Below are positions 1-64,000 of a stretch of DNA of 64,000 nucleotides, one piece after another. The stretch covers positions 310,001 to 374,000 of the forward strand of contig NZ_VANU01000002.1 of the NCBI RefSeq assembly GCF_005771535.1, in the 5' to 3' direction. Under the pieces are notes generated by a model that made no database searches, had not been told where the DNA came from, and saw only the letters and a program-made list of their open reading frames with translations. Source of the DNA: Arcobacter arenosus (GTDB taxonomy: Bacteria > Campylobacterota > Campylobacteria > Campylobacterales > Arcobacteraceae). Positions within the stretch are counted from its first letter, which is position 1; every line of letters starts with the position of its first letter. The position numbers and the translations under genes were made by a program.

Positions 1-857
1 ATTATCACTAGTTCAATAAAAAGATCGACATAATAACTAAAATTAAAAAGTAGTAATATAATCCCAAGTGAGCTCATTATTAGTATAGCTTGAAATAAAA
101 ATTTTGAAAAAGGGTATTTCTTGACTTGTTCTTTAAAAAATTTTTTAATAAATAAAGTAGAACCAATTAATACTCCTAGTGCAAGAATCTCAGCATATTT
201 AACTAAATTAGGAATATCTATATACATTAAAATGTATCCAGAATGATATACCTGAAAAATGATAGTTATAAATATAAAATAAATATAATAGATAAATAGT
301 TTTTCTCTAAATATAAAAAATATGATTAATGCACTAATCAAAATTAATGTCATTATAGAAAGATATATCATAAAAACATTTTCATAAAAATCATTATGTT
401 TATCTACTTCATTATATGATTTAAAAATATCATAGGCATAAGTTGCATTGTATTTAGGCAATATCTTTATAAAAACTGTTTTACTGCTATTTTGTTCGAG
501 CTCTACTTTAAAAGTATCTGTTACATATGGAAGTTGTTTATTTTTAAATGAAACGCTTGAGCCTCCTTTTAGAATATTGTTTTCATCATAGAGTTCTATT
601 TTATAAAGAAAGGCTTCTCTAAATCTAATATATTGTGAAGAAGTGTATTTTAAGTCATTTTTTAAAGTAATACTTAGCCAAATTGTAGATTGAGTTGCGG
701 CAAAACTTGGTTTATTTGTTTTCTTAAAAATTGAATGTTTGTTTTTTTTGATATAGTCTAATGTTTTATTTCCATTTATATCTTCATATACTAAATATTC
801 TGCATTTAAAAAAGAGAAAAAAAATAAAAGTATTAATAGTTTAAATTTCAAGTTCAT
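1..857 (-). CDS. 7TMR-DISM signalling protein (C-terminus outside the window)
   Basis: The frame opens at an ATG at 857 and stays open to the window edge, so about 285 N-terminal residues are present. Residues 1-19 form a signal peptide ending in FLNA. It is followed by a periplasmic beta-rich domain with the STIWLSITLKN motif typical of the 7TMR-DISM extracellular module 2. From about residue 165 come at least four strongly hydrophobic helices (FMIYLSIMTLILISALIIFF and onward), the start of a 7TM-DISM membrane domain. Proteins of this family usually end in a diguanylate cyclase, histidine kinase or similar output domain, and here that part lies beyond position 1. The ligand is unknown; carbohydrates are usually proposed for the extracellular module. 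The family call is fairly firm; the output domain cannot be stated. Confidence 0.8.
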   Translation of the reverse strand, partial: MNLKFKLLILLFFFSFLNAEYLVYEDINGNKTLDYIKKNKHSIFKKTNKPSFAATQSTIWLSITLKNDLKYTSSQYIRFREAFLYKIELYDENNILKGGSSVSFKNKQLPYVTDTFKVELEQNSSKTVFIKILPKYNATYAYDIFKSYNEVDKHNDFYENVFMIYLSIMTLILISALIIFFIFREKLFIYYIYFIFITIIFQVYHSGYILMYIDIPNLVKYAEILALGVLIGSTLFIKKFFKEQVKKYPFSKFLFQAILIMSSLGIILLLFNFSYYVDLFIELVI

Positions 858-1307
858 AATCCGAAGTATTTCAAGGGTGAAAGTTTTGCAAAGGTAATAT
901 TAGCATAAATAGATTTATAGATATGAATAAATAATTAATATCCAAATAAAAAAATAATCTTTTTTATGTCGCTTTTAAAGATATATAAAATTTAGACATG
1001 CTATGTATAAAAAATAAGCATACTAAATGTACAATTAATGATAGAAAATATCTTTACAAAAATTCTGCCAAGTTATAAAATACCTTTACAAAACACATTG
1101 AGGTGCTAATTGTAGTTTCTTAACTTTTGATTTCAAATATAAGTACCTCTTTTATGTTTTATACTCAATTCATAAGAAAATAAGTTTAAATAGTTGTTCA
1201 AAAATAAAAATGAACTAAAAAAATAATATTTTTAAAGCTTATTCTTAAAAGAAAAGTCATAGGTGGATTCATCTTGAATCTTAATTATGAAGGACTAAGG
1301 AAAAAAA
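858..1307. other. 450-bp divergent intergenic region
   Basis: This AT-rich region separates the outward-facing 7TMR gene from the TRAP operon and must hold promoters for both. I see no convincing gene; the best short frame (26 codons from about 998) has no ribosome-binding site. A TTATAAAAT word near 1074 could be a -10 element. An inverted repeat GATTCA-TCT-TGAATC lies at 1266-1280, just before the AGGACTAAGGA ribosome-binding region of the TRAP gene, and may be an operator or a leader hairpin. I found no -24/-12 sigma-54 pattern. Confidence 0.5.
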
Positions 1308-2408
1308 ATGACTAAGAACAGAAGAGAATTTATAAAGAAAACAGGTTTAGCAGGAATAGGTGCGGCAATTGCAGCTCCATCATTAGCAAATGCGGCAGTA
1401 TCAGAAAAAAAATTTAGATGGAAGATGACAAATTGTTATGGGGCAGGGGCACCATTTTATTCTACGGGACCAGGAAGTGCAAGTTACTTTTGTGATAGAG
1501 TTGAAGAATTATCTGGTGGTAGATTAAGAATTAAACATTATCCAGCAGGGGAATTAATCCCAGCAATGGAAGGGTTTGATGCGGTTTCTAAAGGAACTAT
1601 TCAAATGAATTGGGGTAATTCATTTTTTTGGGCAGGTAAAACTTTTGCAGCTCAATACTTTACAGCAGTTCCATTTGGGATGAACTTTCAAGGTACAAAT
1701 GCTTGGTTACAGTTTGGTGGTGGTCAAGAACTTTGGGATGAGGTATATAAACCCTTTAATGTTATTGGATTAGCAGCAGGTAATACTGGGGTTCAAATGA
1801 CAGGTTGGTTTAAAAAAGAGATAAATAAAGTTGAAGATTTAAATGGTCTTAGAATGAGAGTACCAGGTCTTGCAGGAAAAGTTTTAGAGCAACTTGGAGT
1901 TGGGGTTAAACTTCTTCCTGGTGGGGAAATTTTTCCAGCCCTTGAAAGAGGAGTTATTGATGCAGCAGAATTTGTAGGCCCTTTTCAAGATAGAAGAATG
2001 GGATTACATAAAGCGGCTAAAAACTACTATACAACAGGATGGGGTGAGCCAAGTAATACAACAGAATGTTTAATCAATAAAGATGCTTGGGATTCTTTAC
2101 CAAAAGATTTACAAGTTATTGTAAAAGCAGTTGCCGCAGAGTGTAATCTTATGGGATTATCTTGGTCAGAAGCAAACAACTCTGAAGCCTTAAAAGACTT
2201 AGTTGAAAACGAAGGGGTAATAGCTAGAACTTTACCTGATAGTGTAATAGAAAAGCTAAGAGAAGTTACTTTTGCTACATATGATAAATTAACAGCAAAA
2301 GATCCTTTAGTAAAAAAAGTTCACGACAGTTACTTTGCTTTTAAAGCAATGCATGATGATTGGCAAAATAAAAGTGAAGAAGTTGTGATGACTAAGTTAT
2401 CATCATGA
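1308..2408 (+). CDS. TRAP transporter substrate-binding protein (DctP family, TakP/FcbT1-like)
   Basis: Periplasmic solute receptor of a sodium-driven TRAP transporter. It begins with a twin-arginine signal (NRREFIKKTG, residues 4-13) and a cleavage region near SLANA (about residue 29), so it is probably exported folded. The conserved ligand-carboxylate arginine sits in GLRMRVPG (R184). The stretch NTGVQM-GWF and the following PALERGVIDAAE resemble the alpha-keto-acid receptor TakP and the FcbT1/COG4663 group. The binding-site tryptophan of TakP (EWVGP) is replaced by F (EFVGP), so the ligand may differ from pyruvate or oxobutyrate. Its stop overlaps the next start (ATGA). It opens a five-gene operon with both permeases, a GGT-like hydrolase and a TauE-type permease. 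An organic carboxylate substrate is likely; its identity is not deducible. Confidence 0.92.
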   Translation: MTKNRREFIKKTGLAGIGAAIAAPSLANAAVSEKKFRWKMTNCYGAGAPFYSTGPGSASYFCDRVEELSGGRLRIKHYPAGELIPAMEGFDAVSKGTIQMNWGNSFFWAGKTFAAQYFTAVPFGMNFQGTNAWLQFGGGQELWDEVYKPFNVIGLAAGNTGVQMTGWFKKEINKVEDLNGLRMRVPGLAGKVLEQLGVGVKLLPGGEIFPALERGVIDAAEFVGPFQDRRMGLHKAAKNYYTTGWGEPSNTTECLINKDAWDSLPKDLQVIVKAVAAECNLMGLSWSEANNSEALKDLVENEGVIARTLPDSVIEKLREVTFATYDKLTAKDPLVKKVHDSYFAFKAMHDDWQNKSEEVVMTKLSS

Positions 2409-2914
2409 AAAACTTAGTTGTACTTTCAAATAGACTTGATGCGTTCGTGGAACGCATCGGTAAATTAAGTTCATGGTTAATATTTATTTTAGTTTTGATG
2501 GTTGCAGGGGATGTACTTTTTAGATATTTTTTTCATATAAGTTCTATTGCTGAACAAGAACTTCAATGGCATATCTTAGCAGCAATTGCGATGTTTGGTT
2601 CAGCTTTTACTTTCCAACAAAAAGAGCATGTAAGAGTTGATCTTTTTTATCATCACTATAGTGAAAGAGTAAAACAAATGATGGATATTTTAATCCCTCT
2701 TTTTATAATAGTTCCTTTTTCAATTTTTATAATTTATTTATCAAGTGACTATGTAATGCAGTCATATCATAATGGGGAAGTTTCACCTGATCCTGGTGGA
2801 TTACCATATAGATATTTAGTTAAATCATTAATTCCAATTGGATTTATATTGATTTTTATTCAAGCTTTAGCTGTTTTATTTAAAGCGATTTCACGGGTTG
2901 TAGGGGAGAAGTAA
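2405..2914 (+). CDS. TRAP transporter small permease (DctQ family)
   Basis: Small membrane subunit of the TRAP transporter, 169 residues with four predicted helices (about 20-42, 52-70, 92-112 and 138-160). It carries the DctQ-type DVLFRYFF segment after the first helix and the AFTFQQKEHVRVDLF segment, equivalent to the conserved hxRVD motif of the family. The start overlaps the receptor stop by four bases, indicating translational coupling. It acts with the large permease encoded 3 bp downstream. Confidence 0.92.
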   Translation: MKNLVVLSNRLDAFVERIGKLSSWLIFILVLMVAGDVLFRYFFHISSIAEQELQWHILAAIAMFGSAFTFQQKEHVRVDLFYHHYSERVKQMMDILIPLFIIVPFSIFIIYLSSDYVMQSYHNGEVSPDPGGLPYRYLVKSLIPIGFILIFIQALAVLFKAISRVVGEK

Positions 2915-2917
2915 ACT

Positions 2918-4243
2918 ATGGATCCACAAATTTTAGCAATTATGATGGTTGTATCTTTATTTACTCTTATTTTATTAGGTGTCCCTGTTGCTTTTGCTAT
3001 TGCAGGTGCTGGGCTTTTATTTGGAGTTATTGGAGTAGATTTAAATCTGTTTAATCTTCTTCCTTCAAGAATTTTTGGAGTACTTACAAACTATACCCTT
3101 TTAGCAATTCCTCTTTTTGTTTTTATGGGAATACTTTTAGAAAAATCCCGTTTAGCTGAAAAAATGTTAGATGTGTTAGGACTTTTATCTGGTAAAAAAC
3201 CTGGTGGAATGGCTATAGCTATTATTGTTGTAGGTATTCTTATGGGTGCCTCAACAGGTATAGTTGGAGCAACAGTTGTAACCCTTACAATGATTGCATT
3301 ACCAACTTTATTAAAAAGAAATTATTCCCATAGTGTTTCTTGTGGGACAATTTGTGCATCTGGAACATTAGGGCAGATTTTACCACCAAGTTTGGTATTG
3401 ATTTTACTTGCGGATATTAGTGGGGAAGCTATTGGCCCTTTATTTGCTGCTGCACTTATGCCGGGATTACTTTTAGCTACTTGTTATATTATTTATATAA
3501 TTCTTTTAAGTAAATTTGCTCCTCACCATGTACCTCCAATTGATGAAGAGGAGAGAAATACTTATTCGAAAAAAGAATTATGGATAGAGTTTTTTAAATC
3601 AGTTGCTCCACCATTTTTACTTATTTTTGCAGTACTTGGCTCTATTATTGGAGGACTTGCAGCTCCTACTGAAGCTGCTTCAATGGGAGCTATTGGTGCT
3701 TTGATAATTGTATTTTTAAGTAAAAGGCTAAGTTTAGAAATTTTAAAAGAAACTTTATATGAAACTATGAAAGTGACTGGTATGATTATGTTTGTCCTTA
3801 TCGCCTCTCAAGTTTTCGGATTAAGTTTTAGAGGATTAGATGGAGATTATTTAGTTGAAGATCTTTTTGATGCGATACCAGGTGGAATGTGGGGTGCAAT
3901 TTTATTTATGATGTTGGTTTTATTTATTTTAGGATTTTTCTTAGAATGGATTGAAATATCATATATTGTATTGCCATTAGTTTTACCTGTATTTCATGCT
4001 TTGGATGTAAATATGATTTGGTTAGGGATTTTAATTGCACTAAATCTTCAATCATCATTTTTAACACCACCCTTTGGTTGGTCACTCTTTTTCTTAAAAG
4101 GTGTAGCACCAAAAGAGATCAAAACAATGGAAATATATAAGGGAGTTATTCCATTTATTGCAATTCAAATTATAGTGATTGCACTTGTAATGATTTTCCC
4201 AGAAATAGCCCTTTGGCTACCAAAAGCAATAGGATGGATGTAA
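2918..4243 (+). CDS. TRAP transporter large permease (DctM family)
   Basis: Channel-forming subunit of the TRAP transporter, 441 residues and almost entirely hydrophobic with roughly twelve helices, the usual length for DctM. Family landmarks are LLGVPVAFAIAGAG near the N-terminus, GASTGIVGATVVTLTMIALP, GTLGQILPPSLVLILLA, and near the C-terminus LNLQSSFLTPPFGWSLFFLKG, which resembles the conserved region of the FcbT3/COG4664 group. It imports the carboxylate delivered by the Tat-exported receptor, driven by sodium. It starts 3 bp after the DctQ stop and ends 1 bp before the hydrolase gene. Confidence 0.93.
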   Translation: MDPQILAIMMVVSLFTLILLGVPVAFAIAGAGLLFGVIGVDLNLFNLLPSRIFGVLTNYTLLAIPLFVFMGILLEKSRLAEKMLDVLGLLSGKKPGGMAIAIIVVGILMGASTGIVGATVVTLTMIALPTLLKRNYSHSVSCGTICASGTLGQILPPSLVLILLADISGEAIGPLFAAALMPGLLLATCYIIYIILLSKFAPHHVPPIDEEERNTYSKKELWIEFFKSVAPPFLLIFAVLGSIIGGLAAPTEAASMGAIGALIIVFLSKRLSLEILKETLYETMKVTGMIMFVLIASQVFGLSFRGLDGDYLVEDLFDAIPGGMWGAILFMMLVLFILGFFLEWIEISYIVLPLVLPVFHALDVNMIWLGILIALNLQSSFLTPPFGWSLFFLKGVAPKEIKTMEIYKGVIPFIAIQIIVIALVMIFPEIALWLPKAIGWM

Positions 4244-4244
4244 T

Positions 4245-5843
4245 ATGAATAAAAATTTACCAAAAACTCAAACTTCAAAAAATGGTATGGTGATTTCACC
4301 CCATTTTGCAGCTTCAGATGCTGGACTAGAGATTTTAAAGCAAGGTGGAAATGCCCTAGAATCAACAATTGCAGTTGCCTCTTCTTTAGCGATTCATTAC
4401 CCACATATGACAGGGATTGGTGGAGATGCTTTTTGGTTAGTTTATGACCCACAAGAGGGAGTTAGTTTTATTGAAGCTTCTGGATACTCTGGTTTTGATG
4501 TGAATATGAGCCAATATGAGGGCTTAAAAACAATTCCTTTTAGGGGAAGATTAGCTGCAAATACAGCTGCTGGTGCAGTTTCTGCTTGGGATTTAGCTTT
4601 TAAAAAAAGTAAAAATGAATGGTCTGGAACAATGCCAGAATCAAAACTTGTAGAAGAAGCAGTAAATTCTGCAAAAAATGGAATAGTTGTAACAAAATCT
4701 TTGAGTGATACTTTAGAAGAGAAAAAAGAAGAATTATTTGTAGATGAATATTTTGCAGAAGTTTATTATCCAAATGGAAATATTCCTAAAGAGGGTGAAA
4801 AACTTGTTCAAGAAAAACTTGGAAATACTTTAGAAAAACTTGGAACAAATGGTTTTGATGATTTTTACAGAGGTAGTTTAGCAAAAGATATTTCAGATGA
4901 TTTCGAAAGTAGAGATGGTTTAATTTCACAAAAAGATTTAAGTGAACACCATGCTTCTTGGAATAAACCTTTGGAAATGAAAATAAGCAAAGGGAAACTT
5001 TTTAATGCTTCTGCTCCAACACAAGGTGTTGCATCACTTATGATTTTAGGACTTTTTGATAGATGGTGTGAAAAACTCCCCCAAAAAGATTCGGCAAATC
5101 ATGTACATCTATTAGTTGAAGCAACAAAAATCGCTTTTAAACACAGAGATAAAATGGATACTAGTTCAAGCCCTGAAGAGTTACAAAAATGGTTAGAGCC
5201 AGAATATTTAGATAAATTAAGTTTAGAACTTGATTTAGAAAAAGCACTTCCTTGGGGAGAAAATGCAGCACCTGGGGATACAACTTGGTTTGGTGTTTCA
5301 GATAGTAAAGGTAGAATTGTAAGTGCAATACAAAGTATTTACCATGAGTTTGGGAGTGGGTTAACTCTTCCAAATACTGGAATAGTTTGGCAAAACAGAG
5401 GTTGTAGTTTCGCTTTAGATTCAACTCATATTCAAGCTTTAGAGCCACATAAAAAACCATTTCATACTTTAAATCCTGCAATTGCATTATTTGATGATGG
5501 AAGAGTTATGGCTTATGGAACTATGGGTGGTGATGGTCAACCTCAAACACAAGCCGCTGTTTTTTCTAGGTATGCATATTATGATGAAGACTTGTCAGCT
5601 TGTATAAATAATCCAAGATGGTTACTTGGAAGAACTTGGGGAAATTCATCACAAAGTTTAAAATTAGAGTCAAGGTTTGATGAAGAGTTAATTAATGAGT
5701 TAAAACAAAAAGGTCATGATGTAGAGATATTAAAAGATTTAGATTCTGCAGTTGGACATGCAGGGGCTTTAGTTTATCATCCTTCTAAAACAATAGAAGG
5801 GGCATTTGACCCAAGAAGTGATGGAAAAGCTTCAAGCTTTTAA
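4245..5843 (+). CDS. Gamma-glutamyltransferase-family Ntn hydrolase (YwrD/HpxW-like)
   Basis: Self-processing N-terminal-nucleophile hydrolase of 532 residues. The N-terminal half has the family pattern ASDAGLEILKQGGNALEST and MTGIGGDAFWLVYD. The predicted cleavage site and nucleophile is T346 in PGDTTWFGVSD, followed by EFGSGLTLPNTGIVWQNRG and the glycine-rich GTMGGDGQPQ. The DTxxFxVxD and NRG wording matches the GGT-like group that includes YwrD and oxamate amidohydrolase HpxW better than classical glutathione-cleaving GGT. No signal peptide is visible, so it should act in the cytoplasm. It sits directly between the TRAP permease and a TauE/SafE permease, so it probably hydrolyses the imported compound, perhaps an amide of a keto acid or a gamma-glutamyl compound. 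The substrate is inference; the fold and nucleophile are well supported. Confidence 0.88.
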   Translation: MNKNLPKTQTSKNGMVISPHFAASDAGLEILKQGGNALESTIAVASSLAIHYPHMTGIGGDAFWLVYDPQEGVSFIEASGYSGFDVNMSQYEGLKTIPFRGRLAANTAAGAVSAWDLAFKKSKNEWSGTMPESKLVEEAVNSAKNGIVVTKSLSDTLEEKKEELFVDEYFAEVYYPNGNIPKEGEKLVQEKLGNTLEKLGTNGFDDFYRGSLAKDISDDFESRDGLISQKDLSEHHASWNKPLEMKISKGKLFNASAPTQGVASLMILGLFDRWCEKLPQKDSANHVHLLVEATKIAFKHRDKMDTSSSPEELQKWLEPEYLDKLSLELDLEKALPWGENAAPGDTTWFGVSDSKGRIVSAIQSIYHEFGSGLTLPNTGIVWQNRGCSFALDSTHIQALEPHKKPFHTLNPAIALFDDGRVMAYGTMGGDGQPQTQAAVFSRYAYYDEDLSACINNPRWLLGRTWGNSSQSLKLESRFDEELINELKQKGHDVEILKDLDSAVGHAGALVYHPSKTIEGAFDPRSDGKASSF

Positions 5844-5855
5844 GGATATATATTT

Positions 5856-6662
5856 ATGAATGAATTATTAATTTTAATCCCTATTTTACTTGCAAGTGGA
5901 GTAGTTGCTGGTTTATTAGCAGGATTATTAGGTGTTGGTGGTGGAATTGTAATTGTTCCAATGTTGTATCATATTTTTATATATATGAATATTGATATCT
6001 CTATTGCCATGCCTTTAGCTATTGGAACATCTTTATCAACTATTGTTGTAACTTCTATCATATCTGCACGTTCTCACCATAAAAAAGGTGGAATTGATTG
6101 GGATTTAGCAAAAAGATGGATTCCTTTTGTGATACTTGGAGTTTTAATTGGAGCCTTTTCATCTAAATTTATAGATGGAACAAATTTAAAATTTATGTTT
6201 GGTATTTTGCTTTTAGTTGTATCTTTACATATGATTGTTAGTAGTTTCAAAAGTTTAGTTATTGCATCATCTTTACCTGGTAACTTTGGACAATCAATTT
6301 TTGCAGTACTTCTTGGTGGCTTTGCTTCATTATTAGGAATTGGCGGGGGAACTTTAATGGTTCCATTATTATCACTTTTTTCTTTTCCAATTCATAGGGC
6401 TGTTAGTACAGCTTCTTTATTTGGACTTATTATTAGTATCCCTGCAACAATTGGGTATATAATTGTTGGTTGGAATGTTGAAAATCTTCCTTTCGCTTCA
6501 ACAGGTTATGTAAACTGGTTAGCTTTTGCAGTTTTAGTTCCTATGACTATGTTTTTTGCTCCTTATGGGGTTAAGTTAGCATATAAATTAAATGTAAAAC
6601 AGCTAAAACTAGCATTTTCTATATTTTTATTGTGTGTTGGATTAAAGATGGTTTTAGTATAA
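5856..6662 (+). CDS. TauE/SafE family membrane permease
   Basis: 268-residue integral membrane protein with about eight helices in two homologous halves. Each half carries the family's glycine motif: LLGVGGGIVIVPML near residue 25 and LLGIGGGTLMVPLL near residue 160. TauE/SafE (DUF81) proteins move sulfite, sulfoacetate or other small organic anions, usually outward. It follows the GGT-like hydrolase by 12 bp and is the last gene of the TRAP operon, so it may export a product of the imported compound. The substrate is unknown. Confidence 0.88.
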   Translation: MNELLILIPILLASGVVAGLLAGLLGVGGGIVIVPMLYHIFIYMNIDISIAMPLAIGTSLSTIVVTSIISARSHHKKGGIDWDLAKRWIPFVILGVLIGAFSSKFIDGTNLKFMFGILLLVVSLHMIVSSFKSLVIASSLPGNFGQSIFAVLLGGFASLLGIGGGTLMVPLLSLFSFPIHRAVSTASLFGLIISIPATIGYIIVGWNVENLPFASTGYVNWLAFAVLVPMTMFFAPYGVKLAYKLNVKQLKLAFSIFLLCVGLKMVLV

Positions 6663-6748
6663 AACCATCTTTATCTCTTTTCTTTATCACTAGATTTTTT
6701 AATTATAAACATAGTATCTTATTATCTTCTAATAAATAAGAGATAAAA

Positions 6749-6901
6749 ATGAAAAAATTGATTTTGCTATTTACCTTAGCTTTTTTTACAATCTCGGCAA
6801 ATGCAGTAAGTTTTTCTTGGCTTGAAGGAAAATTTAAAAATGGTGGAACGATTGATTCTGTGATGAATTTTACAAAAAAACAAAATAAAACCTTAGGATA
6901 A
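6749..6901 (+). CDS. Small secreted peptide, 50 residues
   Basis: A short frame starts at ATG 6749, about 85 bp after the TauE gene and 5 bp before the next one. Residues 1-19 are a clean signal peptide (MKKLILLFTLAFFTISANA) with an AxA cleavage site. The mature part of about 31 residues starts VSFSWLEGKF and is lysine-rich at the end, with no cysteine. The run AATAAGAGAT upstream contains a weak AAGAGA ribosome-binding site. I recognise no family. It may be a genuine small exported protein or the remains of a longer one. Confidence 0.5.
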   Translation: MKKLILLFTLAFFTISANAVSFSWLEGKFKNGGTIDSVMNFTKKQNKTLG

Positions 6902-6906
6902 AATCT

Positions 6907-7866
6907 ATGAATATTGTAGTGATTGGTGCAGGTGGAATAGGTGCATTTTATGGAATGATTCTAGACAAAGTAGGGTGTAATTTAACCTTTGTTGCTAGAA
7001 ATGAAACCCTTGAGTTTTTGAAAAATAATAAAATGAAAGTAACTTATCAAAATGAAGTTATGGAAAAGAAAATTGATACTTATTCAATTGATGAATTAAT
7101 AAATAAATTTAAACCAGAAGATATTGATGCAGTTTTTATAGCAACAAAAGCAATGAGTACAGAGCAAATCTCAAAAAAACTTAGCTCTTGGACAGAAAAT
7201 AGTTCTAATATTCCTTATTATATCTCTTTACAAAATGGCGTTGAAAATGAAGATATAATGGAAAAATATTACAAAAAAGAGTATGTAATAGGTGGATTAA
7301 CTAGACTTATTGTATCCCATACAATCTCTTTAGGTCATGTTCATTGTGAGGGTGAAGTTCAAACTTTACTTGGAGCTTTAAACCATACAAATGAAAATAA
7401 AAAATTTCTAGATGAGTTAAAATTGATTCTTGATAAAACAGGAACAACAACTTTTGTTTGTGAGGATATTAGATTAGAGCTTTGGAATAAACTTATAATT
7501 AATAATGGGGTTAATGCAATTTGTGCTTTAGTTCAAGAAGAATCAGGACCATTAATAAGAGATGAAAAAACATCAAAGTTAATCTATGGACTTATGAGTG
7601 AAGCAGCAAAAGCTTCAAATGCTGTTGGGGTAAATCTTACACAAGATGATGCAAAAAAGATGTTTGAACTTATGACAAACTTCCAATCAGTAAAACCATC
7701 TATGTGGGTTGATACTGAAAATAATAGAGATTTAGAACTTGATGAAATTTGTGGGGTTGTTATTAGAAATTGCGAAAAACAAGGGCTTGATGCACCATAT
7801 ACAAGAACTATTTCTACTCTTCTAGAGTTTGTATATAATAAAAAAAGAGCTAAAATAAAGGCATAA
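6907..7866 (+). CDS. Ketopantoate reductase family protein (PanE/ApbA)
   Basis: NAD(P)H-dependent 2-oxoacid reductase of 319 residues. The N-terminus carries the dinucleotide motif GAGGIG (residues 7-12). The C-terminal domain has the catalytic lysine in LWNKLIINN (K195), followed by the usual N-A segment and the SMWVD region equivalent to the conserved SM-D motif. PanE converts 2-dehydropantoate to pantoate for coenzyme A synthesis. Paralogues act on other 2-oxoacids, and the E-G motif near residue 280 is written LELDEICG rather than the textbook TEIDyinG, so the exact substrate is less sure than the family. Its stop codon lies inside the terminator of the minus-strand small RNA that follows. 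Confidence 0.8.
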   Translation: MNIVVIGAGGIGAFYGMILDKVGCNLTFVARNETLEFLKNNKMKVTYQNEVMEKKIDTYSIDELINKFKPEDIDAVFIATKAMSTEQISKKLSSWTENSSNIPYYISLQNGVENEDIMEKYYKKEYVIGGLTRLIVSHTISLGHVHCEGEVQTLLGALNHTNENKKFLDELKLILDKTGTTTFVCEDIRLELWNKLIINNGVNAICALVQEESGPLIRDEKTSKLIYGLMSEAAKASNAVGVNLTQDDAKKMFELMTNFQSVKPSMWVDTENNRDLELDEICGVVIRNCEKQGLDAPYTRTISTLLEFVYNKKRAKIKA

Positions 7867-7890
7867 AAAAAGGCTCCTTTGGGAGCCTTT
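7864..7890 (-). terminator. Intrinsic terminator of small RNA A
   Basis: Perfect 9-bp stem AAAGGCTCC / GGAGCCTTT (7869-7877 and 7882-7890) with a 4-base loop. On the minus strand it is followed by a run of seven T. It overlaps the stop codon of the plus-strand PanE-like gene. Confidence 0.85.
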
Positions 7891-7966
7891 CCTGATTTTT
7901 CGGAGAAATGATTTTTATTCGCTTTTTTCTATTTGAGATAGGAGTTCGCGGTTCCCTCTCAACCAA
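7866..7966 (-). ncRNA. Putative small RNA A of a tandem homologous pair
   Basis: About 100 nt on the minus strand, bounded by a TATAAT box (7974-7979) and a strong intrinsic terminator. Near the 5' end is a 30-nt hairpin (7933-7962): arms TTGAGAGGGA and TCCTATCTCAA form ten pairs with one bulged A and the 9-base loop ACCGCGAAC. The linker contains GCGAAT and a single-stranded-looking TTCTCC, then the terminator. The hairpin is repeated base for base in RNA B at 8427-8456, at the same distance from its TATAAT, while linker and terminator sequences differ. Such conservation of structure with drift elsewhere points to a functional RNA. CUCC segments could pair with ribosome-binding sites. I know no named family with this hairpin. 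Confidence 0.72.
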
Positions 7967-7973
7967 TATGTAT

Positions 7974-7999
7974 ATTATAAAGGATGAGAATTAATCATT
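7974..7999 (-). promoter_or_regulatory. Promoter and operator-like box of small RNA A
   Basis: On the minus strand TATAAT (7979 to 7974) lies 12 bases before the hairpin. Just upstream, plus-strand 7983-7999 reads GATGAGAATTAATCATT, a partial dyad (ATGA...TCAT) that is identical in the promoter of RNA B although flanking bases differ. Its place between the expected -35 and -10 suggests a repressor site. It resembles Fur-type boxes only loosely. Confidence 0.55.
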
Positions 8000-8037
8000 T
8001 AGTAATGTTTAATTAATAAAAGGTTAACAAAAACCTT

Positions 8038-8238
8038 TTATTTGAAATTTTGTTCTAAATCTTTCCATGTTAAGTGTTTTTCAATTTTCATTTGATAAAT
8101 ATGTTTTGGAGCTGGAAATTTAAGTTCAATTGGTAAGCAAGCCCATTCCTGTACACTCATATCATTAAAATGATCAACTAATTGATGTTCTTCTTCATTT
8201 GAAATCTTAACCATTTTTATAGATTCTACTCTTTTCAT
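8038..8238 (-). CDS. Small unknown protein between two small-RNA genes, 66 residues
   Basis: 66-residue frame with a strong ribosome-binding site AAGGAG placed 6 bases before ATG 8238, which supports real translation. The protein is charged and soluble-looking with one cysteine, no signal peptide and no membrane helix; it begins MKRVESIKMVKISNEEEHQL and contains a WKDLEQNF tail. I recognise no family. It lies on the same strand as, and exactly between, two homologous small-RNA genes. A weak hairpin AAAAGGTT...AACCTTTT (about 8018-8040) follows the stop and runs into the upstream region of RNA A. Function unknown. Confidence 0.62.
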   Translation of the reverse strand: MKRVESIKMVKISNEEEHQLVDHFNDMSVQEWACLPIELKFPAPKHIYQMKIEKHLTWKDLEQNFK

Positions 8239-8359
8239 TTTAAACTCCTTAGTTTATTTTTATATGAAATTGTATTAGTTTAAAATGATATTAAAGTGAT
8301 GTTTTGGACATATGCTCAAAACTTTAGTGAAAATTTATGATTTTTAGAGATTTTTAGGC

Positions 8360-8386
8360 AAAAAAAAAGGTTCCCTTTGGAACCTT
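8360..8386 (-). terminator. Intrinsic terminator of small RNA B
   Basis: Stem AAGGTTCC / GGAACCTT (8367-8374 and 8379-8386) with a 4-base loop, followed on the minus strand by a run of nine T. It has the same architecture as the terminator of RNA A but a different stem sequence. Confidence 0.85.
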
Positions 8387-8460
8387 CAAATTTTGGAGAG
8401 TTTTTTAATTCGCACTTAAAACTTATTTGAGATAGGAGTTCGCGGTTCCCTCTCAACCCA
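8360..8460 (-). ncRNA. Putative small RNA B of a tandem homologous pair
   Basis: About 100 nt on the minus strand, transcribed toward the 66-residue gene and RNA A. It carries the same 30-nt 5' hairpin as RNA A (8427-8456, identical sequence including the ACCGCGAAC loop). The linker holds GTGCGAATTAAAAA and an unpaired-looking CTCTCC, corresponding to GCGAATAAAAA and TTCTCC in RNA A, and ends in its own terminator. Promoter spacing, hairpin position and total length equal those of RNA A, so the two appear to be a duplicated regulatory-RNA gene. Targets are unknown. Confidence 0.72.
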
Positions 8461-8467
8461 TAAGAAA

Positions 8468-8493
8468 ATTATAATAGATGAGAATTAATCATT
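8468..8493 (-). promoter_or_regulatory. Promoter and operator-like box of small RNA B
   Basis: TATAAT on the minus strand at 8473 to 8468, again 12 bases before the hairpin. The plus-strand box 8477-8493 is GATGAGAATTAATCATT, identical over 17 bases to the one in front of RNA A. Sharing beyond the -10 element argues for joint regulation. Confidence 0.55.
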
Positions 8494-8594
8494 AAGTAAT
8501 AAATTGTTAATAAAAAGTTAACAATTAAACTTACTAGTAAAAAAAGAGCAAATTTTTTATTTACATATATATAATATGTAGAAAAAGGAAAATA

Positions 8595-8954
8595 ATGCAA
8601 ACAAATTTATATGATAAACCATTAATAGTATGTTCAACTTCTCCTATGACAGGTTTTTTTAGAGATGGGACATGTAGAGTATCTTTTGATGACCAAGGAA
8701 GTCATAGTGTTTGTGCTATTATGACCGATGAGTTTTTAGAATTTTCAAAATCTAGAGGAAATGATTTATCAACACCTATGCCAAATTATGGTTTCAAAGG
8801 ATTAAAAGCAGCAGATAAATGGTGTTTATGTGCTTTAAGATGGAAAGAAGCTTATGAAGCAGGGTGTGCACCAAAGATTGATGGCCACGCTACTTCAAAT
8901 CAAGCAATAAAATTTATTCCTAAAGATATTCTTTTAAAGTTTAGTGTAAATTAA
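8595..8954 (+). CDS. DUF2237 family protein
   Basis: 119-residue protein matching DUF2237 (COG3651) over its full length, with the family's CSTSPMTGFFRDGTC opening, VCAIMTDEFLEFSKSRGNDL and the C-terminal pattern RWKEAYEAGCAPKI. Five cysteines are present, two of them paired as C-L-C. The biochemical role of the family is not established. It is cytoplasmic, with a GAAAAAGGA ribosome-binding site in front. It appears to be transcribed alone, and an inverted repeat straddles its stop codon. Confidence 0.88.
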   Translation: MQTNLYDKPLIVCSTSPMTGFFRDGTCRVSFDDQGSHSVCAIMTDEFLEFSKSRGNDLSTPMPNYGFKGLKAADKWCLCALRWKEAYEAGCAPKIDGHATSNQAIKFIPKDILLKFSVN

Positions 8955-8971
8955 ACACTTAGGTTTAATTT
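8948..8971. terminator. Bidirectional inverted repeat over two convergent stop codons
   Basis: AAATTAAAC (8948-8956), 6-base loop, GTTTAATTT (8963-8971). The arms contain the stop codons of the DUF2237 gene (8952-8954) and of the convergent lipoprotein gene (8965-8967). The stem is AT-rich and rather weak for a terminator. Confidence 0.5.
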
Positions 8972-9543
8972 TCTAAATACTGTATAATCTCTTTATTTGC
9001 TCTATTTGATAGGAAATATTGGTATAACATTTTATCCACATCAAAAAGTAACTTACTTGTGTTTTGGATTTGTGTTGCAACAGTATTTGAATCAACAGCA
9101 AGTTGAACATATAACTCTTTATCTTCACTAATCCAAGTATTAACCACCTTTGAATAAGTTAGCGATTTTAATGAAATATGTTCAGCAAACTTTTTTATAT
9201 CTTTATCAAACACTTTTGGATTATCAAGTTTTTCAGTATAAGCTTTATATAATCTACCAGTTTTGGAATATATTCTTTTTAGAAGATTATTACTTGCCCC
9301 AATAAGAGCTTTTTGTTTATAAAAATCTAGGTTTTCTTCTTTTATCTCTTTTACAAAACCAATTGCTGTGATATTGTTTTTTATTTTATTATCAATTAGC
9401 CATGCAGGTGCATTTGAGGGTATCTCAATCTCTTCTATTTCTACCTTTTTTTTAGAATCAGAAAAGGGATTAAGTGAGCTTACCGAAAAACATCCGGTAA
9501 GCAAAAATGTTGAGACAAGAATAAAAAGTATATTTTTTTTCAT
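8965..9543 (-). CDS. LPP20-type outer-membrane lipoprotein
   Basis: Lipoprotein with signal peptide MKKNILFILVSTFLLTGC; the lipobox LLTGC places the lipidated cysteine at about residue 18. The mature part follows the LPP20 pattern: PAWLIDN near the start, AIGFVKEI, an ALIGASNNLLKRI helix, and a C-terminal ElyVQLAVD strand. LPP20 proteins of Helicobacter and Campylobacter are surface lipoproteins of unclear function. A longer frame begins with TTG at 9564 inside the end of purT. I chose ATG 9543 because the signal peptide starts there and AGGTAAG lies in front. It is probably co-transcribed with purT. Confidence 0.78.
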   Translation of the reverse strand: MKKNILFILVSTFLLTGCFSVSSLNPFSDSKKKVEIEEIEIPSNAPAWLIDNKIKNNITAIGFVKEIKEENLDFYKQKALIGASNNLLKRIYSKTGRLYKAYTEKLDNPKVFDKDIKKFAEHISLKSLTYSKVVNTWISEDKELYVQLAVDSNTVATQIQNTSKLLFDVDKMLYQYFLSNRANKEIIQYLEN

Positions 9544-9557
9544 AAGTTTATACTTAC

Positions 9558-10727
9558 CTAGCAATCTGAAAATTTAGAGATAATCTCTTTTGAAACTTCA
9601 AGTGCTTTTTGACTTGAGTCTTTATCAAAAGTTAAAGCAACAGCCATTCTTCTTCCAACATGAGATTGTGGTTTCCCAAATACTCTTACAAAACTATTTT
9701 TTGTAAAAGCACCATCTTCAATCTCTACTATTGGATTAAAAGTGTCATCTTTCGCTTTATATGCAGCACTTGCTCCACATCCATAATCGATGTAATCTAA
9801 AGGCAATCCTAAAACTGCTCTTACATGTAGTGCAAATTCACTTTGAGATTGAGTAATCATAGTAACCATACCTGTATCATGAGGTCTTGGACTTACTTCA
9901 CTAAAGAATACTTCATCCCCTTGAACAAACATCTCAACACCGAAAATACCTCTACCACCTAAACCGTCAGTTACTGTTTTTGCGATTCTTTGAGCGTTTT
10001 CTTTTGCTTTCTCACTCATTTGCATTGGTTGCCATGAAAAGATATAGTCACCATCTTGTTGAATATGACCAATTGGTTCACAAAATACTGTTTGTTTTTC
10101 ATTTCTAACTGTAAGCATTGTAATCTCATAATCAAATTTGATAAAGGCTTCAACTATTAATTCACTAGCATCACCTCTAGCTTCTTTAGCAATTTCCCAA
10201 GAAGATTCTAAATCAGCTTCACTTTTTGCAACACTTTGACCATGTCCTGAACTACTCATTACAGGTTTGATTACACAAGGAAATCCCATATTTGAAGCTG
10301 CTTTTTTAAGCTCTTCAAAACTACTTACAAATTCATATGGCCCAGTTTTTACTTTTAATTCTTCTGCTGCAAACTGTCTGATGTTTTTTCTATTCATTGT
10401 TTTATTAACAGCATCAGCATTAGGGATTACATGAAAACCTTCATTTTCTGCATCAAATAAAGCTTGAATATTAATAGCTTCAACCTCAGGTAAAATATAC
10501 GTAGGTTTTTCCCTTCTAATTACATCTAATACTTCATTTTTATTTTTCATATTTATAGTATATGCTTTATTTGCAACTAATTGTGCAGGAGCATTATTGT
10601 AACTATCAACAGCAATTGTTTCAATACCTAATCTTTGTGCTTCAATCACAACCTCTTTTCCAAGTTCTCCACTTCCAAGAAGCATGATTTTTATGGAATC
10701 AGATTTAATAGGTGCAGTAAATTTCAT
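9558..10727 (-). CDS. purT: Formate-dependent phosphoribosylglycinamide formyltransferase
   Basis: Purine synthesis step three: glycinamide ribonucleotide, formate and ATP give the N-formyl compound. 389 residues, the normal PurT length. The N-terminal Rossmann-like part contains [20 protein letters not shown]; the central ATP-grasp domain has [18 protein letters not shown] (phosphate-binding loop) and [20 protein letters not shown], with the metal-binding glutamates, followed by RPHDTGMVT. purM and purA are also in this window but in separate transcription units. It follows the Bax-like gene by 9 bp in a minus-strand run. Confidence 0.95.
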
Positions 10728-10736
10728 TGTTTTCCT

Positions 10737-11486
10737 TTAGTGTAAATTTAACATTCTTTCGTTTCTTATCATAATAAAAAATTCTTTGTCATAATGTGCT
10801 AGATTGTTTTTTCTAATAATTGATTGTAGAATTTTAACATAGTCGTGACCAATTCCAGAGTATTTTGTCATGGTTTTTGCTAGCTTCATCCCATCAATAA
10901 ACTCTTTTTTTAATCTCATTGCTCTTCTTTTTGCTCTAAATTCATAATAAGCCCCCGTTCTGTTTAGGTTTTTCATATATGCAGCAATAGAGTCGTGTAA
11001 AGTGGGGAAAACTCTAATAAAATGTTTTTTCCCTGTTTGTCTTCTTAATGGTACCATTCCAATTTTTGGATTATATGTCCAGTGTCCAAAGATATTATTT
11101 GCTTTTTTAAAAAATCTACTTGTTCCCCAACCACTTTCTGTTGCAGCTTGTGCTAAGGCAAGTGATGGGGGGACAATATCAATTCTTCTTAAAAATTCAG
11201 TGTAATCATAAATTTCTAAAACTTTATATTTTATTTGAAGTTCTTGAAGCTTTTTATATTCAAAAGAGTCTTCCGATAAATCTTTTTTTCCCATTAAAGA
11301 TTTAATAAACTCCCTTTCTTTTAAAATTTTTCTATTTTCTAATTCTATTTGACCTACAAAGTATTCAAAGAAATATTTTTTCTTTTCAGATAATGGAAGC
11401 TTATAGTAATTTTCAGGGAATCCTGTAGCTTTCAGTGAAACCAAAAGCAAACTAAAAACAAAACTTATTTTTAAAATCACCTTCAT
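10737..11486 (-). CDS. Bax-like glucosaminidase-domain protein
   Basis: Exported peptidoglycan hydrolase candidate, 249 residues. A signal peptide (about residues 1-22) is followed by a helical region and a glucosaminidase domain (GH73/COG2992) with the catalytic glutamate in LAQAATESGWGTSRF and the downstream ANNIFGHW, FPTLHDSIAAYMKNLN and the arginine-rich RAKRRAMR helix. It should cleave the N-acetylglucosaminyl bond of the cell wall; E. coli Bax is the closest named relative. Its ATG shares one base with the dapF stop (TAATG), so translation is coupled. Confidence 0.85.
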   Translation of the reverse strand: MKVILKISFVFSLLLVSLKATGFPENYYKLPLSEKKKYFFEYFVGQIELENRKILKEREFIKSLMGKKDLSEDSFEYKKLQELQIKYKVLEIYDYTEFLRRIDIVPPSLALAQAATESGWGTSRFFKKANNIFGHWTYNPKIGMVPLRRQTGKKHFIRVFPTLHDSIAAYMKNLNRTGAYYEFRAKRRAMRLKKEFIDGMKLAKTMTKYSGIGHDYVKILQSIIRKNNLAHYDKEFFIMIRNERMLNLH

Positions 11487-12235
11487 TAAATAGTAGCCGT
11501 AAATACTTTTTTAACAGCACCTTTGAAATATACTTTGCCGTTTATTTTAGAAATAGTTAATTCTTCGCCACTTTTTGGGTAAACAAAAGTTTTTTCTTCT
11601 ACAAGGCCTAAATCAAGGGCCCTTAAAAAACATGCAACCATACCAGTTCCACATGCTAAAGTTTCCCCTTCAACACCCCTTTCATAAGTTCTAACTTTAA
11701 TTATTTTACCACTTGGTGTATTTTCAACTTTTGCAAAGTTTACATTTGCATTGTGTTCATATCTCATTTTTGCACATAAATCGTGGTCATAATTATTTAA
11801 ATCATCTGTTAGTGCAACTAAATGTGGAACTCCTGTATCAATTAAAAACCAAGTAAAACCTTCTTGTTCAAAAGGCTCTTTTATGATTTTTGGTTCAGTC
11901 ATTTGTGTTTCAACAATATTACCATCAACTTTTGACTCAATTAGTCCAGCTTCTGTTAAAAATTTCATATGTGCAGGTGCAAGGTTGTTGTTGTATGCAT
12001 AGTGAGCAACAGCTCTTGTTGCATTACCGCACATTGCAGCATCACTTCCATCACTATTTCGAAATTGCCATTTGAAATCTGCACCATCACAAGGTAAAAC
12101 AGCAACAAATCCATCTGCTCCAATACCCTCTGTTCTATTACAAAGTTTTATTGCATCTTCTGTAAAATCTTTTTCAACAAAAGAGTGAAAAATCACAAAA
12201 TCATTTCCACTGGCACTATATTTTGTATATGTCAT
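11486..12235 (-). CDS. dapF: Diaminopimelate epimerase
   Basis: Interconverts LL- and meso-diaminopimelate for lysine and cell-wall synthesis. 249 residues, slightly shorter than the 275 or so of E. coli. Both catalytic cysteines are visible: in AAMCGNATRAVAHY and in TLACGTGMVACFL. GNDFV near the N-terminus and ERGVEGETLACGTG are also typical. The start overlaps coaE (ATGA), and the stop overlaps the glucosaminidase gene, placing two cell-wall functions in one operon. Confidence 0.95.
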   Translation of the reverse strand: MTYTKYSASGNDFVIFHSFVEKDFTEDAIKLCNRTEGIGADGFVAVLPCDGADFKWQFRNSDGSDAAMCGNATRAVAHYAYNNNLAPAHMKFLTEAGLIESKVDGNIVETQMTEPKIIKEPFEQEGFTWFLIDTGVPHLVALTDDLNNYDHDLCAKMRYEHNANVNFAKVENTPSGKIIKVRTYERGVEGETLACGTGMVACFLRALDLGLVEEKTFVYPKSGEELTISKINGKVYFKGAVKKVFTATI

Positions 12236-12822
12236 AAAATCTCCCCTATAACTCTTTCAACTTCTTTTTGAAGGTTTTTAAGATTTGATGAGTTATCAAT
12301 AATTAAATCTGCTAATTGTTTTTTTTCTTCAATATCCATTTGGTTTGAAATCTTTAGCTTTGCTTCTTCTTCTTTTATATTGTCTCTATCCATAAGCCTT
12401 TTTATTTGTAACTCTTTTGGTGTGTAAACTACTAATGATTTTGGGATTGGATAGTGCATTTTTTCAAAAAATAAAGGTATATCAATAAAGTAAGGTTTTC
12501 CCTGTTCTTCAAATACCCTTGATTCTTTGTAAATCTCATCTTTGATTAAAGGATGAAGTAAAGCTTCAAGTTTTAGTTTGTTCTCTTCATTTGAAAATAT
12601 TATTTTACCTAACTCTTTTCTTATAACTTTTCCATTTTCAACATACTCTTCACCAAACATAGTGGCAATTTTTCCACTATTTTCATCAAGGAGTCTATGT
12701 GCAATTTTATCTGCATCAATTGTTAAAAAACCATGAAGTTTAAAAAGGTTACAAACTGTACTTTTACCTGTTGCAATTCCACCTGTTAAGGCTATTGCGT
12801 GTTTAAAAAAATCATTATTCAT
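12232..12822 (-). CDS. coaE: Dephospho-CoA kinase
   Basis: Last step of coenzyme A synthesis, phosphorylating the 3'-hydroxyl of dephospho-CoA. 196 residues, normal length. The P-loop is LTGGIATGKST (residues 13-23), followed by DADKIAHRLLD, LLHPLIKDEI and the FIDIPLFFE strand. It overlaps dapF by four bases and follows the spermidine-synthase-like gene by about 50 bp. Confidence 0.93.
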   Translation of the reverse strand: MNNDFFKHAIALTGGIATGKSTVCNLFKLHGFLTIDADKIAHRLLDENSGKIATMFGEEYVENGKVIRKELGKIIFSNEENKLKLEALLHPLIKDEIYKESRVFEEQGKPYFIDIPLFFEKMHYPIPKSLVVYTPKELQIKRLMDRDNIKEEEAKLKISNQMDIEEKKQLADLIIDNSSNLKNLQKEVERVIGEIL

Positions 12823-12871
12823 AGCATAGATTTTACTATAATAATGATTTATTTAAGGTTTAAAAAGAAAA

Positions 12872-13414
12872 TTATCTTTTTGCGATACCAGTTAATGCTT
12901 TGTGTTGAGCAGCTGGGAATACAAATGAAGCGTGTTGAATTTCAGTTGAATAATATTCTAAATCAACTAATAAATCAGATCTTTGTAATACAATATCAGC
13001 TGTTGGGTGATACTTTTTAGAAGCTAAAATTGATGTCTCATGACCAAATTTAAATGGCATAGCAATCCAAAATTTTGAACCAACTAATTCTAAATCTTTT
13101 TTTAATTTTTCTTCATCTTTTGAAAAGCTTGCACTTGAGAATGTAATTAATCCATCATCACAAAGTACTCTTTCAATATTTGCTAAAATCATTTCATCAA
13201 GTTGTACATCTGTGAAGATAATTACATCAATATCTTTTTCATTTTTAGAAGTCAAAATAGAAAGGTCACCAAATTCAAAATTTGCTGTATGCTTTGAAGC
13301 TTCTTTTTCTAGGTCTTTACTATTTGAACCAATAACTAATACTTTATTTGCTTCTTTATGTGTACACAATGGCGTATGTACCATCATTTCATTATATGCT
13401 TGAGAGTCTCTCAT
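12872..13414 (-). CDS. Degenerate spermidine-synthase-like protein
   Basis: 180 residues against about 280 for a normal spermidine synthase. The N-terminus YNEMMVHTPLCTHKEANKVLVIG aligns with the family's hEm-vH-pl-TH-kkVLviG signature, but the AdoMet-binding glycine loop GGGDGG is replaced by GSNSKD and the catalytic aspartates are not evident. The substrate-binding N-terminal beta domain is missing. What remains is a Rossmann half with FTDVQ and a YHPTADIVLQRSDLL tail. I infer it no longer makes spermidine and may have a structural or regulatory role. AAGGA precedes the ATG. It heads the coaE-dapF run and diverges from purM across 74 bp. Confidence 0.7.
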   Translation of the reverse strand: MRDSQAYNEMMVHTPLCTHKEANKVLVIGSNSKDLEKEASKHTANFEFGDLSILTSKNEKDIDVIIFTDVQLDEMILANIERVLCDDGLITFSSASFSKDEEKLKKDLELVGSKFWIAMPFKFGHETSILASKKYHPTADIVLQRSDLLVDLEYYSTEIQHASFVFPAAQHKALTGIAKR

Positions 13415-13488
13415 TTATAAAGGTCCTTGTATTTTATTAAATTTTCGATATAATACCACAAAATTTTTAAATAACAATAAGGAAAAAA

Positions 13489-14484
13489 ATGTCAACAGTT
13501 AGTTACAAAGATGCTGGTGTAGATATTGATGCTGGTAATCAGTTTGTAGAAAATATTAAACCACACGTAAAATCAACTTTAATTCCAGGAGTTTTAGGTG
13601 GAATTGGTTCTTTTGCAGGTGCTTTTGAGTTACCAACTGGATACAAAAACCCAGTATTACTTTCAGGAACTGACGGGGTTGGAACAAAGTTAAAATTAGC
13701 AATTGATTCTAAAAAATATGATACTGTTGGTATCGATTTAGTTGCTATGTGTACAAACGATTTATTATGTAATTTTGGTGAACCACTATTTTTCCTAGAT
13801 TATTATGCAACTGCAAAACTTGAAGTTGATGAAGCAACAGATGTTGTAAAAGGAATCGCTGAGGGTTGTATTCAATCTGAATGTGCATTAGTTGGTGGTG
13901 AAACTGCTGAGATGCCAGGTATGTACAAAGAGGGTGATTTTGATTTAGCTGGTTTTTGTGTTGGAATTGCAGAAAAAGATGAGTTAAATAGAATTGAAAG
14001 AGTTAATGCAGGTGATGTATTAATTGCACTTCCATCTTCAGGTATCCACTCAAATGGTTTTTCATTAGTTAGAAAATTACTTTTAGAAAAACTAGGAATG
14101 TCTTTAGATGATGATTTCCAAGGTAAACCATTAAAAGATGTTTTATTAGAACCAACTAGAATTTATGTAAAAGAGTTTAAAGCTAATAAAGAAAATATCA
14201 ATGCTTTAGCGCATATTACAGGTGGTGGGATTACAGAAAACTTACCAAGAGTTTTACCTGATAATTTAAAAGCTGTTATAAATAGAGATGCTGTAAGAGT
14301 GCTTCCAATCTTTGAATTTATGGGACAACATGTTGAATTAGAAGAGATGTATAGAACTTTTAATATGGGTGTTGGAATGATTTTAGTTGTAAGCCCAGAT
14401 AAAGTTGATACAGTATTATCAAATACTGATGGTTATGTTATCGGAACACTTGAAGACGGAAAAAAAGGTGTAGAGTATATCTAG
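13489..14484 (+). CDS. purM: Phosphoribosylformylglycinamidine cyclo-ligase (AIR synthetase)
   Basis: Purine synthesis step five: ATP-dependent closure of the imidazole ring. 331 residues, normal length. Landmarks: [13 protein letters not shown] at the N-terminus, [63 protein letters not shown] and [15 protein letters not shown]. An AAGGAAA ribosome-binding site precedes the ATG. It is a single gene followed by a strong bidirectional terminator. Confidence 0.97.
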
Positions 14485-14506
14485 TAAATTAGATTTATAT
14501 ATCTTT

Positions 14507-14541
14507 AAAAGGTAAGTTCAATATGAACTTACCTTTTTTTA
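14507..14541. terminator. Bidirectional terminator between purM and gap
   Basis: AAAAGGTAAGTTCA (14507-14520), loop ATA, TGAACTTACCTTTT (14524-14537) and a T-run to 14540. The perfect 14-bp stem has A-runs on one side and T-runs on the other, so it serves both convergent genes. Confidence 0.92.
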
Positions 14542-14544
14542 TGT

Positions 14545-15567
14545 CTAATTATTTGAATAAAAATCTAAAATATCAACCACTTTAGAAGCATATCCCCATT
14601 CATTATCATACCAAACTAGAAGTTTTATCATTTTTTCATTTTTTACATCTGTATATCTATGGTCTATTATTGTAGTTTTTTGCTCTTTTTTAAAATCACT
14701 TGACACAAGTGGGTCAAAATTATTTAGAACAATATTAAATTTCTGATTTTTTTCATACTCTTTAAAAATCTCTATTAGCCCCTCTTTTGTACAACTTTTT
14801 TCGACAAAAAGTGTAACATTTATTGCTCCAACTGTATCTGTAGGAACTCTAAGTGAGTTTGAAGAGATTAGTTCATGATTAAATTTTGAATCAACAAAGG
14901 AACATGCTTTTATTGTTGTTGTTTTATTTGGAATTATATTTTGTGTTGAAGAACGTCCAAACTCAAAATTGTATTCAACATCCCTTGTGGAACTACCAAC
15001 AAAATGACCATCTAAAACCCTTTGGTGGTTTAATAAAGGGTGAATAGTAACAATATCGCCACAGATAATCTTTTTCTCTTTATCAATAATCTTTAAAGCT
15101 GGCAATAAAGCAGTGGCATTACATGAACTTGTAGAGATTACTTTATATTTTTGTTTATCTAAGTCGTTTTCATTTGCACCAAGAATTAGATTTATATCTG
15201 CTTGAATATTTGGATGAGTTAAAAATATAGCTTTTACAGGTAAACTTCTAAGTTTTTCTATATTTGTTTTTACTCCACTTGAATCTACGATAATATCAAT
15301 ATCACTCAAATCTAAATCAAACAAACTAGAATGGTTTGTGATTTTTATCTTTGTTTGTGAATTTTGGATATAACTTTCTTCAACAACTTTAAATTTATCT
15401 TCTAAACTTCCATATGTTGAGTCATAATTTATTGAATAAACTATGTTTTCTATATATGGATTTATTTCATTTATTATAACAATCTCATATTCTTTTTTTT
15501 GAAGAAGTTGGATTAAAATAGACTTACCAATTCTTCCAATGCCATTTATAAGTACTTTTTCTTTCAT
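14545..15567 (-). CDS. gap: Divergent glyceraldehyde-3-phosphate dehydrogenase
   Basis: NAD(P)-dependent dehydrogenase of the GAPDH family, 340 residues. The Rossmann motif is NGIGRIGK (residues 8-15). The catalytic pair keeps canonical numbering: C149 in STSSCNATALL and H176 in VTIHPLLN. The C-terminal WYDNEWGYASKVVD is intact. The normally strict active-site wording SCTTN is SCNAT here, and QRVLDG plus SSTQNIIPNKT follow the family only loosely. It may be a gluconeogenic GAPDH, an erythrose-4-phosphate dehydrogenase or a specialised paralogue. The ATG at 15567 has no clear ribosome-binding site; a TACAAT word lies about 6 bases before it, suggesting a very short or absent leader. Confidence 0.85.
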   Translation of the reverse strand: MKEKVLINGIGRIGKSILIQLLQKKEYEIVIINEINPYIENIVYSINYDSTYGSLEDKFKVVEESYIQNSQTKIKITNHSSLFDLDLSDIDIIVDSSGVKTNIEKLRSLPVKAIFLTHPNIQADINLILGANENDLDKQKYKVISTSSCNATALLPALKIIDKEKKIICGDIVTIHPLLNHQRVLDGHFVGSSTRDVEYNFEFGRSSTQNIIPNKTTTIKACSFVDSKFNHELISSNSLRVPTDTVGAINVTLFVEKSCTKEGLIEIFKEYEKNQKFNIVLNNFDPLVSSDFKKEQKTTIIDHRYTDVKNEKMIKLLVWYDNEWGYASKVVDILDFYSNN

Positions 15568-15732
15568 AAGCGTATTGTATCATAGATTATATATATTATT
15601 TATAACTATTTAATAATCTATATTAAATTAATTTGTTTTAATAATAAGTCTATAAAAAGCTTTATTAATAGTATTTTGATAATCTTGAGTAATTTAATAT
15701 ATAATTATTACTTAAAGAATATTGAACTTTTT

Positions 15733-15766
15733 TATTAAACTAAAAATTGTAATTTTTAGTTTAATA
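15733..15766. promoter_or_regulatory. Perfect 16-bp inverted repeat before the DsrE-like gene
   Basis: TATTAAACTAAAAATT (15733-15748), loop GT, AATTTTTAGTTTAATA (15751-15766). It lies 41 bp before the ATG of the DsrE-like gene and downstream of an ATATAAT word near 15700, so it would fold in the 5' untranslated region. It could be a regulator site, a stabilising leader hairpin or the terminator of an unseen short transcript; the T-run follows neither arm well. Confidence 0.6.
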
Positions 15767-15807
15767 CCTTGATGATATGATTGATTAAATTAAAAATAGG
15801 AGATAGC

Positions 15808-16281
15808 ATGAAATTTTTTAATTTAAAATTTTTATTAAGTACACTGTTGGTATTAGGTACATTTGGATTTGCAAATGCCCAAACAGTTAAACAAAAAGTT
15901 GTTTATCATATCAACTATGATAATCCAAAACAACAAGAAGGTGCATTAAGAAATATTCAAAATCATATTAATGCAGTAGGAAAAGAGAATCTTGACATAA
16001 AAGTTGTTTTACATGGAAATGGTCTAAGTTTACTTCTTGACCCAGAATCATTAGCAAAAACAAAATTAAAGTTTGGAAATGCAAATGAGCAAATGCAAGC
16101 AAAAATCTCTGGTTTAAAAGACCAAGGTATTAAATTTAATGTTTGTGCAAATACTTTAAAAGGTAAAAACATTAACTTTGAAGATGACCTTTATGATGTT
16201 ACTGAAGGGGATATAGTTACAAGTGGAGTTGCCGAACTTGCTGTATTACAATCTCAAGGTTATGCATATATTAAACCTTGA
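15808..16281 (+). CDS. Periplasmic DsrE/DsrF-like protein
   Basis: Exported member of the DsrE/F-like (COG1416) family, about 157 residues. Residues 1-25 are a signal peptide (KFLLSTLLVLGTFGFANAQ). The mature domain has KVVYHINYDNPKQQEGALRNIQNHI, VVLHGNGLSLLL and the single cysteine in KFNVCANTLKGK, the position of the reactive cysteine in such proteins. Relatives take part in sulfur handling or are of unknown function. A longer frame starts with TTG at 15781; I chose ATG 15808 because AGGAGA precedes it and the signal peptide starts there. It stands alone, with a long perfect inverted repeat in its leader. Confidence 0.85.
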   Translation: MKFFNLKFLLSTLLVLGTFGFANAQTVKQKVVYHINYDNPKQQEGALRNIQNHINAVGKENLDIKVVLHGNGLSLLLDPESLAKTKLKFGNANEQMQAKISGLKDQGIKFNVCANTLKGKNINFEDDLYDVTEGDIVTSGVAELAVLQSQGYAYIKP

Positions 16282-16313
16282 TTTATAAGCTTTAGCTCTT
16301 TTTATAGTGTAAA

Positions 16314-16346
16314 AAATGGAAGAAAGATTTTATCTTTTTTCCATTT
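16314..16346 (+). terminator. Terminator of the DsrE-like gene, spanning the pirin stop codon
   Basis: AAATGGAAGAAAGAT (16314-16328), loop TTT, ATCTTTTTTCCATTT (16332-16346), with one G-T pair. The right arm encodes the last codons of the convergent pirin gene (stop 16330-16332). Confidence 0.6.
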
Positions 16347-17034
16347 CAATAAATAGAAAATGAGAATTTTCTATTGCATTTATCTTGAATAGATTCTCTT
16401 CTGTAATTTCACAGGCATCACCATTTTCTAAGGTAATTCCATTTATTGCAGAACTTCCTTCAATTTGGACAAAATATATTTGTCTATTTGGATTAATCTC
16501 ATATCTTAATTCCTTAGAAGCATCTAACTCACTAACATAAAAATTTACGTCTTGATAAAGTTTTATTGGTGCCTCACCATTTTGAGAAGAGACTATATTT
16601 AAAAGTTTATTTTCTCTTTCTTCTTTTTTGAATCTATGGGAACCATATAATCTTGGTAAACCTTTTTTAGGAGGCAATATCCAAATTTGAAGTAGTTTTA
16701 AATCTTTTGTTATGTTTAGATTATGTTCACTATGAAATATTCCATCTCCTGCACTTAAATATTGAACTTCTCCCCTTGTTAAAATCTCTTCATTTCCCAT
16801 TGAATCTTTGTGAGTAAGTTCCCCTTGTGTAATATAAGTAACTATTTCCATATTTTCATGGGGGTGTGTATCAAATCCTGAGTCTGGATGAATAATATCA
16901 TCATTTAAAACCCTTAAACATCCAAAGTTGATGTTTTGAGGGTTATAATATTGTGCAAAACTAAAATGAAAACGACTTTCAAGCCAACCGAGATTGGATG
17001 TTCCCATATTTTCTTTATTTAATTTTTTTATCAT
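16330..17034 (-). CDS. Pirin family protein
   Basis: Cupin-fold metalloprotein of 234 residues, related to E. coli YhhW (quercetin dioxygenase activity). The metal ligands are visible in FDTHPHENMEIVTYI and in SAGDGIFHSEHN. The start has the GWLESRFHFSFAQYYNP segment typical of the family. It is the last gene of the MarR-controlled run, 3 bp after the FMN reductase. With the dioxygenase and reductase in the same unit, a role in handling phenols, quinones or flavonoids is plausible but inferred. Confidence 0.9.
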   Translation of the reverse strand: MIKKLNKENMGTSNLGWLESRFHFSFAQYYNPQNINFGCLRVLNDDIIHPDSGFDTHPHENMEIVTYITQGELTHKDSMGNEEILTRGEVQYLSAGDGIFHSEHNLNITKDLKLLQIWILPPKKGLPRLYGSHRFKKEERENKLLNIVSSQNGEAPIKLYQDVNFYVSELDASKELRYEINPNRQIYFVQIEGSSAINGITLENGDACEITEENLFKINAIENSHFLFIEMEKR

Positions 17035-17037
17035 TAT

Positions 17038-17541
17038 TTACTCTTTTAACAATAAATAATATTGGTCTAAAATTCTTTCTAGACTCTCTTTTTCAATTGT
17101 AACTGTATAGCTTGTAATAATATCTCTAGGCATTACAATGGCACCTAATTTTGTTAACTGATTTCTAAAAGTATTTAAAAAGTCAACACCATTAGCTCCT
17201 GAATGTGTTGCAAGTTGGATTTTTTTAAGGGCAAATAATACTCTAAAATTATCACCAATTCTTGATATCCAAGCTATCATATTTAATAAAACAGGAGGTG
17301 CACTAAAGTTATATTCTGGAGATACAAAAATATAACCTTGTGCTTCTTCCATCTGTTTTGCTAAGTCAAGGGCTTTTTGTGGTATTCCATCATTTTGTTC
17401 TTTTTTAGTATCATACATAGGCAAATCTAATTCAACCAAATTAACAATTTTAGTATCATAGTTTTTACTGTTTAATTCTTTTTCAATTCTATCTGCAAGT
17501 TTTACATTTTCATTTAAACTTGATACAAATATCATAATCAT
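17038..17541 (-). CDS. NADPH-dependent FMN reductase family protein
   Basis: Flavodoxin-like reductase of 167 residues. The FMN-binding motif is seen in GYIFVSPEYNFSAPPVLLNMIAW (the SPEYN signature of the family at about residues 74-78), followed by LATHSGANG. Relatives reduce FMN, quinones, chromate or azo dyes. It sits between the ADP-ribosylglycohydrolase and pirin genes in the MarR-controlled operon. The start could be ATG 17541 or the ATG two codons further in. Confidence 0.87.
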   Translation of the reverse strand: MIMIFVSSLNENVKLADRIEKELNSKNYDTKIVNLVELDLPMYDTKKEQNDGIPQKALDLAKQMEEAQGYIFVSPEYNFSAPPVLLNMIAWISRIGDNFRVLFALKKIQLATHSGANGVDFLNTFRNQLTKLGAIVMPRDIITSYTVTIEKESLERILDQYYLLLKE

Positions 17542-17567
17542 TTTTTATCCTTTATAATATTTTAAAT

Positions 17568-18638
17568 CTAAATTTGACTAGCAAGTTCATCTGCTAGTTT
17601 TAGTAATTCTTCTTTTTCATTTAATCCATCAATAAATCTTTGTGGAATATTTTGAAAACCTACTTGTGCTCCAACTAGGGCACCTGTTAAAATAGACCTT
17701 GCTTGATTTTGTCCGCCACCATTTAGTGCATGTAAAATTGCTGATTCAAAATCATCTTTAAATCTAGCTGCTAAATAATAACAAGCAGGTAAGATATGAT
17801 AAATAGCACAAGGCATACCATATACAAAAGAAACTTTCCATGCAGGTTCTATTTTAATATCTTTGTCATTTGCTGCTTTTGCCATATATGAAGGTGACAG
17901 TAAAGCATCAGGTGAAGCAAAAAGTCCAATATTTGATGGATCCTTTGCACCAGCTTTTGGAGGTTGTAAATTATCTGATGTGACTGCGTGAAAAGGGAGG
18001 TCACCACTTTTTACAAGCTTCATTAATTTTGTAGAAATATTTTCGTCTAATATTTCACCTTTTATTAGTTGAGCTAAAACTGCTCCAAAGGCAACTGTCA
18101 TTGAACCAACAATATCATCAACTTGTGTTAAAAAAGTATTATGAGAAATTGTTTTTGCTAACATTTTTGGTTCATTTACATATCTTATTGCAAGGGCTAA
18201 AGTTCGCTCAATAGCTTCTGTTGTATCAGCACGACTGCCCACTTCATCCCATGAGAGTTTTTGTTCTACCCTTTGTCTATAAACCTCTCTTATTGATTGA
18301 GAAGTATAACCTCCTGGTCCATTCATAGGATTTCCGTCTATTTTTGTAAATAGTTCATTGTCAATTTTTTTGCAGAAATCTTTTTGGTTGTAACCATTAT
18401 TATCAAGTATTGAATTTATCATTAATTTTAAGATATATCCTGATTGGGATAAATCACCTTTTTTCTGATTTTCATGGTATCTACCTTCTTTAGGAGATGT
18501 AAAATCAGTTATCCATTTTCCATAATCTTTATACTGCTCTTCCAAATCGTAATACCAGTGGCACCCAAGTGCAATGGCATCTCCAATAAAAGCACCTAGT
18601 ATTGCACCCTTTGCTCTATCTTTTGTTGAGATTTCCAT
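17568..18638 (-). CDS. ADP-ribosylglycohydrolase family protein
   Basis: DraG-type hydrolase, 356 residues. The N-terminal GAILGAFIGDAIALGCHWYYD carries the first metal-binding acidic site, and NGGGQNQARSILTGALVGAQVG near residues 307-328 is the second conserved region. In most family members the second site reads D-D or GDTDS; here it reads GGGQNQAR, so one of the metal aspartates appears replaced. It may remove ADP-ribose from protein or nucleic acid or hydrolyse an ADP-ribose derivative. Its presence in a MarR-regulated redox operon is unusual. It begins 4 bp after the dioxygenase gene. Confidence 0.82.
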   Translation of the reverse strand: MEISTKDRAKGAILGAFIGDAIALGCHWYYDLEEQYKDYGKWITDFTSPKEGRYHENQKKGDLSQSGYILKLMINSILDNNGYNQKDFCKKIDNELFTKIDGNPMNGPGGYTSQSIREVYRQRVEQKLSWDEVGSRADTTEAIERTLALAIRYVNEPKMLAKTISHNTFLTQVDDIVGSMTVAFGAVLAQLIKGEILDENISTKLMKLVKSGDLPFHAVTSDNLQPPKAGAKDPSNIGLFASPDALLSPSYMAKAANDKDIKIEPAWKVSFVYGMPCAIYHILPACYYLAARFKDDFESAILHALNGGGQNQARSILTGALVGAQVGFQNIPQRFIDGLNEKEELLKLADELASQI

Positions 18639-18642
18639 TTCC

Positions 18643-19410
18643 TCATCCTTTAAAAACTATGCTATCCATTGAGAGGTTACCATGCATATAAACATTATTT
18701 GCACTTTCTCCAATTTTATCTTTTGAGCTACCAATATTCACTAATAATGGGATAAAATGTTCCAAAGTAGGGTGATTTTGTCTTAAAAATGGGGCTTTTT
18801 CTATAAGGTTTTTATAATTACCTAATTTTAAATTTTCTGTAACAAAATCGTGAAATTTTATTGAATAATCTTTAACATCTTTTGTATTTTCATCCCAATT
18901 AATATCCATTAAATTATGGGTTAAAGAGCCACTGCCAATAATCAATGTATTTTCTCTTAATGGCTGTAATATTTCACCCATTTTTATATAATCTTCTTCA
19001 GTAAATGTTTGGGGGATTGATAATTGTAATACTGGAACATCAGCATCTGGATACATAAATCTTAATACTGACCATACTCCATGGTCATATCCACCTCTAA
19101 AATCATCTTTTTCTATGCTAATACCATTTTGTTCAAATAATAAAGCTATTTCATCACTTTTTTCTTTACTACTAATTGCATCATATTTTAAATCATATAA
19201 CTCTTTTGGAAAACCATAAAAGTCATAAATTAAAGAGGGTGACTCTTCGTATAATATCTTCAAATTTTTTGTCACCCAATGAGCAGATATTACCAAGATA
19301 AATTCAGGTTTTTTATATGTTGATGGTAAGTTTTGAAAAAATCTTGTTGTACTATTATCTCTTAACATCAACATTGGTGAACCATGTGAAATAAATATAC
19401 TTGGTAACAT
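18643..19410 (-). CDS. DODA-type extradiol ring-opening dioxygenase
   Basis: LigB-superfamily dioxygenase, 255 residues, similar to E. coli YgiD and plant 4,5-DOPA dioxygenase. Metal-binding histidines lie in IFISHGSPMLML, VISAHWV and YDHGVWSVLRFMYPDADVPV; GSGSLTHNL holds another conserved histidine. It should open catechol-type rings. Its place behind yceI under a MarR regulator matches catechol/quinone-inducible operons such as the MhqR system of Bacillus, where extradiol dioxygenases detoxify catechols. GAGGAA precedes the ATG. Confidence 0.88.
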   Translation of the reverse strand: MLPSIFISHGSPMLMLRDNSTTRFFQNLPSTYKKPEFILVISAHWVTKNLKILYEESPSLIYDFYGFPKELYDLKYDAISSKEKSDEIALLFEQNGISIEKDDFRGGYDHGVWSVLRFMYPDADVPVLQLSIPQTFTEEDYIKMGEILQPLRENTLIIGSGSLTHNLMDINWDENTKDVKDYSIKFHDFVTENLKLGNYKNLIEKAPFLRQNHPTLEHFIPLLVNIGSSKDKIGESANNVYMHGNLSMDSIVFKG

Positions 19411-19435
19411 TCTCTAATTCCTCTTTTAATCTAAA

Positions 19436-20002
19436 TTATTTAGCTTCAATACCTTCTAATTCAACGATAATTTTTACAGTTTCATCAACAACAACTCCAC
19501 CAGCTTCTAAAGCTTTGTTCCAGTTAACACCATAATCTTTTCTATTAACTTTCCCTGAAATCTCTACACCAACTCTTTTATTTCCCCATGGATCTGTAAC
19601 TGTAGCTGTGTTTTCAATATCAAATTCAACATCTTTAGTTACACCTCTCATTGTAAATTTTCCATATGCTTTTTCATCTTCAATTTTATCTACTTTAAAA
19701 GTGATAGTTGGGTATTTACCCGCATCAAAGAAATCTGCTGATTTTAGGTGACCATCTCTTTTTTCATTATCAGTATTAATTGATGCAACTTCAACTGTAC
19801 CATCTACTGAAGTAACTTTTCCAGATTTTTCATCAAACTCAAATGAGCCACTAAATTTATCAAATTTTCCTGTTACATTTGAGATCATTAAGTGCTTAAC
19901 TTTAAATCCAACATTTGAGTGACTTGCATCTACATTGTAAGTTCCTGCATATAATGCACCTGCTGCTAAAATCGATGCCATTCCTAGTTTTATTAGTTTC
20001 AT
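19436..20002 (-). CDS. YceI family periplasmic lipid-binding protein
   Basis: 188-residue lipocalin-like protein with signal peptide MKLIKLGMASILAAGALYAG. The mature part opens with YNVDASHSNVGFKVKHLMISNV, the family signature, followed by KFDKFSGSFEFD and KRDGHLKSADFFDAGKYPTITF. YceI proteins bind isoprenoid quinones or similar lipids in the periplasm. A 16-bp palindrome matching the MarR operator lies directly in front at 20023-20038, so it is likely part of the same regulon and possibly has its own promoter. Confidence 0.93.
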   Translation of the reverse strand: MKLIKLGMASILAAGALYAGTYNVDASHSNVGFKVKHLMISNVTGKFDKFSGSFEFDEKSGKVTSVDGTVEVASINTDNEKRDGHLKSADFFDAGKYPTITFKVDKIEDEKAYGKFTMRGVTKDVEFDIENTATVTDPWGNKRVGVEISGKVNRKDYGVNWNKALEAGGVVVDETVKIIVELEGIEAK

Positions 20003-20022
20003 AATATATATCCTTATTTTAA

Positions 20023-20038
20023 ATTACTAATTAGTAAT
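20023..20038 (-). promoter_or_regulatory. MarR operator in front of yceI
   Basis: Perfect palindrome ATTACTAATTAGTAAT, 21 bp before the yceI ATG. Its core TACTAATTAGTA is identical to the site inside the marR promoter at 20535-20546. Confidence 0.75.
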
Positions 20039-20059
20039 ATTAAGTTAAAAAAAAGTTTA

Positions 20060-20509
20060 CTAAGCTTTGTAAACTTTTCTCAACAACGTGTATAAAGTAT
20101 CAAGTTCCTCTTCATTTAAAACATCCATATAATCATGAATATTTTTTGCATGTTGTGGAAAAAGTGATTTCATTTTATCTCTACCTTTTTGGCTTATAGA
20201 TAAAATACTTCCCCTTTTATCTTCTGGATTTGGTATTGCTGTAATCCATCCATCTCTTTTTAGATTTTTTACAACAACTGTAATATTACCTGGAGTACTC
20301 ATTGTAAACTTGGTAATAGCTCCAATAGATAAATCACCTCTATGATAAAGAACTTCAAGTACTTTAAACTGAATAAACGTTAAGTTATGTTCTGAAAAAT
20401 ATTTAATCTCTTGTGTAGCAAATCTATTATAGGTTTTTACTATTTGAACCCATGTTTTCATTGCTTGGTCTGTTTTTTTACCGTAACTGATTAAACTTCT
20501 TTTTTCCAT
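20060..20509 (-). CDS. MarR family transcriptional regulator
   Basis: 149-residue winged-helix repressor. Helices FIQFKVLEVLYHRGDLSIGAITK and the recognition helix STPGNITVVVKNLKRDGWI are followed by the wing EDKRGSILSISQKG. There is no cysteine, so sensing by cysteine oxidation as in OhrR or YodB is excluded; ligand binding as in MhqR is more likely. AGGAG precedes the ATG. Its promoter is a near-perfect housekeeping type with an operator between -35 and -10, so it almost certainly represses itself. The downstream yceI-dioxygenase-ADP-ribosylhydrolase-reductase-pirin run is the probable regulon. Confidence 0.92.
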   Translation of the reverse strand: MEKRSLISYGKKTDQAMKTWVQIVKTYNRFATQEIKYFSEHNLTFIQFKVLEVLYHRGDLSIGAITKFTMSTPGNITVVVKNLKRDGWITAIPNPEDKRGSILSISQKGRDKMKSLFPQHAKNIHDYMDVLNEEELDTLYTLLRKVYKA

Positions 20510-20527
20510 TTGATAACTCCTGATGAA

Positions 20528-20557
20528 ATTATAGTACTAATTAGTAGTACTTGTCAA
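20528..20557 (-). promoter_or_regulatory. marR promoter, consensus -35 and -10
   Basis: On the minus strand TTGACA (20557 to 20552) and TATAAT (20533 to 20528) are separated by 18 bases. Both hexamers match the sigma-70 consensus exactly, which is striking in a group where -35 boxes are usually degenerate. Confidence 0.85.
20535..20546 (-). promoter_or_regulatory. MarR operator inside the marR promoter spacer
   Basis: TACTAATTAGTA lies wholly between the -35 and -10 boxes, a classic repressing position. The same 12-bp core is found before yceI and, with one change, at 20576-20587. Confidence 0.8.
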
Positions 20558-20575
20558 GGGGTAAAGTAAATTTAC

Positions 20576-20587
20576 TACTAGTTAGTA
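20576..20587 (-). promoter_or_regulatory. Second, upstream MarR operator
   Basis: TACTAGTTAGTA, extended to ACTACTA-GT-TAGTAGT over 16 bases. It is centred 41 bp from the operator at 20535-20546, about four helical turns, which would allow cooperative binding or looping. Confidence 0.65.
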
Positions 20588-20603
20588 GTATTTTTTATCT
20601 ATC

Positions 20604-20626
20604 TAGAGCCCAATGATAGGGCTTTA
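20604..20626 (-). terminator. Probable hairpin after the LysE-type gene
   Basis: TAGAGCCC (20604-20611) and GGGCTTTA (20619-20626) pair with one wobble around a 7-base loop. On the minus strand it follows the LysE-type gene, but the T-run after it is poor. Confidence 0.4.
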
Positions 20627-20652
20627 GAAAAATTCAAAAATTTTTTAAATTT

Positions 20653-21276
20653 TTAAGCTTTTTTTGCAGTAGACATAAAAATTGCTGCTAAAATTAAAAA
20701 AGAACCAGTAATTCTATTTTGAATTTTCATTGCTTTTACATCTTTTATTAAAAATTTTAATTTTGAAGCCATAGATGAATAACCTGTCATTACAAATATA
20801 TCTATAATACATAAAGTTGAAACTATAATGATAAACTGTAACCATAATGATTCATTTGGATTTAGAAATTGTGGGATAAAAGCAACTAGAAAAACTGTAG
20901 CTTTTGCATTTGTTAAGTTTATCAAAGTTGCAGTGAGAAAAGATTTTTTTGCACTATATGCCTTTAATTGTTCCCCCTCTTCAACCATTTCAACTTTTTC
21001 AAAAATTTTTGAAAGTCCAAGATAAACTAAATAAAGTACACCTATCCATTTTATTATATTAAAAAGCATAACTGATTTCATAATTAAAGCACCTAAACCA
21101 ATTACAACAACAAAAGTTTGTGCAAAAAGTCCAAGTTGTAAACCAAAAATTGCAGCATACGATTTTTTTAATCCATATTTAATCCCATGATTCATTGATA
21201 CAACTGCACCAGCACCTGGTGAAATAGAAATAGCTAAAGAAGCTAAAAAAAGAGTTAGCCAAACATCAAATTCCAT
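20653..21276 (-). CDS. LysE/RhtB family amino-acid exporter
   Basis: 207-residue membrane protein with six predicted helices. The N-terminal segment FLASLAISISPGAGAVVSMNHGIKYG carries the family's S-PGP-like motif (here SPGAG). AFIPQFLNPN in the middle is also typical. Such proteins export amino acids, homoserine lactone or related compounds. The gene is separate from marR, since a hairpin and two operators lie between. Confidence 0.88.
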   Translation of the reverse strand: MEFDVWLTLFLASLAISISPGAGAVVSMNHGIKYGLKKSYAAIFGLQLGLFAQTFVVVIGLGALIMKSVMLFNIIKWIGVLYLVYLGLSKIFEKVEMVEEGEQLKAYSAKKSFLTATLINLTNAKATVFLVAFIPQFLNPNESLWLQFIIIVSTLCIIDIFVMTGYSSMASKLKFLIKDVKAMKIQNRITGSFLILAAIFMSTAKKA

Positions 21277-21419
21277 AAAAAACCTTTTTTTATTATATGT
21301 GAAATTATATTTTAAAAGTAATAAAAAGGCAAAAAAATTGTTTAACCTCTTCGTAATAAAATTTTGGCTAATATATCATGCTTTACTAAAATGAGATTTA
21401 ATTATAGAGGATAGAAGAT

Positions 21420-22523
21420 ATGCTTTTAACACCAGGACCAACTCCTGTACCAGAGTTTGTTAGAAAGGCAATGGCTGATGTAACAATTCATCACAGAACA
21501 CCAGAGTTTGAAAAAATATTTGAAGAAACTAGAAATTTATTATTAGAATTATTTGATATGCCTGAAGTTGTTATGCTTGCATCAAGTGGAACAGGAGCTA
21601 TGGAAGCTTGTGTTACTAACTTAACAGCAAAAAAAGCTATAACAATTAATTCAGGAAAGTTTGGAGATAGATTTGGAAAAATCTGCGATGCATATGGAAT
21701 TGAAAAAGTAGAAATTAAAAACGAATGGGATACTCCCGTATCTGTTGATGCAGTTGTAGAAGCTGTAAAAAATGATAATGATATCGATGCAATTTTTATT
21801 CAAATATGCGAAAGTGCAGGGGGATTAAGACATCCTGTTGAACAAATTGCTGCAGAGGTTAAAAAAATTAATCCAGATGTTATGATTGTTGCTGATGGGA
21901 TTACTGCTATTGGAGTTGAAAAAGTTGATACTACTAATCTTGATGCAGTTATTACTGGAAGTCAAAAGGCTTTAATGTTACCTCCAGGTTTAGCTATTAT
22001 TGGATTATCTGATAAAGCAGTAGAAAAAATAGAAGGTGCACAAAAAGGTTATTACTTTAATCTTGCAACTGAAATTAAAAAACAAAGAACAAATACTACA
22101 GCTTGGACTGCAGCTACAACTTTAACAATTGGTCTTAGAGCAATCTTAAAAGAGTTAAAATCAATTGGATTTGAAAATTTATATGCTGAAACTAAAAAAA
22201 GAGCGGAAGCAACAAGAGCAGCTATGATATCTATTGGATGTGAAATTTATCCAAAAACACCAGCAAACTCTATGACAACAGTTTATACAGAACATGCACC
22301 TGCTATTAGAAATATTTTAAAAACAAAATATAATGTAAATATTGCAGGTGGACAAGACCATATTAAAAAATTAATTTTTAGAATTAACCACATGGGTCTA
22401 GTTGAAGATTTTGAAGCTTCTTGGGCTGTAAATGCTATTGAGTTAGCAATGGATGAATTAGGTTTAAGAAAATTTGATGGAACAGCAAATAAAGTTTTTG
22501 CAGAAAAAATGTTTTTAGGGTAA
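21420..22523 (+). CDS. Class V aminotransferase (serine-pyruvate/alanine-glyoxylate type)
   Basis: PLP enzyme of 367 residues. The start LLTPGPTPVPEFVRKAM and HHRTPEFEKIF are typical of the alanine-glyoxylate/serine-pyruvate group; the PLP lysine is in ITGSQKALMLPPGLA, and the phosphate-binding SSGTGAMEA is present. It likely transfers amino groups between serine or alanine and glyoxylate or pyruvate, and related proteins are sometimes labelled phosphoserine aminotransferase-like. It is 2 bp before hisZ and starts a plus-strand run through carA. AGAGGATAGAAG precedes the ATG. Confidence 0.9.
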   Translation: MLLTPGPTPVPEFVRKAMADVTIHHRTPEFEKIFEETRNLLLELFDMPEVVMLASSGTGAMEACVTNLTAKKAITINSGKFGDRFGKICDAYGIEKVEIKNEWDTPVSVDAVVEAVKNDNDIDAIFIQICESAGGLRHPVEQIAAEVKKINPDVMIVADGITAIGVEKVDTTNLDAVITGSQKALMLPPGLAIIGLSDKAVEKIEGAQKGYYFNLATEIKKQRTNTTAWTAATTLTIGLRAILKELKSIGFENLYAETKKRAEATRAAMISIGCEIYPKTPANSMTTVYTEHAPAIRNILKTKYNVNIAGGQDHIKKLIFRINHMGLVEDFEASWAVNAIELAMDELGLRKFDGTANKVFAEKMFLG

Positions 22524-22525
22524 AT

Positions 22526-24624
<2,099 letters not shown>

Positions 24625-24628
24625 GCCA

Positions 24629-25180
24629 ATGAGAATGAAATTACATCACACACCATATATTTCTAGAAGAATTTCAAGAGATTTGGTAAGCTGTGATCTA
24701 GTAGAAGTAAGAAAAACTAGAGAAGAAATAGCAGACGAAATAGAAAAAATATTAGATCAAGATATTGAAAAAGAACATGAGCTAGATGAAAAAGTTGCAG
24801 ATGTTTTAGAAGCTCAGCAAGAAGAGATTGAGTATTTAAATGCTGATTATAGACAACTTTTTTGGCTTGCTAAAAAAAGAATGGCTAATGAGTTTGGTGT
24901 TATATTAAACAATGAAGATAGATATTCTGATATTGCACATAAAATATTAGATTATTTATGGGAAGAAGATTATATCCATTATACATGTTCAGATAATAAA
25001 ATTAAAAATGTAATTTTTGAATCAATTGATGAGTTTTTAAAAGGCTTTGAAAAAGCAGATGATAAAGTTATGGAAAAGATTAAAAATTATAAAAGAAAAC
25101 TTATTCCAGGAACAGATGAATACGATATTGTTTATCATAGATTATATGAAGAAGAACTAATTAAACGAGGGTTAATGTAA
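24629..25180 (+). CDS. DUF507 protein with two DUF507 units
   Basis: 183 residues, about twice the length of a single DUF507 domain (about 90). The first half (residues 1-92) has SRRISRDLVSCDLVEVRKTREE and DYRQLFWLAKKRMANEFGVIL, the usual end of the domain. The second half repeats the layout with DIAHKILDYLWEEDYI and ends PGTDEYDIVYHRLYEEEL. It is strongly charged and helical; the function of the family is unknown. It lies in tight order between purA and carA. Confidence 0.87.
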   Translation: MRMKLHHTPYISRRISRDLVSCDLVEVRKTREEIADEIEKILDQDIEKEHELDEKVADVLEAQQEEIEYLNADYRQLFWLAKKRMANEFGVILNNEDRYSDIAHKILDYLWEEDYIHYTCSDNKIKNVIFESIDEFLKGFEKADDKVMEKIKNYKRKLIPGTDEYDIVYHRLYEEELIKRGLM

Positions 25181-25181
25181 G

Positions 25182-26300
25182 ATGCAAAAAGTATGGATTT
25201 ATATTGAAAATGGTACGTTTTTAGAGGCTAACTCTTTTGGTGCTACAGGAACAACAGTTGGTGAGATTGTATTTAATACATCATTAACTGGTTACCAAGA
25301 GATAATAACTGATCCAAGTTATGCAGGGCAATTTGTAACTTTTACAATGCCAGAGATTGGAAATGTTGGTATAAATGATGATGATATGGAGAGTTCTACT
25401 GCATATTGTAAAGGTATTTTAGTTAGAAATTATCACCATGAATATTCAAATTATAGAGCTCAAGGTGATTTAGATTCATTATTAAAAGATAACAATGTAC
25501 TTGGAATTTGTAATATTGATACTAGATACTTAACTAAAATGTTAAGAGATGAAGGGGCAATGATGATGATTGCTTCTACTGAAATTAGTGATAAAGATGA
25601 ATTAGCTAAAAAATTAGCTGAGAGTCCTAGAATTGAAGATGTAAATTATATTAAAGAAGTTTCAACAAAAGAAAGCTACATTCATAAAAATGGAGCTTGG
25701 AATCATGAAGTTCAAGCATATAACAAAGCTGTAATGAGTGATAAAAAAGTTGTAGTAATTGATTTTGGTGTAAAAAGAAATATACTAAACGAGCTTGTTG
25801 AATCAGGTCTTGAGGTTGAAGTAGTACCAGCTACATTTAAAGCAGATGATTTAATTGCTAGATTTGAAGCAGGTGAAATAGGAGGAATCTTCCTATCAAA
25901 TGGTCCTGGTGACCCACTAACTTTAACAGAAGAGAAAAAAGAAGTTCAAAAACTTATTGATAAAGATATTCCAATGTTTGCAATTTGTTTAGGACATCAG
26001 ATGTTATCAATTGCACATGGTTTTGATACTTATAAATTAAAATTTGGACAACATGGTGGAAACCATCCTGTTGCTAATAATGGAATTGTTGAAATCACTG
26101 CACAAAATCATAACTATAATGTTCCTGATAACATTACAGAAATTGCAGATATAACACATATAAATCTATTCGACAATACAATTGAAGGTGTTAAATATAA
26201 GAATAAACCAATATTCTCAGTTCAACATCACCCAGAAGCAAGTCCGGGACCTCATGAATCAAAATATATTTTTGATGAATTCGCAAAGATAGTAAAATAA
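25182..26300 (+). CDS. carA: Carbamoyl-phosphate synthase small subunit
   Basis: Glutaminase subunit that supplies ammonia to CarB for arginine and pyrimidine synthesis. 372 residues, normal length. The N-terminal domain has GEIVFNTSLTGYQEIITDPSY; the class I amidotransferase domain has the nucleophile in FAICLGHQML and the histidine-glutamate pair in SVQHHPEASPGPHES. It starts 1 bp after the DUF507 gene. The last four codons form half of a 32-bp palindrome. Confidence 0.97.
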   Translation: MQKVWIYIENGTFLEANSFGATGTTVGEIVFNTSLTGYQEIITDPSYAGQFVTFTMPEIGNVGINDDDMESSTAYCKGILVRNYHHEYSNYRAQGDLDSLLKDNNVLGICNIDTRYLTKMLRDEGAMMMIASTEISDKDELAKKLAESPRIEDVNYIKEVSTKESYIHKNGAWNHEVQAYNKAVMSDKKVVVIDFGVKRNILNELVESGLEVEVVPATFKADDLIARFEAGEIGGIFLSNGPGDPLTLTEEKKEVQKLIDKDIPMFAICLGHQMLSIAHGFDTYKLKFGQHGGNHPVANNGIVEITAQNHNYNVPDNITEIADITHINLFDNTIEGVKYKNKPIFSVQHHPEASPGPHESKYIFDEFAKIVK

Positions 26301-26319
26301 GTTAACTTATTTTACTATC
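26288..26319. terminator. 32-bp perfect palindrome spanning the carA stop codon
   Basis: GATAGTAAAATAAGTT followed at once by its reverse complement AACTTATTTTACTATC. The stop TAA is at 26298-26300. A T-run does not follow, so it may be a terminator with an internal T-run or a 3' stabilising hairpin. Confidence 0.55.
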
Positions 26320-26344
26320 AATCATAAATACTCTAGTCTAAATT

Positions 26345-27220
26345 TTGGAAAACAAAAAAGCTATCTTTATTTTTTTATTACTTGGGATTATTTGGGGCAG
26401 TAATTTTATATATATGAAATTAGCCACTGTTTATATAAGTGAGTTACAAGTTGTATTCTTAAGGGTTTTATTTGGGTTTATACCAGTTTTAATTTACACA
26501 ATATACAAAAAAACTATGAGAATAGAGCATTTCAAATATGCCTTTCATTTTTTTATTATGTCACTTCTTGGAGCATCAGTTTATTATTACTATTTCGTAA
26601 AAGCTTCTTCATTACTTTTATCAGGAATTACTGGTGCACTTAGTGCTTCTGTTCCTTTATTCGCGTTTATTTTGGCTGTTATATTTTTAAAAGATGAGAA
26701 GTTAGATAAAAGATTATTTGGAATATTATTGGGTTTAATTGGAGTTGTTTTAATTGCAAAACCTTATGAACTTGATGTGTTTGAGTCAAATATTGAAGGG
26801 ATTAAAGCTATTATACTTGGCTCACTTGTTGTTGGTTCATCTTTTGTATATGCAAAAAGATTTATAAGCCCTTTGAAAATACATTTCTCTGCGCTTACTA
26901 CTTATCAATTAGCTTTTGCTACTATTACCTTATCCTTGTTTGTTGATTATAATGGAATATCAAATATTACATTAAATTTAAATGTTTTATTGGGAACAAT
27001 TATTGGTTTAGGTTTATTAGGAACAGGTTTAGCTTTTATTTTGTATTATTATCTAATTGAGCATTTAGGTGCAGTTAGAGCATCCTCTGCAACTTATTTA
27101 CCACCAATTGTAGCATTGTTAATTGGTTTTTTTATTGTTGGTGAAGATATAGATTTAATAGATTTAATGGGTACTGTTTTAATCTTATTTGGAGTTTATA
27201 TGATAAATAGAAAAGTTTAA
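26345..27220 (+). CDS. EamA/DMT family transporter
   Basis: 291-residue membrane protein with ten predicted helices in two EamA repeats; each has the GxIWGSNFIYMKLA-like or GTGLAFILYYYLIEHLGA signature. DMT proteins usually export amino acids or other metabolites. The only start that keeps helix 1 is TTG 26345, since a stop lies at 26339-26341. No clear ribosome-binding site is seen; the next ATG (about codon 24) would remove the first helix. Its stop overlaps that of pgpA. Confidence 0.85.
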   Translation: MENKKAIFIFLLLGIIWGSNFIYMKLATVYISELQVVFLRVLFGFIPVLIYTIYKKTMRIEHFKYAFHFFIMSLLGASVYYYYFVKASSLLLSGITGALSASVPLFAFILAVIFLKDEKLDKRLFGILLGLIGVVLIAKPYELDVFESNIEGIKAIILGSLVVGSSFVYAKRFISPLKIHFSALTTYQLAFATITLSLFVDYNGISNITLNLNVLLGTIIGLGLLGTGLAFILYYYLIEHLGAVRASSATYLPPIVALLIGFFIVGEDIDLIDLMGTVLILFGVYMINRKV

Positions 27221-27238
27221 ATTAAAAACTTTTCTATT
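27206..27238. terminator. Bidirectional terminator over two convergent stop codons
   Basis: AATAGAAAAGTTT (27206-27218), 7-base loop, AAACTTTTCTATT (27226-27238). The stop codons of the DMT gene (27218-27220) and pgpA (27217-27219) both lie in it. Confidence 0.65.
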
Positions 27239-27687
27239 AATTGATATGTTCCTGCTGTGGCAATACCTGCTGCAATACCAGCAATAACATCATCTCCCAT
27301 AACTCCCCATCCACCTTCTACTTTTTTATCGATTCTACCGATTATTGAGGGTTTCCAAATATCAAAAACTCTAAAATAAATAAAAGCTAATGAAGCCATA
27401 ATAATCATATTTTCTTGAGTTATACCACAAATTGAAAGGGCAATCCACATCCCTGCAAGTTCATCAATAACAATCTCTTTACTATCATGAACACCAACTT
27501 CTTTTTCATAAATATCAATCTGTTTTACAGCTATTACAGTAATTAAAATTGCTAATAAAAAAAGTGTAGAAACGTCAATTATTTGAAGTAGTGCAATACC
27601 TAAAATCAGCGCAAGAAAGCTCCCAACAGTGCCAGGTGCTTTTGGACTTAATCCACTATAAAATAAAGTTAAAAATAGTTTTCTCAT
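27217..27687 (-). CDS. pgpA: Phosphatidylglycerophosphatase A
   Basis: Dephosphorylates phosphatidylglycerol phosphate in membrane lipid synthesis. About 156 residues with three to four helices. Landmarks LSPKAPGTVGSFLAL and IDELAGMWIAL carry the catalytic aspartates, and GGWGVMGDDVIAG is conserved near the C-terminus. A longer frame begins at 27738 inside the regulator gene; I chose ATG 27687 because AAGAG precedes it, the family starts there, and it lies 8 bp after the regulator stop. Confidence 0.92.
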   Translation of the reverse strand: MRKLFLTLFYSGLSPKAPGTVGSFLALILGIALLQIIDVSTLFLLAILITVIAVKQIDIYEKEVGVHDSKEIVIDELAGMWIALSICGITQENMIIMASLAFIYFRVFDIWKPSIIGRIDKKVEGGWGVMGDDVIAGIAAGIATAGTYQLIEKFLI

Positions 27688-27695
27688 AAATTCTC

Positions 27696-28580
27696 TTATT
27701 TCTTTTTTTCTATACCAAGTTTTTTTCTTTTTTCCCATAAAGATTTTCTTGAAATTCCAAGTTTTTTCGATAATTCCGTATCTGGATATTTGCTTTGGTA
27801 TGATAATACCATCATTTTAACATAATCGTTAATTGTCATTATTGAGTTTGTAGCCATCATATTGTCTTCCTTTTGGAAGTCAATTTTTGTATAAGGAAAC
27901 TCATCTTCTTTTTCCATTGAAACAATTACACATTTTTTATCTTCAACAAGTCTATTTAGACTATCTTTTGCACTTCTTTTTAAAGTTTGATATTCTGTTA
28001 AATATAAAATACCATTGAACTTATCATTTAGATGTTTTTGCCAATTCTCATCACTAAGTGAAATAAATTTCATATGTAAGTTTAGTTTTCTTGCTAATTC
28101 AAAAGTTAGCTTATCTGCAGCTATTTGAGTGTTTGTTTCAATTAAAATTGGAAAAGAAGTTGGAAGTACAGTACCTGCAGTTTCTACGTCTCTAAATTGA
28201 AAATCAAGATATTCTCTTAATGTAAACAGTTCTTTTCTAAGTGATTTACACTCTCTATAGTGATATATTTTTCTTATAAGCTCATCCATAATAAATGGCT
28301 TCATAATATAATCTTTTGCACCCTCTTTAATTGGGTCTGTTACTGTTTCATCAGAAATATATGAAACCAATAAAAGGATAATTGAATCATTGTATCTTCT
28401 AATAATTGTTTTACATAATGCAGCCGGTAGAGATGTTGATAAAAGGATGATATCATAATCTTTTGTTAAATTTTCAATATTTGGTGATTCAACAAAATCA
28501 CAATTATGACCATCATCCAATAATCTAGACACTACTTTTTGTGCTAAATAAATCTCACTTTCTATAATTAATATATTCAT
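27696..28580 (-). CDS. HP1021/Cj1608-type orphan response regulator
   Basis: About 294 residues: an N-terminal receiver-like domain (1-115) and a C-terminal Fis/NtrC-type helix-turn-helix ending ELSKKLGISRKSLWEKRKKLG, with a middle domain containing PILIETNTQIAAD. The phospho-acceptor position is S48 (DIILLSTSLP) instead of aspartate, so it cannot be phosphorylated in the usual way. Size, domain order, missing aspartate and position between ispDF and pgpA match Helicobacter HP1021 and Campylobacter Cj1608, which are known to bind oriC and respond to redox. The ATG at 28580 follows GGGAAAG; an upstream GTG at 28592 is possible. It overlaps ispDF by four bases. Confidence 0.88.
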   Translation of the reverse strand: MNILIIESEIYLAQKVVSRLLDDGHNCDFVESPNIENLTKDYDIILLSTSLPAALCKTIIRRYNDSIILLLVSYISDETVTDPIKEGAKDYIMKPFIMDELIRKIYHYRECKSLRKELFTLREYLDFQFRDVETAGTVLPTSFPILIETNTQIAADKLTFELARKLNLHMKFISLSDENWQKHLNDKFNGILYLTEYQTLKRSAKDSLNRLVEDKKCVIVSMEKEDEFPYTKIDFQKEDNMMATNSIMTINDYVKMMVLSYQSKYPDTELSKKLGISRKSLWEKRKKLGIEKKK

Positions 28581-29701
28581 TTTCTTTCCCACTCATAATA
28601 TTTTAATGTTGCAATACTTTGAACTGCAACACCCTCACTTCTCCCTATAAATCCCAACTTCTCAGCTGTAGTCGCTTTTATATTTACAAATTGTTTTTCT
28701 AAATTTAAAAGTTGTGCCATAGTTGATTTGATTTCATTTTTATATGGATTTATTTTTGGTTTTTGAGCAATTATAGTTAAATCAATATTTACAATTTCAT
28801 ATCCCACATTATAAATAAATTTAACAATATGTTTTAATAGCTCTTTTGAATCTGCACCTTTATATCTTTCATCGGTATCTGGAAAAAATTCCCCAATATC
28901 TCCAGCACCACAGGCTCCCAAAAGTGCATCTATAACTGAATGTATTAATACATCACCATCACTATGCGCTTTAAAGCCATAGTCTACATCAATGTTAACT
29001 CCACCAAGGAACATTTTTTTATTATCTTCAAATGGATGTATATCAAAACCTGTCCCAGTAAAAAAGTTTTTTGAAGGAGCTTTGATACATTCAATAGCTT
29101 GAATATCTTCTTCAAAAGTTAGTTTTTTACTATTTAAACTACCTTTTATATATTCAATTGTTCCACCAATATTTTTAATTGCACTACTATCATCAGTAAA
29201 TTCTTCATCAGTATTAAGTGCATTGATTAAAATTTCTGTTCTTGAAAGTTGAGGAGTTTGAATAAGTTTTACTTCATCTCTATTTATTGTGTCATTTTTA
29301 AAAACTACTGTATCGCTTACATTTAGTATTGGGACGATGCAGTCTGCATTGTTTTTTGCATCTATTAAATTTGTGATAACCTCTTTTGGTATGCAAGCTC
29401 TTGCAACATCCGATACCATCACATAATCAGTAGTAACCTCTTTTAAGGCATTTTTCATTGAGGATTGTCTAGTTTCTCCACCCTCTACAAAAGTAACATC
29501 ATCAGTAAAATTCTTCATATAGTTTAATTCATCTTTATGGGAAGCAATAATGATTTTGTTAAAAGAGTAAAAACTCGAAAGTCTTTTGGTAACAAATAAC
29601 CACAATGGAGAATTTTCAGTTCTTAACCATTGTTTTTTTGAAGAAAGCTCGAATCTTGAGGAGTTTCCTGCACAAAGCAATATTAATGTAATATCTGACA
29701 C
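28577..29701 (-). CDS. ispDF: Bifunctional 2-C-methyl-D-erythritol 4-phosphate cytidylyltransferase / MEcPP synthase
   Basis: Two enzymes of the non-mevalonate isoprenoid pathway in one chain of 374 residues. IspD part (about 1-210): LLCAGNSSRFELSSKKQWL, followed by VSDVARACI. IspF part (about 215-374): GTGFDIHPFEDNKKMFLGGV with the metal-binding D-x-H, KAHSDGDVLIHSVIDALLGA and DIGEFFPDTD. Fusion of IspD and IspF is standard in Campylobacterota. The start codon is GTG at 29701, preceded by AAAGG. Confidence 0.95.
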   Translation of the reverse strand: MSDITLILLCAGNSSRFELSSKKQWLRTENSPLWLFVTKRLSSFYSFNKIIIASHKDELNYMKNFTDDVTFVEGGETRQSSMKNALKEVTTDYVMVSDVARACIPKEVITNLIDAKNNADCIVPILNVSDTVVFKNDTINRDEVKLIQTPQLSRTEILINALNTDEEFTDDSSAIKNIGGTIEYIKGSLNSKKLTFEEDIQAIECIKAPSKNFFTGTGFDIHPFEDNKKMFLGGVNIDVDYGFKAHSDGDVLIHSVIDALLGACGAGDIGEFFPDTDERYKGADSKELLKHIVKFIYNVGYEIVNIDLTIIAQKPKINPYKNEIKSTMAQLLNLEKQFVNIKATTAEKLGFIGRSEGVAVQSIATLKYYEWERK

Positions 29702-29757
29702 AAAGACCCTTTGAGTAAAATAGTTACATATTATACTGAATTGTAACTTATGAAACC

Positions 29758-30579
29758 TTAAAGGTCATTTTCTAATTTAAATTTAATCGTATCTATAGAT
29801 TGTAATAAAAGATCAACATCAAAGCCATATTCACTAGCTTTTGTTAATGCTCTTTGTACATTGTAATCAGATAATGGATTTTTAATATCTGTAAGAATTT
29901 TTATAATTTCTAAAATTTTAGCTTTTTCGACATAATCTTTTGGACAATGTTCTAAATCTTCTACAAAACCGATTGAGAAGATTAAATTATGACTTAAGTT
30001 CCAGTGTTTAAAAATATTTGCGGTAATTCTAGCACATGAAAAACCTAAAAACTCTTTTTCAACAGCTGTTACATTTTTTGTAATTTTTACTTGTTCAATA
30101 AATTCTTCAGTTCTTCCACTTTCAGAAACAATATCAGCAATAACAAATTTTCCTACTTCTTGTAAAAATGCAGGGATAAGTAAGTCCTCTTTTAAATCAA
30201 AGCTAATTTTTGAAACCCAAGAGTTGATTAATGCACTTGCAAGATTTGAAGAGAACATAAAATCATCAGTTGTTGCTTCGTAACAAGATAATTTAGTATC
30301 CACAAGGTTTTGAATAACAGTTCCTAAAGCAATAGAGATAGTAAAATTTATACCTAATAAAGAGATTGCTCTACTTGGAGTTTCAACTTCACTTACAAAA
30401 CCAAACATTGCAGAGTTTGCAACCCTTAATACAGTAGTAATAATCAATGGATCTTGTTCAATAATTTTTAATAAATCTAAAGGCTCTTTATTTGCCATTT
30501 TTCTGAATTCTTCAAGTTCTAAAACACTTTTAGGAAGAGGTGGTAATGTATCTATTTTTTCTATAATTAGTTTTTTCAT
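29758..30579 (-). CDS. HDOD domain protein
   Basis: 273 residues, essentially one HDOD domain. The N-terminus DTLPPLPKSVLELEEF is typical, followed by KIIEQDPLIITTVLRVANSAMFG and the ISLLGINFTISIALGT segment; the HD-type catalytic residues are lacking, as in the family. HDOD proteins act in signalling, often with c-di-GMP, chemotaxis or stress. It is 3 bp downstream of an unknown gene on the same strand and probably co-transcribed. Confidence 0.88.
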   Translation of the reverse strand: MKKLIIEKIDTLPPLPKSVLELEEFRKMANKEPLDLLKIIEQDPLIITTVLRVANSAMFGFVSEVETPSRAISLLGINFTISIALGTVIQNLVDTKLSCYEATTDDFMFSSNLASALINSWVSKISFDLKEDLLIPAFLQEVGKFVIADIVSESGRTEEFIEQVKITKNVTAVEKEFLGFSCARITANIFKHWNLSHNLIFSIGFVEDLEHCPKDYVEKAKILEIIKILTDIKNPLSDYNVQRALTKASEYGFDVDLLLQSIDTIKFKLENDL

Positions 30580-30582
30580 TAT

Positions 30583-31521
30583 TTATCCTGCATTATCAAC
30601 ATTAATTTTGCTTGTTATGATATCAATTAATTGTTTATACTCATCTGTATTAAGTTGTAATAATTGAATTTTTTCATCAATGACACTAATTCCTTTTGCC
30701 TCTAAATAAAAAGAAGTTTTTATAAACTCTTCGACTAAAAGCTTTTCAAAGTTTTTTTCTAGGGATTTGTCTATATTTTCTAAATTTGTAGATTCATAAA
30801 AGAAATCAACAATTTTTTTATAATATGGATTATCCCAAAACTTAAGTTTTGGGTGAAAATATTTTATTTCATAGTGCATTTTTAGAAGTAAAAAACTAAG
30901 ATTGTTAATAAAAATATTTTTTTCTATCTCTTTATCGTTTTTTAAATAGCTTAAAAATGAACTATCTTTTGAAAGTTCAAACCCATGTACAATCTTTTCA
31001 CATTTAGATTGATAGTATTCAAAAACATAATCTATATCTTTTCCTTCTATTTCAAAATAAGAAAGATGGGAAAATTTATATCTTGCTTGACCAATATGAT
31101 TATTTATAATATTAATTTTTTCTTCATTTAATTGAAGTTTGATTTTTAAAAAGGTTTTTGATTCTATTAATGCCTCTATAATCGGCTCGACAAGTTTTCT
31201 TTTTGAGTCATTTTTTGAATAAATTTTACATAATTGATTAAATAAATCAATTAAATAAATATATAGCTTAAATTTTATTTCAAATAGTTCTTGATCTATT
31301 AACAATAGTTTACTTAGGCTATCTTCATTAGACCTAAATATTTGTGAAATCAGTTCAGCATTAATAGTATTTTCATTTAAAGTTCCAAGAGATTGATTCA
31401 TATTTATTTTCATAATAAGACTTATAATCTCATGTTCTGACTCAATTTCATTTATTTTAATACTAGTTATATTTTCATATATTTCATAATATGATTTTTT
31501 TAGACTTTTTTTCTTTTCCAT
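30583..31521 (-). CDS. Unknown helical protein upstream of the HDOD gene
   Basis: 312 residues, cytoplasmic, with no signal peptide or membrane helix. It appears all-helical, rich in I, L, K, N and E, with heptad-like stretches between residues 80 and 160. I recognise no conserved motif. It is 3 bp from the HDOD gene, so the two may work together in signalling. Nothing in its base composition separates it from its neighbours. Confidence 0.75.
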   Translation of the reverse strand: MEKKKSLKKSYYEIYENITSIKINEIESEHEIISLIMKINMNQSLGTLNENTINAELISQIFRSNEDSLSKLLLIDQELFEIKFKLYIYLIDLFNQLCKIYSKNDSKRKLVEPIIEALIESKTFLKIKLQLNEEKINIINNHIGQARYKFSHLSYFEIEGKDIDYVFEYYQSKCEKIVHGFELSKDSSFLSYLKNDKEIEKNIFINNLSFLLLKMHYEIKYFHPKLKFWDNPYYKKIVDFFYESTNLENIDKSLEKNFEKLLVEEFIKTSFYLEAKGISVIDEKIQLLQLNTDEYKQLIDIITSKINVDNAG

Positions 31522-31646
31522 TGTTCCCTTGTACCACTTTTTGATTATAACCTATAAAGTTAACAAATGCAAACTATTTAAATTAATTAAGTCTATATAA
31601 AGATAATTTGATATAATCACCTGAATTTATTAAATAGGAAATGATT

Positions 31647-33005
31647 ATGAGAGAATGGTTAGACAATCATAAAAATGATGAAGTACGAACACAAATGTAC
31701 TATGCCAAAAGAGGCATCATCACACCTGACATGGAATATGTAGCTAAGGTTGAAAAAATTGATCCTGAGCTAGTAAGAAGTGAAATTGCAAGAGGAAGAC
31801 TTATAATTCCAGCAAATGTTAACCACAAACATTTAAAACCAATGGCTATAGGAATTGCAAGTTCATGTAAAATTAATGCAAATATAGGTTCTTCTGCACT
31901 TGCATCTGATATTCAAGGTGAGATTGAAAAAGTTGACGTTTGTTTAAAACATGGTGCTGATACTATAATGGATTTAAGTACAGGTGGGGATTTAGACTCA
32001 ATTAGACAAGCTGTTATTGAACACTCAACTGTTCCTATTGGTACTGTTCCTATGTATCAAATTTTACATGATGTAAAAGATAAGATTGAAGATTTAACTA
32101 TTGAAAATATGCTTCAAGTACTTGAAAAACAAGCTCAACAAGGGGTTTCTTATTTTACTATTCATGCTGGTTTCTTATTACAATTTATGCCTCATATTGC
32201 AAAAAGAAAAATGGGTATCGTTTCAAGAGGTGGTTCATTAATGGCGGCATGGATGATGCATTACCATAAAGAAAACCCATTTTATGATGCATTTGATGAT
32301 ATTTTAGATATTTGTAGAAGATATGACGTTTCTTTATCATTAGGGGATTCTTTAAGACCAGGTTGTTTAGCTGACGCATCAGATGAAGCTCAATTATCAG
32401 AATTAAAAGTTTTAGGTGAATTAACTTTAAGAGCTTGGGAAAAAGATGTTCAAGTTATGATTGAAGGTCCTGGGCACGTTCCTTTAAATCAAATTGAAAG
32501 AAATATGAAACTTGAAAGAGAATATTGTCATGAGGCACCTTTTTATATCTTAGGACCACTTACAACTGATATTGCTGCTGGTTATGACCACATCTCTTCT
32601 GCAATTGGTGCAGCTGTTGGGGGATGGCATGGGGCTTCAATGCTTTGTTATGTTACTCCAAAGGAACATTTAGGATTACCAAATGCAAATGATGTAAGAG
32701 AAGGTATTATCGCATATAAAATTGCTGCTCACTCTGCTGATATTGCAAGGGGTAGAAAAGATGCAAGAAATATTGATGATGAGATGAGTGATGCAAGATA
32801 TGCCTTTGATTGGAACAAACAATTTGAACTTTGTTTAGACCCTGAAAGAGCAAAAGAGTATCATGATGAAACTCTTCCTCAAGATGTATTTAAAGAAGCA
32901 GAATTTTGTTCAATGTGTGGACCAAAATTTTGTTCATATAAAATTACACAAAAAATTGTTGATACCCATGGGGATAAAATAGCTCAAACAGCAGCAGCTG
33001 TTTAA
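31647..33005 (+). CDS. thiC: Phosphomethylpyrimidine synthase
   Basis: Radical-SAM enzyme that turns aminoimidazole ribotide into the pyrimidine of thiamine. About 452 residues, the short form without the long N-terminal extension. The iron-sulfur motif CSMCGPKFC (CX2CX4C) is at the C-terminus. Other landmarks are [36 protein letters not shown] and [13 protein letters not shown]. The AGGAA site fits ATG 31647 better than ATG 31641, which it nearly touches. I found no thiamine riboswitch in the 120 bp in front; a GATATAAT word at about 31609 is the likely -10. Confidence 0.96.
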
Positions 33006-33026
33006 TTAATTATAAGCTTAGATAAT

Positions 33027-33058
33027 AAAAGGTCAAGTTTTTAGCTTGGCCTTTTTTT
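33027..33058 (+). terminator. thiC terminator
   Basis: AAAAGGTCAAG (33027-33037), 7-base loop, CTTGGCCTTTT (33045-33055), then T's. One G-T pair in an 11-bp stem. Confidence 0.9.
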
Positions 33059-33149
33059 ATTTTATGAACAAAGCTTCATAATTAAGACAAAAGTTATCCT
33101 ATATTAAATATAATACGTAAATTTTGAAACTTTATAAGGAAAAATTATT

Positions 33150-34262
33150 ATGGCAACTATAGCTGAAATAAAAAATGAATTAGGAAAAGTTTTATATCCA
33201 GGTTTTCAAAAATCAATCGTTGAGTTTGGTTTTTTAAAGGATGTAGAACAAAATGCAGATAGTTATGTTATACATTTAGATATAACTTCAAGTGCACCTG
33301 AAGTTGAAGAGGAATTAAAAAAGAATATCTCAACTGTTTTAGGGTCAATTGGAGTTTCAAATATAGCTTTTAATATTAAAAAACCAGAAGCTCCAAAACA
33401 ACAAAGTAACAGTACTAGTGGACAAAATATCGCTCCACAAATTAAAAACTTTGTAATGGTAAGTTCAGGTAAAGGTGGAGTTGGTAAATCAACTACAACT
33501 GTAAACTTAGCAATAGCAGCAGCAATGCAAGGTAAAAAAGTTGGTATCTTAGATGCTGATATCTATGGTCCAAATATTCCTAGAATGATGGGATTAAGAG
33601 GAGCAGAAGTAGAGATTGTTGGAAATAAAGCAAAACCTTTTAGTGCATATGGTGTTGATGTAATGTCAATGGGTTCACTTATGGAAGAGGGACAATCTCT
33701 TATTTGGAGAGGTTCTATGATTATGAAAGCTATCCAACAATTATTAAGAGATATTTTGTGGGAAGATTTAGATATTCTTTTCATTGATATGCCTCCAGGA
33801 ACTGGTGATGCTCAATTAACTTTAGCTCAAAGTGTACCTGTAACATGTGGTGTAAATGTTACTACTCCTCAACATGTAGCATTAGATGATTCAAGAAGAT
33901 CTCTTGATATGTTCAAAAAACTTCATATTCCAATTGCAGGTATTGTTGAAAATATGAGTGGATTTATTTGTCCAAAATGTGGTGAAGAATCAGATATCTT
34001 TGGAATGGGAACATGTGATGATTTAGCAGATCAATATAATACACAAGTATTAGGAATGCTTCCAATTGAACCTGCTATTAGAGAGGGAGGAGATGGTGGT
34101 AAACCAGTTGTTTACTGTCAACCTGAATCAGAGTCAGCAAAAAGATATATGCAAGCTGCTGCTAAACTTGTAGCTTTTGTTGATGAGGTTAGCGAAAAAG
34201 CTTCAAATGAAGCAATTCAACCAACTACACCAGCAGGTGTTTCAGCTTGTTCTTCTAAATAA
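33150..34262 (+). CDS. Mrp/NBP35-type iron-sulfur carrier ATPase
   Basis: Cytoplasmic P-loop ATPase that carries iron-sulfur clusters to target enzymes (ApbC/Mrp/NBP35 family). 370 residues. The N-terminal 80 residues form a MIP18/DUF59 domain. The deviant Walker A is SSGKGGVGKSTTTVNLA (residues about 107-123), the Mrp signature VDVMSMGSLMEEGQSLIWRG follows, and the cluster-binding pair is CPKCGEESDIFG. A linker rich in Q, S and N separates the two domains. It is a single gene with its own terminator. Confidence 0.93.
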   Translation: MATIAEIKNELGKVLYPGFQKSIVEFGFLKDVEQNADSYVIHLDITSSAPEVEEELKKNISTVLGSIGVSNIAFNIKKPEAPKQQSNSTSGQNIAPQIKNFVMVSSGKGGVGKSTTTVNLAIAAAMQGKKVGILDADIYGPNIPRMMGLRGAEVEIVGNKAKPFSAYGVDVMSMGSLMEEGQSLIWRGSMIMKAIQQLLRDILWEDLDILFIDMPPGTGDAQLTLAQSVPVTCGVNVTTPQHVALDDSRRSLDMFKKLHIPIAGIVENMSGFICPKCGEESDIFGMGTCDDLADQYNTQVLGMLPIEPAIREGGDGGKPVVYCQPESESAKRYMQAAAKLVAFVDEVSEKASNEAIQPTTPAGVSACSSK

Positions 34263-34286
34263 TAGATGCTAGGTTAGCATAATGAT

Positions 34287-34341
34287 AACAAACTTGTAAA
34301 AAGTTTGTTAAAGGAGGTACTAAATAGTACCTCCTTTTTTT
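34287..34341. terminator. Tandem hairpins, bidirectional terminator between mrp and hisIE
   Basis: First stem AACAAACTT/AAGTTTGTT (34287-34309), second AAAGGAGGTACT/AGTACCTCCTTT (34310-34337) followed by T's. The second works in both directions for the convergent genes. Confidence 0.9.
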
Positions 34342-34344
34342 ATA

Positions 34345-35028
34345 TTAAGATTCTACTCTTGAGTTTTTTTCATCAATTCCAGATAGTCCAAATCTACGAG
34401 AGAGTTCTTGTTTAACTTGGTCTGGATTGATATTTTTAGAAGCTAGTGCAACCATACAGTGATATACTAAATCAGCTGCTTCATAAACTATCTCTTCTTT
34501 GTTATCATCTTTTACTGCAAAGGTAAATTCTCCAGCTTCTTCAACAATTTTTTTAAGCATAGAGTTTTGCTTACCATTTAAAAGTTTTGCTGTATATGAT
34601 TTTGATGGGTCATCATTTTTTCTTGATTCAATCACATGGTATAAATTATCAATCACACCATAAGCGCTAGTTGTATCAATCTCCACGTCAGAAGTAGTTT
34701 CTTTTGTTTCAAGGTTTGTAAAAAAACATGATTTTCTACCTGTATGACAAGCAACACCGGTTTGTTCAACTTTTAATAAAAGTGTGTCGTTGTCACAGTC
34801 TATTAAAATATCTTTCACATCTTGGATATGTCCTGAACTTTCACCTTTTTTCCAGATTCTTTGTTTAGTTCTAGAAAAATAGTGAGCTTGTTTTGTTTTG
34901 ATTGTTAACTCTAAAGCTTCTTTATCCATATATGCCATCATCAATACTTCATTAGTATTTGAATCTTGTGTTATAACTGGAACCATTCCATCAACTTTTT
35001 CCCAGTTTATTATTTCACTATTTGTCAT
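34345..35028 (-). CDS. hisIE: Bifunctional phosphoribosyl-AMP cyclohydrolase / phosphoribosyl-ATP pyrophosphatase
   Basis: Second and third steps of histidine synthesis in one chain of 227 residues. HisI part (1-115): [38 protein letters not shown] with metal aspartates, and the zinc-site residues in [13 protein letters not shown]. HisE part (about 130-227): [16 protein letters not shown] and [14 protein letters not shown]. It lies 8 bp after the small secreted protein on the same strand. The short-form HisG system implied by hisZ completes the pathway start. Confidence 0.95.
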
Positions 35029-35036
35029 TTTTTACC

Positions 35037-35291
35037 TTAAAATTTTGATCCAATATTGATATTTACACTATCAATTGTTTTAGTCTCTTTATTTACACCA
35101 ACCTTCCCATCAACTTCAAGTTTCTCTTTTCTTTTTTTTATCTCTTCTATTTTGGGAACTTCATTTAAAAGATTTTCTTTCTTTTCATAATACTCTTTAT
35201 TTTTGTCAAGTTGAATTGTTTCGTCAATAATAATTTTATCTTGTGAGTAAAGTGAGTTTAAGAGTATTAAAAAAAGAAATAGATTTTTCAT
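35037..35291 (-). CDS. Small exported protein of unknown function
   Basis: 84 residues with a signal peptide (MKNLFLFLILLNSLYSQ) and a charged mature part rich in K, E and I, including an EIKKRKEKLEV helix and a C-terminal SVNINIGSKF strand. I know no family. The frame extends upstream to a GTG at 35324, but that start would sit inside a perfect hairpin and spoil the signal peptide, so ATG 35291 is preferred. It lies between the SPFH gene and hisIE. Confidence 0.65.
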   Translation of the reverse strand: MKNLFLFLILLNSLYSQDKIIIDETIQLDKNKEYYEKKENLLNEVPKIEEIKKRKEKLEVDGKVGVNKETKTIDSVNINIGSKF

Positions 35292-35304
35292 GAGAATCTT
35301 ATTT

Positions 35305-35333
35305 TCAATAAGAGTGAATTTCACTCTTATTGA
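35305..35333. terminator. Inverted repeat spanning the SPFH stop codon
   Basis: TCAATAAGAGTGA (35305-35317), 3-base loop, TCACTCTTATTGA (35321-35333). On the minus strand it contains the stop of the SPFH gene (35327-35329). No long T-run follows, so partial attenuation before the small secreted gene is possible. Confidence 0.55.
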
Positions 35334-36418
35334 TTAATTGCAGTATCTCTTGATTTATTTTTTGTATCAACCCAGATATTTGGAGTTGAACCACCAGGAG
35401 TTAAGAAAATTTTTGCATCTTTATTTTCTCTAAGTGCATCGTTAAATTTACCTTGTACTTGAATTTGTTGCATTTGTAATAACTCACCAGTTAATGAATT
35501 AGCAATCTCTTTATTAGCTTGAGCTTGTGCTTTTGCTTCAATAGTTACAGCATCTGCTCTACCTTGAGCTTCAATTCTGTTTTTGTCAGCCTCACCCTTT
35601 GCAAGTGCAGCTTTTTTCTCAGCTTCTTGTTTTGCTCTTTCAACTTCGTATCTAACTCTTTGTGCTTCTTGGTTAGCTATTTGAACTCTTTCAATTTGAT
35701 CTTTGATTTTTTCTGGAAGAACAATCTCTCTTAATTGAACAGATTCAACTGAAACAGGTTTACCCTCTAATGCTTCAATTTGAGTTCTAATACCATTTTC
35801 AATCATTGTTGCAATTTCATTTCTTCTTGTTGGTAACTCTTCAGCGTTAAATCCACCAACAACATTTCTTACAATATTTCTAACAACTGGGTTAACAATT
35901 TTATCTTCCCATGCTGGTCCCCATGTAGCAATTGTTAATGGAGCACCATCAGCAGTTAGTCTATATTGAACAGTTAATTCAATTGAAACTGGTAAACCCC
36001 TTGCATCAAGAATATTAATTGCAGGGTTACTTCTAATACTTTGGTCAAAACCATTACTTGTTTCTACAGAAGCATAGTTCATAAGTCTAACTTTTGTATC
36101 AACTACTGTAACCTTTTGGTACCCTGGTAGAATAAAGTGAAAACCTGGTCTTAATGGTTGTTCTTCATATTTTCCTAATGTTTGTTTAATACCAACATTA
36201 CCTGATTCAATTGTCATAAATGGTTTTGTTATGAATAAAATAGCAAATATAATTACAATAACATAAATAAATCCTGCTTTTTTACCAAAACTTTTGAAAA
36301 ATTCAGGTGGCTCAAAAGGTGGTTGATAATTTCCTCCACCACCGTTTCCACCAGAACCATTACCATTACTTTTGTTTTGCTGTTGTCTATTCTTAAAATA
36401 GTCGTTATCAATTGGCAT
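35327..36418 (-). CDS. SPFH/prohibitin-like membrane protein (HflK/HflC-related)
   Basis: 363 residues. A glycine- and asparagine-rich N-terminal tail (about 10-35) is followed by one membrane helix (about 48-68), then an SPFH domain (about 70-240) with IESGNVGIKQTLGKY, RPGFHFILPGYQKV and VESVQLREIVLPEKIKDQIE, and a long alanine/glutamate coiled coil (about 240-310). The family forms ring complexes in the inner membrane that modulate the FtsH protease. The same protein sits beside ilvE in Campylobacter jejuni (Cj0268c-Cj0269c). The domain call is firm; equivalence to HflK or HflC is not. Confidence 0.9.
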   Translation of the reverse strand: MPIDNDYFKNRQQQNKSNGNGSGGNGGGGNYQPPFEPPEFFKSFGKKAGFIYVIVIIFAILFITKPFMTIESGNVGIKQTLGKYEEQPLRPGFHFILPGYQKVTVVDTKVRLMNYASVETSNGFDQSIRSNPAINILDARGLPVSIELTVQYRLTADGAPLTIATWGPAWEDKIVNPVVRNIVRNVVGGFNAEELPTRRNEIATMIENGIRTQIEALEGKPVSVESVQLREIVLPEKIKDQIERVQIANQEAQRVRYEVERAKQEAEKKAALAKGEADKNRIEAQGRADAVTIEAKAQAQANKEIANSLTGELLQMQQIQVQGKFNDALRENKDAKIFLTPGGSTPNIWVDTKNKSRDTAINQ

Positions 36419-36441
36419 ATTTACTACCCTTTTTTATTTTT

Positions 36442-37362
36442 TTAGTTTACGTAAGTTAAATACTTAACATACTTTTCGTTTTTACCTTGAACTACATCAA
36501 AGTAAGCCTTTTGAAGTGCTTCAGTTACTGGTCCTCTTTCACCTGCACCAATAACTCTACAATCAACTTCTCTAATTGGAGTTACTTCTACAGCTGTACC
36601 AGTAAAGAATGCTTCATCTGCAATATAAATCTCTTCTCTTGTAATTCTTCTTCTAACAACTTCATAACCCATATCTTTTGCAATATCAATTACTGTTGCT
36701 TGTGTAATTGATTCTAATGAGTTATCATTTGGTGGAGTAATAATAACTCCATCTCTTACAATAAAGAAACAAGCACCAGATGCTTCAGCGATATAACCTT
36801 GGTCATCTCTTAATAAAGCTTCATCATAACCAGCTTCTACTGCTTCAAATTTTGCCATTTGAGAGTTTAAGTAATTAGCTACTGCTTTTGCTTTTCCCAT
36901 ACCTGATGTATTAGGAGTTCTTGTCATAGATGAGATTTTTACTCTAACACCTTTTTTCATACCCTCTTCACCAAGGTATGCACCCCATTCCCATGCAGAA
37001 ATTGAAACTTGTGCAGGAGCATCTTTATGATAAAGTCCCATAACTCCGTAACCAAGATATACTAAAGGTCTAATATAAGCACCTTCAAATAACTCATTTT
37101 TTTGTAATAATTCAACTTGAGCATCATTTAACTCTTCTGCTGTAAAAGGAACATCAATTAACGTCATTTTAGAAGAATTTAAAAGTCTTTTTGTGTGTTC
37201 TTCTAATTTGAAAATTGCACATCTTCCATCATGAGTTTTATAAGCTTTAGTACCTTCAATTGCACCATTACCATAATGTAATGTGTGGCTTAATACATGA
37301 ACTTTTGCTTCATGCCAATCAACAAATTTCCCATCCATCCAGATGTATTTTGCTTCAGTCAT
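36442..37362 (-). CDS. ilvE: Branched-chain amino acid aminotransferase
   Basis: Class IV PLP enzyme making leucine, isoleucine and valine from keto acids. 306 residues, normal length. HVLSHTLHYGNGAIEGTKAY, YIRPLVYLGYG, the PLP lysine in GMGKAKAVANYLNSQ, and SGACFFIVRDGVIITPP are all present, as are AFFTGTAVEVTPIREVD and its GTA loop. It precedes the SPFH gene by about 23 bp. Confidence 0.96.
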   Translation of the reverse strand: MTEAKYIWMDGKFVDWHEAKVHVLSHTLHYGNGAIEGTKAYKTHDGRCAIFKLEEHTKRLLNSSKMTLIDVPFTAEELNDAQVELLQKNELFEGAYIRPLVYLGYGVMGLYHKDAPAQVSISAWEWGAYLGEEGMKKGVRVKISSMTRTPNTSGMGKAKAVANYLNSQMAKFEAVEAGYDEALLRDDQGYIAEASGACFFIVRDGVIITPPNDNSLESITQATVIDIAKDMGYEVVRRRITREEIYIADEAFFTGTAVEVTPIREVDCRVIGAGERGPVTEALQKAYFDVVQGKNEKYVKYLTYVN

Positions 37363-37450
37363 TTTTATAATCCTATATATCGTTTGAAATTTAGCAGATA
37401 GTCTATCTAAGGTTTTATTAAAGTTTAGTGAGATAAAAGATTTATATCAT

Positions 37451-37486
37451 TTGTAATAAGAGTTTTTTATATATGACTCATTACAA
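37451..37486. promoter_or_regulatory. Inverted repeat between ilvE and the methyltransferase gene
   Basis: TTGTAAT (37451-37457) and ATTACAA (37480-37486), with AGAGT and GACTC just inside. It lies in the 180-bp divergent gap and could be an operator for either gene. No known motif is matched. Confidence 0.3.
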
Positions 37487-37541
37487 TTGCAAAAAAATTT
37501 AAATGCAACTTACTTGCTTTTTTAAAATTTTAGGAGATTAA

Positions 37542-38138
37542 ATGAGCCAACAAGAGTTTTGGAATAGTAAATTTTCAAGGGAAGGTTTTCTATATGGTTT
37601 AAAGCCAAATGGTTTTATTGCCTCAAAAATTAAATCATTTCCAAAAGATGCAAAAGTTTTATGTTTAGGTGAGGGGGAAGGAAGAAATGCTATTTTTTTA
37701 GCAAAAAGAGGTTTTGATGTAACTGCAATTGATGCTTCTGATATTGGTCTTTCTAAACTTAAACAAAGAGCAGATGAAGAGAACTTAGAAATAAAAACAA
37801 TATGTATAGATTTAAATCACTGGGAAGTTGATTCAAAGTATGATGTAATAGTTGCTTCATATTTGCATATGTACAAAGAAGATAGAGATGACTTATTTGA
37901 AAAAATTGATGACTCTTTAAATGTTGATGGATTATTTATTGGGGAGTTTTTTTCTCAAAAACAAATATCGTATAATAGTGGTGGACCAAAAGATTTAGAC
38001 CTTTTATATACAGTTGAAGATTTTAAATCACACTATACTTTTAGTGGTGCGGAAGTTAAAGAGCAAATTACAATTTTAGATGAGGGGAAAGGTCACCAAG
38101 GTGAAGCTTGTGTGATAAGAGTATTTTTAGAAAAATAG
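37542..38138 (+). CDS. Class I SAM-dependent methyltransferase (TehB-like)
   Basis: 198 residues with one methyltransferase fold. The start FWNSKFSREGFLYGLKPNGFI resembles the tellurite/thiopurine-type group. AdoMet motif I is VLCLGEGEGRNAIFLA, followed by DVTAIDASDIGL with the ribose-binding acidic residue. The substrate is unknown; relatives detoxify tellurite or methylate small molecules. AGGAGA precedes the ATG. It stands just before metH but is separated by 90 bp. Confidence 0.85.
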   Translation: MSQQEFWNSKFSREGFLYGLKPNGFIASKIKSFPKDAKVLCLGEGEGRNAIFLAKRGFDVTAIDASDIGLSKLKQRADEENLEIKTICIDLNHWEVDSKYDVIVASYLHMYKEDRDDLFEKIDDSLNVDGLFIGEFFSQKQISYNSGGPKDLDLLYTVEDFKSHYTFSGAEVKEQITILDEGKGHQGEACVIRVFLEK

Positions 38139-38228
38139 TCTATATTCTCTTTACAAAATTTTAATCTAGTTTTAAATATACTATTAACCTTTTACAACGA
38201 CAAATTTAATAAAATTTAAGAAGATTTA

Positions 38229-41200
38229 ATGACAGAAAAAATAAAAAAATTAATTGAAGAAAAAGTTTTAATTATTGATGGAGCTATGGGGACACAGCTT
38301 CAACTTGCAGATATTAAAAATGAACAATGGCAATATGAAGGTAACGATTTAGAAGGGTGTAACGAACTTTTAAATTTAACTGCTCCACATATTCTTGAAA
38401 CTATTCATGATAATTATGCTAAAGCAGGGGCAAATTTTTTAACTACAAATACTTTTGGTTCTATGCCTTGGGTTTTAGATGAATATGGTATACCTGAAAC
38501 TTCTTATGAATTATCAAAACTAGGTGCCCAAATTGCTAATAAAATTAAAGAAAAATATAACACTCCAGAAGACCCAAAATTTGTATTTGGTTCAATAGGT
38601 CCAGGAACAAAACTTCCATCTCTTGGACATATAAAATATGATGAGATGTTCGAAGGTTATAAAATCATGGCTAAGGGATTAGCTGATGGTGGAACAGATG
38701 TATTTTTATTAGAAACTTGTCAAGACCCGTTACAAATTAAAGCGGCTTTACATGCTTTAAATGAAGTAGCCCCACAAATACCTATTATGGTAAGTGTAAC
38801 TATTGAGATGTCAGGAACTATGTTAATTGGAACTGATGCTATGACAATTGCAGCTATTTTAGAACCTTTTAATATTTTATCTTTAGGATTTAACTGTGGA
38901 ACTGGGCCAAAACAAGTTCATAAACACGTTAAAGCCTTAAGTGAGGTTTGTAAATTCCCTATTTCTGTACATGCAAATGCAGGGCTTCCTCAAAATAGAG
39001 GTGGTCAAACTTATTATCCAATGGGACCAGATGAATTTACAAAATTGCAAAAAGAGTTCCTTGAAATAAATGGGGTTAGTTTTCTTGGTGGTTGTTGTGG
39101 TACAACCCCTGAGCATATTAAAGCTTTACGTGAAGGTGTTAAGGGGATTAAACCTTTAAAACCTTGTGGATTTTTAAAAGCATCATTAGCTTCACTATTT
39201 AATGTTGTTCCATTAAAACAAGACCCAGCACCATTATTAATAGGTGAAAGAAGTAATGCCACAGGTTCGAAGGCATTTAGAGAATTGTTAAAAGCAAATG
39301 ATTATGAAGGAACTTTATCAGTTGGTCAACAGCAAGTAAGAGCTGGGGCTCATGTTATTGATGTAAGTGTTGGTTTTGCTGGACGGGATGAAACAGGAGA
39401 TATGGATAAGGTTATTGAACTTTATTCTCAAAAAGTTTCATTACCACTTATGCCCGACTCTACTCAACTTCCAGCACTTGAAGCTGCCTTAAAACAAATT
39501 GGTGGAAGATGTATAATCAATTCAGTAAATCTCGAAGATGGGGAAGAAAAATTTGATGCAGTTTGTAAATTAGCAAAAAAATTTGGAGCAGCACTTGTTT
39601 GTTTAGTTATTGATGAAATAGGAATGGCAAAAACAAAAGAGCGTAAGCTTGAAGTTGCTGAAAGAATCTTTGATTTATGTGTAAATAGACATGGATTTAA
39701 ACCAGATGATTTAGTTTTTGATATGCTAACTTTTACAATTGGATCTGGTGATGATGAGTATAGAACAGCAGGTGTTGAAACCCTTGAAGCTATTAGAGAA
39801 TTTCAGATTCGTCACCCAGAAGTTGGAACTACATTAGGGCTTTCAAATATCTCATTTGGATTATCAATAAATGCAAGAATATATTTAAATTCTATCTATT
39901 TAGACCATTGTGTAAAAGCTGGATTAACATCTGCTATTGTAAATGTAAAACATATCTTGCCATTAAACAAAATCTCCGATGAAGATAAAAAAGCTTGTGA
40001 TGATTTAATTTTCAATAACCAAGAAGATGGTGATCCCCTATTTAAGTTTATTGAACACTTCTCTAATGTTGCTGATATGGAAGAGCAAAGTGACGAGGAG
40101 TATCAAAAACTTGAACCAATTGATAAAGTTAAAAAACTTCTTCTTGATGGTGATAAAGAAAGAATGCTACCACTTGTAGATGAATTAAGACACACAGTAA
40201 ACCCTGAAATCATTGTAAATGAGTGGCTAATTGATGGAATGAAAGTGATTGGAGAACTTTTTGGAAGTGGACAAATGCAATTACCATTTGTACTTCAAAG
40301 TGCTGAAACTATGAAAGCAACAGTTGATGCACTTAATCCATATTTACCAAAAGAGGATAAAGCTAGTGAAACTGTTTTAGTTTTAGGAACTGTTAAAGGT
40401 GATGTTCATGATGTTGGTAAAAATTTAGTTGATATTATCCTTTCAAATAATGGATTTAAAGTTATAAATATTGGTATAAAAGCTGATTTAAATGACTTTA
40501 TCATTGCTGTTAAAGAGCATAAAGCTCAAGCAATTGGGATGAGTGGACTTTTAGTTAAATCTACTGCTGTAATGAAAGAGAACCTTGAAGCTTTACAAAA
40601 AGAGGGGATTGATATTCCTGTACTTTTAGGTGGTGCGGCACTTACAAAAGGTTTTGTAAACGATTATTGTAGACCAATTTATGATGGTCCTATTTTCTAT
40701 TGTAGAGATGCTTTTGATGGTGTTGTTTCTATGCAAAGAATAGAAGAGGGTGAGTTAGATAATACAGCTTTAGCCGCAGATTTAATTGATGATGAAGATG
40801 GTGTTGTTAAAAAAGATAAAGAAGAAGTAATCGTAAAAGAAGAGGATGTAGAACTTCCAGAATCTGGGACTTTTACATTCCCACCACTTTGGGGTAGAGT
40901 TGCTTTATATGGAAAAGGTGTTGATAAAGATTTAGTTTTTAAATGGATAAATCATAGAGTTTTATTTAGACAAAGATGGGGATATAAAAGAGGAAAACAA
41001 TCTAGTGAAGAGTTTTTAAAACATGAACAAGATGTTGTTGAACCACTTTATGAAAGATTAAAAGAAGAGTTTATTCAAAAAGAACTTTTTGACCCAATTG
41101 CTATTTATGCATATTATCCATGTATTTCAAAAGAGAATAAGCTTTATATTTTCTCTGAAGAATATGCTTTCCATTCCCTTGAAGAAGCTAAAAATGTGCC

Positions 41201-41702
41201 ACCTTTAGAAAAAGCAATAAAAGTTATGGAGTTTCCAAGACAAAAGAAAAAACCACATAGATGTATAGCTGATTTCTTTGCAAATGATAGATTAGATGTA
41301 GTGGCATTTTCTTTTGCTAGTGCAGGTCTTAAACTAAGTCCATATGAAGCAGAACTTTATAAAGATAGTAAATTTACAGAATATTATCAAGTTCATGGAT
41401 TAGGTGTTGAATTAGCTGAGGCTTTAGCTGAGGTAATTCACAAACAAGTTAGACTTGATTTAGATATTGTGCCAAAAGAGGGAAATACCTTACATGATGT
41501 TCAAATGAAACAATATGTAGGTTGTAGATACTCTCCTGGGTATGCTGCTTGTCCAGACTTAGAACAAAGTAGGGATATGTTTGATTTACTAAATCCTGAA
41601 GAGTTTGGGATAGAGTTAAGTGAGACTTTCCAGATTCATCCGGAACAAAGTACATGCGCAATAATAGTTCCTCACCACAAAGCGAACTATTACAATATCT
41701 AG
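38229..41702 (+). CDS. metH: Cobalamin-dependent methionine synthase
   Basis: Moves a methyl group from methyltetrahydrofolate to homocysteine through B12. 1157 residues with all four modules: homocysteine domain (about 1-310) with VIDGAMGTQLQ, GFNCGTGP and the zinc cysteines FLGGCCGTTPEHI; folate domain (about 340-600) with LIGERSNATGSKAFRELL; cobalamin cap and B12 domain (about 630-870) with GDVHDVGKNLVDIIL, whose histidine ligates cobalt; and activation domain (about 890-1157) with RYSPGYAACPDLEQ. No cobalamin riboswitch is visible in the 90 bp in front. Confidence 0.97.
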   Translation: MTEKIKKLIEEKVLIIDGAMGTQLQLADIKNEQWQYEGNDLEGCNELLNLTAPHILETIHDNYAKAGANFLTTNTFGSMPWVLDEYGIPETSYELSKLGAQIANKIKEKYNTPEDPKFVFGSIGPGTKLPSLGHIKYDEMFEGYKIMAKGLADGGTDVFLLETCQDPLQIKAALHALNEVAPQIPIMVSVTIEMSGTMLIGTDAMTIAAILEPFNILSLGFNCGTGPKQVHKHVKALSEVCKFPISVHANAGLPQNRGGQTYYPMGPDEFTKLQKEFLEINGVSFLGGCCGTTPEHIKALREGVKGIKPLKPCGFLKASLASLFNVVPLKQDPAPLLIGERSNATGSKAFRELLKANDYEGTLSVGQQQVRAGAHVIDVSVGFAGRDETGDMDKVIELYSQKVSLPLMPDSTQLPALEAALKQIGGRCIINSVNLEDGEEKFDAVCKLAKKFGAALVCLVIDEIGMAKTKERKLEVAERIFDLCVNRHGFKPDDLVFDMLTFTIGSGDDEYRTAGVETLEAIREFQIRHPEVGTTLGLSNISFGLSINARIYLNSIYLDHCVKAGLTSAIVNVKHILPLNKISDEDKKACDDLIFNNQEDGDPLFKFIEHFSNVADMEEQSDEEYQKLEPIDKVKKLLLDGDKERMLPLVDELRHTVNPEIIVNEWLIDGMKVIGELFGSGQMQLPFVLQSAETMKATVDALNPYLPKEDKASETVLVLGTVKGDVHDVGKNLVDIILSNNGFKVINIGIKADLNDFIIAVKEHKAQAIGMSGLLVKSTAVMKENLEALQKEGIDIPVLLGGAALTKGFVNDYCRPIYDGPIFYCRDAFDGVVSMQRIEEGELDNTALAADLIDDEDGVVKKDKEEVIVKEEDVELPESGTFTFPPLWGRVALYGKGVDKDLVFKWINHRVLFRQRWGYKRGKQSSEEFLKHEQDVVEPLYERLKEEFIQKELFDPIAIYAYYPCISKENKLYIFSEEYAFHSLEEAKNVPPLEKAIKVMEFPRQKKKPHRCIADFFANDRLDVVAFSFASAGLKLSPYEAELYKDSKFTEYYQVHGLGVELAEALAEVIHKQVRLDLDIVPKEGNTLHDVQMKQYVGCRYSPGYAACPDLEQSRDMFDLLNPEEFGIELSETFQIHPEQSTCAIIVPHHKANYYNI

Positions 41703-41743
41703 GGGAAATTGCTATTTTAAGCAATCTTCTTCGTTAAACTTCA

Positions 41744-41789
41744 AAAATCTAGAAAGTCATTTACTACAGTAAACTCCTTTCTAGATTTT
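41744..41789 (+). terminator. metH terminator
   Basis: AAAATCTAGAAAG (41744-41756) and CTTTCTAGATTTT (41777-41789), with an inner TTACT/AGTAA stem. It lies about 42 bp after the metH stop, with moderate T content after it. Confidence 0.75.
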
Positions 41790-41865
41790 ATTGTTTGCCT
41801 TGAATCTTACTCAAACTAGCAATTTCTATGATTCTTCTTTTTTACTTTTCTAAAATAATATATTT

Positions 41866-42465
41866 TTATAAATTTATTATAGATTTTAACTGTTTATCAT
41901 GATATTTATTAAGTAAAATTAAGGCAACAATTGACCCTAATAGTGCTAATCCCATATCACTTTGGGTATCCCAAACATAACCTTGAGTTCCTAAGAAAGC
42001 TTCGGCATCTTCGCCAGAAAAAATTGCAACCCACCATTCAATAAGTTCATAAAAAGCAGAAAAAGCTAAACAAAAGCATACTATAAAAAAATTTCTCCAA
42101 ACACTATTTGGGATTACATTTTTTCGTATTAATATTTCCCTAGCAATCATTGCTGGAATAAATCCTTGAGCAAAGTGTCCTACTTTGTCATAATTATTTC
42201 TATCTTGATTAAAAACCTCTTTTATTAAATCGAAAAAAGGAACTTGAGCATAAGTGTAGTGGCCACCAATCATAAGTATAATGCAATGCACTAAAATAAG
42301 AGAATAAACTAGTGTTGTTAATTTAAAGTTTTTGTATGTAATCATTAGGATAATTATTCCAATAATTGCTGGTAAAACTTCTAGAAACCAAGTAAATTGA
42401 TCTTTTGGATTAATCCCTGACCATAATAAAAAAGAAAAAAATATTAATAAATATAAATACTTCAT
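41866..42465 (-). CDS. DUF2238 membrane protein (YjdF-like)
   Basis: 199 residues with about six helices. Family landmarks are HYTYAQVPF, DKVGHFAQGFIPAMIAREIL, SAFYELIEWWVAI and YVWDTQSDMGLALLGSI. The conserved H, E and D residues in membrane segments hint at a metal site, but the function of DUF2238/YjdF is unknown. It stands alone, converging on metH. Confidence 0.88.
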   Translation of the reverse strand: MKYLYLLIFFSFLLWSGINPKDQFTWFLEVLPAIIGIIILMITYKNFKLTTLVYSLILVHCIILMIGGHYTYAQVPFFDLIKEVFNQDRNNYDKVGHFAQGFIPAMIAREILIRKNVIPNSVWRNFFIVCFCLAFSAFYELIEWWVAIFSGEDAEAFLGTQGYVWDTQSDMGLALLGSIVALILLNKYHDKQLKSIINL

Positions 42466-42553
42466 GGGATATTCTACTCTTTTTAATATTTGAATTAACT
42501 CATTATTATCTATTTTTTGATAAAATCTAACTACTTAAAAAAGGAACTTTGTA

Positions 42554-43051
42554 ATGGAAAAAGAAAAAACGCTTACTGATAAGATAATCAATTACATTTA
42601 TATACTTTCAAAACAACCAATTTTACTAAGAGATTTACTTGAAGCAAATAGACAATTCAATGAAGGTATGCATGTTGACCCTGCGAAGTTAGGATTCAGA
42701 TTAAAACTTGGACGAGCTTATTTAGTATATATCTTGATTGTACTAGCTATTTTAGTTCCAATTTCAACAATTTTGCATTATCCTTTAGCAAATATTGATC
42801 CACATATTTCTATTTTAGGGGCAATGATTATTACTGCCATAATTTTTATGGGGTTTAACTTTTTTAGATCTAAAATGAGAGATATAATTTCATATAGACA
42901 AATTAAAAAATCTTGGCAATTAAGATTTCCATATTTCCCTTATCATGAATATAATAAAAAAATTGAAGAGATTTATTTACAAGCATTAAAAAATGAAGTT
43001 TCAAAAAAAGATTTAGAAAAATATATCTTAGATAATCTAGTAGAAGATTAA
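42554..43051 (+). CDS. Unknown two-helix membrane protein
   Basis: 165 residues. Two hydrophobic helices lie at about 55-76 and 85-105, flanked by basic cytoplasmic parts with KSWQLRFPYFPYHEYN. AAGGAA precedes the ATG. I recognise no family. It is 75 bp in front of the GCS2-type ligase gene on the same strand and could share its transcript. Confidence 0.7.
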   Translation: MEKEKTLTDKIINYIYILSKQPILLRDLLEANRQFNEGMHVDPAKLGFRLKLGRAYLVYILIVLAILVPISTILHYPLANIDPHISILGAMIITAIIFMGFNFFRSKMRDIISYRQIKKSWQLRFPYFPYHEYNKKIEEIYLQALKNEVSKKDLEKYILDNLVED

Positions 43052-43125
43052 AATAATTAAATTTAACTTTTCAAAATAAGTAAAAAACAAGTACAATAGT
43101 ACTATCCCTTAAAAAATGGATTTTT

Positions 43126-44205
43126 ATGAAGTTTGAAAAGTTTGAAACCGGAAACCATTTCTCAATAGGTATTGAGTTAGAATTAAGAATATTAGATAAA
43201 TTTACTTTATCTCCTAAAGATGAATTTGATTATATTTATTCAAATCTAGATGAAAAATTCAAGGCAAATATTGCAAAAGAGTTTTTAGATTCTATGATAG
43301 AGATTAATACTCCTATTTTCCATTATGAAGAAGATTTAATTACTTATCTAAAAAACATAATTAGTGAATTATCAAAAGTTGCCTCACAAAAATCATTATC
43401 TTTACAAACTAGTGGAACCTATGCACAAAAAAGTGAAGATTTTAATATATGTAAAGATAAAAGATATGAAAAAATCTATGATGAACATAAAGTTTTGTTA
43501 GATGATTTTTCTATCTGCGGAACCCATGTTCATATAGGATTTGAAAATTTTGATAAGGCTTTAAAAGCTTATAATTACTCAATTTATTATTTACCACTTT
43601 TTTTAGCATTAAGTGCTTCATCTTTGTATTATAATGGTATTGATACGGGTATCCATTCTTATAGAACAAAAATCTTTTCAAGACTTCCAAAGGCTTCCAT
43701 TCCAGAATACTTTGACAATTATGAGCAGATGAATAACATATATCAATTATTAGAAAAATCAAATGTAATTGATTCTACAAAAGATATTTGGTGGGATGTA
43801 AGAATCCAGCCCCATTTTAAAACAGTTGAATTTAGAATCTGTGATGCTGTCAATGATTTTGAGAGATTAGAGATTATTATTCAACTTATTAGAGTGATGT
43901 GTCAATTATCTCAAATAGATAGATTTGAAAAAGTTCCAATGCAAATTTTAAAGCAAAATATGTGGAGTGCAACTAGATATTCTATGGATGGAGAAATAGT
44001 TAACCATAAGGGCGAAGTTAGTTTAATTAGAGATGAATTAAAACAATTGGTAAAAAAAGCTTTAGCTAATAATTTGATAGATAAAGATTTTTCACAAAGA
44101 GCAAATAGATTAATAGAAAAAGAATCTATCTCTAAAAAAATGGAAAATTTATATAAAAGAACAAATAGTTTAAAAGAAGTAGAAAGGTTAGGTGTATTTG
44201 AATGA
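43126..44205 (+). CDS. Carboxylate-amine ligase of the GCS2 family (YbdK-like)
   Basis: ATP-dependent ligase of the glutamate-cysteine ligase type 2 superfamily, 359 residues. FSIGIELELRILD opens the catalytic domain, with SMIEINTPIFHYEEDL, FSICGTHVHIGF carrying the metal ligands, and HFKTVEFRICDA. Members join the gamma- or alpha-carboxyl of glutamate or another acid to an amine; E. coli YbdK has weak gamma-glutamylcysteine activity. Its last codon overlaps the start of a GGT-family gene (ATGA), so a ligase and a hydrolase or transferase are made together. The substrate is not deducible. Confidence 0.87.
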   Translation: MKFEKFETGNHFSIGIELELRILDKFTLSPKDEFDYIYSNLDEKFKANIAKEFLDSMIEINTPIFHYEEDLITYLKNIISELSKVASQKSLSLQTSGTYAQKSEDFNICKDKRYEKIYDEHKVLLDDFSICGTHVHIGFENFDKALKAYNYSIYYLPLFLALSASSLYYNGIDTGIHSYRTKIFSRLPKASIPEYFDNYEQMNNIYQLLEKSNVIDSTKDIWWDVRIQPHFKTVEFRICDAVNDFERLEIIIQLIRVMCQLSQIDRFEKVPMQILKQNMWSATRYSMDGEIVNHKGEVSLIRDELKQLVKKALANNLIDKDFSQRANRLIEKESISKKMENLYKRTNSLKEVERLGVFE

Positions 44206-45719
44206 AAGGTGTAGTTGCAGCTGGAGATAAAAATTCCGCTCAAGCAGGAGCTGATATTTTAAAAGAGGGTGGTAATGCTTATGATGCAGCCTTAGCAGTA
44301 ATGCTAGCTGCTCCAATTTGTGAGCCACTATTTACAAGCTTAGGGGGAGGGGGTTTTTTATTAGGTTTAGAAAAAGATAAAAAGCCTGAACTTTACGATT
44401 TTTTTGTTGAAGTTCCTAAAAAGAGATTATCAGAACCAGAGTTTTATCCTATATATGTAGATTTTGGAGCAGCTATTCAAGAGTTTCATATTGGTGCTGG
44501 AAGCGTGGCAATCCCAGGTTTAATAAAAGGGATTGAAAAAGTTCATAAAGAAAAATGCACCTTGCCACTTAGTAAAATTATAGAACCAGCAGTAAAGTAT
44601 GCAAGGGAGGGTATTTTTTTATCTCCTATGCAAGCAAGTTTTGTAAAGTTACTTGAGCCAATTTTTACATCAACAAAATCTAGTATGGATGTATATGGAA
44701 TTGATGATAAAAATTTGATTGATGAAACACATCTTTTTAAAAATCCTCAATATGCAGACTTTTTAGAAGCTTTTGCAAAAGAGGGTGCTAGACTTTTTTA
44801 TGAAGGTGAAGTAGCATCAGAAATTGAAAAAATATCAAAAGAGAATGATGGACTTATTTATAAAGAAGATTTAAAAAACTATGAAGTTATAAAAAGAAAT
44901 CCAATAGATTTTAAATATAAAGATTATGAGATTGTAACAAATCCACCACCTAGTGGAGGGGGTATATTAATTGCTTTTACAATGAAACTTCTCGAACAAT
45001 ATGACTTAAAAGATTTTAGAAGTTTTGAGTATGTAAAAGGTTTAATAGAAAGCTTTAATACAACAAGTGATTTTAGACGTGAACATGTAGATGAGTTTTT
45101 ACACGATGAAAAATTAAAAGATATCTTGTTTAATGATAGACTAATAAAAAATTATTGTACAACAATGCATAGTAGACTAAATCTTTGGGGAAATACAACC
45201 CATTTATCTGTAATTGATGAAAAAGGAAATGCCGTTTCTGTAACTACAACAAATGGTGAAGGAAGTGGTCATGTTATACCTAGTTCAGGAATTATGCTTA
45301 ATAATATGATGGGTGAAGAGGACTTAAATCCTCATGGATGGTTTGCTTGGGATGAGGGGATTAGATTACCATCTATGATGGCACCAACAGCTGTTTTAAA
45401 AGATGGACACCCTGAGTTAATCCTTGGAAGTGCAGGGAGTAATAGAATTCGTTCAGCTATCACTTCAACTATAATTAATAATCTTGAATATGGAATGAAT
45501 TTAAATGAAAGTATTAATTCCCCTAGGATTCATTTTGAAAAAGGGGTTGTTTGCGTGGAACCTGAATTAGATATGGCTATTAGAAATGAATTAGAAAAAC
45601 ATTATAAACTTCAATATTTTGATTCTTTAAACATCTTTTTTGGAGGTGTACAGGCAGTAAATGGTAGTCTTGAAGGGGGTTGTGATAGTAGAAGAGGAGC
45701 ATGTGTAATAAAAGTATAA
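44202..45719 (+). CDS. Gamma-glutamyltransferase family protein (second copy)
   Basis: 505-residue self-processing Ntn hydrolase. The N-terminal half has SAQAGADILKEGGNAYDAALAV and LFTSLGGGGFLLG. The nucleophile is T332 in NLWGNTTHLSVID, then NGEGSGHVIPSSGIMLNNMMGE and GSAGSNRIRSAI. NTTHxSVxD is close to classical GGT, unlike the first copy at 4245-5843. The usual lid and signal peptide are missing, so it probably acts in the cytoplasm. Coupled translation with the GCS2-type ligase suggests one pathway in which an amide is formed and later cleaved or transferred. Confidence 0.9.
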   Translation: MKGVVAAGDKNSAQAGADILKEGGNAYDAALAVMLAAPICEPLFTSLGGGGFLLGLEKDKKPELYDFFVEVPKKRLSEPEFYPIYVDFGAAIQEFHIGAGSVAIPGLIKGIEKVHKEKCTLPLSKIIEPAVKYAREGIFLSPMQASFVKLLEPIFTSTKSSMDVYGIDDKNLIDETHLFKNPQYADFLEAFAKEGARLFYEGEVASEIEKISKENDGLIYKEDLKNYEVIKRNPIDFKYKDYEIVTNPPPSGGGILIAFTMKLLEQYDLKDFRSFEYVKGLIESFNTTSDFRREHVDEFLHDEKLKDILFNDRLIKNYCTTMHSRLNLWGNTTHLSVIDEKGNAVSVTTTNGEGSGHVIPSSGIMLNNMMGEEDLNPHGWFAWDEGIRLPSMMAPTAVLKDGHPELILGSAGSNRIRSAITSTIINNLEYGMNLNESINSPRIHFEKGVVCVEPELDMAIRNELEKHYKLQYFDSLNIFFGGVQAVNGSLEGGCDSRRGACVIKV

Positions 45720-45800
45720 CATTAAAATAACTATATGAGACAATAGTGAGACATTCTTTTGTTAGAATAATAATCGAGGGTTATTCAAAGGGGGTGTTTC

Positions 45801-46622
45801 ATGAATGCAAAGATTGATAGTTGTTATATTTCTATATGGAGTAATGCCTATTCAATAGGGGATGAAAAAATTGATGCTGAGCATCAAAGACTTTTTGATA
45901 TTGCAAATGAGTTAAATGTTTGTACAAATAAAATACATTTAACAACTATCTTAAAAGAACTAATTAAATATACAAAATTTCATTTTGCAAATGAAGAGAG
46001 GTTTATGAGAGAATTAAACTTTTCAAGGCTTGCTGAACATAAGGTTTTACACCAAAACTTAGTTGAGGCGTTAAATGAGGTTTTAAAAAAAATTAGTACT
46101 CAAGATATGGAAGAAACAATTTTTCAATTAAGTATATTAGTTAATAAAAATATTCTACAACATATTTTAATAGAAGATAAAAAAGTACACCATGAGATTA
46201 AGCCAAGGGAACACTTAAGAGAAAGATTTAAATGGAATATAGAGTATCAATTAAAAAATCAATTATTAGATGAAGAACATGAACAATTATTTAATATAGC
46301 TTTGAAATCTTTGAATTACCATGGAACTAATATAAAAACACATGTGAAAATTACAGTTAATGAATTGTATGAATATATGAAAACCCATTTTAATCATGAA
46401 GAAGAGTATTTAGTTCAAATTGGATATCCACTATTAGAAGAACATAGGGCAATTCATGAAAATATTATTGAACAGATGAATGCTTTTATTAAAAAATTGC
46501 CAACTTTATCAATAATCAATTTTGAAAAAAAATTAATTGAATATATGGATATTTGGTTAATTAATCATATCTTATATGAAGATAGAAAAATTATAAGTTT
46601 TGTTCAAAGCAATCAATCTTAG
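45801..46622 (+). CDS. Bacteriohemerythrin with two hemerythrin domains
   Basis: Non-haem diiron oxygen-binding protein, 273 residues. Domain 1 (about 10-135) and domain 2 (about 140-270) each show the full ligand set: DAEHQRLFDI, HFANEERFM, AEHKVLHQNL and HILIEDKK in the first; DEEHEQLFNI, HFNHEEEYL, EEHRAIHENI and HILYEDRK in the second. Most bacterial copies have one domain. It probably binds or senses oxygen in this microaerophile-type group. Its 3' end overlaps the convergent amidohydrolase gene by 32 bp. Confidence 0.93.
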   Translation: MNAKIDSCYISIWSNAYSIGDEKIDAEHQRLFDIANELNVCTNKIHLTTILKELIKYTKFHFANEERFMRELNFSRLAEHKVLHQNLVEALNEVLKKISTQDMEETIFQLSILVNKNILQHILIEDKKVHHEIKPREHLRERFKWNIEYQLKNQLLDEEHEQLFNIALKSLNYHGTNIKTHVKITVNELYEYMKTHFNHEEEYLVQIGYPLLEEHRAIHENIIEQMNAFIKKLPTLSIINFEKKLIEYMDIWLINHILYEDRKIISFVQSNQS

Positions 46623-47424
46623 GAAAGTTTACTTCTAAATGAACCTCTAAAAATTTTGTCAAGGCAGAAACAAATGCTTTGGCGCATCTTTGTCTATTTT
46701 CTTTCGTATCTCTACAGTTTACATAGGGGAATTCTATTTGAATACCACTAATATTTCTTTTATCTAAAGAACCATGTAAATAGGTATTATAAGCTCCTTC
46801 ATAATAGTTATTATCAGCAGCATATGGAAGTTTAACTGAAGGAACGGAGTCAAAACCTAGATTTGTCATCAAACTTCCCATAGAAAAAGGTCCTTTTAGT
46901 TGATTAAAAAAAGATTGTTTTGAAAATTTAGCTAGATTTTTTATACTTGATTGTTCTTGATACTCTTTTAGTTGTGTTTCATGTAGGTTTAAAGTTGAGT
47001 TATCAAGCATATATCCAAACTCTAAATAATTGTGTGGATGAGATTGTCCATGAATATCAATATAAATCCCTTTAGCAAATTTTTTTTCAACTTCATTTTT
47101 AGAAAATTTAATTAAATTGTGAAATCTATCATATATCTTTGAGGCCTTTTTATCTTCAAAGGCCTCTTCTTTTTTTCTGTTTAAATCAATTTTTTCCCTT
47201 GAAATTGAAGCGATTACGGCATAGGGAGTTTTGCCTAAACTTTTTTCAAACTCCTTAATTATTTCTAATGTTAGTTCTTTTGTATAATCGTCTTTTTCAA
47301 AAACTCCAGATGTTCTTGTTTTTATCTCCTTTGGGAGTATTTCACCACCATGGGGAGCAGATAGTATTATAGGAAGAGTTCCTTCATAAAACTCTATATA
47401 CTCATGAGTATTAGAATTGATCAT
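46591..47424 (-). CDS. N-formylglutamate amidohydrolase family protein
   Basis: 277 residues, FGase family. LPIILSAPHGGEILP, DLNRKKEEAFED and YIDIHGQSHPHN hold the usual metal and substrate residues; QIEFPYVNCRD is near the C-terminus. Named members deformylate formylglutamate in histidine breakdown, but no hut genes are nearby, and related proteins may act on other N-acyl or gamma-glutamyl substrates. The start overlaps the mnmD-like gene by 14 bp. Closeness to the GCS2-GGT pair is suggestive only. Confidence 0.85.
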   Translation of the reverse strand: MINSNTHEYIEFYEGTLPIILSAPHGGEILPKEIKTRTSGVFEKDDYTKELTLEIIKEFEKSLGKTPYAVIASISREKIDLNRKKEEAFEDKKASKIYDRFHNLIKFSKNEVEKKFAKGIYIDIHGQSHPHNYLEFGYMLDNSTLNLHETQLKEYQEQSSIKNLAKFSKQSFFNQLKGPFSMGSLMTNLGFDSVPSVKLPYAADNNYYEGAYNTYLHGSLDKRNISGIQIEFPYVNCRDTKENRQRCAKAFVSALTKFLEVHLEVNFPKIDCFEQNL

Positions 47425-48148
47425 ATATAGCTTTTGCTTCTTTATTTCTTTGTTGTTTTAGTTGCATATCAATATATTTTCCATCAATATCTTTTTTAGT
47501 TTTTAATGCTAATGTTTGTTTTTTCTTTCCTATTGGATTAATTTCATATATTTCAAAACCTGCTTTATATAAAGATAATCTAACTGGCGTTGCAATAGAG
47601 TAGGTAGTTAACACGCAATCATCAGAACAAATTTTATAGATATCTTTAAAATACTCTACACTCCATAGTTCACGGTTAACTTCAGAACTAAAGGCATCTT
47701 GATAAACAATATCTATTGAATCAAGAGTTTTAATATATTTTCTAGCATCACCAATAAAAAGTTCTATTTTTATATCTTTATCTTCATATTTGAAATTTTT
47801 TGATAATTCTTTTATTATATTTTTAATATTTTCAAATTCAACTGGATAATCAAAATTTTCAAGGGATTTAATTAATTCTAAATCAAGTTCCGGTGAGTAA
47901 ATATCAAGTTTTACATTTAAAGAGTGTTTTTTTATATAATATATTGTACTTAGAGTGTTATAACCTATACCAAAACATATATCCAGTATTCTAAGATTTT
48001 TTTTATTTTTATGAAATTCAAATGCTGGAATAACATGTTTTGTTAGAGACTCTTCGATGGCACCTGTTTTCAAATCATGAAAGTGTTGGTCATACTTTTT
48101 AGAATAAAGAGTATTTGAACCATCGAAAGTTTTAATAAAATTGTGCAT
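47411..48148 (-). CDS. MnmC/MnmD-type tRNA wobble-uridine methyltransferase
   Basis: 245 residues, the methyltransferase half of MnmC without the FAD oxidase. TLYSKKYDQHFHDLKTGAIEES is the family opening; AdoMet motif I is ILDICFGIGYNTLST. DIVYQDAFSSEVNRELWS and TYSIATPVRLSLYKAGFEI follow. It completes the 5-methylaminomethyl group on tRNA. It lies 12 bp after luxS on the same strand, and the next gene overlaps it. Confidence 0.9.
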   Translation of the reverse strand: MHNFIKTFDGSNTLYSKKYDQHFHDLKTGAIEESLTKHVIPAFEFHKNKKNLRILDICFGIGYNTLSTIYYIKKHSLNVKLDIYSPELDLELIKSLENFDYPVEFENIKNIIKELSKNFKYEDKDIKIELFIGDARKYIKTLDSIDIVYQDAFSSEVNRELWSVEYFKDIYKICSDDCVLTTYSIATPVRLSLYKAGFEIYEINPIGKKKQTLALKTKKDIDGKYIDMQLKQQRNKEAKAIYDQF

Positions 48149-48159
48149 TTTTTATGGTA

Positions 48160-48675
48160 TTAGCAACCTAAAGATTTTAATTTTTCTTCTGGTAAATAAA
48201 GTTCTTTATTTGACATTACACCAATTTTACTATCAATAATATCTTGTGCTATTTGTTTAGCTTCTTCAAGTGAATGCATTTTATAAGTACCACATTGATA
48301 TTCATTTAATTCTGGAATATCTTTTTGAGATTCAACTTTTAAAACATCTTCCATTGAAAGTTTCCAAGCCTTTGCAACCTCTTCTTCAGAAGGATTACCT
48401 AATAAACTCATATAAAAACCTGTTCTACATCCCATTGGAGATACATCAATAATTTCAACTGAATCTGAATTTAAATGTTCTCTAATAAAACCTGCAAAAA
48501 GGTGCTCTAAAGTATGAATACCTTTTTCCCCTAACATTTTTTCATTTGGAACACAGAATCTTAAATCAAATACAGTAATAATATCACCTGAAGGAGACTT
48601 CATAGTTTTTGCAACTCTTACTGCAGGAGCTGGCATAATAGTATGGTCTACTCTAAAACTGTCTAATAATGGCAT
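48160..48675 (-). CDS. luxS: S-ribosylhomocysteine lyase (autoinducer-2 synthase)
   Basis: Splits S-ribosylhomocysteine to homocysteine and the AI-2 precursor. 171 residues, normal length. The metal ligands are H54 and H58 in IHTLEHLF and the cysteine in [10 protein letters not shown]; the catalytic cysteine C83 is in [10 protein letters not shown]. It links to metH, which remethylates the homocysteine. A chemotaxis receptor gene lies about 800 bp away on the other strand. Confidence 0.96.
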
Positions 48676-48726
48676 GATTTATCCTTAATTTTTTTGTGAT
48701 TTTATCGAAATTTTTTTTCTAAGTGC

Positions 48727-49275
48727 TTAAATTCCATAAGTAACTAGAAGTTTAGAATCTCCAATTTTAATATCTTTTATAAAACTTCCTAAAATAGAAT
48801 CTTCTGGTACTTTGTAAAGGGGGTATTCTTTAAAAATTTTATTTATTAATGGTTCCATTGTAATTATAAGTGTTTTTGAAAATTGTTCACTCATTTTTAG
48901 TTTTCCAAAATGAAAATTTTCAATTTTTACATTTTTTAAATAAATAGAGGCAATATCTTTTCTAAATTCTGGTTCGCCATTTATTATAAATGAACCCTTT
49001 ATTGGATTTGTAAATAGAGTTTTTAATCCTAATACTATATTAACTTTAACACTATTTTTTGTTTTATGCATTTTGATTGTAGGTTTGTGAAGTATAAGAG
49101 AACCAAATACTAAGTCTTTTTCAAAAGGAAATGATTCTTCAAAAGATTGTGAAAGTTCATATTCTGAAACTCTTAATACTAATCCATCTTTTGACAAATT
49201 ACCAACACATCCCGAAAGTAGAAAAACTAGCAAGAAAGTATTTAAAACAAGAGTTACTGTATATTTGATATTCAT
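48727..49275 (-). CDS. DUF1439 lipoprotein
   Basis: 182 residues with signal peptide and lipobox LLSGC (cysteine at about residue 23). The mature part is beta-rich, with the family pattern VSEYELSQSFEESFPFEKDL and a LHKPTIKM strand. It is likely anchored in the outer membrane and related to E. coli YceB. Function is not known. It is divergent from the chemotaxis receptor gene. Confidence 0.82.
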   Translation of the reverse strand: MNIKYTVTLVLNTFLLVFLLSGCVGNLSKDGLVLRVSEYELSQSFEESFPFEKDLVFGSLILHKPTIKMHKTKNSVKVNIVLGLKTLFTNPIKGSFIINGEPEFRKDIASIYLKNVKIENFHFGKLKMSEQFSKTLIITMEPLINKIFKEYPLYKVPEDSILGSFIKDIKIGDSKLLVTYGI

Positions 49276-49377
49276 ATTTATTATAAGTCCTTTAGCTAAG
49301 TTTGATATTCTATAGTATAATTAATAAATTTGCAATGCCTTTTAAATAATAATAAAAATAACCTTTTATATTTAGAT

Positions 49378-49436
49378 AATAACTTTATGAAAATTTAATA
49401 TTAGTAATATAAGTTAAAGTTATTTTAACATATAAT
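49378..49436 (+). promoter_or_regulatory. Promoter region of the chemotaxis receptor gene
   Basis: A TATAAT box at 49431-49436 lies 39 bp before the start. Upstream, AATAACTTTA (49378-49387) and TAAAGTTATT (49415-49424) form a perfect 10-bp inverted repeat with a 27-base gap whose second arm touches the promoter. It may be a regulator site. Confidence 0.45.
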
Positions 49437-49475
49437 TGAATCTTAATTCATAAATAATAAGATAGGGAGATGAAA

Positions 49476-51743
49476 ATGTTGGGGAATATTTCTATAAAAA
49501 TGAAGCTTATTATTTCATTTACAATTATCGCATTATTGGTTGTACTTTCTTCTATTACAAGTATTTTTGATTTATCTAAAAGTTCCAAAGGTTTTCAAAG
49601 TTACAAAGGTAGTGTACAAAATAGTCTTCATTTTATTCAAATAGAGGAAAAAATACTACTTCTAAATAATAATCTAAAGAGCTATTTAAATAATCCAAAA
49701 GAAGAAGAGATTAAAAGATTTGGAAATAATTATAAAGGTGTTGAAAACTTAATAAAAGAAGCTAATAAATACAGTAACAAAAATCAAAAAAAACAACTTG
49801 CCTTAATCACTAAAAAGTTAAACAGTTACAAAACTAATTTTGAAAGCTTAGTATCCTTAATGGAAAAAACTGATGAAATTTATACAAATAATTTAGCAAT
49901 AAATGGAAAAAATATTGAGGAGTTACTTAGTTCAATAATGCTTACTTCTGAAATTGATGAGAAATATGAAGTCTCAGTTCAATCAGGTTATGCAATTAGA
50001 TTTATGCTATTAGCAAGACTTTATACAATGAAGTTTTTAGATTCAAGTTCTAATGATGATGTAAAAGAGATAAATAAAGAGTTTGGATATCTTTTAGAGC
50101 AAGTATCTGACTTAGATGATTTAATAGAAAATGAAGTAAGAAAAGATAAATTAAATCAAGTTCGTAATTTAATCCCTATATATAAAAATGGAGTTGATGA
50201 TATAGTAAAAAATATCAATGAACGGGATAAATTAATTTTACAAAACAATAGTTTAGAAAATGATATTGAAAAAGTAATTGATGATTCAAAAAAACAAAGT
50301 GAAAAAGCTCAGAATTTAATTGGTGAAGAGGTTAGTAGTTTAAATGAAGGGATAAAAACCAAAACAATTATTGTAGGATTAATTGTATTGATTTTAGTAG
50401 TCTCTTTTTCAATCACCATTGCAAAGGGTATTACAAATGGTTTAAATAGTTTAAATAATGGGATATTAAACCTACTAAATAGTAATGATACCTCTACACG
50501 GGTTGAAGTTAAAAATAAAGATGAAATTTCAAAAATTGCCCAAAATTTTAACAACTATCTAGAGTCAATAGACAAAGGTTTAAAAGATGATGCAAAAGTA
50601 ATTGAAGATGTTAAAAGAGTAGTATCTTTAGTTAAAGATGGAAAAGTAAACCAAGAGGTAAAAGTAAAATCTAATAATAAAAACTTAAATGAACTTAGAG
50701 TTCTATTTAATGAGATGTTAGATGTTTTAAGTTCAAAAATCTCAGATGATATTAATAAGATAGAAAAAGCTTTAGAAACATATTCAAAACTTGATTTTAG
50801 ACATAGAATTGATAATGCAAATGCTAAGGTTGAAGTTGGACTGAATCAATTGGCAAATATTATAAATGAGATGCTAGTTGAAAATAAAACAAATGGCTTA
50901 ACCATAGAAGATAGTGCAAAAAAAGTTGTGGAAAATGTTAGAGTTGTTAGTACTGCTTCTACTGAAGCCGCATCTTCAATAGAGGAAACTGCAAGTGCTT
51001 TAGATGAAATTACAGCAACAATAACAAGTAATACTCAAAATATATTAAGAATGGCATCTTTTGCAAATGAGTTATCAACTTCAGCTAAAGAGGGTAAAGA
51101 ATATGCAGGGAAAACAGCTTCTTCTATGGATGAGATTAATGATGAGGTAAATAGTATTAATGAAGCAATTAGTGTAATTGATCAAATTGCATTTCAAACT
51201 AATATTCTTTCACTAAATGCAGCAGTTGAAGCAGCAACAGCAGGAGAAGCAGGGAAAGGGTTTGCCGTTGTGGCACAAGAAGTTAGAAATCTTGCAAATA
51301 GGAGTGCTCAAGCTGCTAATCAAATAAAAAGATTAGTTGAATCTGCAACAAATAAAGCAAATATAGGTAAAGATGTATCAACACAAATGATTAGTGGATA
51401 CGATATCTTAACTGATAATGTTTCAAAAACTTTAGAATTAATTTTAGAAGTTGAACGGGTATTTAAAGAACAAAAAGATGGAATAGAACAAATAAATTCT
51501 GCAATAAACAATCTTGATGTACAGATTCAAAAAAATGCATCAATTGCAACTCAAACAGAAGAAGTGGCAAGTGTTAGTGAGAAAATTGCTTCTATAATTT
51601 TAGAAAATGCAAATGCAAAAGAGTTTATTGGAAAAGAGAATTCAGAAAAAAGAAAAAATTTAATTGATACAAAATTTGATGGGCTTGAAAAAAGAGCTAT
51701 GGAAAAAAGAATTAAAGAGCAAGATGATTGGGAGAGTTTTTAA
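49476..51743 (+). CDS. Methyl-accepting chemotaxis protein with C-terminal pentapeptide
   Basis: About 755 residues. TM1 (about 8-28), a periplasmic helical sensor (about 29-295), TM2 (about 298-318), a HAMP domain and a second HAMP-like helical unit (to about 470), then the signalling hairpin with [20 protein letters not shown] and [18 protein letters not shown]. It ends in DWESF, matching the xWxxF pentapeptide (NWETF in E. coli Tar and Tsr) that tethers CheR and CheB. ATG 49476 is chosen since AGGGAG lies 6 bases before it; an ATG at 49470 is too close. The ligand is unknown. Confidence 0.93.
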
Positions 51744-51750
51744 ACTCTCC
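51731..51750. terminator. Terminator spanning the chemotaxis receptor stop codon
   Basis: GGAGAGTTT (51731-51739) and AAACTCTCC (51742-51750) with a 2-base loop. The left arm encodes part of the C-terminal pentapeptide; the stop is 51741-51743. The convergent gene ends at 51750. Confidence 0.65.
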
Positions 51751-52103
51751 TAAAAATTTAGGTGTTTTCTTACCATTTTCTTATAGGCTTTCATGTGAAC
51801 TTTTAGCATATTTGGAATAATCTCCTCTTTACAGGCATGAACAATATCTGCAAATTCAGATTTTGAAAAAATCGTATCTCTATCTCTAGCTAAGAAAATT
51901 AATCTATTCATATCATCATTTAGTTCAATATCTTTTCTATCACAAATAGCATCATATACAAAAAAGAAAGTTTTTCTATCTTCATGGGTCATTTGACAAG
52001 AATCATCTAACATTTTTAAAGCAAGTTTTGCAGCATATTCAATCTCTATTGATTCAAAATTATGATTTAGTGCCCAGTTGTAAGCTTTTTGATGTATATC
52101 CAT
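51750..52103 (-). CDS. Unknown soluble protein, 117 residues
   Basis: 117 residues, all-helical appearance, with no signal or membrane helix. Conserved-looking words are CQMTHEDRKTFFFVYDAICDR and IVHACKEEI. GGATATGCA precedes the ATG, giving a plausible ribosome-binding site. No family recognised. It lies 38 bp downstream of another small gene on the same strand and converges on the receptor gene. Confidence 0.65.
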   Translation of the reverse strand: MDIHQKAYNWALNHNFESIEIEYAAKLALKMLDDSCQMTHEDRKTFFFVYDAICDRKDIELNDDMNRLIFLARDRDTIFSKSEFADIVHACKEEIIPNMLKVHMKAYKKMVRKHLNF

Positions 52104-52141
52104 TGCATATCCTTTTTAGAAAATATGCAAGATTTATACCC

Positions 52142-52525
52142 TTATTCCTTTGGAATATTGTCTAAAAGATTGTTAAGATATTTAGTAGCTGTAATTTTCT
52201 GATAAAAAACAAAAACAATCACTAGAATTACACCTATTCCATAGGTAAATAAAATCCCTGTAACAACAAGAATAACTAGAATCCACACATGTAGTAGTTC
52301 TCCAAAAATATTTAAGGAGATAGACTTTTTTGATTTTTCAATATCAATGTTTAAATCATAGGTAAGGAGCGAGCTTTTAGGTTTAAAACCTTTGAAGAAT
52401 AAAGTTTTTTCACTAATTGTTGTATCTTTACTAAAAGGAGTTAGCTTATTTTCTAAATAGTTTATAACTTCATCTTTTTGGGTTTGTATATCTTTTTTTA
52501 TTTGAATATCAAAAAGTCCCATCAT
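52142..52525 (-). CDS. Unknown two-helix membrane protein, 127 residues
   Basis: 127 residues. A soluble N-terminal part of about 75 residues (FDIQIKKDIQTQKDEVINYL) is followed by two close membrane helices (about 78-95 and 97-112). AAGGAA precedes a double ATG, so the start could be 52525 or 52522. I recognise no family. Confidence 0.65.
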   Translation of the reverse strand: MMGLFDIQIKKDIQTQKDEVINYLENKLTPFSKDTTISEKTLFFKGFKPKSSLLTYDLNIDIEKSKKSISLNIFGELLHVWILVILVVTGILFTYGIGVILVIVFVFYQKITATKYLNNLLDNIPKE

Positions 52526-52621
52526 TTTCCTTAAAATATTTTAATTAAGTATAACAAGAGTTAAAGATTTTATATAAAGATTTATGTGTATAAACTATAC
52601 AACTGTATAAAGAAGTATTAA

Positions 52622-52646
52622 AACAAAGGAGAAGAACTCCTTTGTT
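52622..52646 (-). terminator. nifJ terminator
   Basis: AACAAAGGAG (52622-52631), loop AAGAA, CTCCTTTGTT (52637-52646): a perfect 10-bp stem just after the nifJ stop, with only a short T-run. Confidence 0.85.
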
Positions 52647-52654
52647 AGATTTTA

Positions 52655-55600
52655 TTAAGCGTCTTGACCTTCTAATTCGTCAGAATAATCAGCTGCCGCC
52701 ATTCTAGTTAATTGTCTATATCTGTATTGCGCTTCTTTTTTATTTTGCTCTAATAAGAAATCAGCTTTTTCAGGATTAAGTTTTTTAAGAGATCTATATC
52801 TATTTTCTCTTAATAGGAACTCTTCATATTTGTCCCAATTTGGTTTTTTACCAGAAATTTTGATTGGGTTTTTACCCTCTTCAATTTTTCTTGGGTCAAA
52901 GGTATAAATTGGCCAATATCCACAATCTGTAGCCATTTGCCCTTGGTCAACTGATTTCATCAATCCACCTTGAATACCGTGAGCAATACAAGGAGAGTAA
53001 GCAATAATTAATGATGGTCCATCATACTCTTCTGCTTCTTTCATAGCTTGTACAGCTTGTTTTTGAGAAGCTCTTGAGTTGATTTGTGCAACAAAAATAT
53101 TTCCATAAGTCATAGAGATATAACCTAAGTCTTTTTTCTTGTTTGGTTTACCATCATTAGTAAAGTCTGCAATTGAACCAGTTCTAGCTGATTTAGAAGA
53201 TTGTCCACCAGTATTTGAGTAAACCTCTGTATCAACTACAAGCATATTAACATTTTCACCAGTTGCTAATACATGGTCAACACCACCATAACCGATGTCA
53301 TATGCCCAACCATCTCCACCGATGATCCATTGTGATTTTCTCACTATGTATTTTTTAAGAGATAATAAATCTTTAACACCTGGTAAATCTTGATTTTGTT
53401 CTAATTGTGGAACTAGTTTATCTCTAATCTCTTGAGTCATTTTTCCATTTGATCTATTTGCTAACCATTCTTTATATAATGCTTTAAGTGGATTAGATGC
53501 AGTTTCCATAGTCTCTTCCATGATTCTACCAACTCTATTTCTGATAGTTTCATTTGCTGCATGCATACCATAACCAAACTCAGCTGCATCTTCAAATAAT
53601 GAGTTTGCCCATGCAGGACCTTCACCTTTTGCATTTTTAGTAAATGGTGTTGATGGAGCTGATGCTGAGTAAATTGAAGTACATCCTGTAGCATTAGAAA
53701 TCATCATTCTATCACCAAATAATTGAGTAGCTAATGTAATATATGGTGTTTCACCACAACCTGGACATGCAGAGTGGAACTCAAATAAAGGTTGTGCAAA
53801 TTGTGAACCTTGAACAGTGTCTGCTTTTACAAGGTGGTCTTTGTATGTTACATCATTAAATAGGTAATCAGCATTCTCTTGTTCATTATTCCCATCTTCA
53901 ATTTCATAAGGAACCATTTTAAGAGATTTTTCATTTGTTGGGCAAATATCAACACAAACATTACATCCTGTACAGTCCATAATTGAAACTTGGATTTTAT
54001 ATTTTAATCCTTGATCTTTAGTTCCCTTAGCTTTTGCGTCAAGTGAGTGAGTTTTTACACCTTCAGGAGCTTTTTCAAACTCTTCTTCATCAAGTAAGAA
54101 TGGTCTAATTACAGCATGTGGACACTCAAATGCACATTGGTTACATTGAATACATGTATCCTCATTCCATTGTGGAACCATAGTTGCGATTGATCTTTTC
54201 TCAAACTTAGTAGAACCATTTTCAAATGTTCCACCTTCCATTCCCATATTTATTATAGATGAAACTGGAATCTCATCACCTTTAGCTGCATTAACAACTT
54301 TTGCAAAGTTTTCAACATATTCTGTTCCTTTATATGCTGAATTTACAACTAATGCACCACCATCAAGATTTGACCACTCTTCTAATACTGGAACTTGCTC
54401 TAATCCCGCTTCACCAGAATCAATTGCTAAGTAGTTCATTTTAACAATCTCTTCACCTTTGTTTCCGTATGCTTTTTCTGCATATTGTTTCATATATGTT
54501 TTAGCTTCTTCATAAGGAATAATATCAGCAAGTTTAAAGAATGCTGCTTGCATAATTGTATTTGTTCTAGTCCCAAGTCCAATATCTCTTGCAATTTTTG
54601 TTGCATTGATGATATAAAAATTAATTTTTTTATCTGCTAAAATTTTCTTAACTCTATTAGGTATTCTTTGTTGAACCTCTTCAACTGAATAAATTGAGTT
54701 AAGTAAGAAAGTTCCACCATCTTTTAATTTATCAATAACTTCATATTGTTCTAAGTAAACCTCTTTTGAACATGCAACAAATCCAGGGTTTGATACTAGA
54801 TATGTTGATCTAATAGGGTTTTTACTAAATCTTAGGTGTGATCTTGTATAACCACCAGATTTTTTAGAATCATATGCAAAATAAGCTTGTGCATATAAAT
54901 CAGTTTTATCCCCAATAATTTTTACTGAGTTTTTATTAGCCCCAACTGTACCATCAGCACCTAAACCATAGAATAGACACTCATTTACATCTTCAACTAC
55001 TGATACATTTTCACCAACATCAATTGATGTATTTGTTACATCATCAATAATACCAACAGTAAATCTATCTTTAGGTGTTTGTGATGCTAAGTTATCATAA
55101 AGAGCAATAATTTGTGCAGGTGGAACATCTTTTGAAGATAAACCATATCTACCACCAATAATTTTTGGTTGTTTATTTGTTCCATAAAATACTGATTTTA
55201 CATCTAGGTATAATGGCTCACCAAGTGATCCAGGTTCTTTTGTTCTATCAATTACACAAATTCTTTCAACAGAATCTGGAAGAACATCCATAAAATATTT
55301 AGTTGAGAATGGTCTATAAAGATGAACAGTAAGAAGTCCTACTTTTCTTCCCTCAACTTTTGTTAAATAATCAATAGTCTCTTTAATAGTTTCTGTAACA
55401 GAACCCATAGCTATAATAATATCAGTTGCTTCACTATCCCCATAATAAGTAAATGGAGCATAATTTCTTCCAGTTACTTTTGATATCTCTTGCATATAAT
55501 CATTTACAATATCAGGTACAGCATCATAAAATTTATTACATGCTTCTCTACCTTGGAAATAGATATCATCGTTTTGTGCAGTACCTCTTGTAACTGGAGA

Positions 55601-56233
55601 TTCTGGATTTAAAGAAGTATCTCTAAATTTTTGAACTGCATCATAATCAATTAGTTTATCAAATACAGCATAATCCATCACTTCAACTTTGTTAATTTCA
55701 TGTGAAGTTCTAAACCCATCAAAGAAATGTAAGAATGGCACTCTACCTTTTATAGCAGCAAGGTGAGCAACTCCACCAATATCCATAACTTCTTGAACTG
55801 AACCAGTTGCAAGCATAGCAAAACCAGTTGCTCTTGCACTCATTACATCTTGGTGATCTCCAAAAATTGAAAGTGCATGTGCCGCTAATGCTCTTGCACT
55901 TACATGAATAACCCCAGGAAGTAATTGACCTGCCACTTTATACATATTTGGTATTTTTAATAATAATCCTTGAGATGCTGTATAAGTAGTAGTCAATGCA
56001 CCTGCTTGTAATGAACCATGAAATGTACCTGCCGCACCTGCTTCAGATTGCATTTCAATAACTTTTACCGTCGAACCAAAAAGGTTTTTCTTTCCTTGTG
56101 TAGCCCACTTTTCAGTATTATCTCCCATCTGAGAAGAAGGAGTAATAGGATAAACCCCAGCTACTTCTGTGAATGCATATGATACATATGCAGCCGCTTC
56201 ATTTCCATCCATAGTTGCAAATTGTTTCGTCAT
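52655..56233 (-). CDS. nifJ: Pyruvate:ferredoxin (flavodoxin) oxidoreductase, single chain
   Basis: Oxidises pyruvate with CoA to acetyl-CoA and CO2, passing electrons to ferredoxin or flavodoxin. 1192 residues with all domains fused: pyruvate-binding (1-260) opening AAYVSYAFTEVAGVYPITPSS, transketolase-C-like (about 260-420), gamma (about 430-640), two 4Fe-4S clusters (CIQCNQCAFECP and CTGCNVCVDICP), and the thiamine diphosphate domain with IGGDGWAYDIGYGGVDHVLA and SNTGGQSSKSA. AAGGATAG precedes the ATG. Campylobacterota often have multi-subunit POR instead or as well; this one is the single-chain form. Confidence 0.97.
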   Translation of the reverse strand: MTKQFATMDGNEAAAYVSYAFTEVAGVYPITPSSQMGDNTEKWATQGKKNLFGSTVKVIEMQSEAGAAGTFHGSLQAGALTTTYTASQGLLLKIPNMYKVAGQLLPGVIHVSARALAAHALSIFGDHQDVMSARATGFAMLATGSVQEVMDIGGVAHLAAIKGRVPFLHFFDGFRTSHEINKVEVMDYAVFDKLIDYDAVQKFRDTSLNPESPVTRGTAQNDDIYFQGREACNKFYDAVPDIVNDYMQEISKVTGRNYAPFTYYGDSEATDIIIAMGSVTETIKETIDYLTKVEGRKVGLLTVHLYRPFSTKYFMDVLPDSVERICVIDRTKEPGSLGEPLYLDVKSVFYGTNKQPKIIGGRYGLSSKDVPPAQIIALYDNLASQTPKDRFTVGIIDDVTNTSIDVGENVSVVEDVNECLFYGLGADGTVGANKNSVKIIGDKTDLYAQAYFAYDSKKSGGYTRSHLRFSKNPIRSTYLVSNPGFVACSKEVYLEQYEVIDKLKDGGTFLLNSIYSVEEVQQRIPNRVKKILADKKINFYIINATKIARDIGLGTRTNTIMQAAFFKLADIIPYEEAKTYMKQYAEKAYGNKGEEIVKMNYLAIDSGEAGLEQVPVLEEWSNLDGGALVVNSAYKGTEYVENFAKVVNAAKGDEIPVSSIINMGMEGGTFENGSTKFEKRSIATMVPQWNEDTCIQCNQCAFECPHAVIRPFLLDEEEFEKAPEGVKTHSLDAKAKGTKDQGLKYKIQVSIMDCTGCNVCVDICPTNEKSLKMVPYEIEDGNNEQENADYLFNDVTYKDHLVKADTVQGSQFAQPLFEFHSACPGCGETPYITLATQLFGDRMMISNATGCTSIYSASAPSTPFTKNAKGEGPAWANSLFEDAAEFGYGMHAANETIRNRVGRIMEETMETASNPLKALYKEWLANRSNGKMTQEIRDKLVPQLEQNQDLPGVKDLLSLKKYIVRKSQWIIGGDGWAYDIGYGGVDHVLATGENVNMLVVDTEVYSNTGGQSSKSARTGSIADFTNDGKPNKKKDLGYISMTYGNIFVAQINSRASQKQAVQAMKEAEEYDGPSLIIAYSPCIAHGIQGGLMKSVDQGQMATDCGYWPIYTFDPRKIEEGKNPIKISGKKPNWDKYEEFLLRENRYRSLKKLNPEKADFLLEQNKKEAQYRYRQLTRMAAADYSDELEGQDA

Positions 56234-56382
56234 AAACTATCCTTATCTATTGTTTTTGTTATTCATACTAATTAAATTAAACTTAGACTAACTTGAATAT
56301 TACTCTAAATAAGCTTAGATTAATTAATTATACTAATTATCTAAAGTAATTTTGCTAATTTTAAGTTTAATGAAATTGTATG
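56234..56382 (-). promoter_or_regulatory. nifJ upstream region with repeated TTAGAT/ATCTAA words
   Basis: The leader and promoter region of nifJ is about 82% AT. On the minus strand the words TTAGAT, ATCTAA, TTTAGA and GTCTAAG recur over about 65 bases (plus-strand 56279-56346) in both orientations. Such clustering in front of a single highly expressed gene may mark a regulator site. No known consensus is matched. Confidence 0.3.
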
Positions 56383-56429
56383 ATAAACATATGACAATTA
56401 AAAGTCCCATTTTATGGTCATATGTTTAT
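56383..56429 (-). terminator. Hairpin after the HAD hydrolase gene
   Basis: ATAAACATATGAC (56383-56395) and GTCATATGTTTAT (56417-56429): a perfect 13-bp stem with a 21-base loop, 42 bp after the hydrolase stop and 150 bp before nifJ. There is no T-run, so it could also be an operator. Confidence 0.5.
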
Positions 56430-56470
56430 TTTAATAACAGTTGTAAAAATAGTATATATATAACTTAAAG

Positions 56471-57124
56471 TTATAATCTAGAGTTTTCTTCTATTAACTT
56501 TACTGCTTCAAGAGAGTTTTTGACTATATATGGAGTGTGTTTCTTAAGAGTTGATATATCGCCGTAGCCACATAAAACCCCTACACTTTTTATTCCTGCA
56601 GAGTTCGCAGCAATTAAATCAAGTTCAGTATCACCTATCATCCAAATATTTGAATTTTTTTCAACATTCATTAATTCCAAAGTTTTATTAATTGGTTCAG
56701 GATGAGGTTTTGGATTTTGCACATCTTCTCTACCAATTAAATGTTCAAAGTAATGCATCACTTCCATATGTTCTAAGAGTTCTTTTGAGTAAGAGCCAGT
56801 TTTTGTAGTAACCACTGAAAGTCTAGCAAAGGTACTTGCATATTGTAGACTTTCTTTTGCCGTTTCTAATAGTTCAGTTTGTTGTTTTGAAATTAACTTA
56901 TATCTTTTTTTATAAGTATCAACAAAATCCCAAACAAATTTTTCTTTAATTCCAAGTTTTAAATACATAACATCAAGTGGATAACCAATTAAAGATTTAA
57001 TATCTTCATTTGAGCCTTTAAAATCGTAATTCATTTCTTTAAATGAATGTTGAAAAGTTGATAAAATGGCATCCGTTGAATCAATTAGGGTACCATCTAA
57101 ATCAAATAATATAATATTCTTCAA
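56471..57124 (-). CDS. HAD family hydrolase (phosphoglycolate-phosphatase-like)
   Basis: 217 residues. Motif I is ILFDLDGTLIDST (D7, D9), motif II threonine in VVTTKTGS, and motif III/IV WMIGDTELDLIAANSAG. A cap domain (about 16-80) makes it a subclass I member close to Gph and PpaX. Substrate not certain; phosphoglycolate or pyrophosphate are possible. It follows the peptide-binding protein gene on the same strand by 38 bp. Confidence 0.88.
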   Translation of the reverse strand: MKNIILFDLDGTLIDSTDAILSTFQHSFKEMNYDFKGSNEDIKSLIGYPLDVMYLKLGIKEKFVWDFVDTYKKRYKLISKQQTELLETAKESLQYASTFARLSVVTTKTGSYSKELLEHMEVMHYFEHLIGREDVQNPKPHPEPINKTLELMNVEKNSNIWMIGDTELDLIAANSAGIKSVGVLCGYGDISTLKKHTPYIVKNSLEAVKLIEENSRL

Positions 57125-57162
57125 AAATCACCTTTAAATTTAATAGAAAATATTATAGTGTT

Positions 57163-58662
57163 TTAGGGTTTAATCCAATCTTTTTGGTTATGCATTATCC
57201 CTATAACAGAGGGTTCTATATTTTTTATTTGTGAGTTAACAACGGAGATAGAATTAGGGATATATAAAAATAAATATGGTAAATCATCTGCAATTGTAGA
57301 GTAAATCTCTTTATATATTTTAGCAAACTTTTCCCTATCAACTGTCCCTGAACCTTTATCTATAAGCGCATCGATTTTTTCATTTCTATAGCCAACTAAA
57401 TTAAATCTTCCCAGTTTATCAGAGTTACTATGCCATAAAGCATAGGCATCTGGCATAAGAGTTGTTGACCAACCTAATAAAATAGCTTCAAATTTTCTAG
57501 GAGTTACAATAGTATTTAAAAATGCTTGCCACTCCATAACTCTAATATTCATGTGAATATTAGCTTTTTTTAATTGGTATTGAAGTATCTGCGCTGCATT
57601 TGCTCTAATTGGGTTTCCGGTATTTGTAATTACTTCAAAACTAAAAGGGTTGTTTTCATCATATCCTAACTCTTTTAGTAGTTTTTTTGCTTTTTCTAAA
57701 TCATATCTGTAGGGTTTAAATTTTTCATCAAATACAAAAGAGGAAGGTGCAAAGGGACCATCACATATCTCTCCATGTCCAAAATATAAAATATCAATCA
57801 TCTCTTTTCTATTTGTTGCATATGCTATTGCTTGCCTTAACTTTTTATTTTGAAACTTCTTATCTCTTAAATTAAATCCAAGGTAAGAATATGCAAGAGA
57901 GGGTTGTTCTATAATTTTAAAGTCTTCTTTAAATTTTTTATCTATTTGTCTTTCATATTGTAAAGGTGTTAAGCCACCTACATCAAGTTTTTTTTGCTTT
58001 AAAAATAAAAAAGAGGTATTAGTATCAGGAATAAATTTATAAAGTATTTTATCAATTTTAGGGCGACCTTCAAAATAATCATCATTAGCAATAAGTTCAA
58101 TATCTGCATTATTTTTAAACTCTTTTAATTTATATGGACCTGTCCCTATTGGTTTTTTATTAAATTTTGAAGTCATTAAGTTTTCTTCATCTTTTAAGAT
58201 ATGTTCAGGTAAAAGACTAACCATCCAAGTAACTAAGGCTTTAAAATATGGTTTTTTAAATATTATTTCAACTGTGTATTTGTCTAAAGCTTTAACACTT
58301 TCTACCTCATTAAAGTTTGACCTAAAGCTAACATATACTTTTGGGTCAATAATCTTTTCATAGGTAAAGATTACATCTTTTGAAGTTACTTCAACTCCAT
58401 CATGCCAAAGAACACCTTTTTTTATTTTTATTATTAGTTTTGTAGGTGTTTCAAATTCATATGAACTAGCTAAATCAACTGTAGGATTTCCATTTTTGTC
58501 ATATTTTAGTAGACCATTAAAAATCCATTGACTTATCTGCGAACTTGCACTATCATTTGATAAAATAGGATTTATTCTACTTGGACTAGAACCCATACTT
58601 AGGTTTAAAGTTGAAGATAGTAAAACATTAAAAAAAAGACTAAATAGTATAAGAAATTTCAT
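57163..58662 (-). CDS. ABC transporter peptide-binding protein (SBP_bac_5)
   Basis: 499 residues with signal peptide (about 1-16, LFSLFFNVLLSS) and no lipobox. The solute-binding domain shows ISQWIFNGLLKYDKNGNPTVDLA, VLWHDGVEVTSKDVIFTYEKI, GTGPYKLKEF and KLRQAIAYATNRKEMID, typical of DppA/OppA/NikA proteins. It imports a peptide, nickel chelate or similar ligand. No permease genes are next to it, so it may serve a transporter elsewhere or be a sensor partner of the kinase 35 bp upstream. Confidence 0.9.
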   Translation of the reverse strand: MKFLILFSLFFNVLLSSTLNLSMGSSPSRINPILSNDSASSQISQWIFNGLLKYDKNGNPTVDLASSYEFETPTKLIIKIKKGVLWHDGVEVTSKDVIFTYEKIIDPKVYVSFRSNFNEVESVKALDKYTVEIIFKKPYFKALVTWMVSLLPEHILKDEENLMTSKFNKKPIGTGPYKLKEFKNNADIELIANDDYFEGRPKIDKILYKFIPDTNTSFLFLKQKKLDVGGLTPLQYERQIDKKFKEDFKIIEQPSLAYSYLGFNLRDKKFQNKKLRQAIAYATNRKEMIDILYFGHGEICDGPFAPSSFVFDEKFKPYRYDLEKAKKLLKELGYDENNPFSFEVITNTGNPIRANAAQILQYQLKKANIHMNIRVMEWQAFLNTIVTPRKFEAILLGWSTTLMPDAYALWHSNSDKLGRFNLVGYRNEKIDALIDKGSGTVDREKFAKIYKEIYSTIADDLPYLFLYIPNSISVVNSQIKNIEPSVIGIMHNQKDWIKP

Positions 58663-58697
58663 AGAATAATTTTAGTGGCTTTTTAATAAAAAACACT

Positions 58698-61442
58698 TCA
58701 AATTGGAAGTATAATTTTAAAACAAGCGCCCTTGTATGATTTATTATTATAAATAAACTCTTCATTTGAAACAATTATTTTACCTTTGAAATGTTTTGTA
58801 ATAATTTGGTTTGTCATATAAAGACCAATTCCTGTTCCTTGAGATTGATGCTTTGTAGTAAAATATGGTTCAAAAATTTTATCCATGATTTTTTCTTCTA
58901 TTCCATTTGCATTATCTTTAATTGTTAATATATATGTTTCTTCTTCTTTTATTAAATCTATAAAAACTAGTTTTTCTTTTTTTCTATTATTTTTATATGC
59001 ATCTTTTGCATTATTTAAAATATTTAAAATCGCTTGAATAAACATATTTTCATTACATAGCAAATGTGCATCTTTCATGTTTTTAATAGTTGTAATGTTA
59101 TTACTTTTATAAGAATCTTTTACTAAAGATAAAGTTGTTTCCAAAGAGTTTTTTAAATTAATATTTGTTTTATTTTTTGTATCTTCTGCAAAAAAGTTTC
59201 TAAAGTCATCAATAGTACTTGAAAGATATTGTGCTTGATTGTTTATTGAATCCATAGTTTTAATAAAATCTTCATCATTTAAAACATTTATTTCTTTTTT
59301 AAGCTTTGCTCCTGTTGCTAAAGTAGAGATTGCAGATAAAGGTTGTCTCCATTGGTGGGATATGTTTCCAAGCATCTCTCCCATAGAGGCTATTTTCGAT
59401 TGTTGATACATAATCTCTTGATTTTTAATTTGGTTTGTAATATCTGTTAAGTATCCAATAAAATTTGTAATTTTATTATTTGGATTTTTTTTAGTAACTG
59501 TATAATTTAAAACCCATTTTATCTCATTATTTTTAGTGATTATTCTATAGGGTTCATGCCTAAAATAGTCTAGATTGTTCTTAATTGCATTATCAATTTC
59601 TTTTAAAACTCTTTTTTTATCATCTTCATAGATACAATCTATGTAGTTTATATCCTTTGATATAAAGTTTTTTGTAGAATATGATAAAAGTTTTTCTACA
59701 CTTTTTGAGACATAATCAACACTCCATGATAAATCATTTTTCCAATTAAATAGTACAGAATCCCCTTTATCGAATAAAGATAATAATGTTTTTTGATTTG
59801 AGCTTAAATCTTGGGCTAAGGCATTTAATTTTTTTAGTTCTTCCTCTCTTTTTTTTCTTTGTGTGATGTCGAAACCTATTCCTAAAATCCCTATTATATT
59901 CCCATCCTCATCTTTTATTGCTTGTTTTGAGGTTTCAATAAGATGTTTCTCTTTTGTTTCTTTATATTCTAGAAGCTCTTCATTTATATTTATCTTTGAA
60001 GAATAGATAGCTTCCTTATCCTTCTGTTTAAAAAAGTCAGCTAGTTTTTTGTCCACAAAATCATAATCTGATTTTCCTACAATCTCTTCCTCTTTTGCTC
60101 CAAAGAGTTTTTCAAACTCTTTATTACATCTTAGATAAACTCCTTTTTCATTCTTTAGCCAGATTAATTGGGGAATGGCACTAATAATTTGTTTATTTAG
60201 AATTTCACTATTTTTTAACTTTTTCTCATATTGTTTTCTTAGTGATATATCTTTTACAGACCATAGGATACCTTTACTTAAATCAGGAGATTTATTATTA
60301 TCAAGGGCTTTGCAACTAAGTTCACACCATATATGTAAACCATCAATTCTTTTTAATGGATAATCACAAGTAAAAGTTTTTCCTTGTTTAATTACATCTA
60401 AATAATTTTTTCTAAATTGATGATAGTTTTTTTCTGATATATGCAGTTTTTTTGCTTCTAAACCTATCATCTCCTCTTGAGTTTTAAAGCCAAATATTTT
60501 TGCAGCAGTTAGGTTTGATCTTATAAAAACACGATCCTTTGACATATATAATAAAGCAACTGAACTATTTTCAAATATATTTTGAAGTTCATCTTTTGAT
60601 TGTTTTAGTTCATTTATATTTTGATATTTTTCAATTGCAATTGAAGTTATATTTGCATATGAATTAATTAATTGAATCTCAAATTTATTTGGAGCTTTTG
60701 GAACTTCATTATAGATTGCAAAAGTTCCTAAAACCTTTTTATTAGATGAAAATATAGGTTCAGACCAACAAGATGCAAGATTAGCATTTTTTGCAAGCTC
60801 TTTATATGCAGCCCAGTTCTCATGGGTATTTATATCTTTAACTATTACCCTTTTTTTATTAAATGCGGCACTTCCGCAAGAGCCAATCTTATCACCAATT
60901 TTTACCCCATGAATTGCATCATTATAAAATTTTGGTAAAGAGGGCGCTGCCCCATTTAAAAGATGTTCCCCTTCTTCATCAAGTAATAAAATAGAACATT
61001 TTACATTTTCCATTCGTTTTTGTGCAAAGTTTACAATTTTATTTAGAGTTTTGTTAAAGGATTTTTCAATTGCGATATATTCCAAAAGTTTTTCATTGTC
61101 TTCATAAATTATATTTTTTTCTTGCTCTATTGTTACATCATCAATATAAACAAGAATCTCATTTTTATTGAAAAATGTAAAATTAATTTTGTAGTATTTT
61201 ATATTTGTAGTAGTTTGTACTTTTGATATTATCTTTTTGTTTTCTTTTATTTGTTTTTTATCTATTGAAAAAAATTCGAAAAAGTTTATATTTTTAGATA
61301 TAAGTTTTTTAATGGAAGCTAATTCTTTAAAAGTGTTGTTGTATTTTTTAATTTTTCCACTTTCAAAATCAACTAAAGCTATAGAATAAGGTATTAAGTC
61401 GTATACCGTAAAATCGTTTTCTTCTTTTGTTCTTTCAATCAT
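58698..61442 (-). CDS. PAS/GAF multi-sensor histidine kinase
   Basis: About 914 residues, cytoplasmic, no membrane helix. Domains in order: PAS-like (about 10-110), GAF (about 130-280, with CSILLLDEEGEHLLNGAAPS and GSCGSAAFNKKRVIVKD), three PAS units (about 290-410, 415-535 and 545-680), HisKA with the phospho-histidine in GNISHQWRQPLSAIS, and HATPase with DNANGIEEKIMDKIFEPYFT and GTGIGLYMTNQI. No receiver is adjacent. A longer frame begins at 61481; neither start has a ribosome-binding site. TATAAT at 61449-61454 sits 6 bases before ATG 61442, so the message may be leaderless. Confidence 0.9.
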   Translation of the reverse strand: MIERTKEENDFTVYDLIPYSIALVDFESGKIKKYNNTFKELASIKKLISKNINFFEFFSIDKKQIKENKKIISKVQTTTNIKYYKINFTFFNKNEILVYIDDVTIEQEKNIIYEDNEKLLEYIAIEKSFNKTLNKIVNFAQKRMENVKCSILLLDEEGEHLLNGAAPSLPKFYNDAIHGVKIGDKIGSCGSAAFNKKRVIVKDINTHENWAAYKELAKNANLASCWSEPIFSSNKKVLGTFAIYNEVPKAPNKFEIQLINSYANITSIAIEKYQNINELKQSKDELQNIFENSSVALLYMSKDRVFIRSNLTAAKIFGFKTQEEMIGLEAKKLHISEKNYHQFRKNYLDVIKQGKTFTCDYPLKRIDGLHIWCELSCKALDNNKSPDLSKGILWSVKDISLRKQYEKKLKNSEILNKQIISAIPQLIWLKNEKGVYLRCNKEFEKLFGAKEEEIVGKSDYDFVDKKLADFFKQKDKEAIYSSKININEELLEYKETKEKHLIETSKQAIKDEDGNIIGILGIGFDITQRKKREEELKKLNALAQDLSSNQKTLLSLFDKGDSVLFNWKNDLSWSVDYVSKSVEKLLSYSTKNFISKDINYIDCIYEDDKKRVLKEIDNAIKNNLDYFRHEPYRIITKNNEIKWVLNYTVTKKNPNNKITNFIGYLTDITNQIKNQEIMYQQSKIASMGEMLGNISHQWRQPLSAISTLATGAKLKKEINVLNDEDFIKTMDSINNQAQYLSSTIDDFRNFFAEDTKNKTNINLKNSLETTLSLVKDSYKSNNITTIKNMKDAHLLCNENMFIQAILNILNNAKDAYKNNRKKEKLVFIDLIKEEETYILTIKDNANGIEEKIMDKIFEPYFTTKHQSQGTGIGLYMTNQIITKHFKGKIIVSNEEFIYNNKSYKGACFKIILPI

Positions 61443-61551
61443 ATAGTAATTATACAAAAAGAATTTGAATATAAAAATCATAAATATTTAATGATATATA
61501 TTTAAGTTAAAAGTAAGAATATAATAATAGGTAATATAATATTTTAGAAAT

Positions 61552-61581
61552 AAAAAAAGGAGCAACAATTGTCGCTCCTTT
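61552..61581 (-). terminator. Terminator of the rplM-rpsI operon
   Basis: AAAGGAGC (61556-61563) and GCTCCTTT (61574-61581) with a 10-base loop containing ACAATTGT. A T-run follows on the minus strand. Confidence 0.93.
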
Positions 61582-61623
61582 GATAATCGTATATATTTGT
61601 ATATAAAATTTTGAATTTGAAGA

Positions 61624-62013
61624 TTATCTTTTTGAGAACTGAGTTGATTTTCTCGCTTTTTTCTTTCCGTATTTCTTTCTTTCAACAGATCTTGCATCTC
61701 TTGTTAATAAACCATAAGGTTTTAAGATAGCTCTAAATTGCTCATCATAAGCAACTAAAGCTCTAGAAATACCATGTCTAACAGCATCAGCTTGTGCAGA
61801 ATATCCTCCACCTAAAGTTTGAACAACTACATTTACTGAAGTTTCTTGTTTAGCTACTTCTAATGGTTGAGTTACTCTTTTTTTAACTGCTTCATGTCCA
61901 CCTAACCACTGATCTAAAGATAGACCATTGATTGTAAGTTGACCATTTCCATTTTCTAACCATACTTTAGCGATGGCAGATTTTCTTCTTCCTGTTGCAT
62001 ATACTTTTGCCAT
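61624..62013 (-). CDS. rpsI: 30S ribosomal protein S9
   Basis: 129 residues, normal length. [15 protein letters not shown] at the start, [15 protein letters not shown] in the middle, and the basic tail [18 protein letters not shown] that reaches the decoding centre. It lies 5 bp after rplM, the universal order. Confidence 0.98.
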
Positions 62014-62018
62014 TAGTC

Positions 62019-62438
62019 TTATCCTTTAATTTGCGCAGTGTGTGGGTGTTCTGAACCTGCGTATACTTTTAATTTTTTTAACATCTCTTTACCAAGTTTT
62101 GTTTTTGGTAACATACCTCTAGTTGCTAATTTGAATAGTTTTTCAGGATTGTTTACTAGCATGTCAGACATTTTGTGAGTTTTTGTACTTCCAAAGTATC
62201 CTGAGTGCGTAAAGTAATTTTTGTCTTCTAATTTAGCACCAGTAAATTTAGCTTTTGATGCATTGATAATTATTACATAATCTCCACAATCTACGTGAGG
62301 AGTGAATGTAGGTTTATGTTTACCTCTTAGAAGTGTAGCAACTTCAGTAATAATTCTACCAAATACTTTATCTGTTGCGTCAATTACTACCCAATCTCTT
62401 TCGATTTCGTTGGCTTTAGCCATTTTAGTAAATTTCAT
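62019..62438 (-). CDS. rplM: 50S ribosomal protein L13
   Basis: 139 residues, normal length. [43 protein letters not shown] and [20 protein letters not shown] are the family signatures. GGAG lies 7 bases before ATG 62438, which is therefore chosen over the internal ATG. A TATTAT box about 35 bp upstream may be its promoter. Confidence 0.98.
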
Positions 62439-62514
62439 CTATTTTCTCCGATTTTGTTAATGAGGTGGAATAATAGTGTAGTGATGCTTAAAATTAACTT
62501 AAATTAAGTGTATT

Positions 62515-63891
62515 TTAATATTTTATTATGAATTCTGAACCTTCAAGGGGTTTACTCTTAATTTCTAAGTCAAATTGGTGTAATTTTAGTATAGAAGTAA
62601 CGATAAAAAGTCCTAATCCTAAAGAGTTGTTCCAACCGTTTTCAGAGACTCTATAAAACTTTTGATTTATTTTATTTAAATCTGTTTCATTTATTCCAAT
62701 TCCTCTATCAATGACACTTGTTGTAGAGTCTTCAATTTTGATTAAAACTTCATCCTCAGAATATTTTAAAGCATTCTCAACAAGGTTACTTAAAGCTAAT
62801 GAGAAAAGTGTTTCATCAACATTAAGTTTTTTATCTTCTCCCTCTATTAATATCTCTCTATCTTTATATCTTTCATTTAAATCAGAAATAATCTCATTAG
62901 CAATTTCTTTTACTGAACATTCTGTTGTTATAACTTGTTGTTTTCCCTCTTCAAGTTTTAGTGTAAGTCTTAATTTATCAATAATTTTTGACATTTTTAC
63001 ACCATTATTTTGAATTTTTCTAAGAAATTTTTCTTTCATAGATTTTGGCAATTCATCATCATTTAGAATAGTTTCAGCATATCCTGAAATAATTGCAATT
63101 GGGTTTTTAAACTCATGGGATAAGGCAGATATAATTTCATCTTTTTGTCTATTGGCAATTTTTAATTTTGCAGTTTGTTTAGCCTTTTGTTTTTCTCTTT
63201 TAGATAATTTACTAGAAACTTTATTTAAAAGTCTTGTTATTTTATTAAACTCTTCAGAAAACTCTGAATAAATCTCTTTCGTGGGTTTTTTATTACTCAT
63301 GTCAATTAAAAACTGTAAGATTGAGTTTGTTTCATCTTTTATTTTGATACTTATAAAATATGTGAAAATCAAAGCAACTATTATAAAAGCAGTAATAAAA
63401 GCAATGATTTGATAACTCAAAGAAGTAAAGTTTTCTTGTATTTTTTTAGTATAATCAGCAAGTCTTATATAATATATATTATCATCAATTACAATTTTTT
63501 TTGCCACATATAAAAGCTCCTCTTTTAATGTGGTTGAATATCTAATAATTTTTCCATAACCATCATATTTAGCATGAATAATTTCAAACCTTTTAGAATG
63601 ATTTTCCATCTTATTTTTATTTTTATCACTATCTGCTATAACATTTCCATCTTCATCAATAATTGTAATTCTTAGTCCGGTTTTAGCTTTAAATGTTTTA
63701 ACAATATAGTCTATATTATCTAAGGATGTAATTGAAAATGAGATTGAATCAATATTTTGTGAAAGACTTTTTTCAATTTGATCCAGATAGATGTTCTTTG
63801 ACCAATAATAAGTAGTGGTACTTAAAATAAGAAGTAAAAAGATAAATATTAAAAGAAAGGTTCTAAAAAAAAGTTGATGCAGTTTTAACAA
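62515..63891 (-). CDS. Membrane sensor histidine kinase
   Basis: 458 residues. TM1 (about 9-28), a periplasmic domain of about 125 residues, TM2 (about 157-180), a HAMP-like linker, HisKA with SALSHEFKNPIAIISGYAETI, and HATPase with NLVENALKYS, DRGIGI and GLGLFIVTSIL. The start is TTG 63891, overlapping the stop of the response regulator gene (63885-63887); AGGAGAAGG in the regulator's last codons is the ribosome-binding site, so translation is coupled. No ATG is available before TM1. Signal unknown. Confidence 0.9.
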   Translation of the reverse strand: MLKLHQLFFRTFLLIFIFLLLILSTTTYYWSKNIYLDQIEKSLSQNIDSISFSITSLDNIDYIVKTFKAKTGLRITIIDEDGNVIADSDKNKNKMENHSKRFEIIHAKYDGYGKIIRYSTTLKEELLYVAKKIVIDDNIYYIRLADYTKKIQENFTSLSYQIIAFITAFIIVALIFTYFISIKIKDETNSILQFLIDMSNKKPTKEIYSEFSEEFNKITRLLNKVSSKLSKREKQKAKQTAKLKIANRQKDEIISALSHEFKNPIAIISGYAETILNDDELPKSMKEKFLRKIQNNGVKMSKIIDKLRLTLKLEEGKQQVITTECSVKEIANEIISDLNERYKDREILIEGEDKKLNVDETLFSLALSNLVENALKYSEDEVLIKIEDSTTSVIDRGIGINETDLNKINQKFYRVSENGWNNSLGLGLFIVTSILKLHQFDLEIKSKPLEGSEFIIKY

Positions 63892-64000
63892 AATAAGTAA
63901 CCTTCTCCTCTAACTGATTTAATATATTCTTTTTTATTTTCTGGGTCAATTTTAGCTTTTAGTCTCTTAATTGCAACATTAACAGTTTTTAGTTTTTTAT
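63885..64000 (-). CDS. Response regulator, OmpR type (only the C-terminus in the window)
   Basis: About 38 residues up to the stop at 63885: VNVAIKRLKAKIDPENKK followed by EYIKSVRGEGYLFC. This is the recognition helix and wing of an OmpR/PhoB winged-helix domain (the R-G-GY motif is diagnostic). It is the partner of the overlapping histidine kinase. The receiver domain is outside the window. Confidence 0.88.
   Translation of the reverse strand, partial: KKLKTVNVAIKRLKAKIDPENKKEYIKSVRGEGYLFC

Follow-up and report, generated by a model that had tools for sequence, protein, structure and literature searches.

In enterobacteria, the sRNAs MicA, RybB, CpxQ, and MicF repress porins under envelope stress. 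The tandem sibling sRNAs OmrA and OmrB are controlled by a two-component system of the OmpR family and act on the mRNAs of outer-membrane proteins, and PrrF1 and PrrF2 of Pseudomonas are tandem, nearly redundant siblings (PMC4211561). In Campylobacter jejuni, the OmpR-like regulator and kinase CprRS have been linked to the cell envelope (PMC9449129), and in Helicobacter pylori the regulator HP1043/HsrA binds direct repeats TTTAAG-N5-TTTAAG that lie 11 bp apart from centre to centre and replace the -35 box (PMC5253667). The literature searched names no sRNA-based branch of the envelope-stress response for Campylobacterota and reports no sRNA output for CprRS.

Two sibling sRNA genes, termed a and b, are predicted in a 64,000-nt stretch of the Arcobacter arenosus genome (assembly GCF_005771535.1, contig NZ_VANU01000002.1, positions 310,001 to 374,000), hereafter called the window. 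By analogy only, they resemble OmrA/OmrB in their tandem arrangement, similar length, promoter geometry and co-regulated genes that fit an OmpR-type system, and predicted pairing with an outer-membrane protein mRNA. However, OmrA/OmrB pair by their 5' end with Hfq, whereas the candidate pairing parts here are GCGAA loops and a linker complementary to the Shine-Dalgarno (SD) sequence; the mRNA proposed as target encodes the major porin, and there is no Rfam similarity, the Omr model giving no match in an Rfam search of the sRNAs even at an E-value of 5. The predicted logic, in which envelope stress leads via an sRNA to a block of porin translation at the ribosome-binding site, is shared with MicA, RybB, CpxQ, and MicF, but these come from another phylum and are unrelated in sequence, and here a four-half-site array is common to several sRNA classes. 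The window sRNAs belong to none of the OmrA/OmrB or enterobacterial porin-repressor families. An earlier note on this DNA had likened the pair to PrrF1/PrrF2, and the tandem arrangement of near-redundant siblings is indeed shared; Fur control is unsupported. PrrF1/PrrF2 are controlled by Fur and iron, whereas over 36 copies of the family no conserved Fur-box promoter was found and the conserved element is a TTAA direct-repeat array of the OmpR/PhoB type; the PrrF and RyhB models likewise gave no match to the sRNAs in the Rfam search. Since this common promoter is an array of direct repeats at 11-bp intervals that also precedes envelope-stress genes, the better parallel is envelope control of the OmrA/OmrB type.

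The 30-nt sequence TTGAGAGGGAACCGCGAACTCCTATCTCAA occurs twice on the minus strand of the window without mismatch (Table 1), and shuffled sequence contains 0 occurrences of it at up to three mismatches; the stretch identical in a and b extends beyond it to about 35 nt (GGTTGAG...CAAATA). This sequence folds into hairpin 1, with ten pairs, one bulged A, and the loop ACCGCGAAC, and a terminator hairpin lies further 3'. The earlier note had described two such minus-strand units with TATAAT boxes and terminators, and this layout holds except for the gap between TATAAT and hairpin, which is 11 bases instead of 12; new with respect to that description are a second GCGAA hairpin, a third genomic copy, and an operator of four half-sites that precedes each unit. 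Folded as single sequences, a and b give modest z-scores (-1.7 and -1.2), which were judged uninformative; the case for sRNA units rests on conservation and covariation. Between the two genes lies a 66-aa open reading frame with a good SD (8038-8238, minus strand); it has no Pfam match, and the small open reading frames at other sRNA loci differ from it.

Table 1. Features of the predicted sRNA genes a and b (coordinates of the window)
Feature	Position	Strand	Remarks
sRNA gene a	7866..7968 (also given 7867-7968)	minus	~100-nt predicted transcript; matches of covariance models R1/R2, fold
sRNA gene b	8362..8462	minus	~100-nt predicted transcript; matches of covariance models R1/R2, fold
Hairpin 1, sRNA a	7933..7962	minus	loop ACCGCGAAC
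CGCGAAC in loop 1, sRNA a	7944-7950	minus	complementary to porin leader GUUCGCG
Hairpin 1, sRNA b	8427..8456	minus	identical to hairpin 1 of a
CGCGAAC in loop 1, sRNA b	8438-8444	minus	
Second GCGAAU motif, sRNA a	7917..7922	minus	hairpin 2 position, stem degenerate
Hairpin 2, sRNA b	8399..8424	minus	UGCGAA loop; GCGAAU at 8408-8413
UUCUCC linker, sRNA a	7902..7907	minus	complementary to porin SD GGAGAA
CUCUCC linker, sRNA b	8395..8400	minus	complementary to SD region
Intrinsic terminator, sRNA a	7866..7892	minus	fold
Intrinsic terminator, sRNA b	8362..8388	minus	fold
TATAAT -10 box, sRNA a	7974..7979	minus	
TATAAT -10 box, sRNA b	8468..8473	minus	
Operator array a	7980..8028	minus	four RTTAAY-type half-sites repeating every 11 bp, 10 bp upstream of TATAAT
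Operator array b	8474..8522	minus	four RTTAAY-type half-sites, 11-bp period

A search of the window against Rfam 15 gave 0 matches at the gathering threshold, with weak best scores far beneath it, in line with the earlier statement that the units are unlike any known family. A first custom covariance model (R1), built from the two window copies, identified a third copy in the source genome (copy c, G000:C1:496444-496562) and five more in the genus; its weak matches in other genera (E-values of 1e-3 to 0.1) proved on reading to be mostly coding sequence. A second model (R2), built from these eight copies, has matches in all 16 genomes of the genus, with one to five copies each that are often in tandem, and also in other genera; the loci were inspected singly and chance matches were discarded. 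A synteny search via the neighbouring DUF2237 protein reached no further copies. In three genomes, tandem sRNA copies are located downstream of genes that, by eye, resemble msrP and msrQ (L052, L057, L066).

In the alignment of 38 distinct rows, two-sided changes occur at 21 of the 24 pairs and 91% of the cells pair. The covariation score is 0.419, a value reached by 0 of 500 shuffles, and compares with 0.173 in the shuffled control and at most 0.172 when the structure is slid; fitting the alignment to the structure works in favour of the score, yet both controls remain far lower. The claim that these are duplicated RNAs under selection, tied in the earlier note to conservation of the hairpin and compensatory changes in related genomes, is thereby upheld at the level of structure; at up to three mismatches the exact hairpin sequence is private to the A. 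arenosus genome among 104 genomes of the bacterial family, and exact-hairpin matches in 14 viral contigs and two unrelated bacterial genomes were judged to be chance. What relatives retain is, most of all, the promoter, together with the stems, the GCGAA loop, and the linker complementary to the SD. GCGAA stands in the loop of hairpin 1; hairpin 2, which is A/U-rich with a GCGAA loop, is present in most copies, degenerate in a, clear in b, and absent in some. A single-stranded SD-complementary stretch (CUCC, UCUCC, or UUUCC) follows 3' of the hairpins, and then the terminator. With their own promoter and terminator, conserved structure, and compensatory changes, units a and b show the general features of trans-acting sRNAs, and we classify them as putative sibling genes, presumably transcribed, of a multi-copy trans-acting sRNA family that was previously unlisted.

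Alignment of the 36 copies (22 genomes) on TATAAT revealed the common pattern RTTAAC-N5-RTTAAC-N5-RTTA-N7-RTTAAY-N10-TATAAT, in which the half-sites are exactly 11 bp apart and the fourth ends 10 bp before TATAAT. The information in this alignment begins sharply at -49, with little farther upstream. Among 399 genomes of the order, the array has about 150 matches at up to two mismatches and the reversed pattern has 0. Within the window and 20 flanking regions, all matches scoring at least 26/28 lie ahead of an RNA of this family. As judged from the sequence, the array has the geometry of OmpR/PhoB-family regulator sites. It also stands upstream of htrA, LTXXQ (Spy/CpxP), EptA, OEP (TolC), and OmpR-type response regulator (RR) genes, the last as seen in genome G431, and the sRNA classes behind it comprise, in addition to the window pair, those adjoining uvrD, a HAD-like gene, an unnamed 135-aa gene, and an MscS-like gene. 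In the source genome, genes for an OmpR-type regulator and a kinase (HK) come after htrA, and the promoter of this htrA-RR-HK operon contains a version of the array that has three mismatches when RTTTAY is also allowed as the last half-site. In genome G083, an OmpR-type regulator and a kinase are encoded directly upstream of one sRNA copy. We conclude that the sRNAs are predicted envelope-stress RNAs under an OmpR-family regulator. The most likely candidate is the regulator of the htrA-RR-HK operon, an assignment that we infer, as the htrA promoter of the source genome departs from the array at three positions. The order of genes resembles that of CprRS in C. jejuni, which likewise lies next to htrA. 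Outside the family, the array was observed before genes for htrA, LTXXQ, a MoxR-like ATPase, and an OmpR-type regulator (L163, L164, L165, L168, L170, L172, L173), thus the array regulon may predate the sRNAs.

Since the regulon resembles an envelope-stress response, the major porin (MOMP, PF05538) was inspected as a candidate target. Its leader has GUUCGCG at -49 to -43, the SD region reads AGGAGAACAA, and codons 3-5 read AAAUUCGCA. The sRNA loop CGCGAAC is complementary to GUUCGCG, the second loop to codons 3-5, and the linker to the porin SD, which supports, as a prediction, the earlier suggestion that the CUCC stretches are placed so as to block ribosome binding. GUUCGCG was found in 0 of 343 other translation starts of the source genome sample and only twice in 376 kb, a number explained by the two sRNA loops of the window read on their antisense strands. 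The porin had been singled out by eye before it was ranked, by an accessibility-corrected seed score with two-site sums, against a background of 344 messages drawn from stretches that total 376 kb and make up about 12% of the source genome. It ranked 4 or 5 of 344 for copy a, 1 for copy b, and 24 for copy c, which is weak on its own (27 of 300 shuffles reach its value); by the summed two-site score of the three own sRNAs the porin is first of 344, and 0 of 300 shuffles reach this sum. Over 26 sRNA copies from the source and other genomes, the median rank of the native porin is 4 of 344. Over 32 further array-driven RNAs the median is 15, and for 11 of these the porin comes first or second; the ranks in other genomes are approximate, as the background consists of the source genome's genes, and related copies are not independent. 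In several clades the linker matches the SD over a length of 9, for instance UGUUCUCCU with AGGAGAACA and UUGUUCUUC with GGAGAACAA.

Conservation of the porin leader extends over more than 30 genomes from several genera. In the consensus structure of 22 leaders, GUUCGCG does not pair and is enclosed by a stem for which only eight pairs are predicted. The leader is long (AACGGT-CCGG ... GTTCGCGCG-CCGG ... ACTG; L265:796-931 and porin loci L240-L264), and a tandem second porin copy usually has no conserved leader. One clade has a porin without GUUCGCG (G003, G005, G007, G012, G013, G014, G015, G027, G031), and the array-driven RNAs in G003, G007, G012, G013, G014, G027, and G031 have no matching loop, several of them retaining SD complementarity; this joint absence probably represents one or two evolutionary events. 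The sRNA loops of G004 and G094 contain GCGAU and the porins of the same genomes read AUCGC, which suggests compensation; these pairs were not counted as proof, because a G054 loop has GCGAU without such a porin. In G084 the porin motif is present, yet its two array-driven RNAs are without a GCGAA loop. Of the functions predicted for the sRNAs, these comparisons best support repression of the major porin.

Several other explanations were weighed. The cncR1 gene of H. pylori is an sRNA gene. Its promoter is among those bound by HP1043/HsrA, whose sites repeat directly at the same 11-bp interval and take the -35 position ahead of a housekeeping -10, albeit as two TTTAAG half-sites instead of four of the RTTAAY type (PMC5253667). 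The same sRNAs, with the same target, might thus have their operator read by another OmpR-family regulator, for instance an orphan of the HsrA/CosR type, and report growth or redox state, not envelope damage; we consider this unlikely, as the array's other genes are htrA, Spy/CpxP, EptA, and TolC-like, and the array precedes the OmpR-type RR gene of G431 and, more weakly, the source htrA-RR-HK operon. Far less credible, and the least so of the explanations considered, are PrrF/RyhB-like iron-sparing sRNAs repressed by Fur: the dyad ATGA-N7-TCAT (ATGATTAATTCTCAT) that lies upstream of TATAAT in a and b is missing from most of the 36 copies, which keep the TTAA direct repeats, and was rejected as a basis for iron control, and no iron gene was found behind the array among the matches examined.

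Both genes could also be cis-acting leaders or attenuators of a downstream gene (uvrD/rep in many genomes) with no action in trans, and in most genomes of the genus a UvrD-type helicase gene does follow the main locus directly on the same strand. However, neither a nor b precedes uvrD, gene a runs into a convergent panE-like gene, the copies adjoin many different genes, and a strong conserved terminator closes each copy before the next gene, all of which makes such a role highly improbable. Somewhat less remote, though still improbable, is binding of a protein by the GCGAA loops as a sponge or stability element, with the porin GUUCGCG as an independent structural element and the match a coincidence. 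Two loops of one RNA share an invariant GCGAA, a trait of protein-titrating RNAs, and the porin leader is kept even where the uvrD-adjacent sRNA of a genus has a different loop; the great rarity of the complement GUUCGCG, the SD-linker matches of 9 in several clades, and the clade in which leader motif and matching sRNA loop are jointly missing argue for pairing with the porin instead.

We regard it as probable that sibling sRNAs activated in the OmpR/PhoB manner block the porin under envelope stress. A regulator of the OmpR/PhoB family would bind the four 11-bp-spaced half-sites and activate the TATAAT promoter, and the resulting RNA of about 100 nt would expose GCGAA motifs in loop 1 and, in b and most relatives, in loop 2, followed by a single-stranded linker (CUCC or UUUCC) that leads to the terminator. 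Under envelope stress, CGCGAAC of loop 1 would contact GUUCGCG of the porin leader, and hairpin 2 and the linker would pair in vivo with porin codons 3-5 and the SD, whereby translation would be blocked. A broader version, for which the chances appear slightly short of even, is that one envelope-stress regulator drives at least five sRNA classes, which have only the operator in common and converge on the porin, that GUUCGCG is a dedicated docking element conserved across many genera, and that this element and the sRNA loops were lost together in one clade. For this family of sRNA genes the operator is now defined, and candidates are at hand for both the regulator and the target site. If the proposal is true, the enterobacterial logic of porin shut-off would have evolved independently, and repeated sibling duplication and retargeting could be traced over many genomes.

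Not every sibling is predicted to target the porin. In several other genera the copies next to uvrD carry the loop GACGCAGCGAC and rank the porin 174-344 (rank 40 in G011), hence the target is not common to all siblings, and those with the GACGCAGCGAC loop, which mostly do not match the porin, must have another one. A target complementary to the conserved CCUUGUGUG of the uvrD-adjacent class (CAAGGAAACAT before ATG) was sought, and no recurrent gene emerged. The uvrD-adjacent RNAs of other genera have an invariant loop AGTTGACGCAGCG(A/G)CTT together with TTATGTTTCCTTGTGT (L137, L143, L146, L178, L180, L197, L200, L280, L281). A second array-driven class, mostly located beside the HAD-like gene, has a short hairpin accompanied by a bare anti-SD stretch, UUUUUCUCCUCCU (L134-L136, L138, L140, L142, L145, L147).
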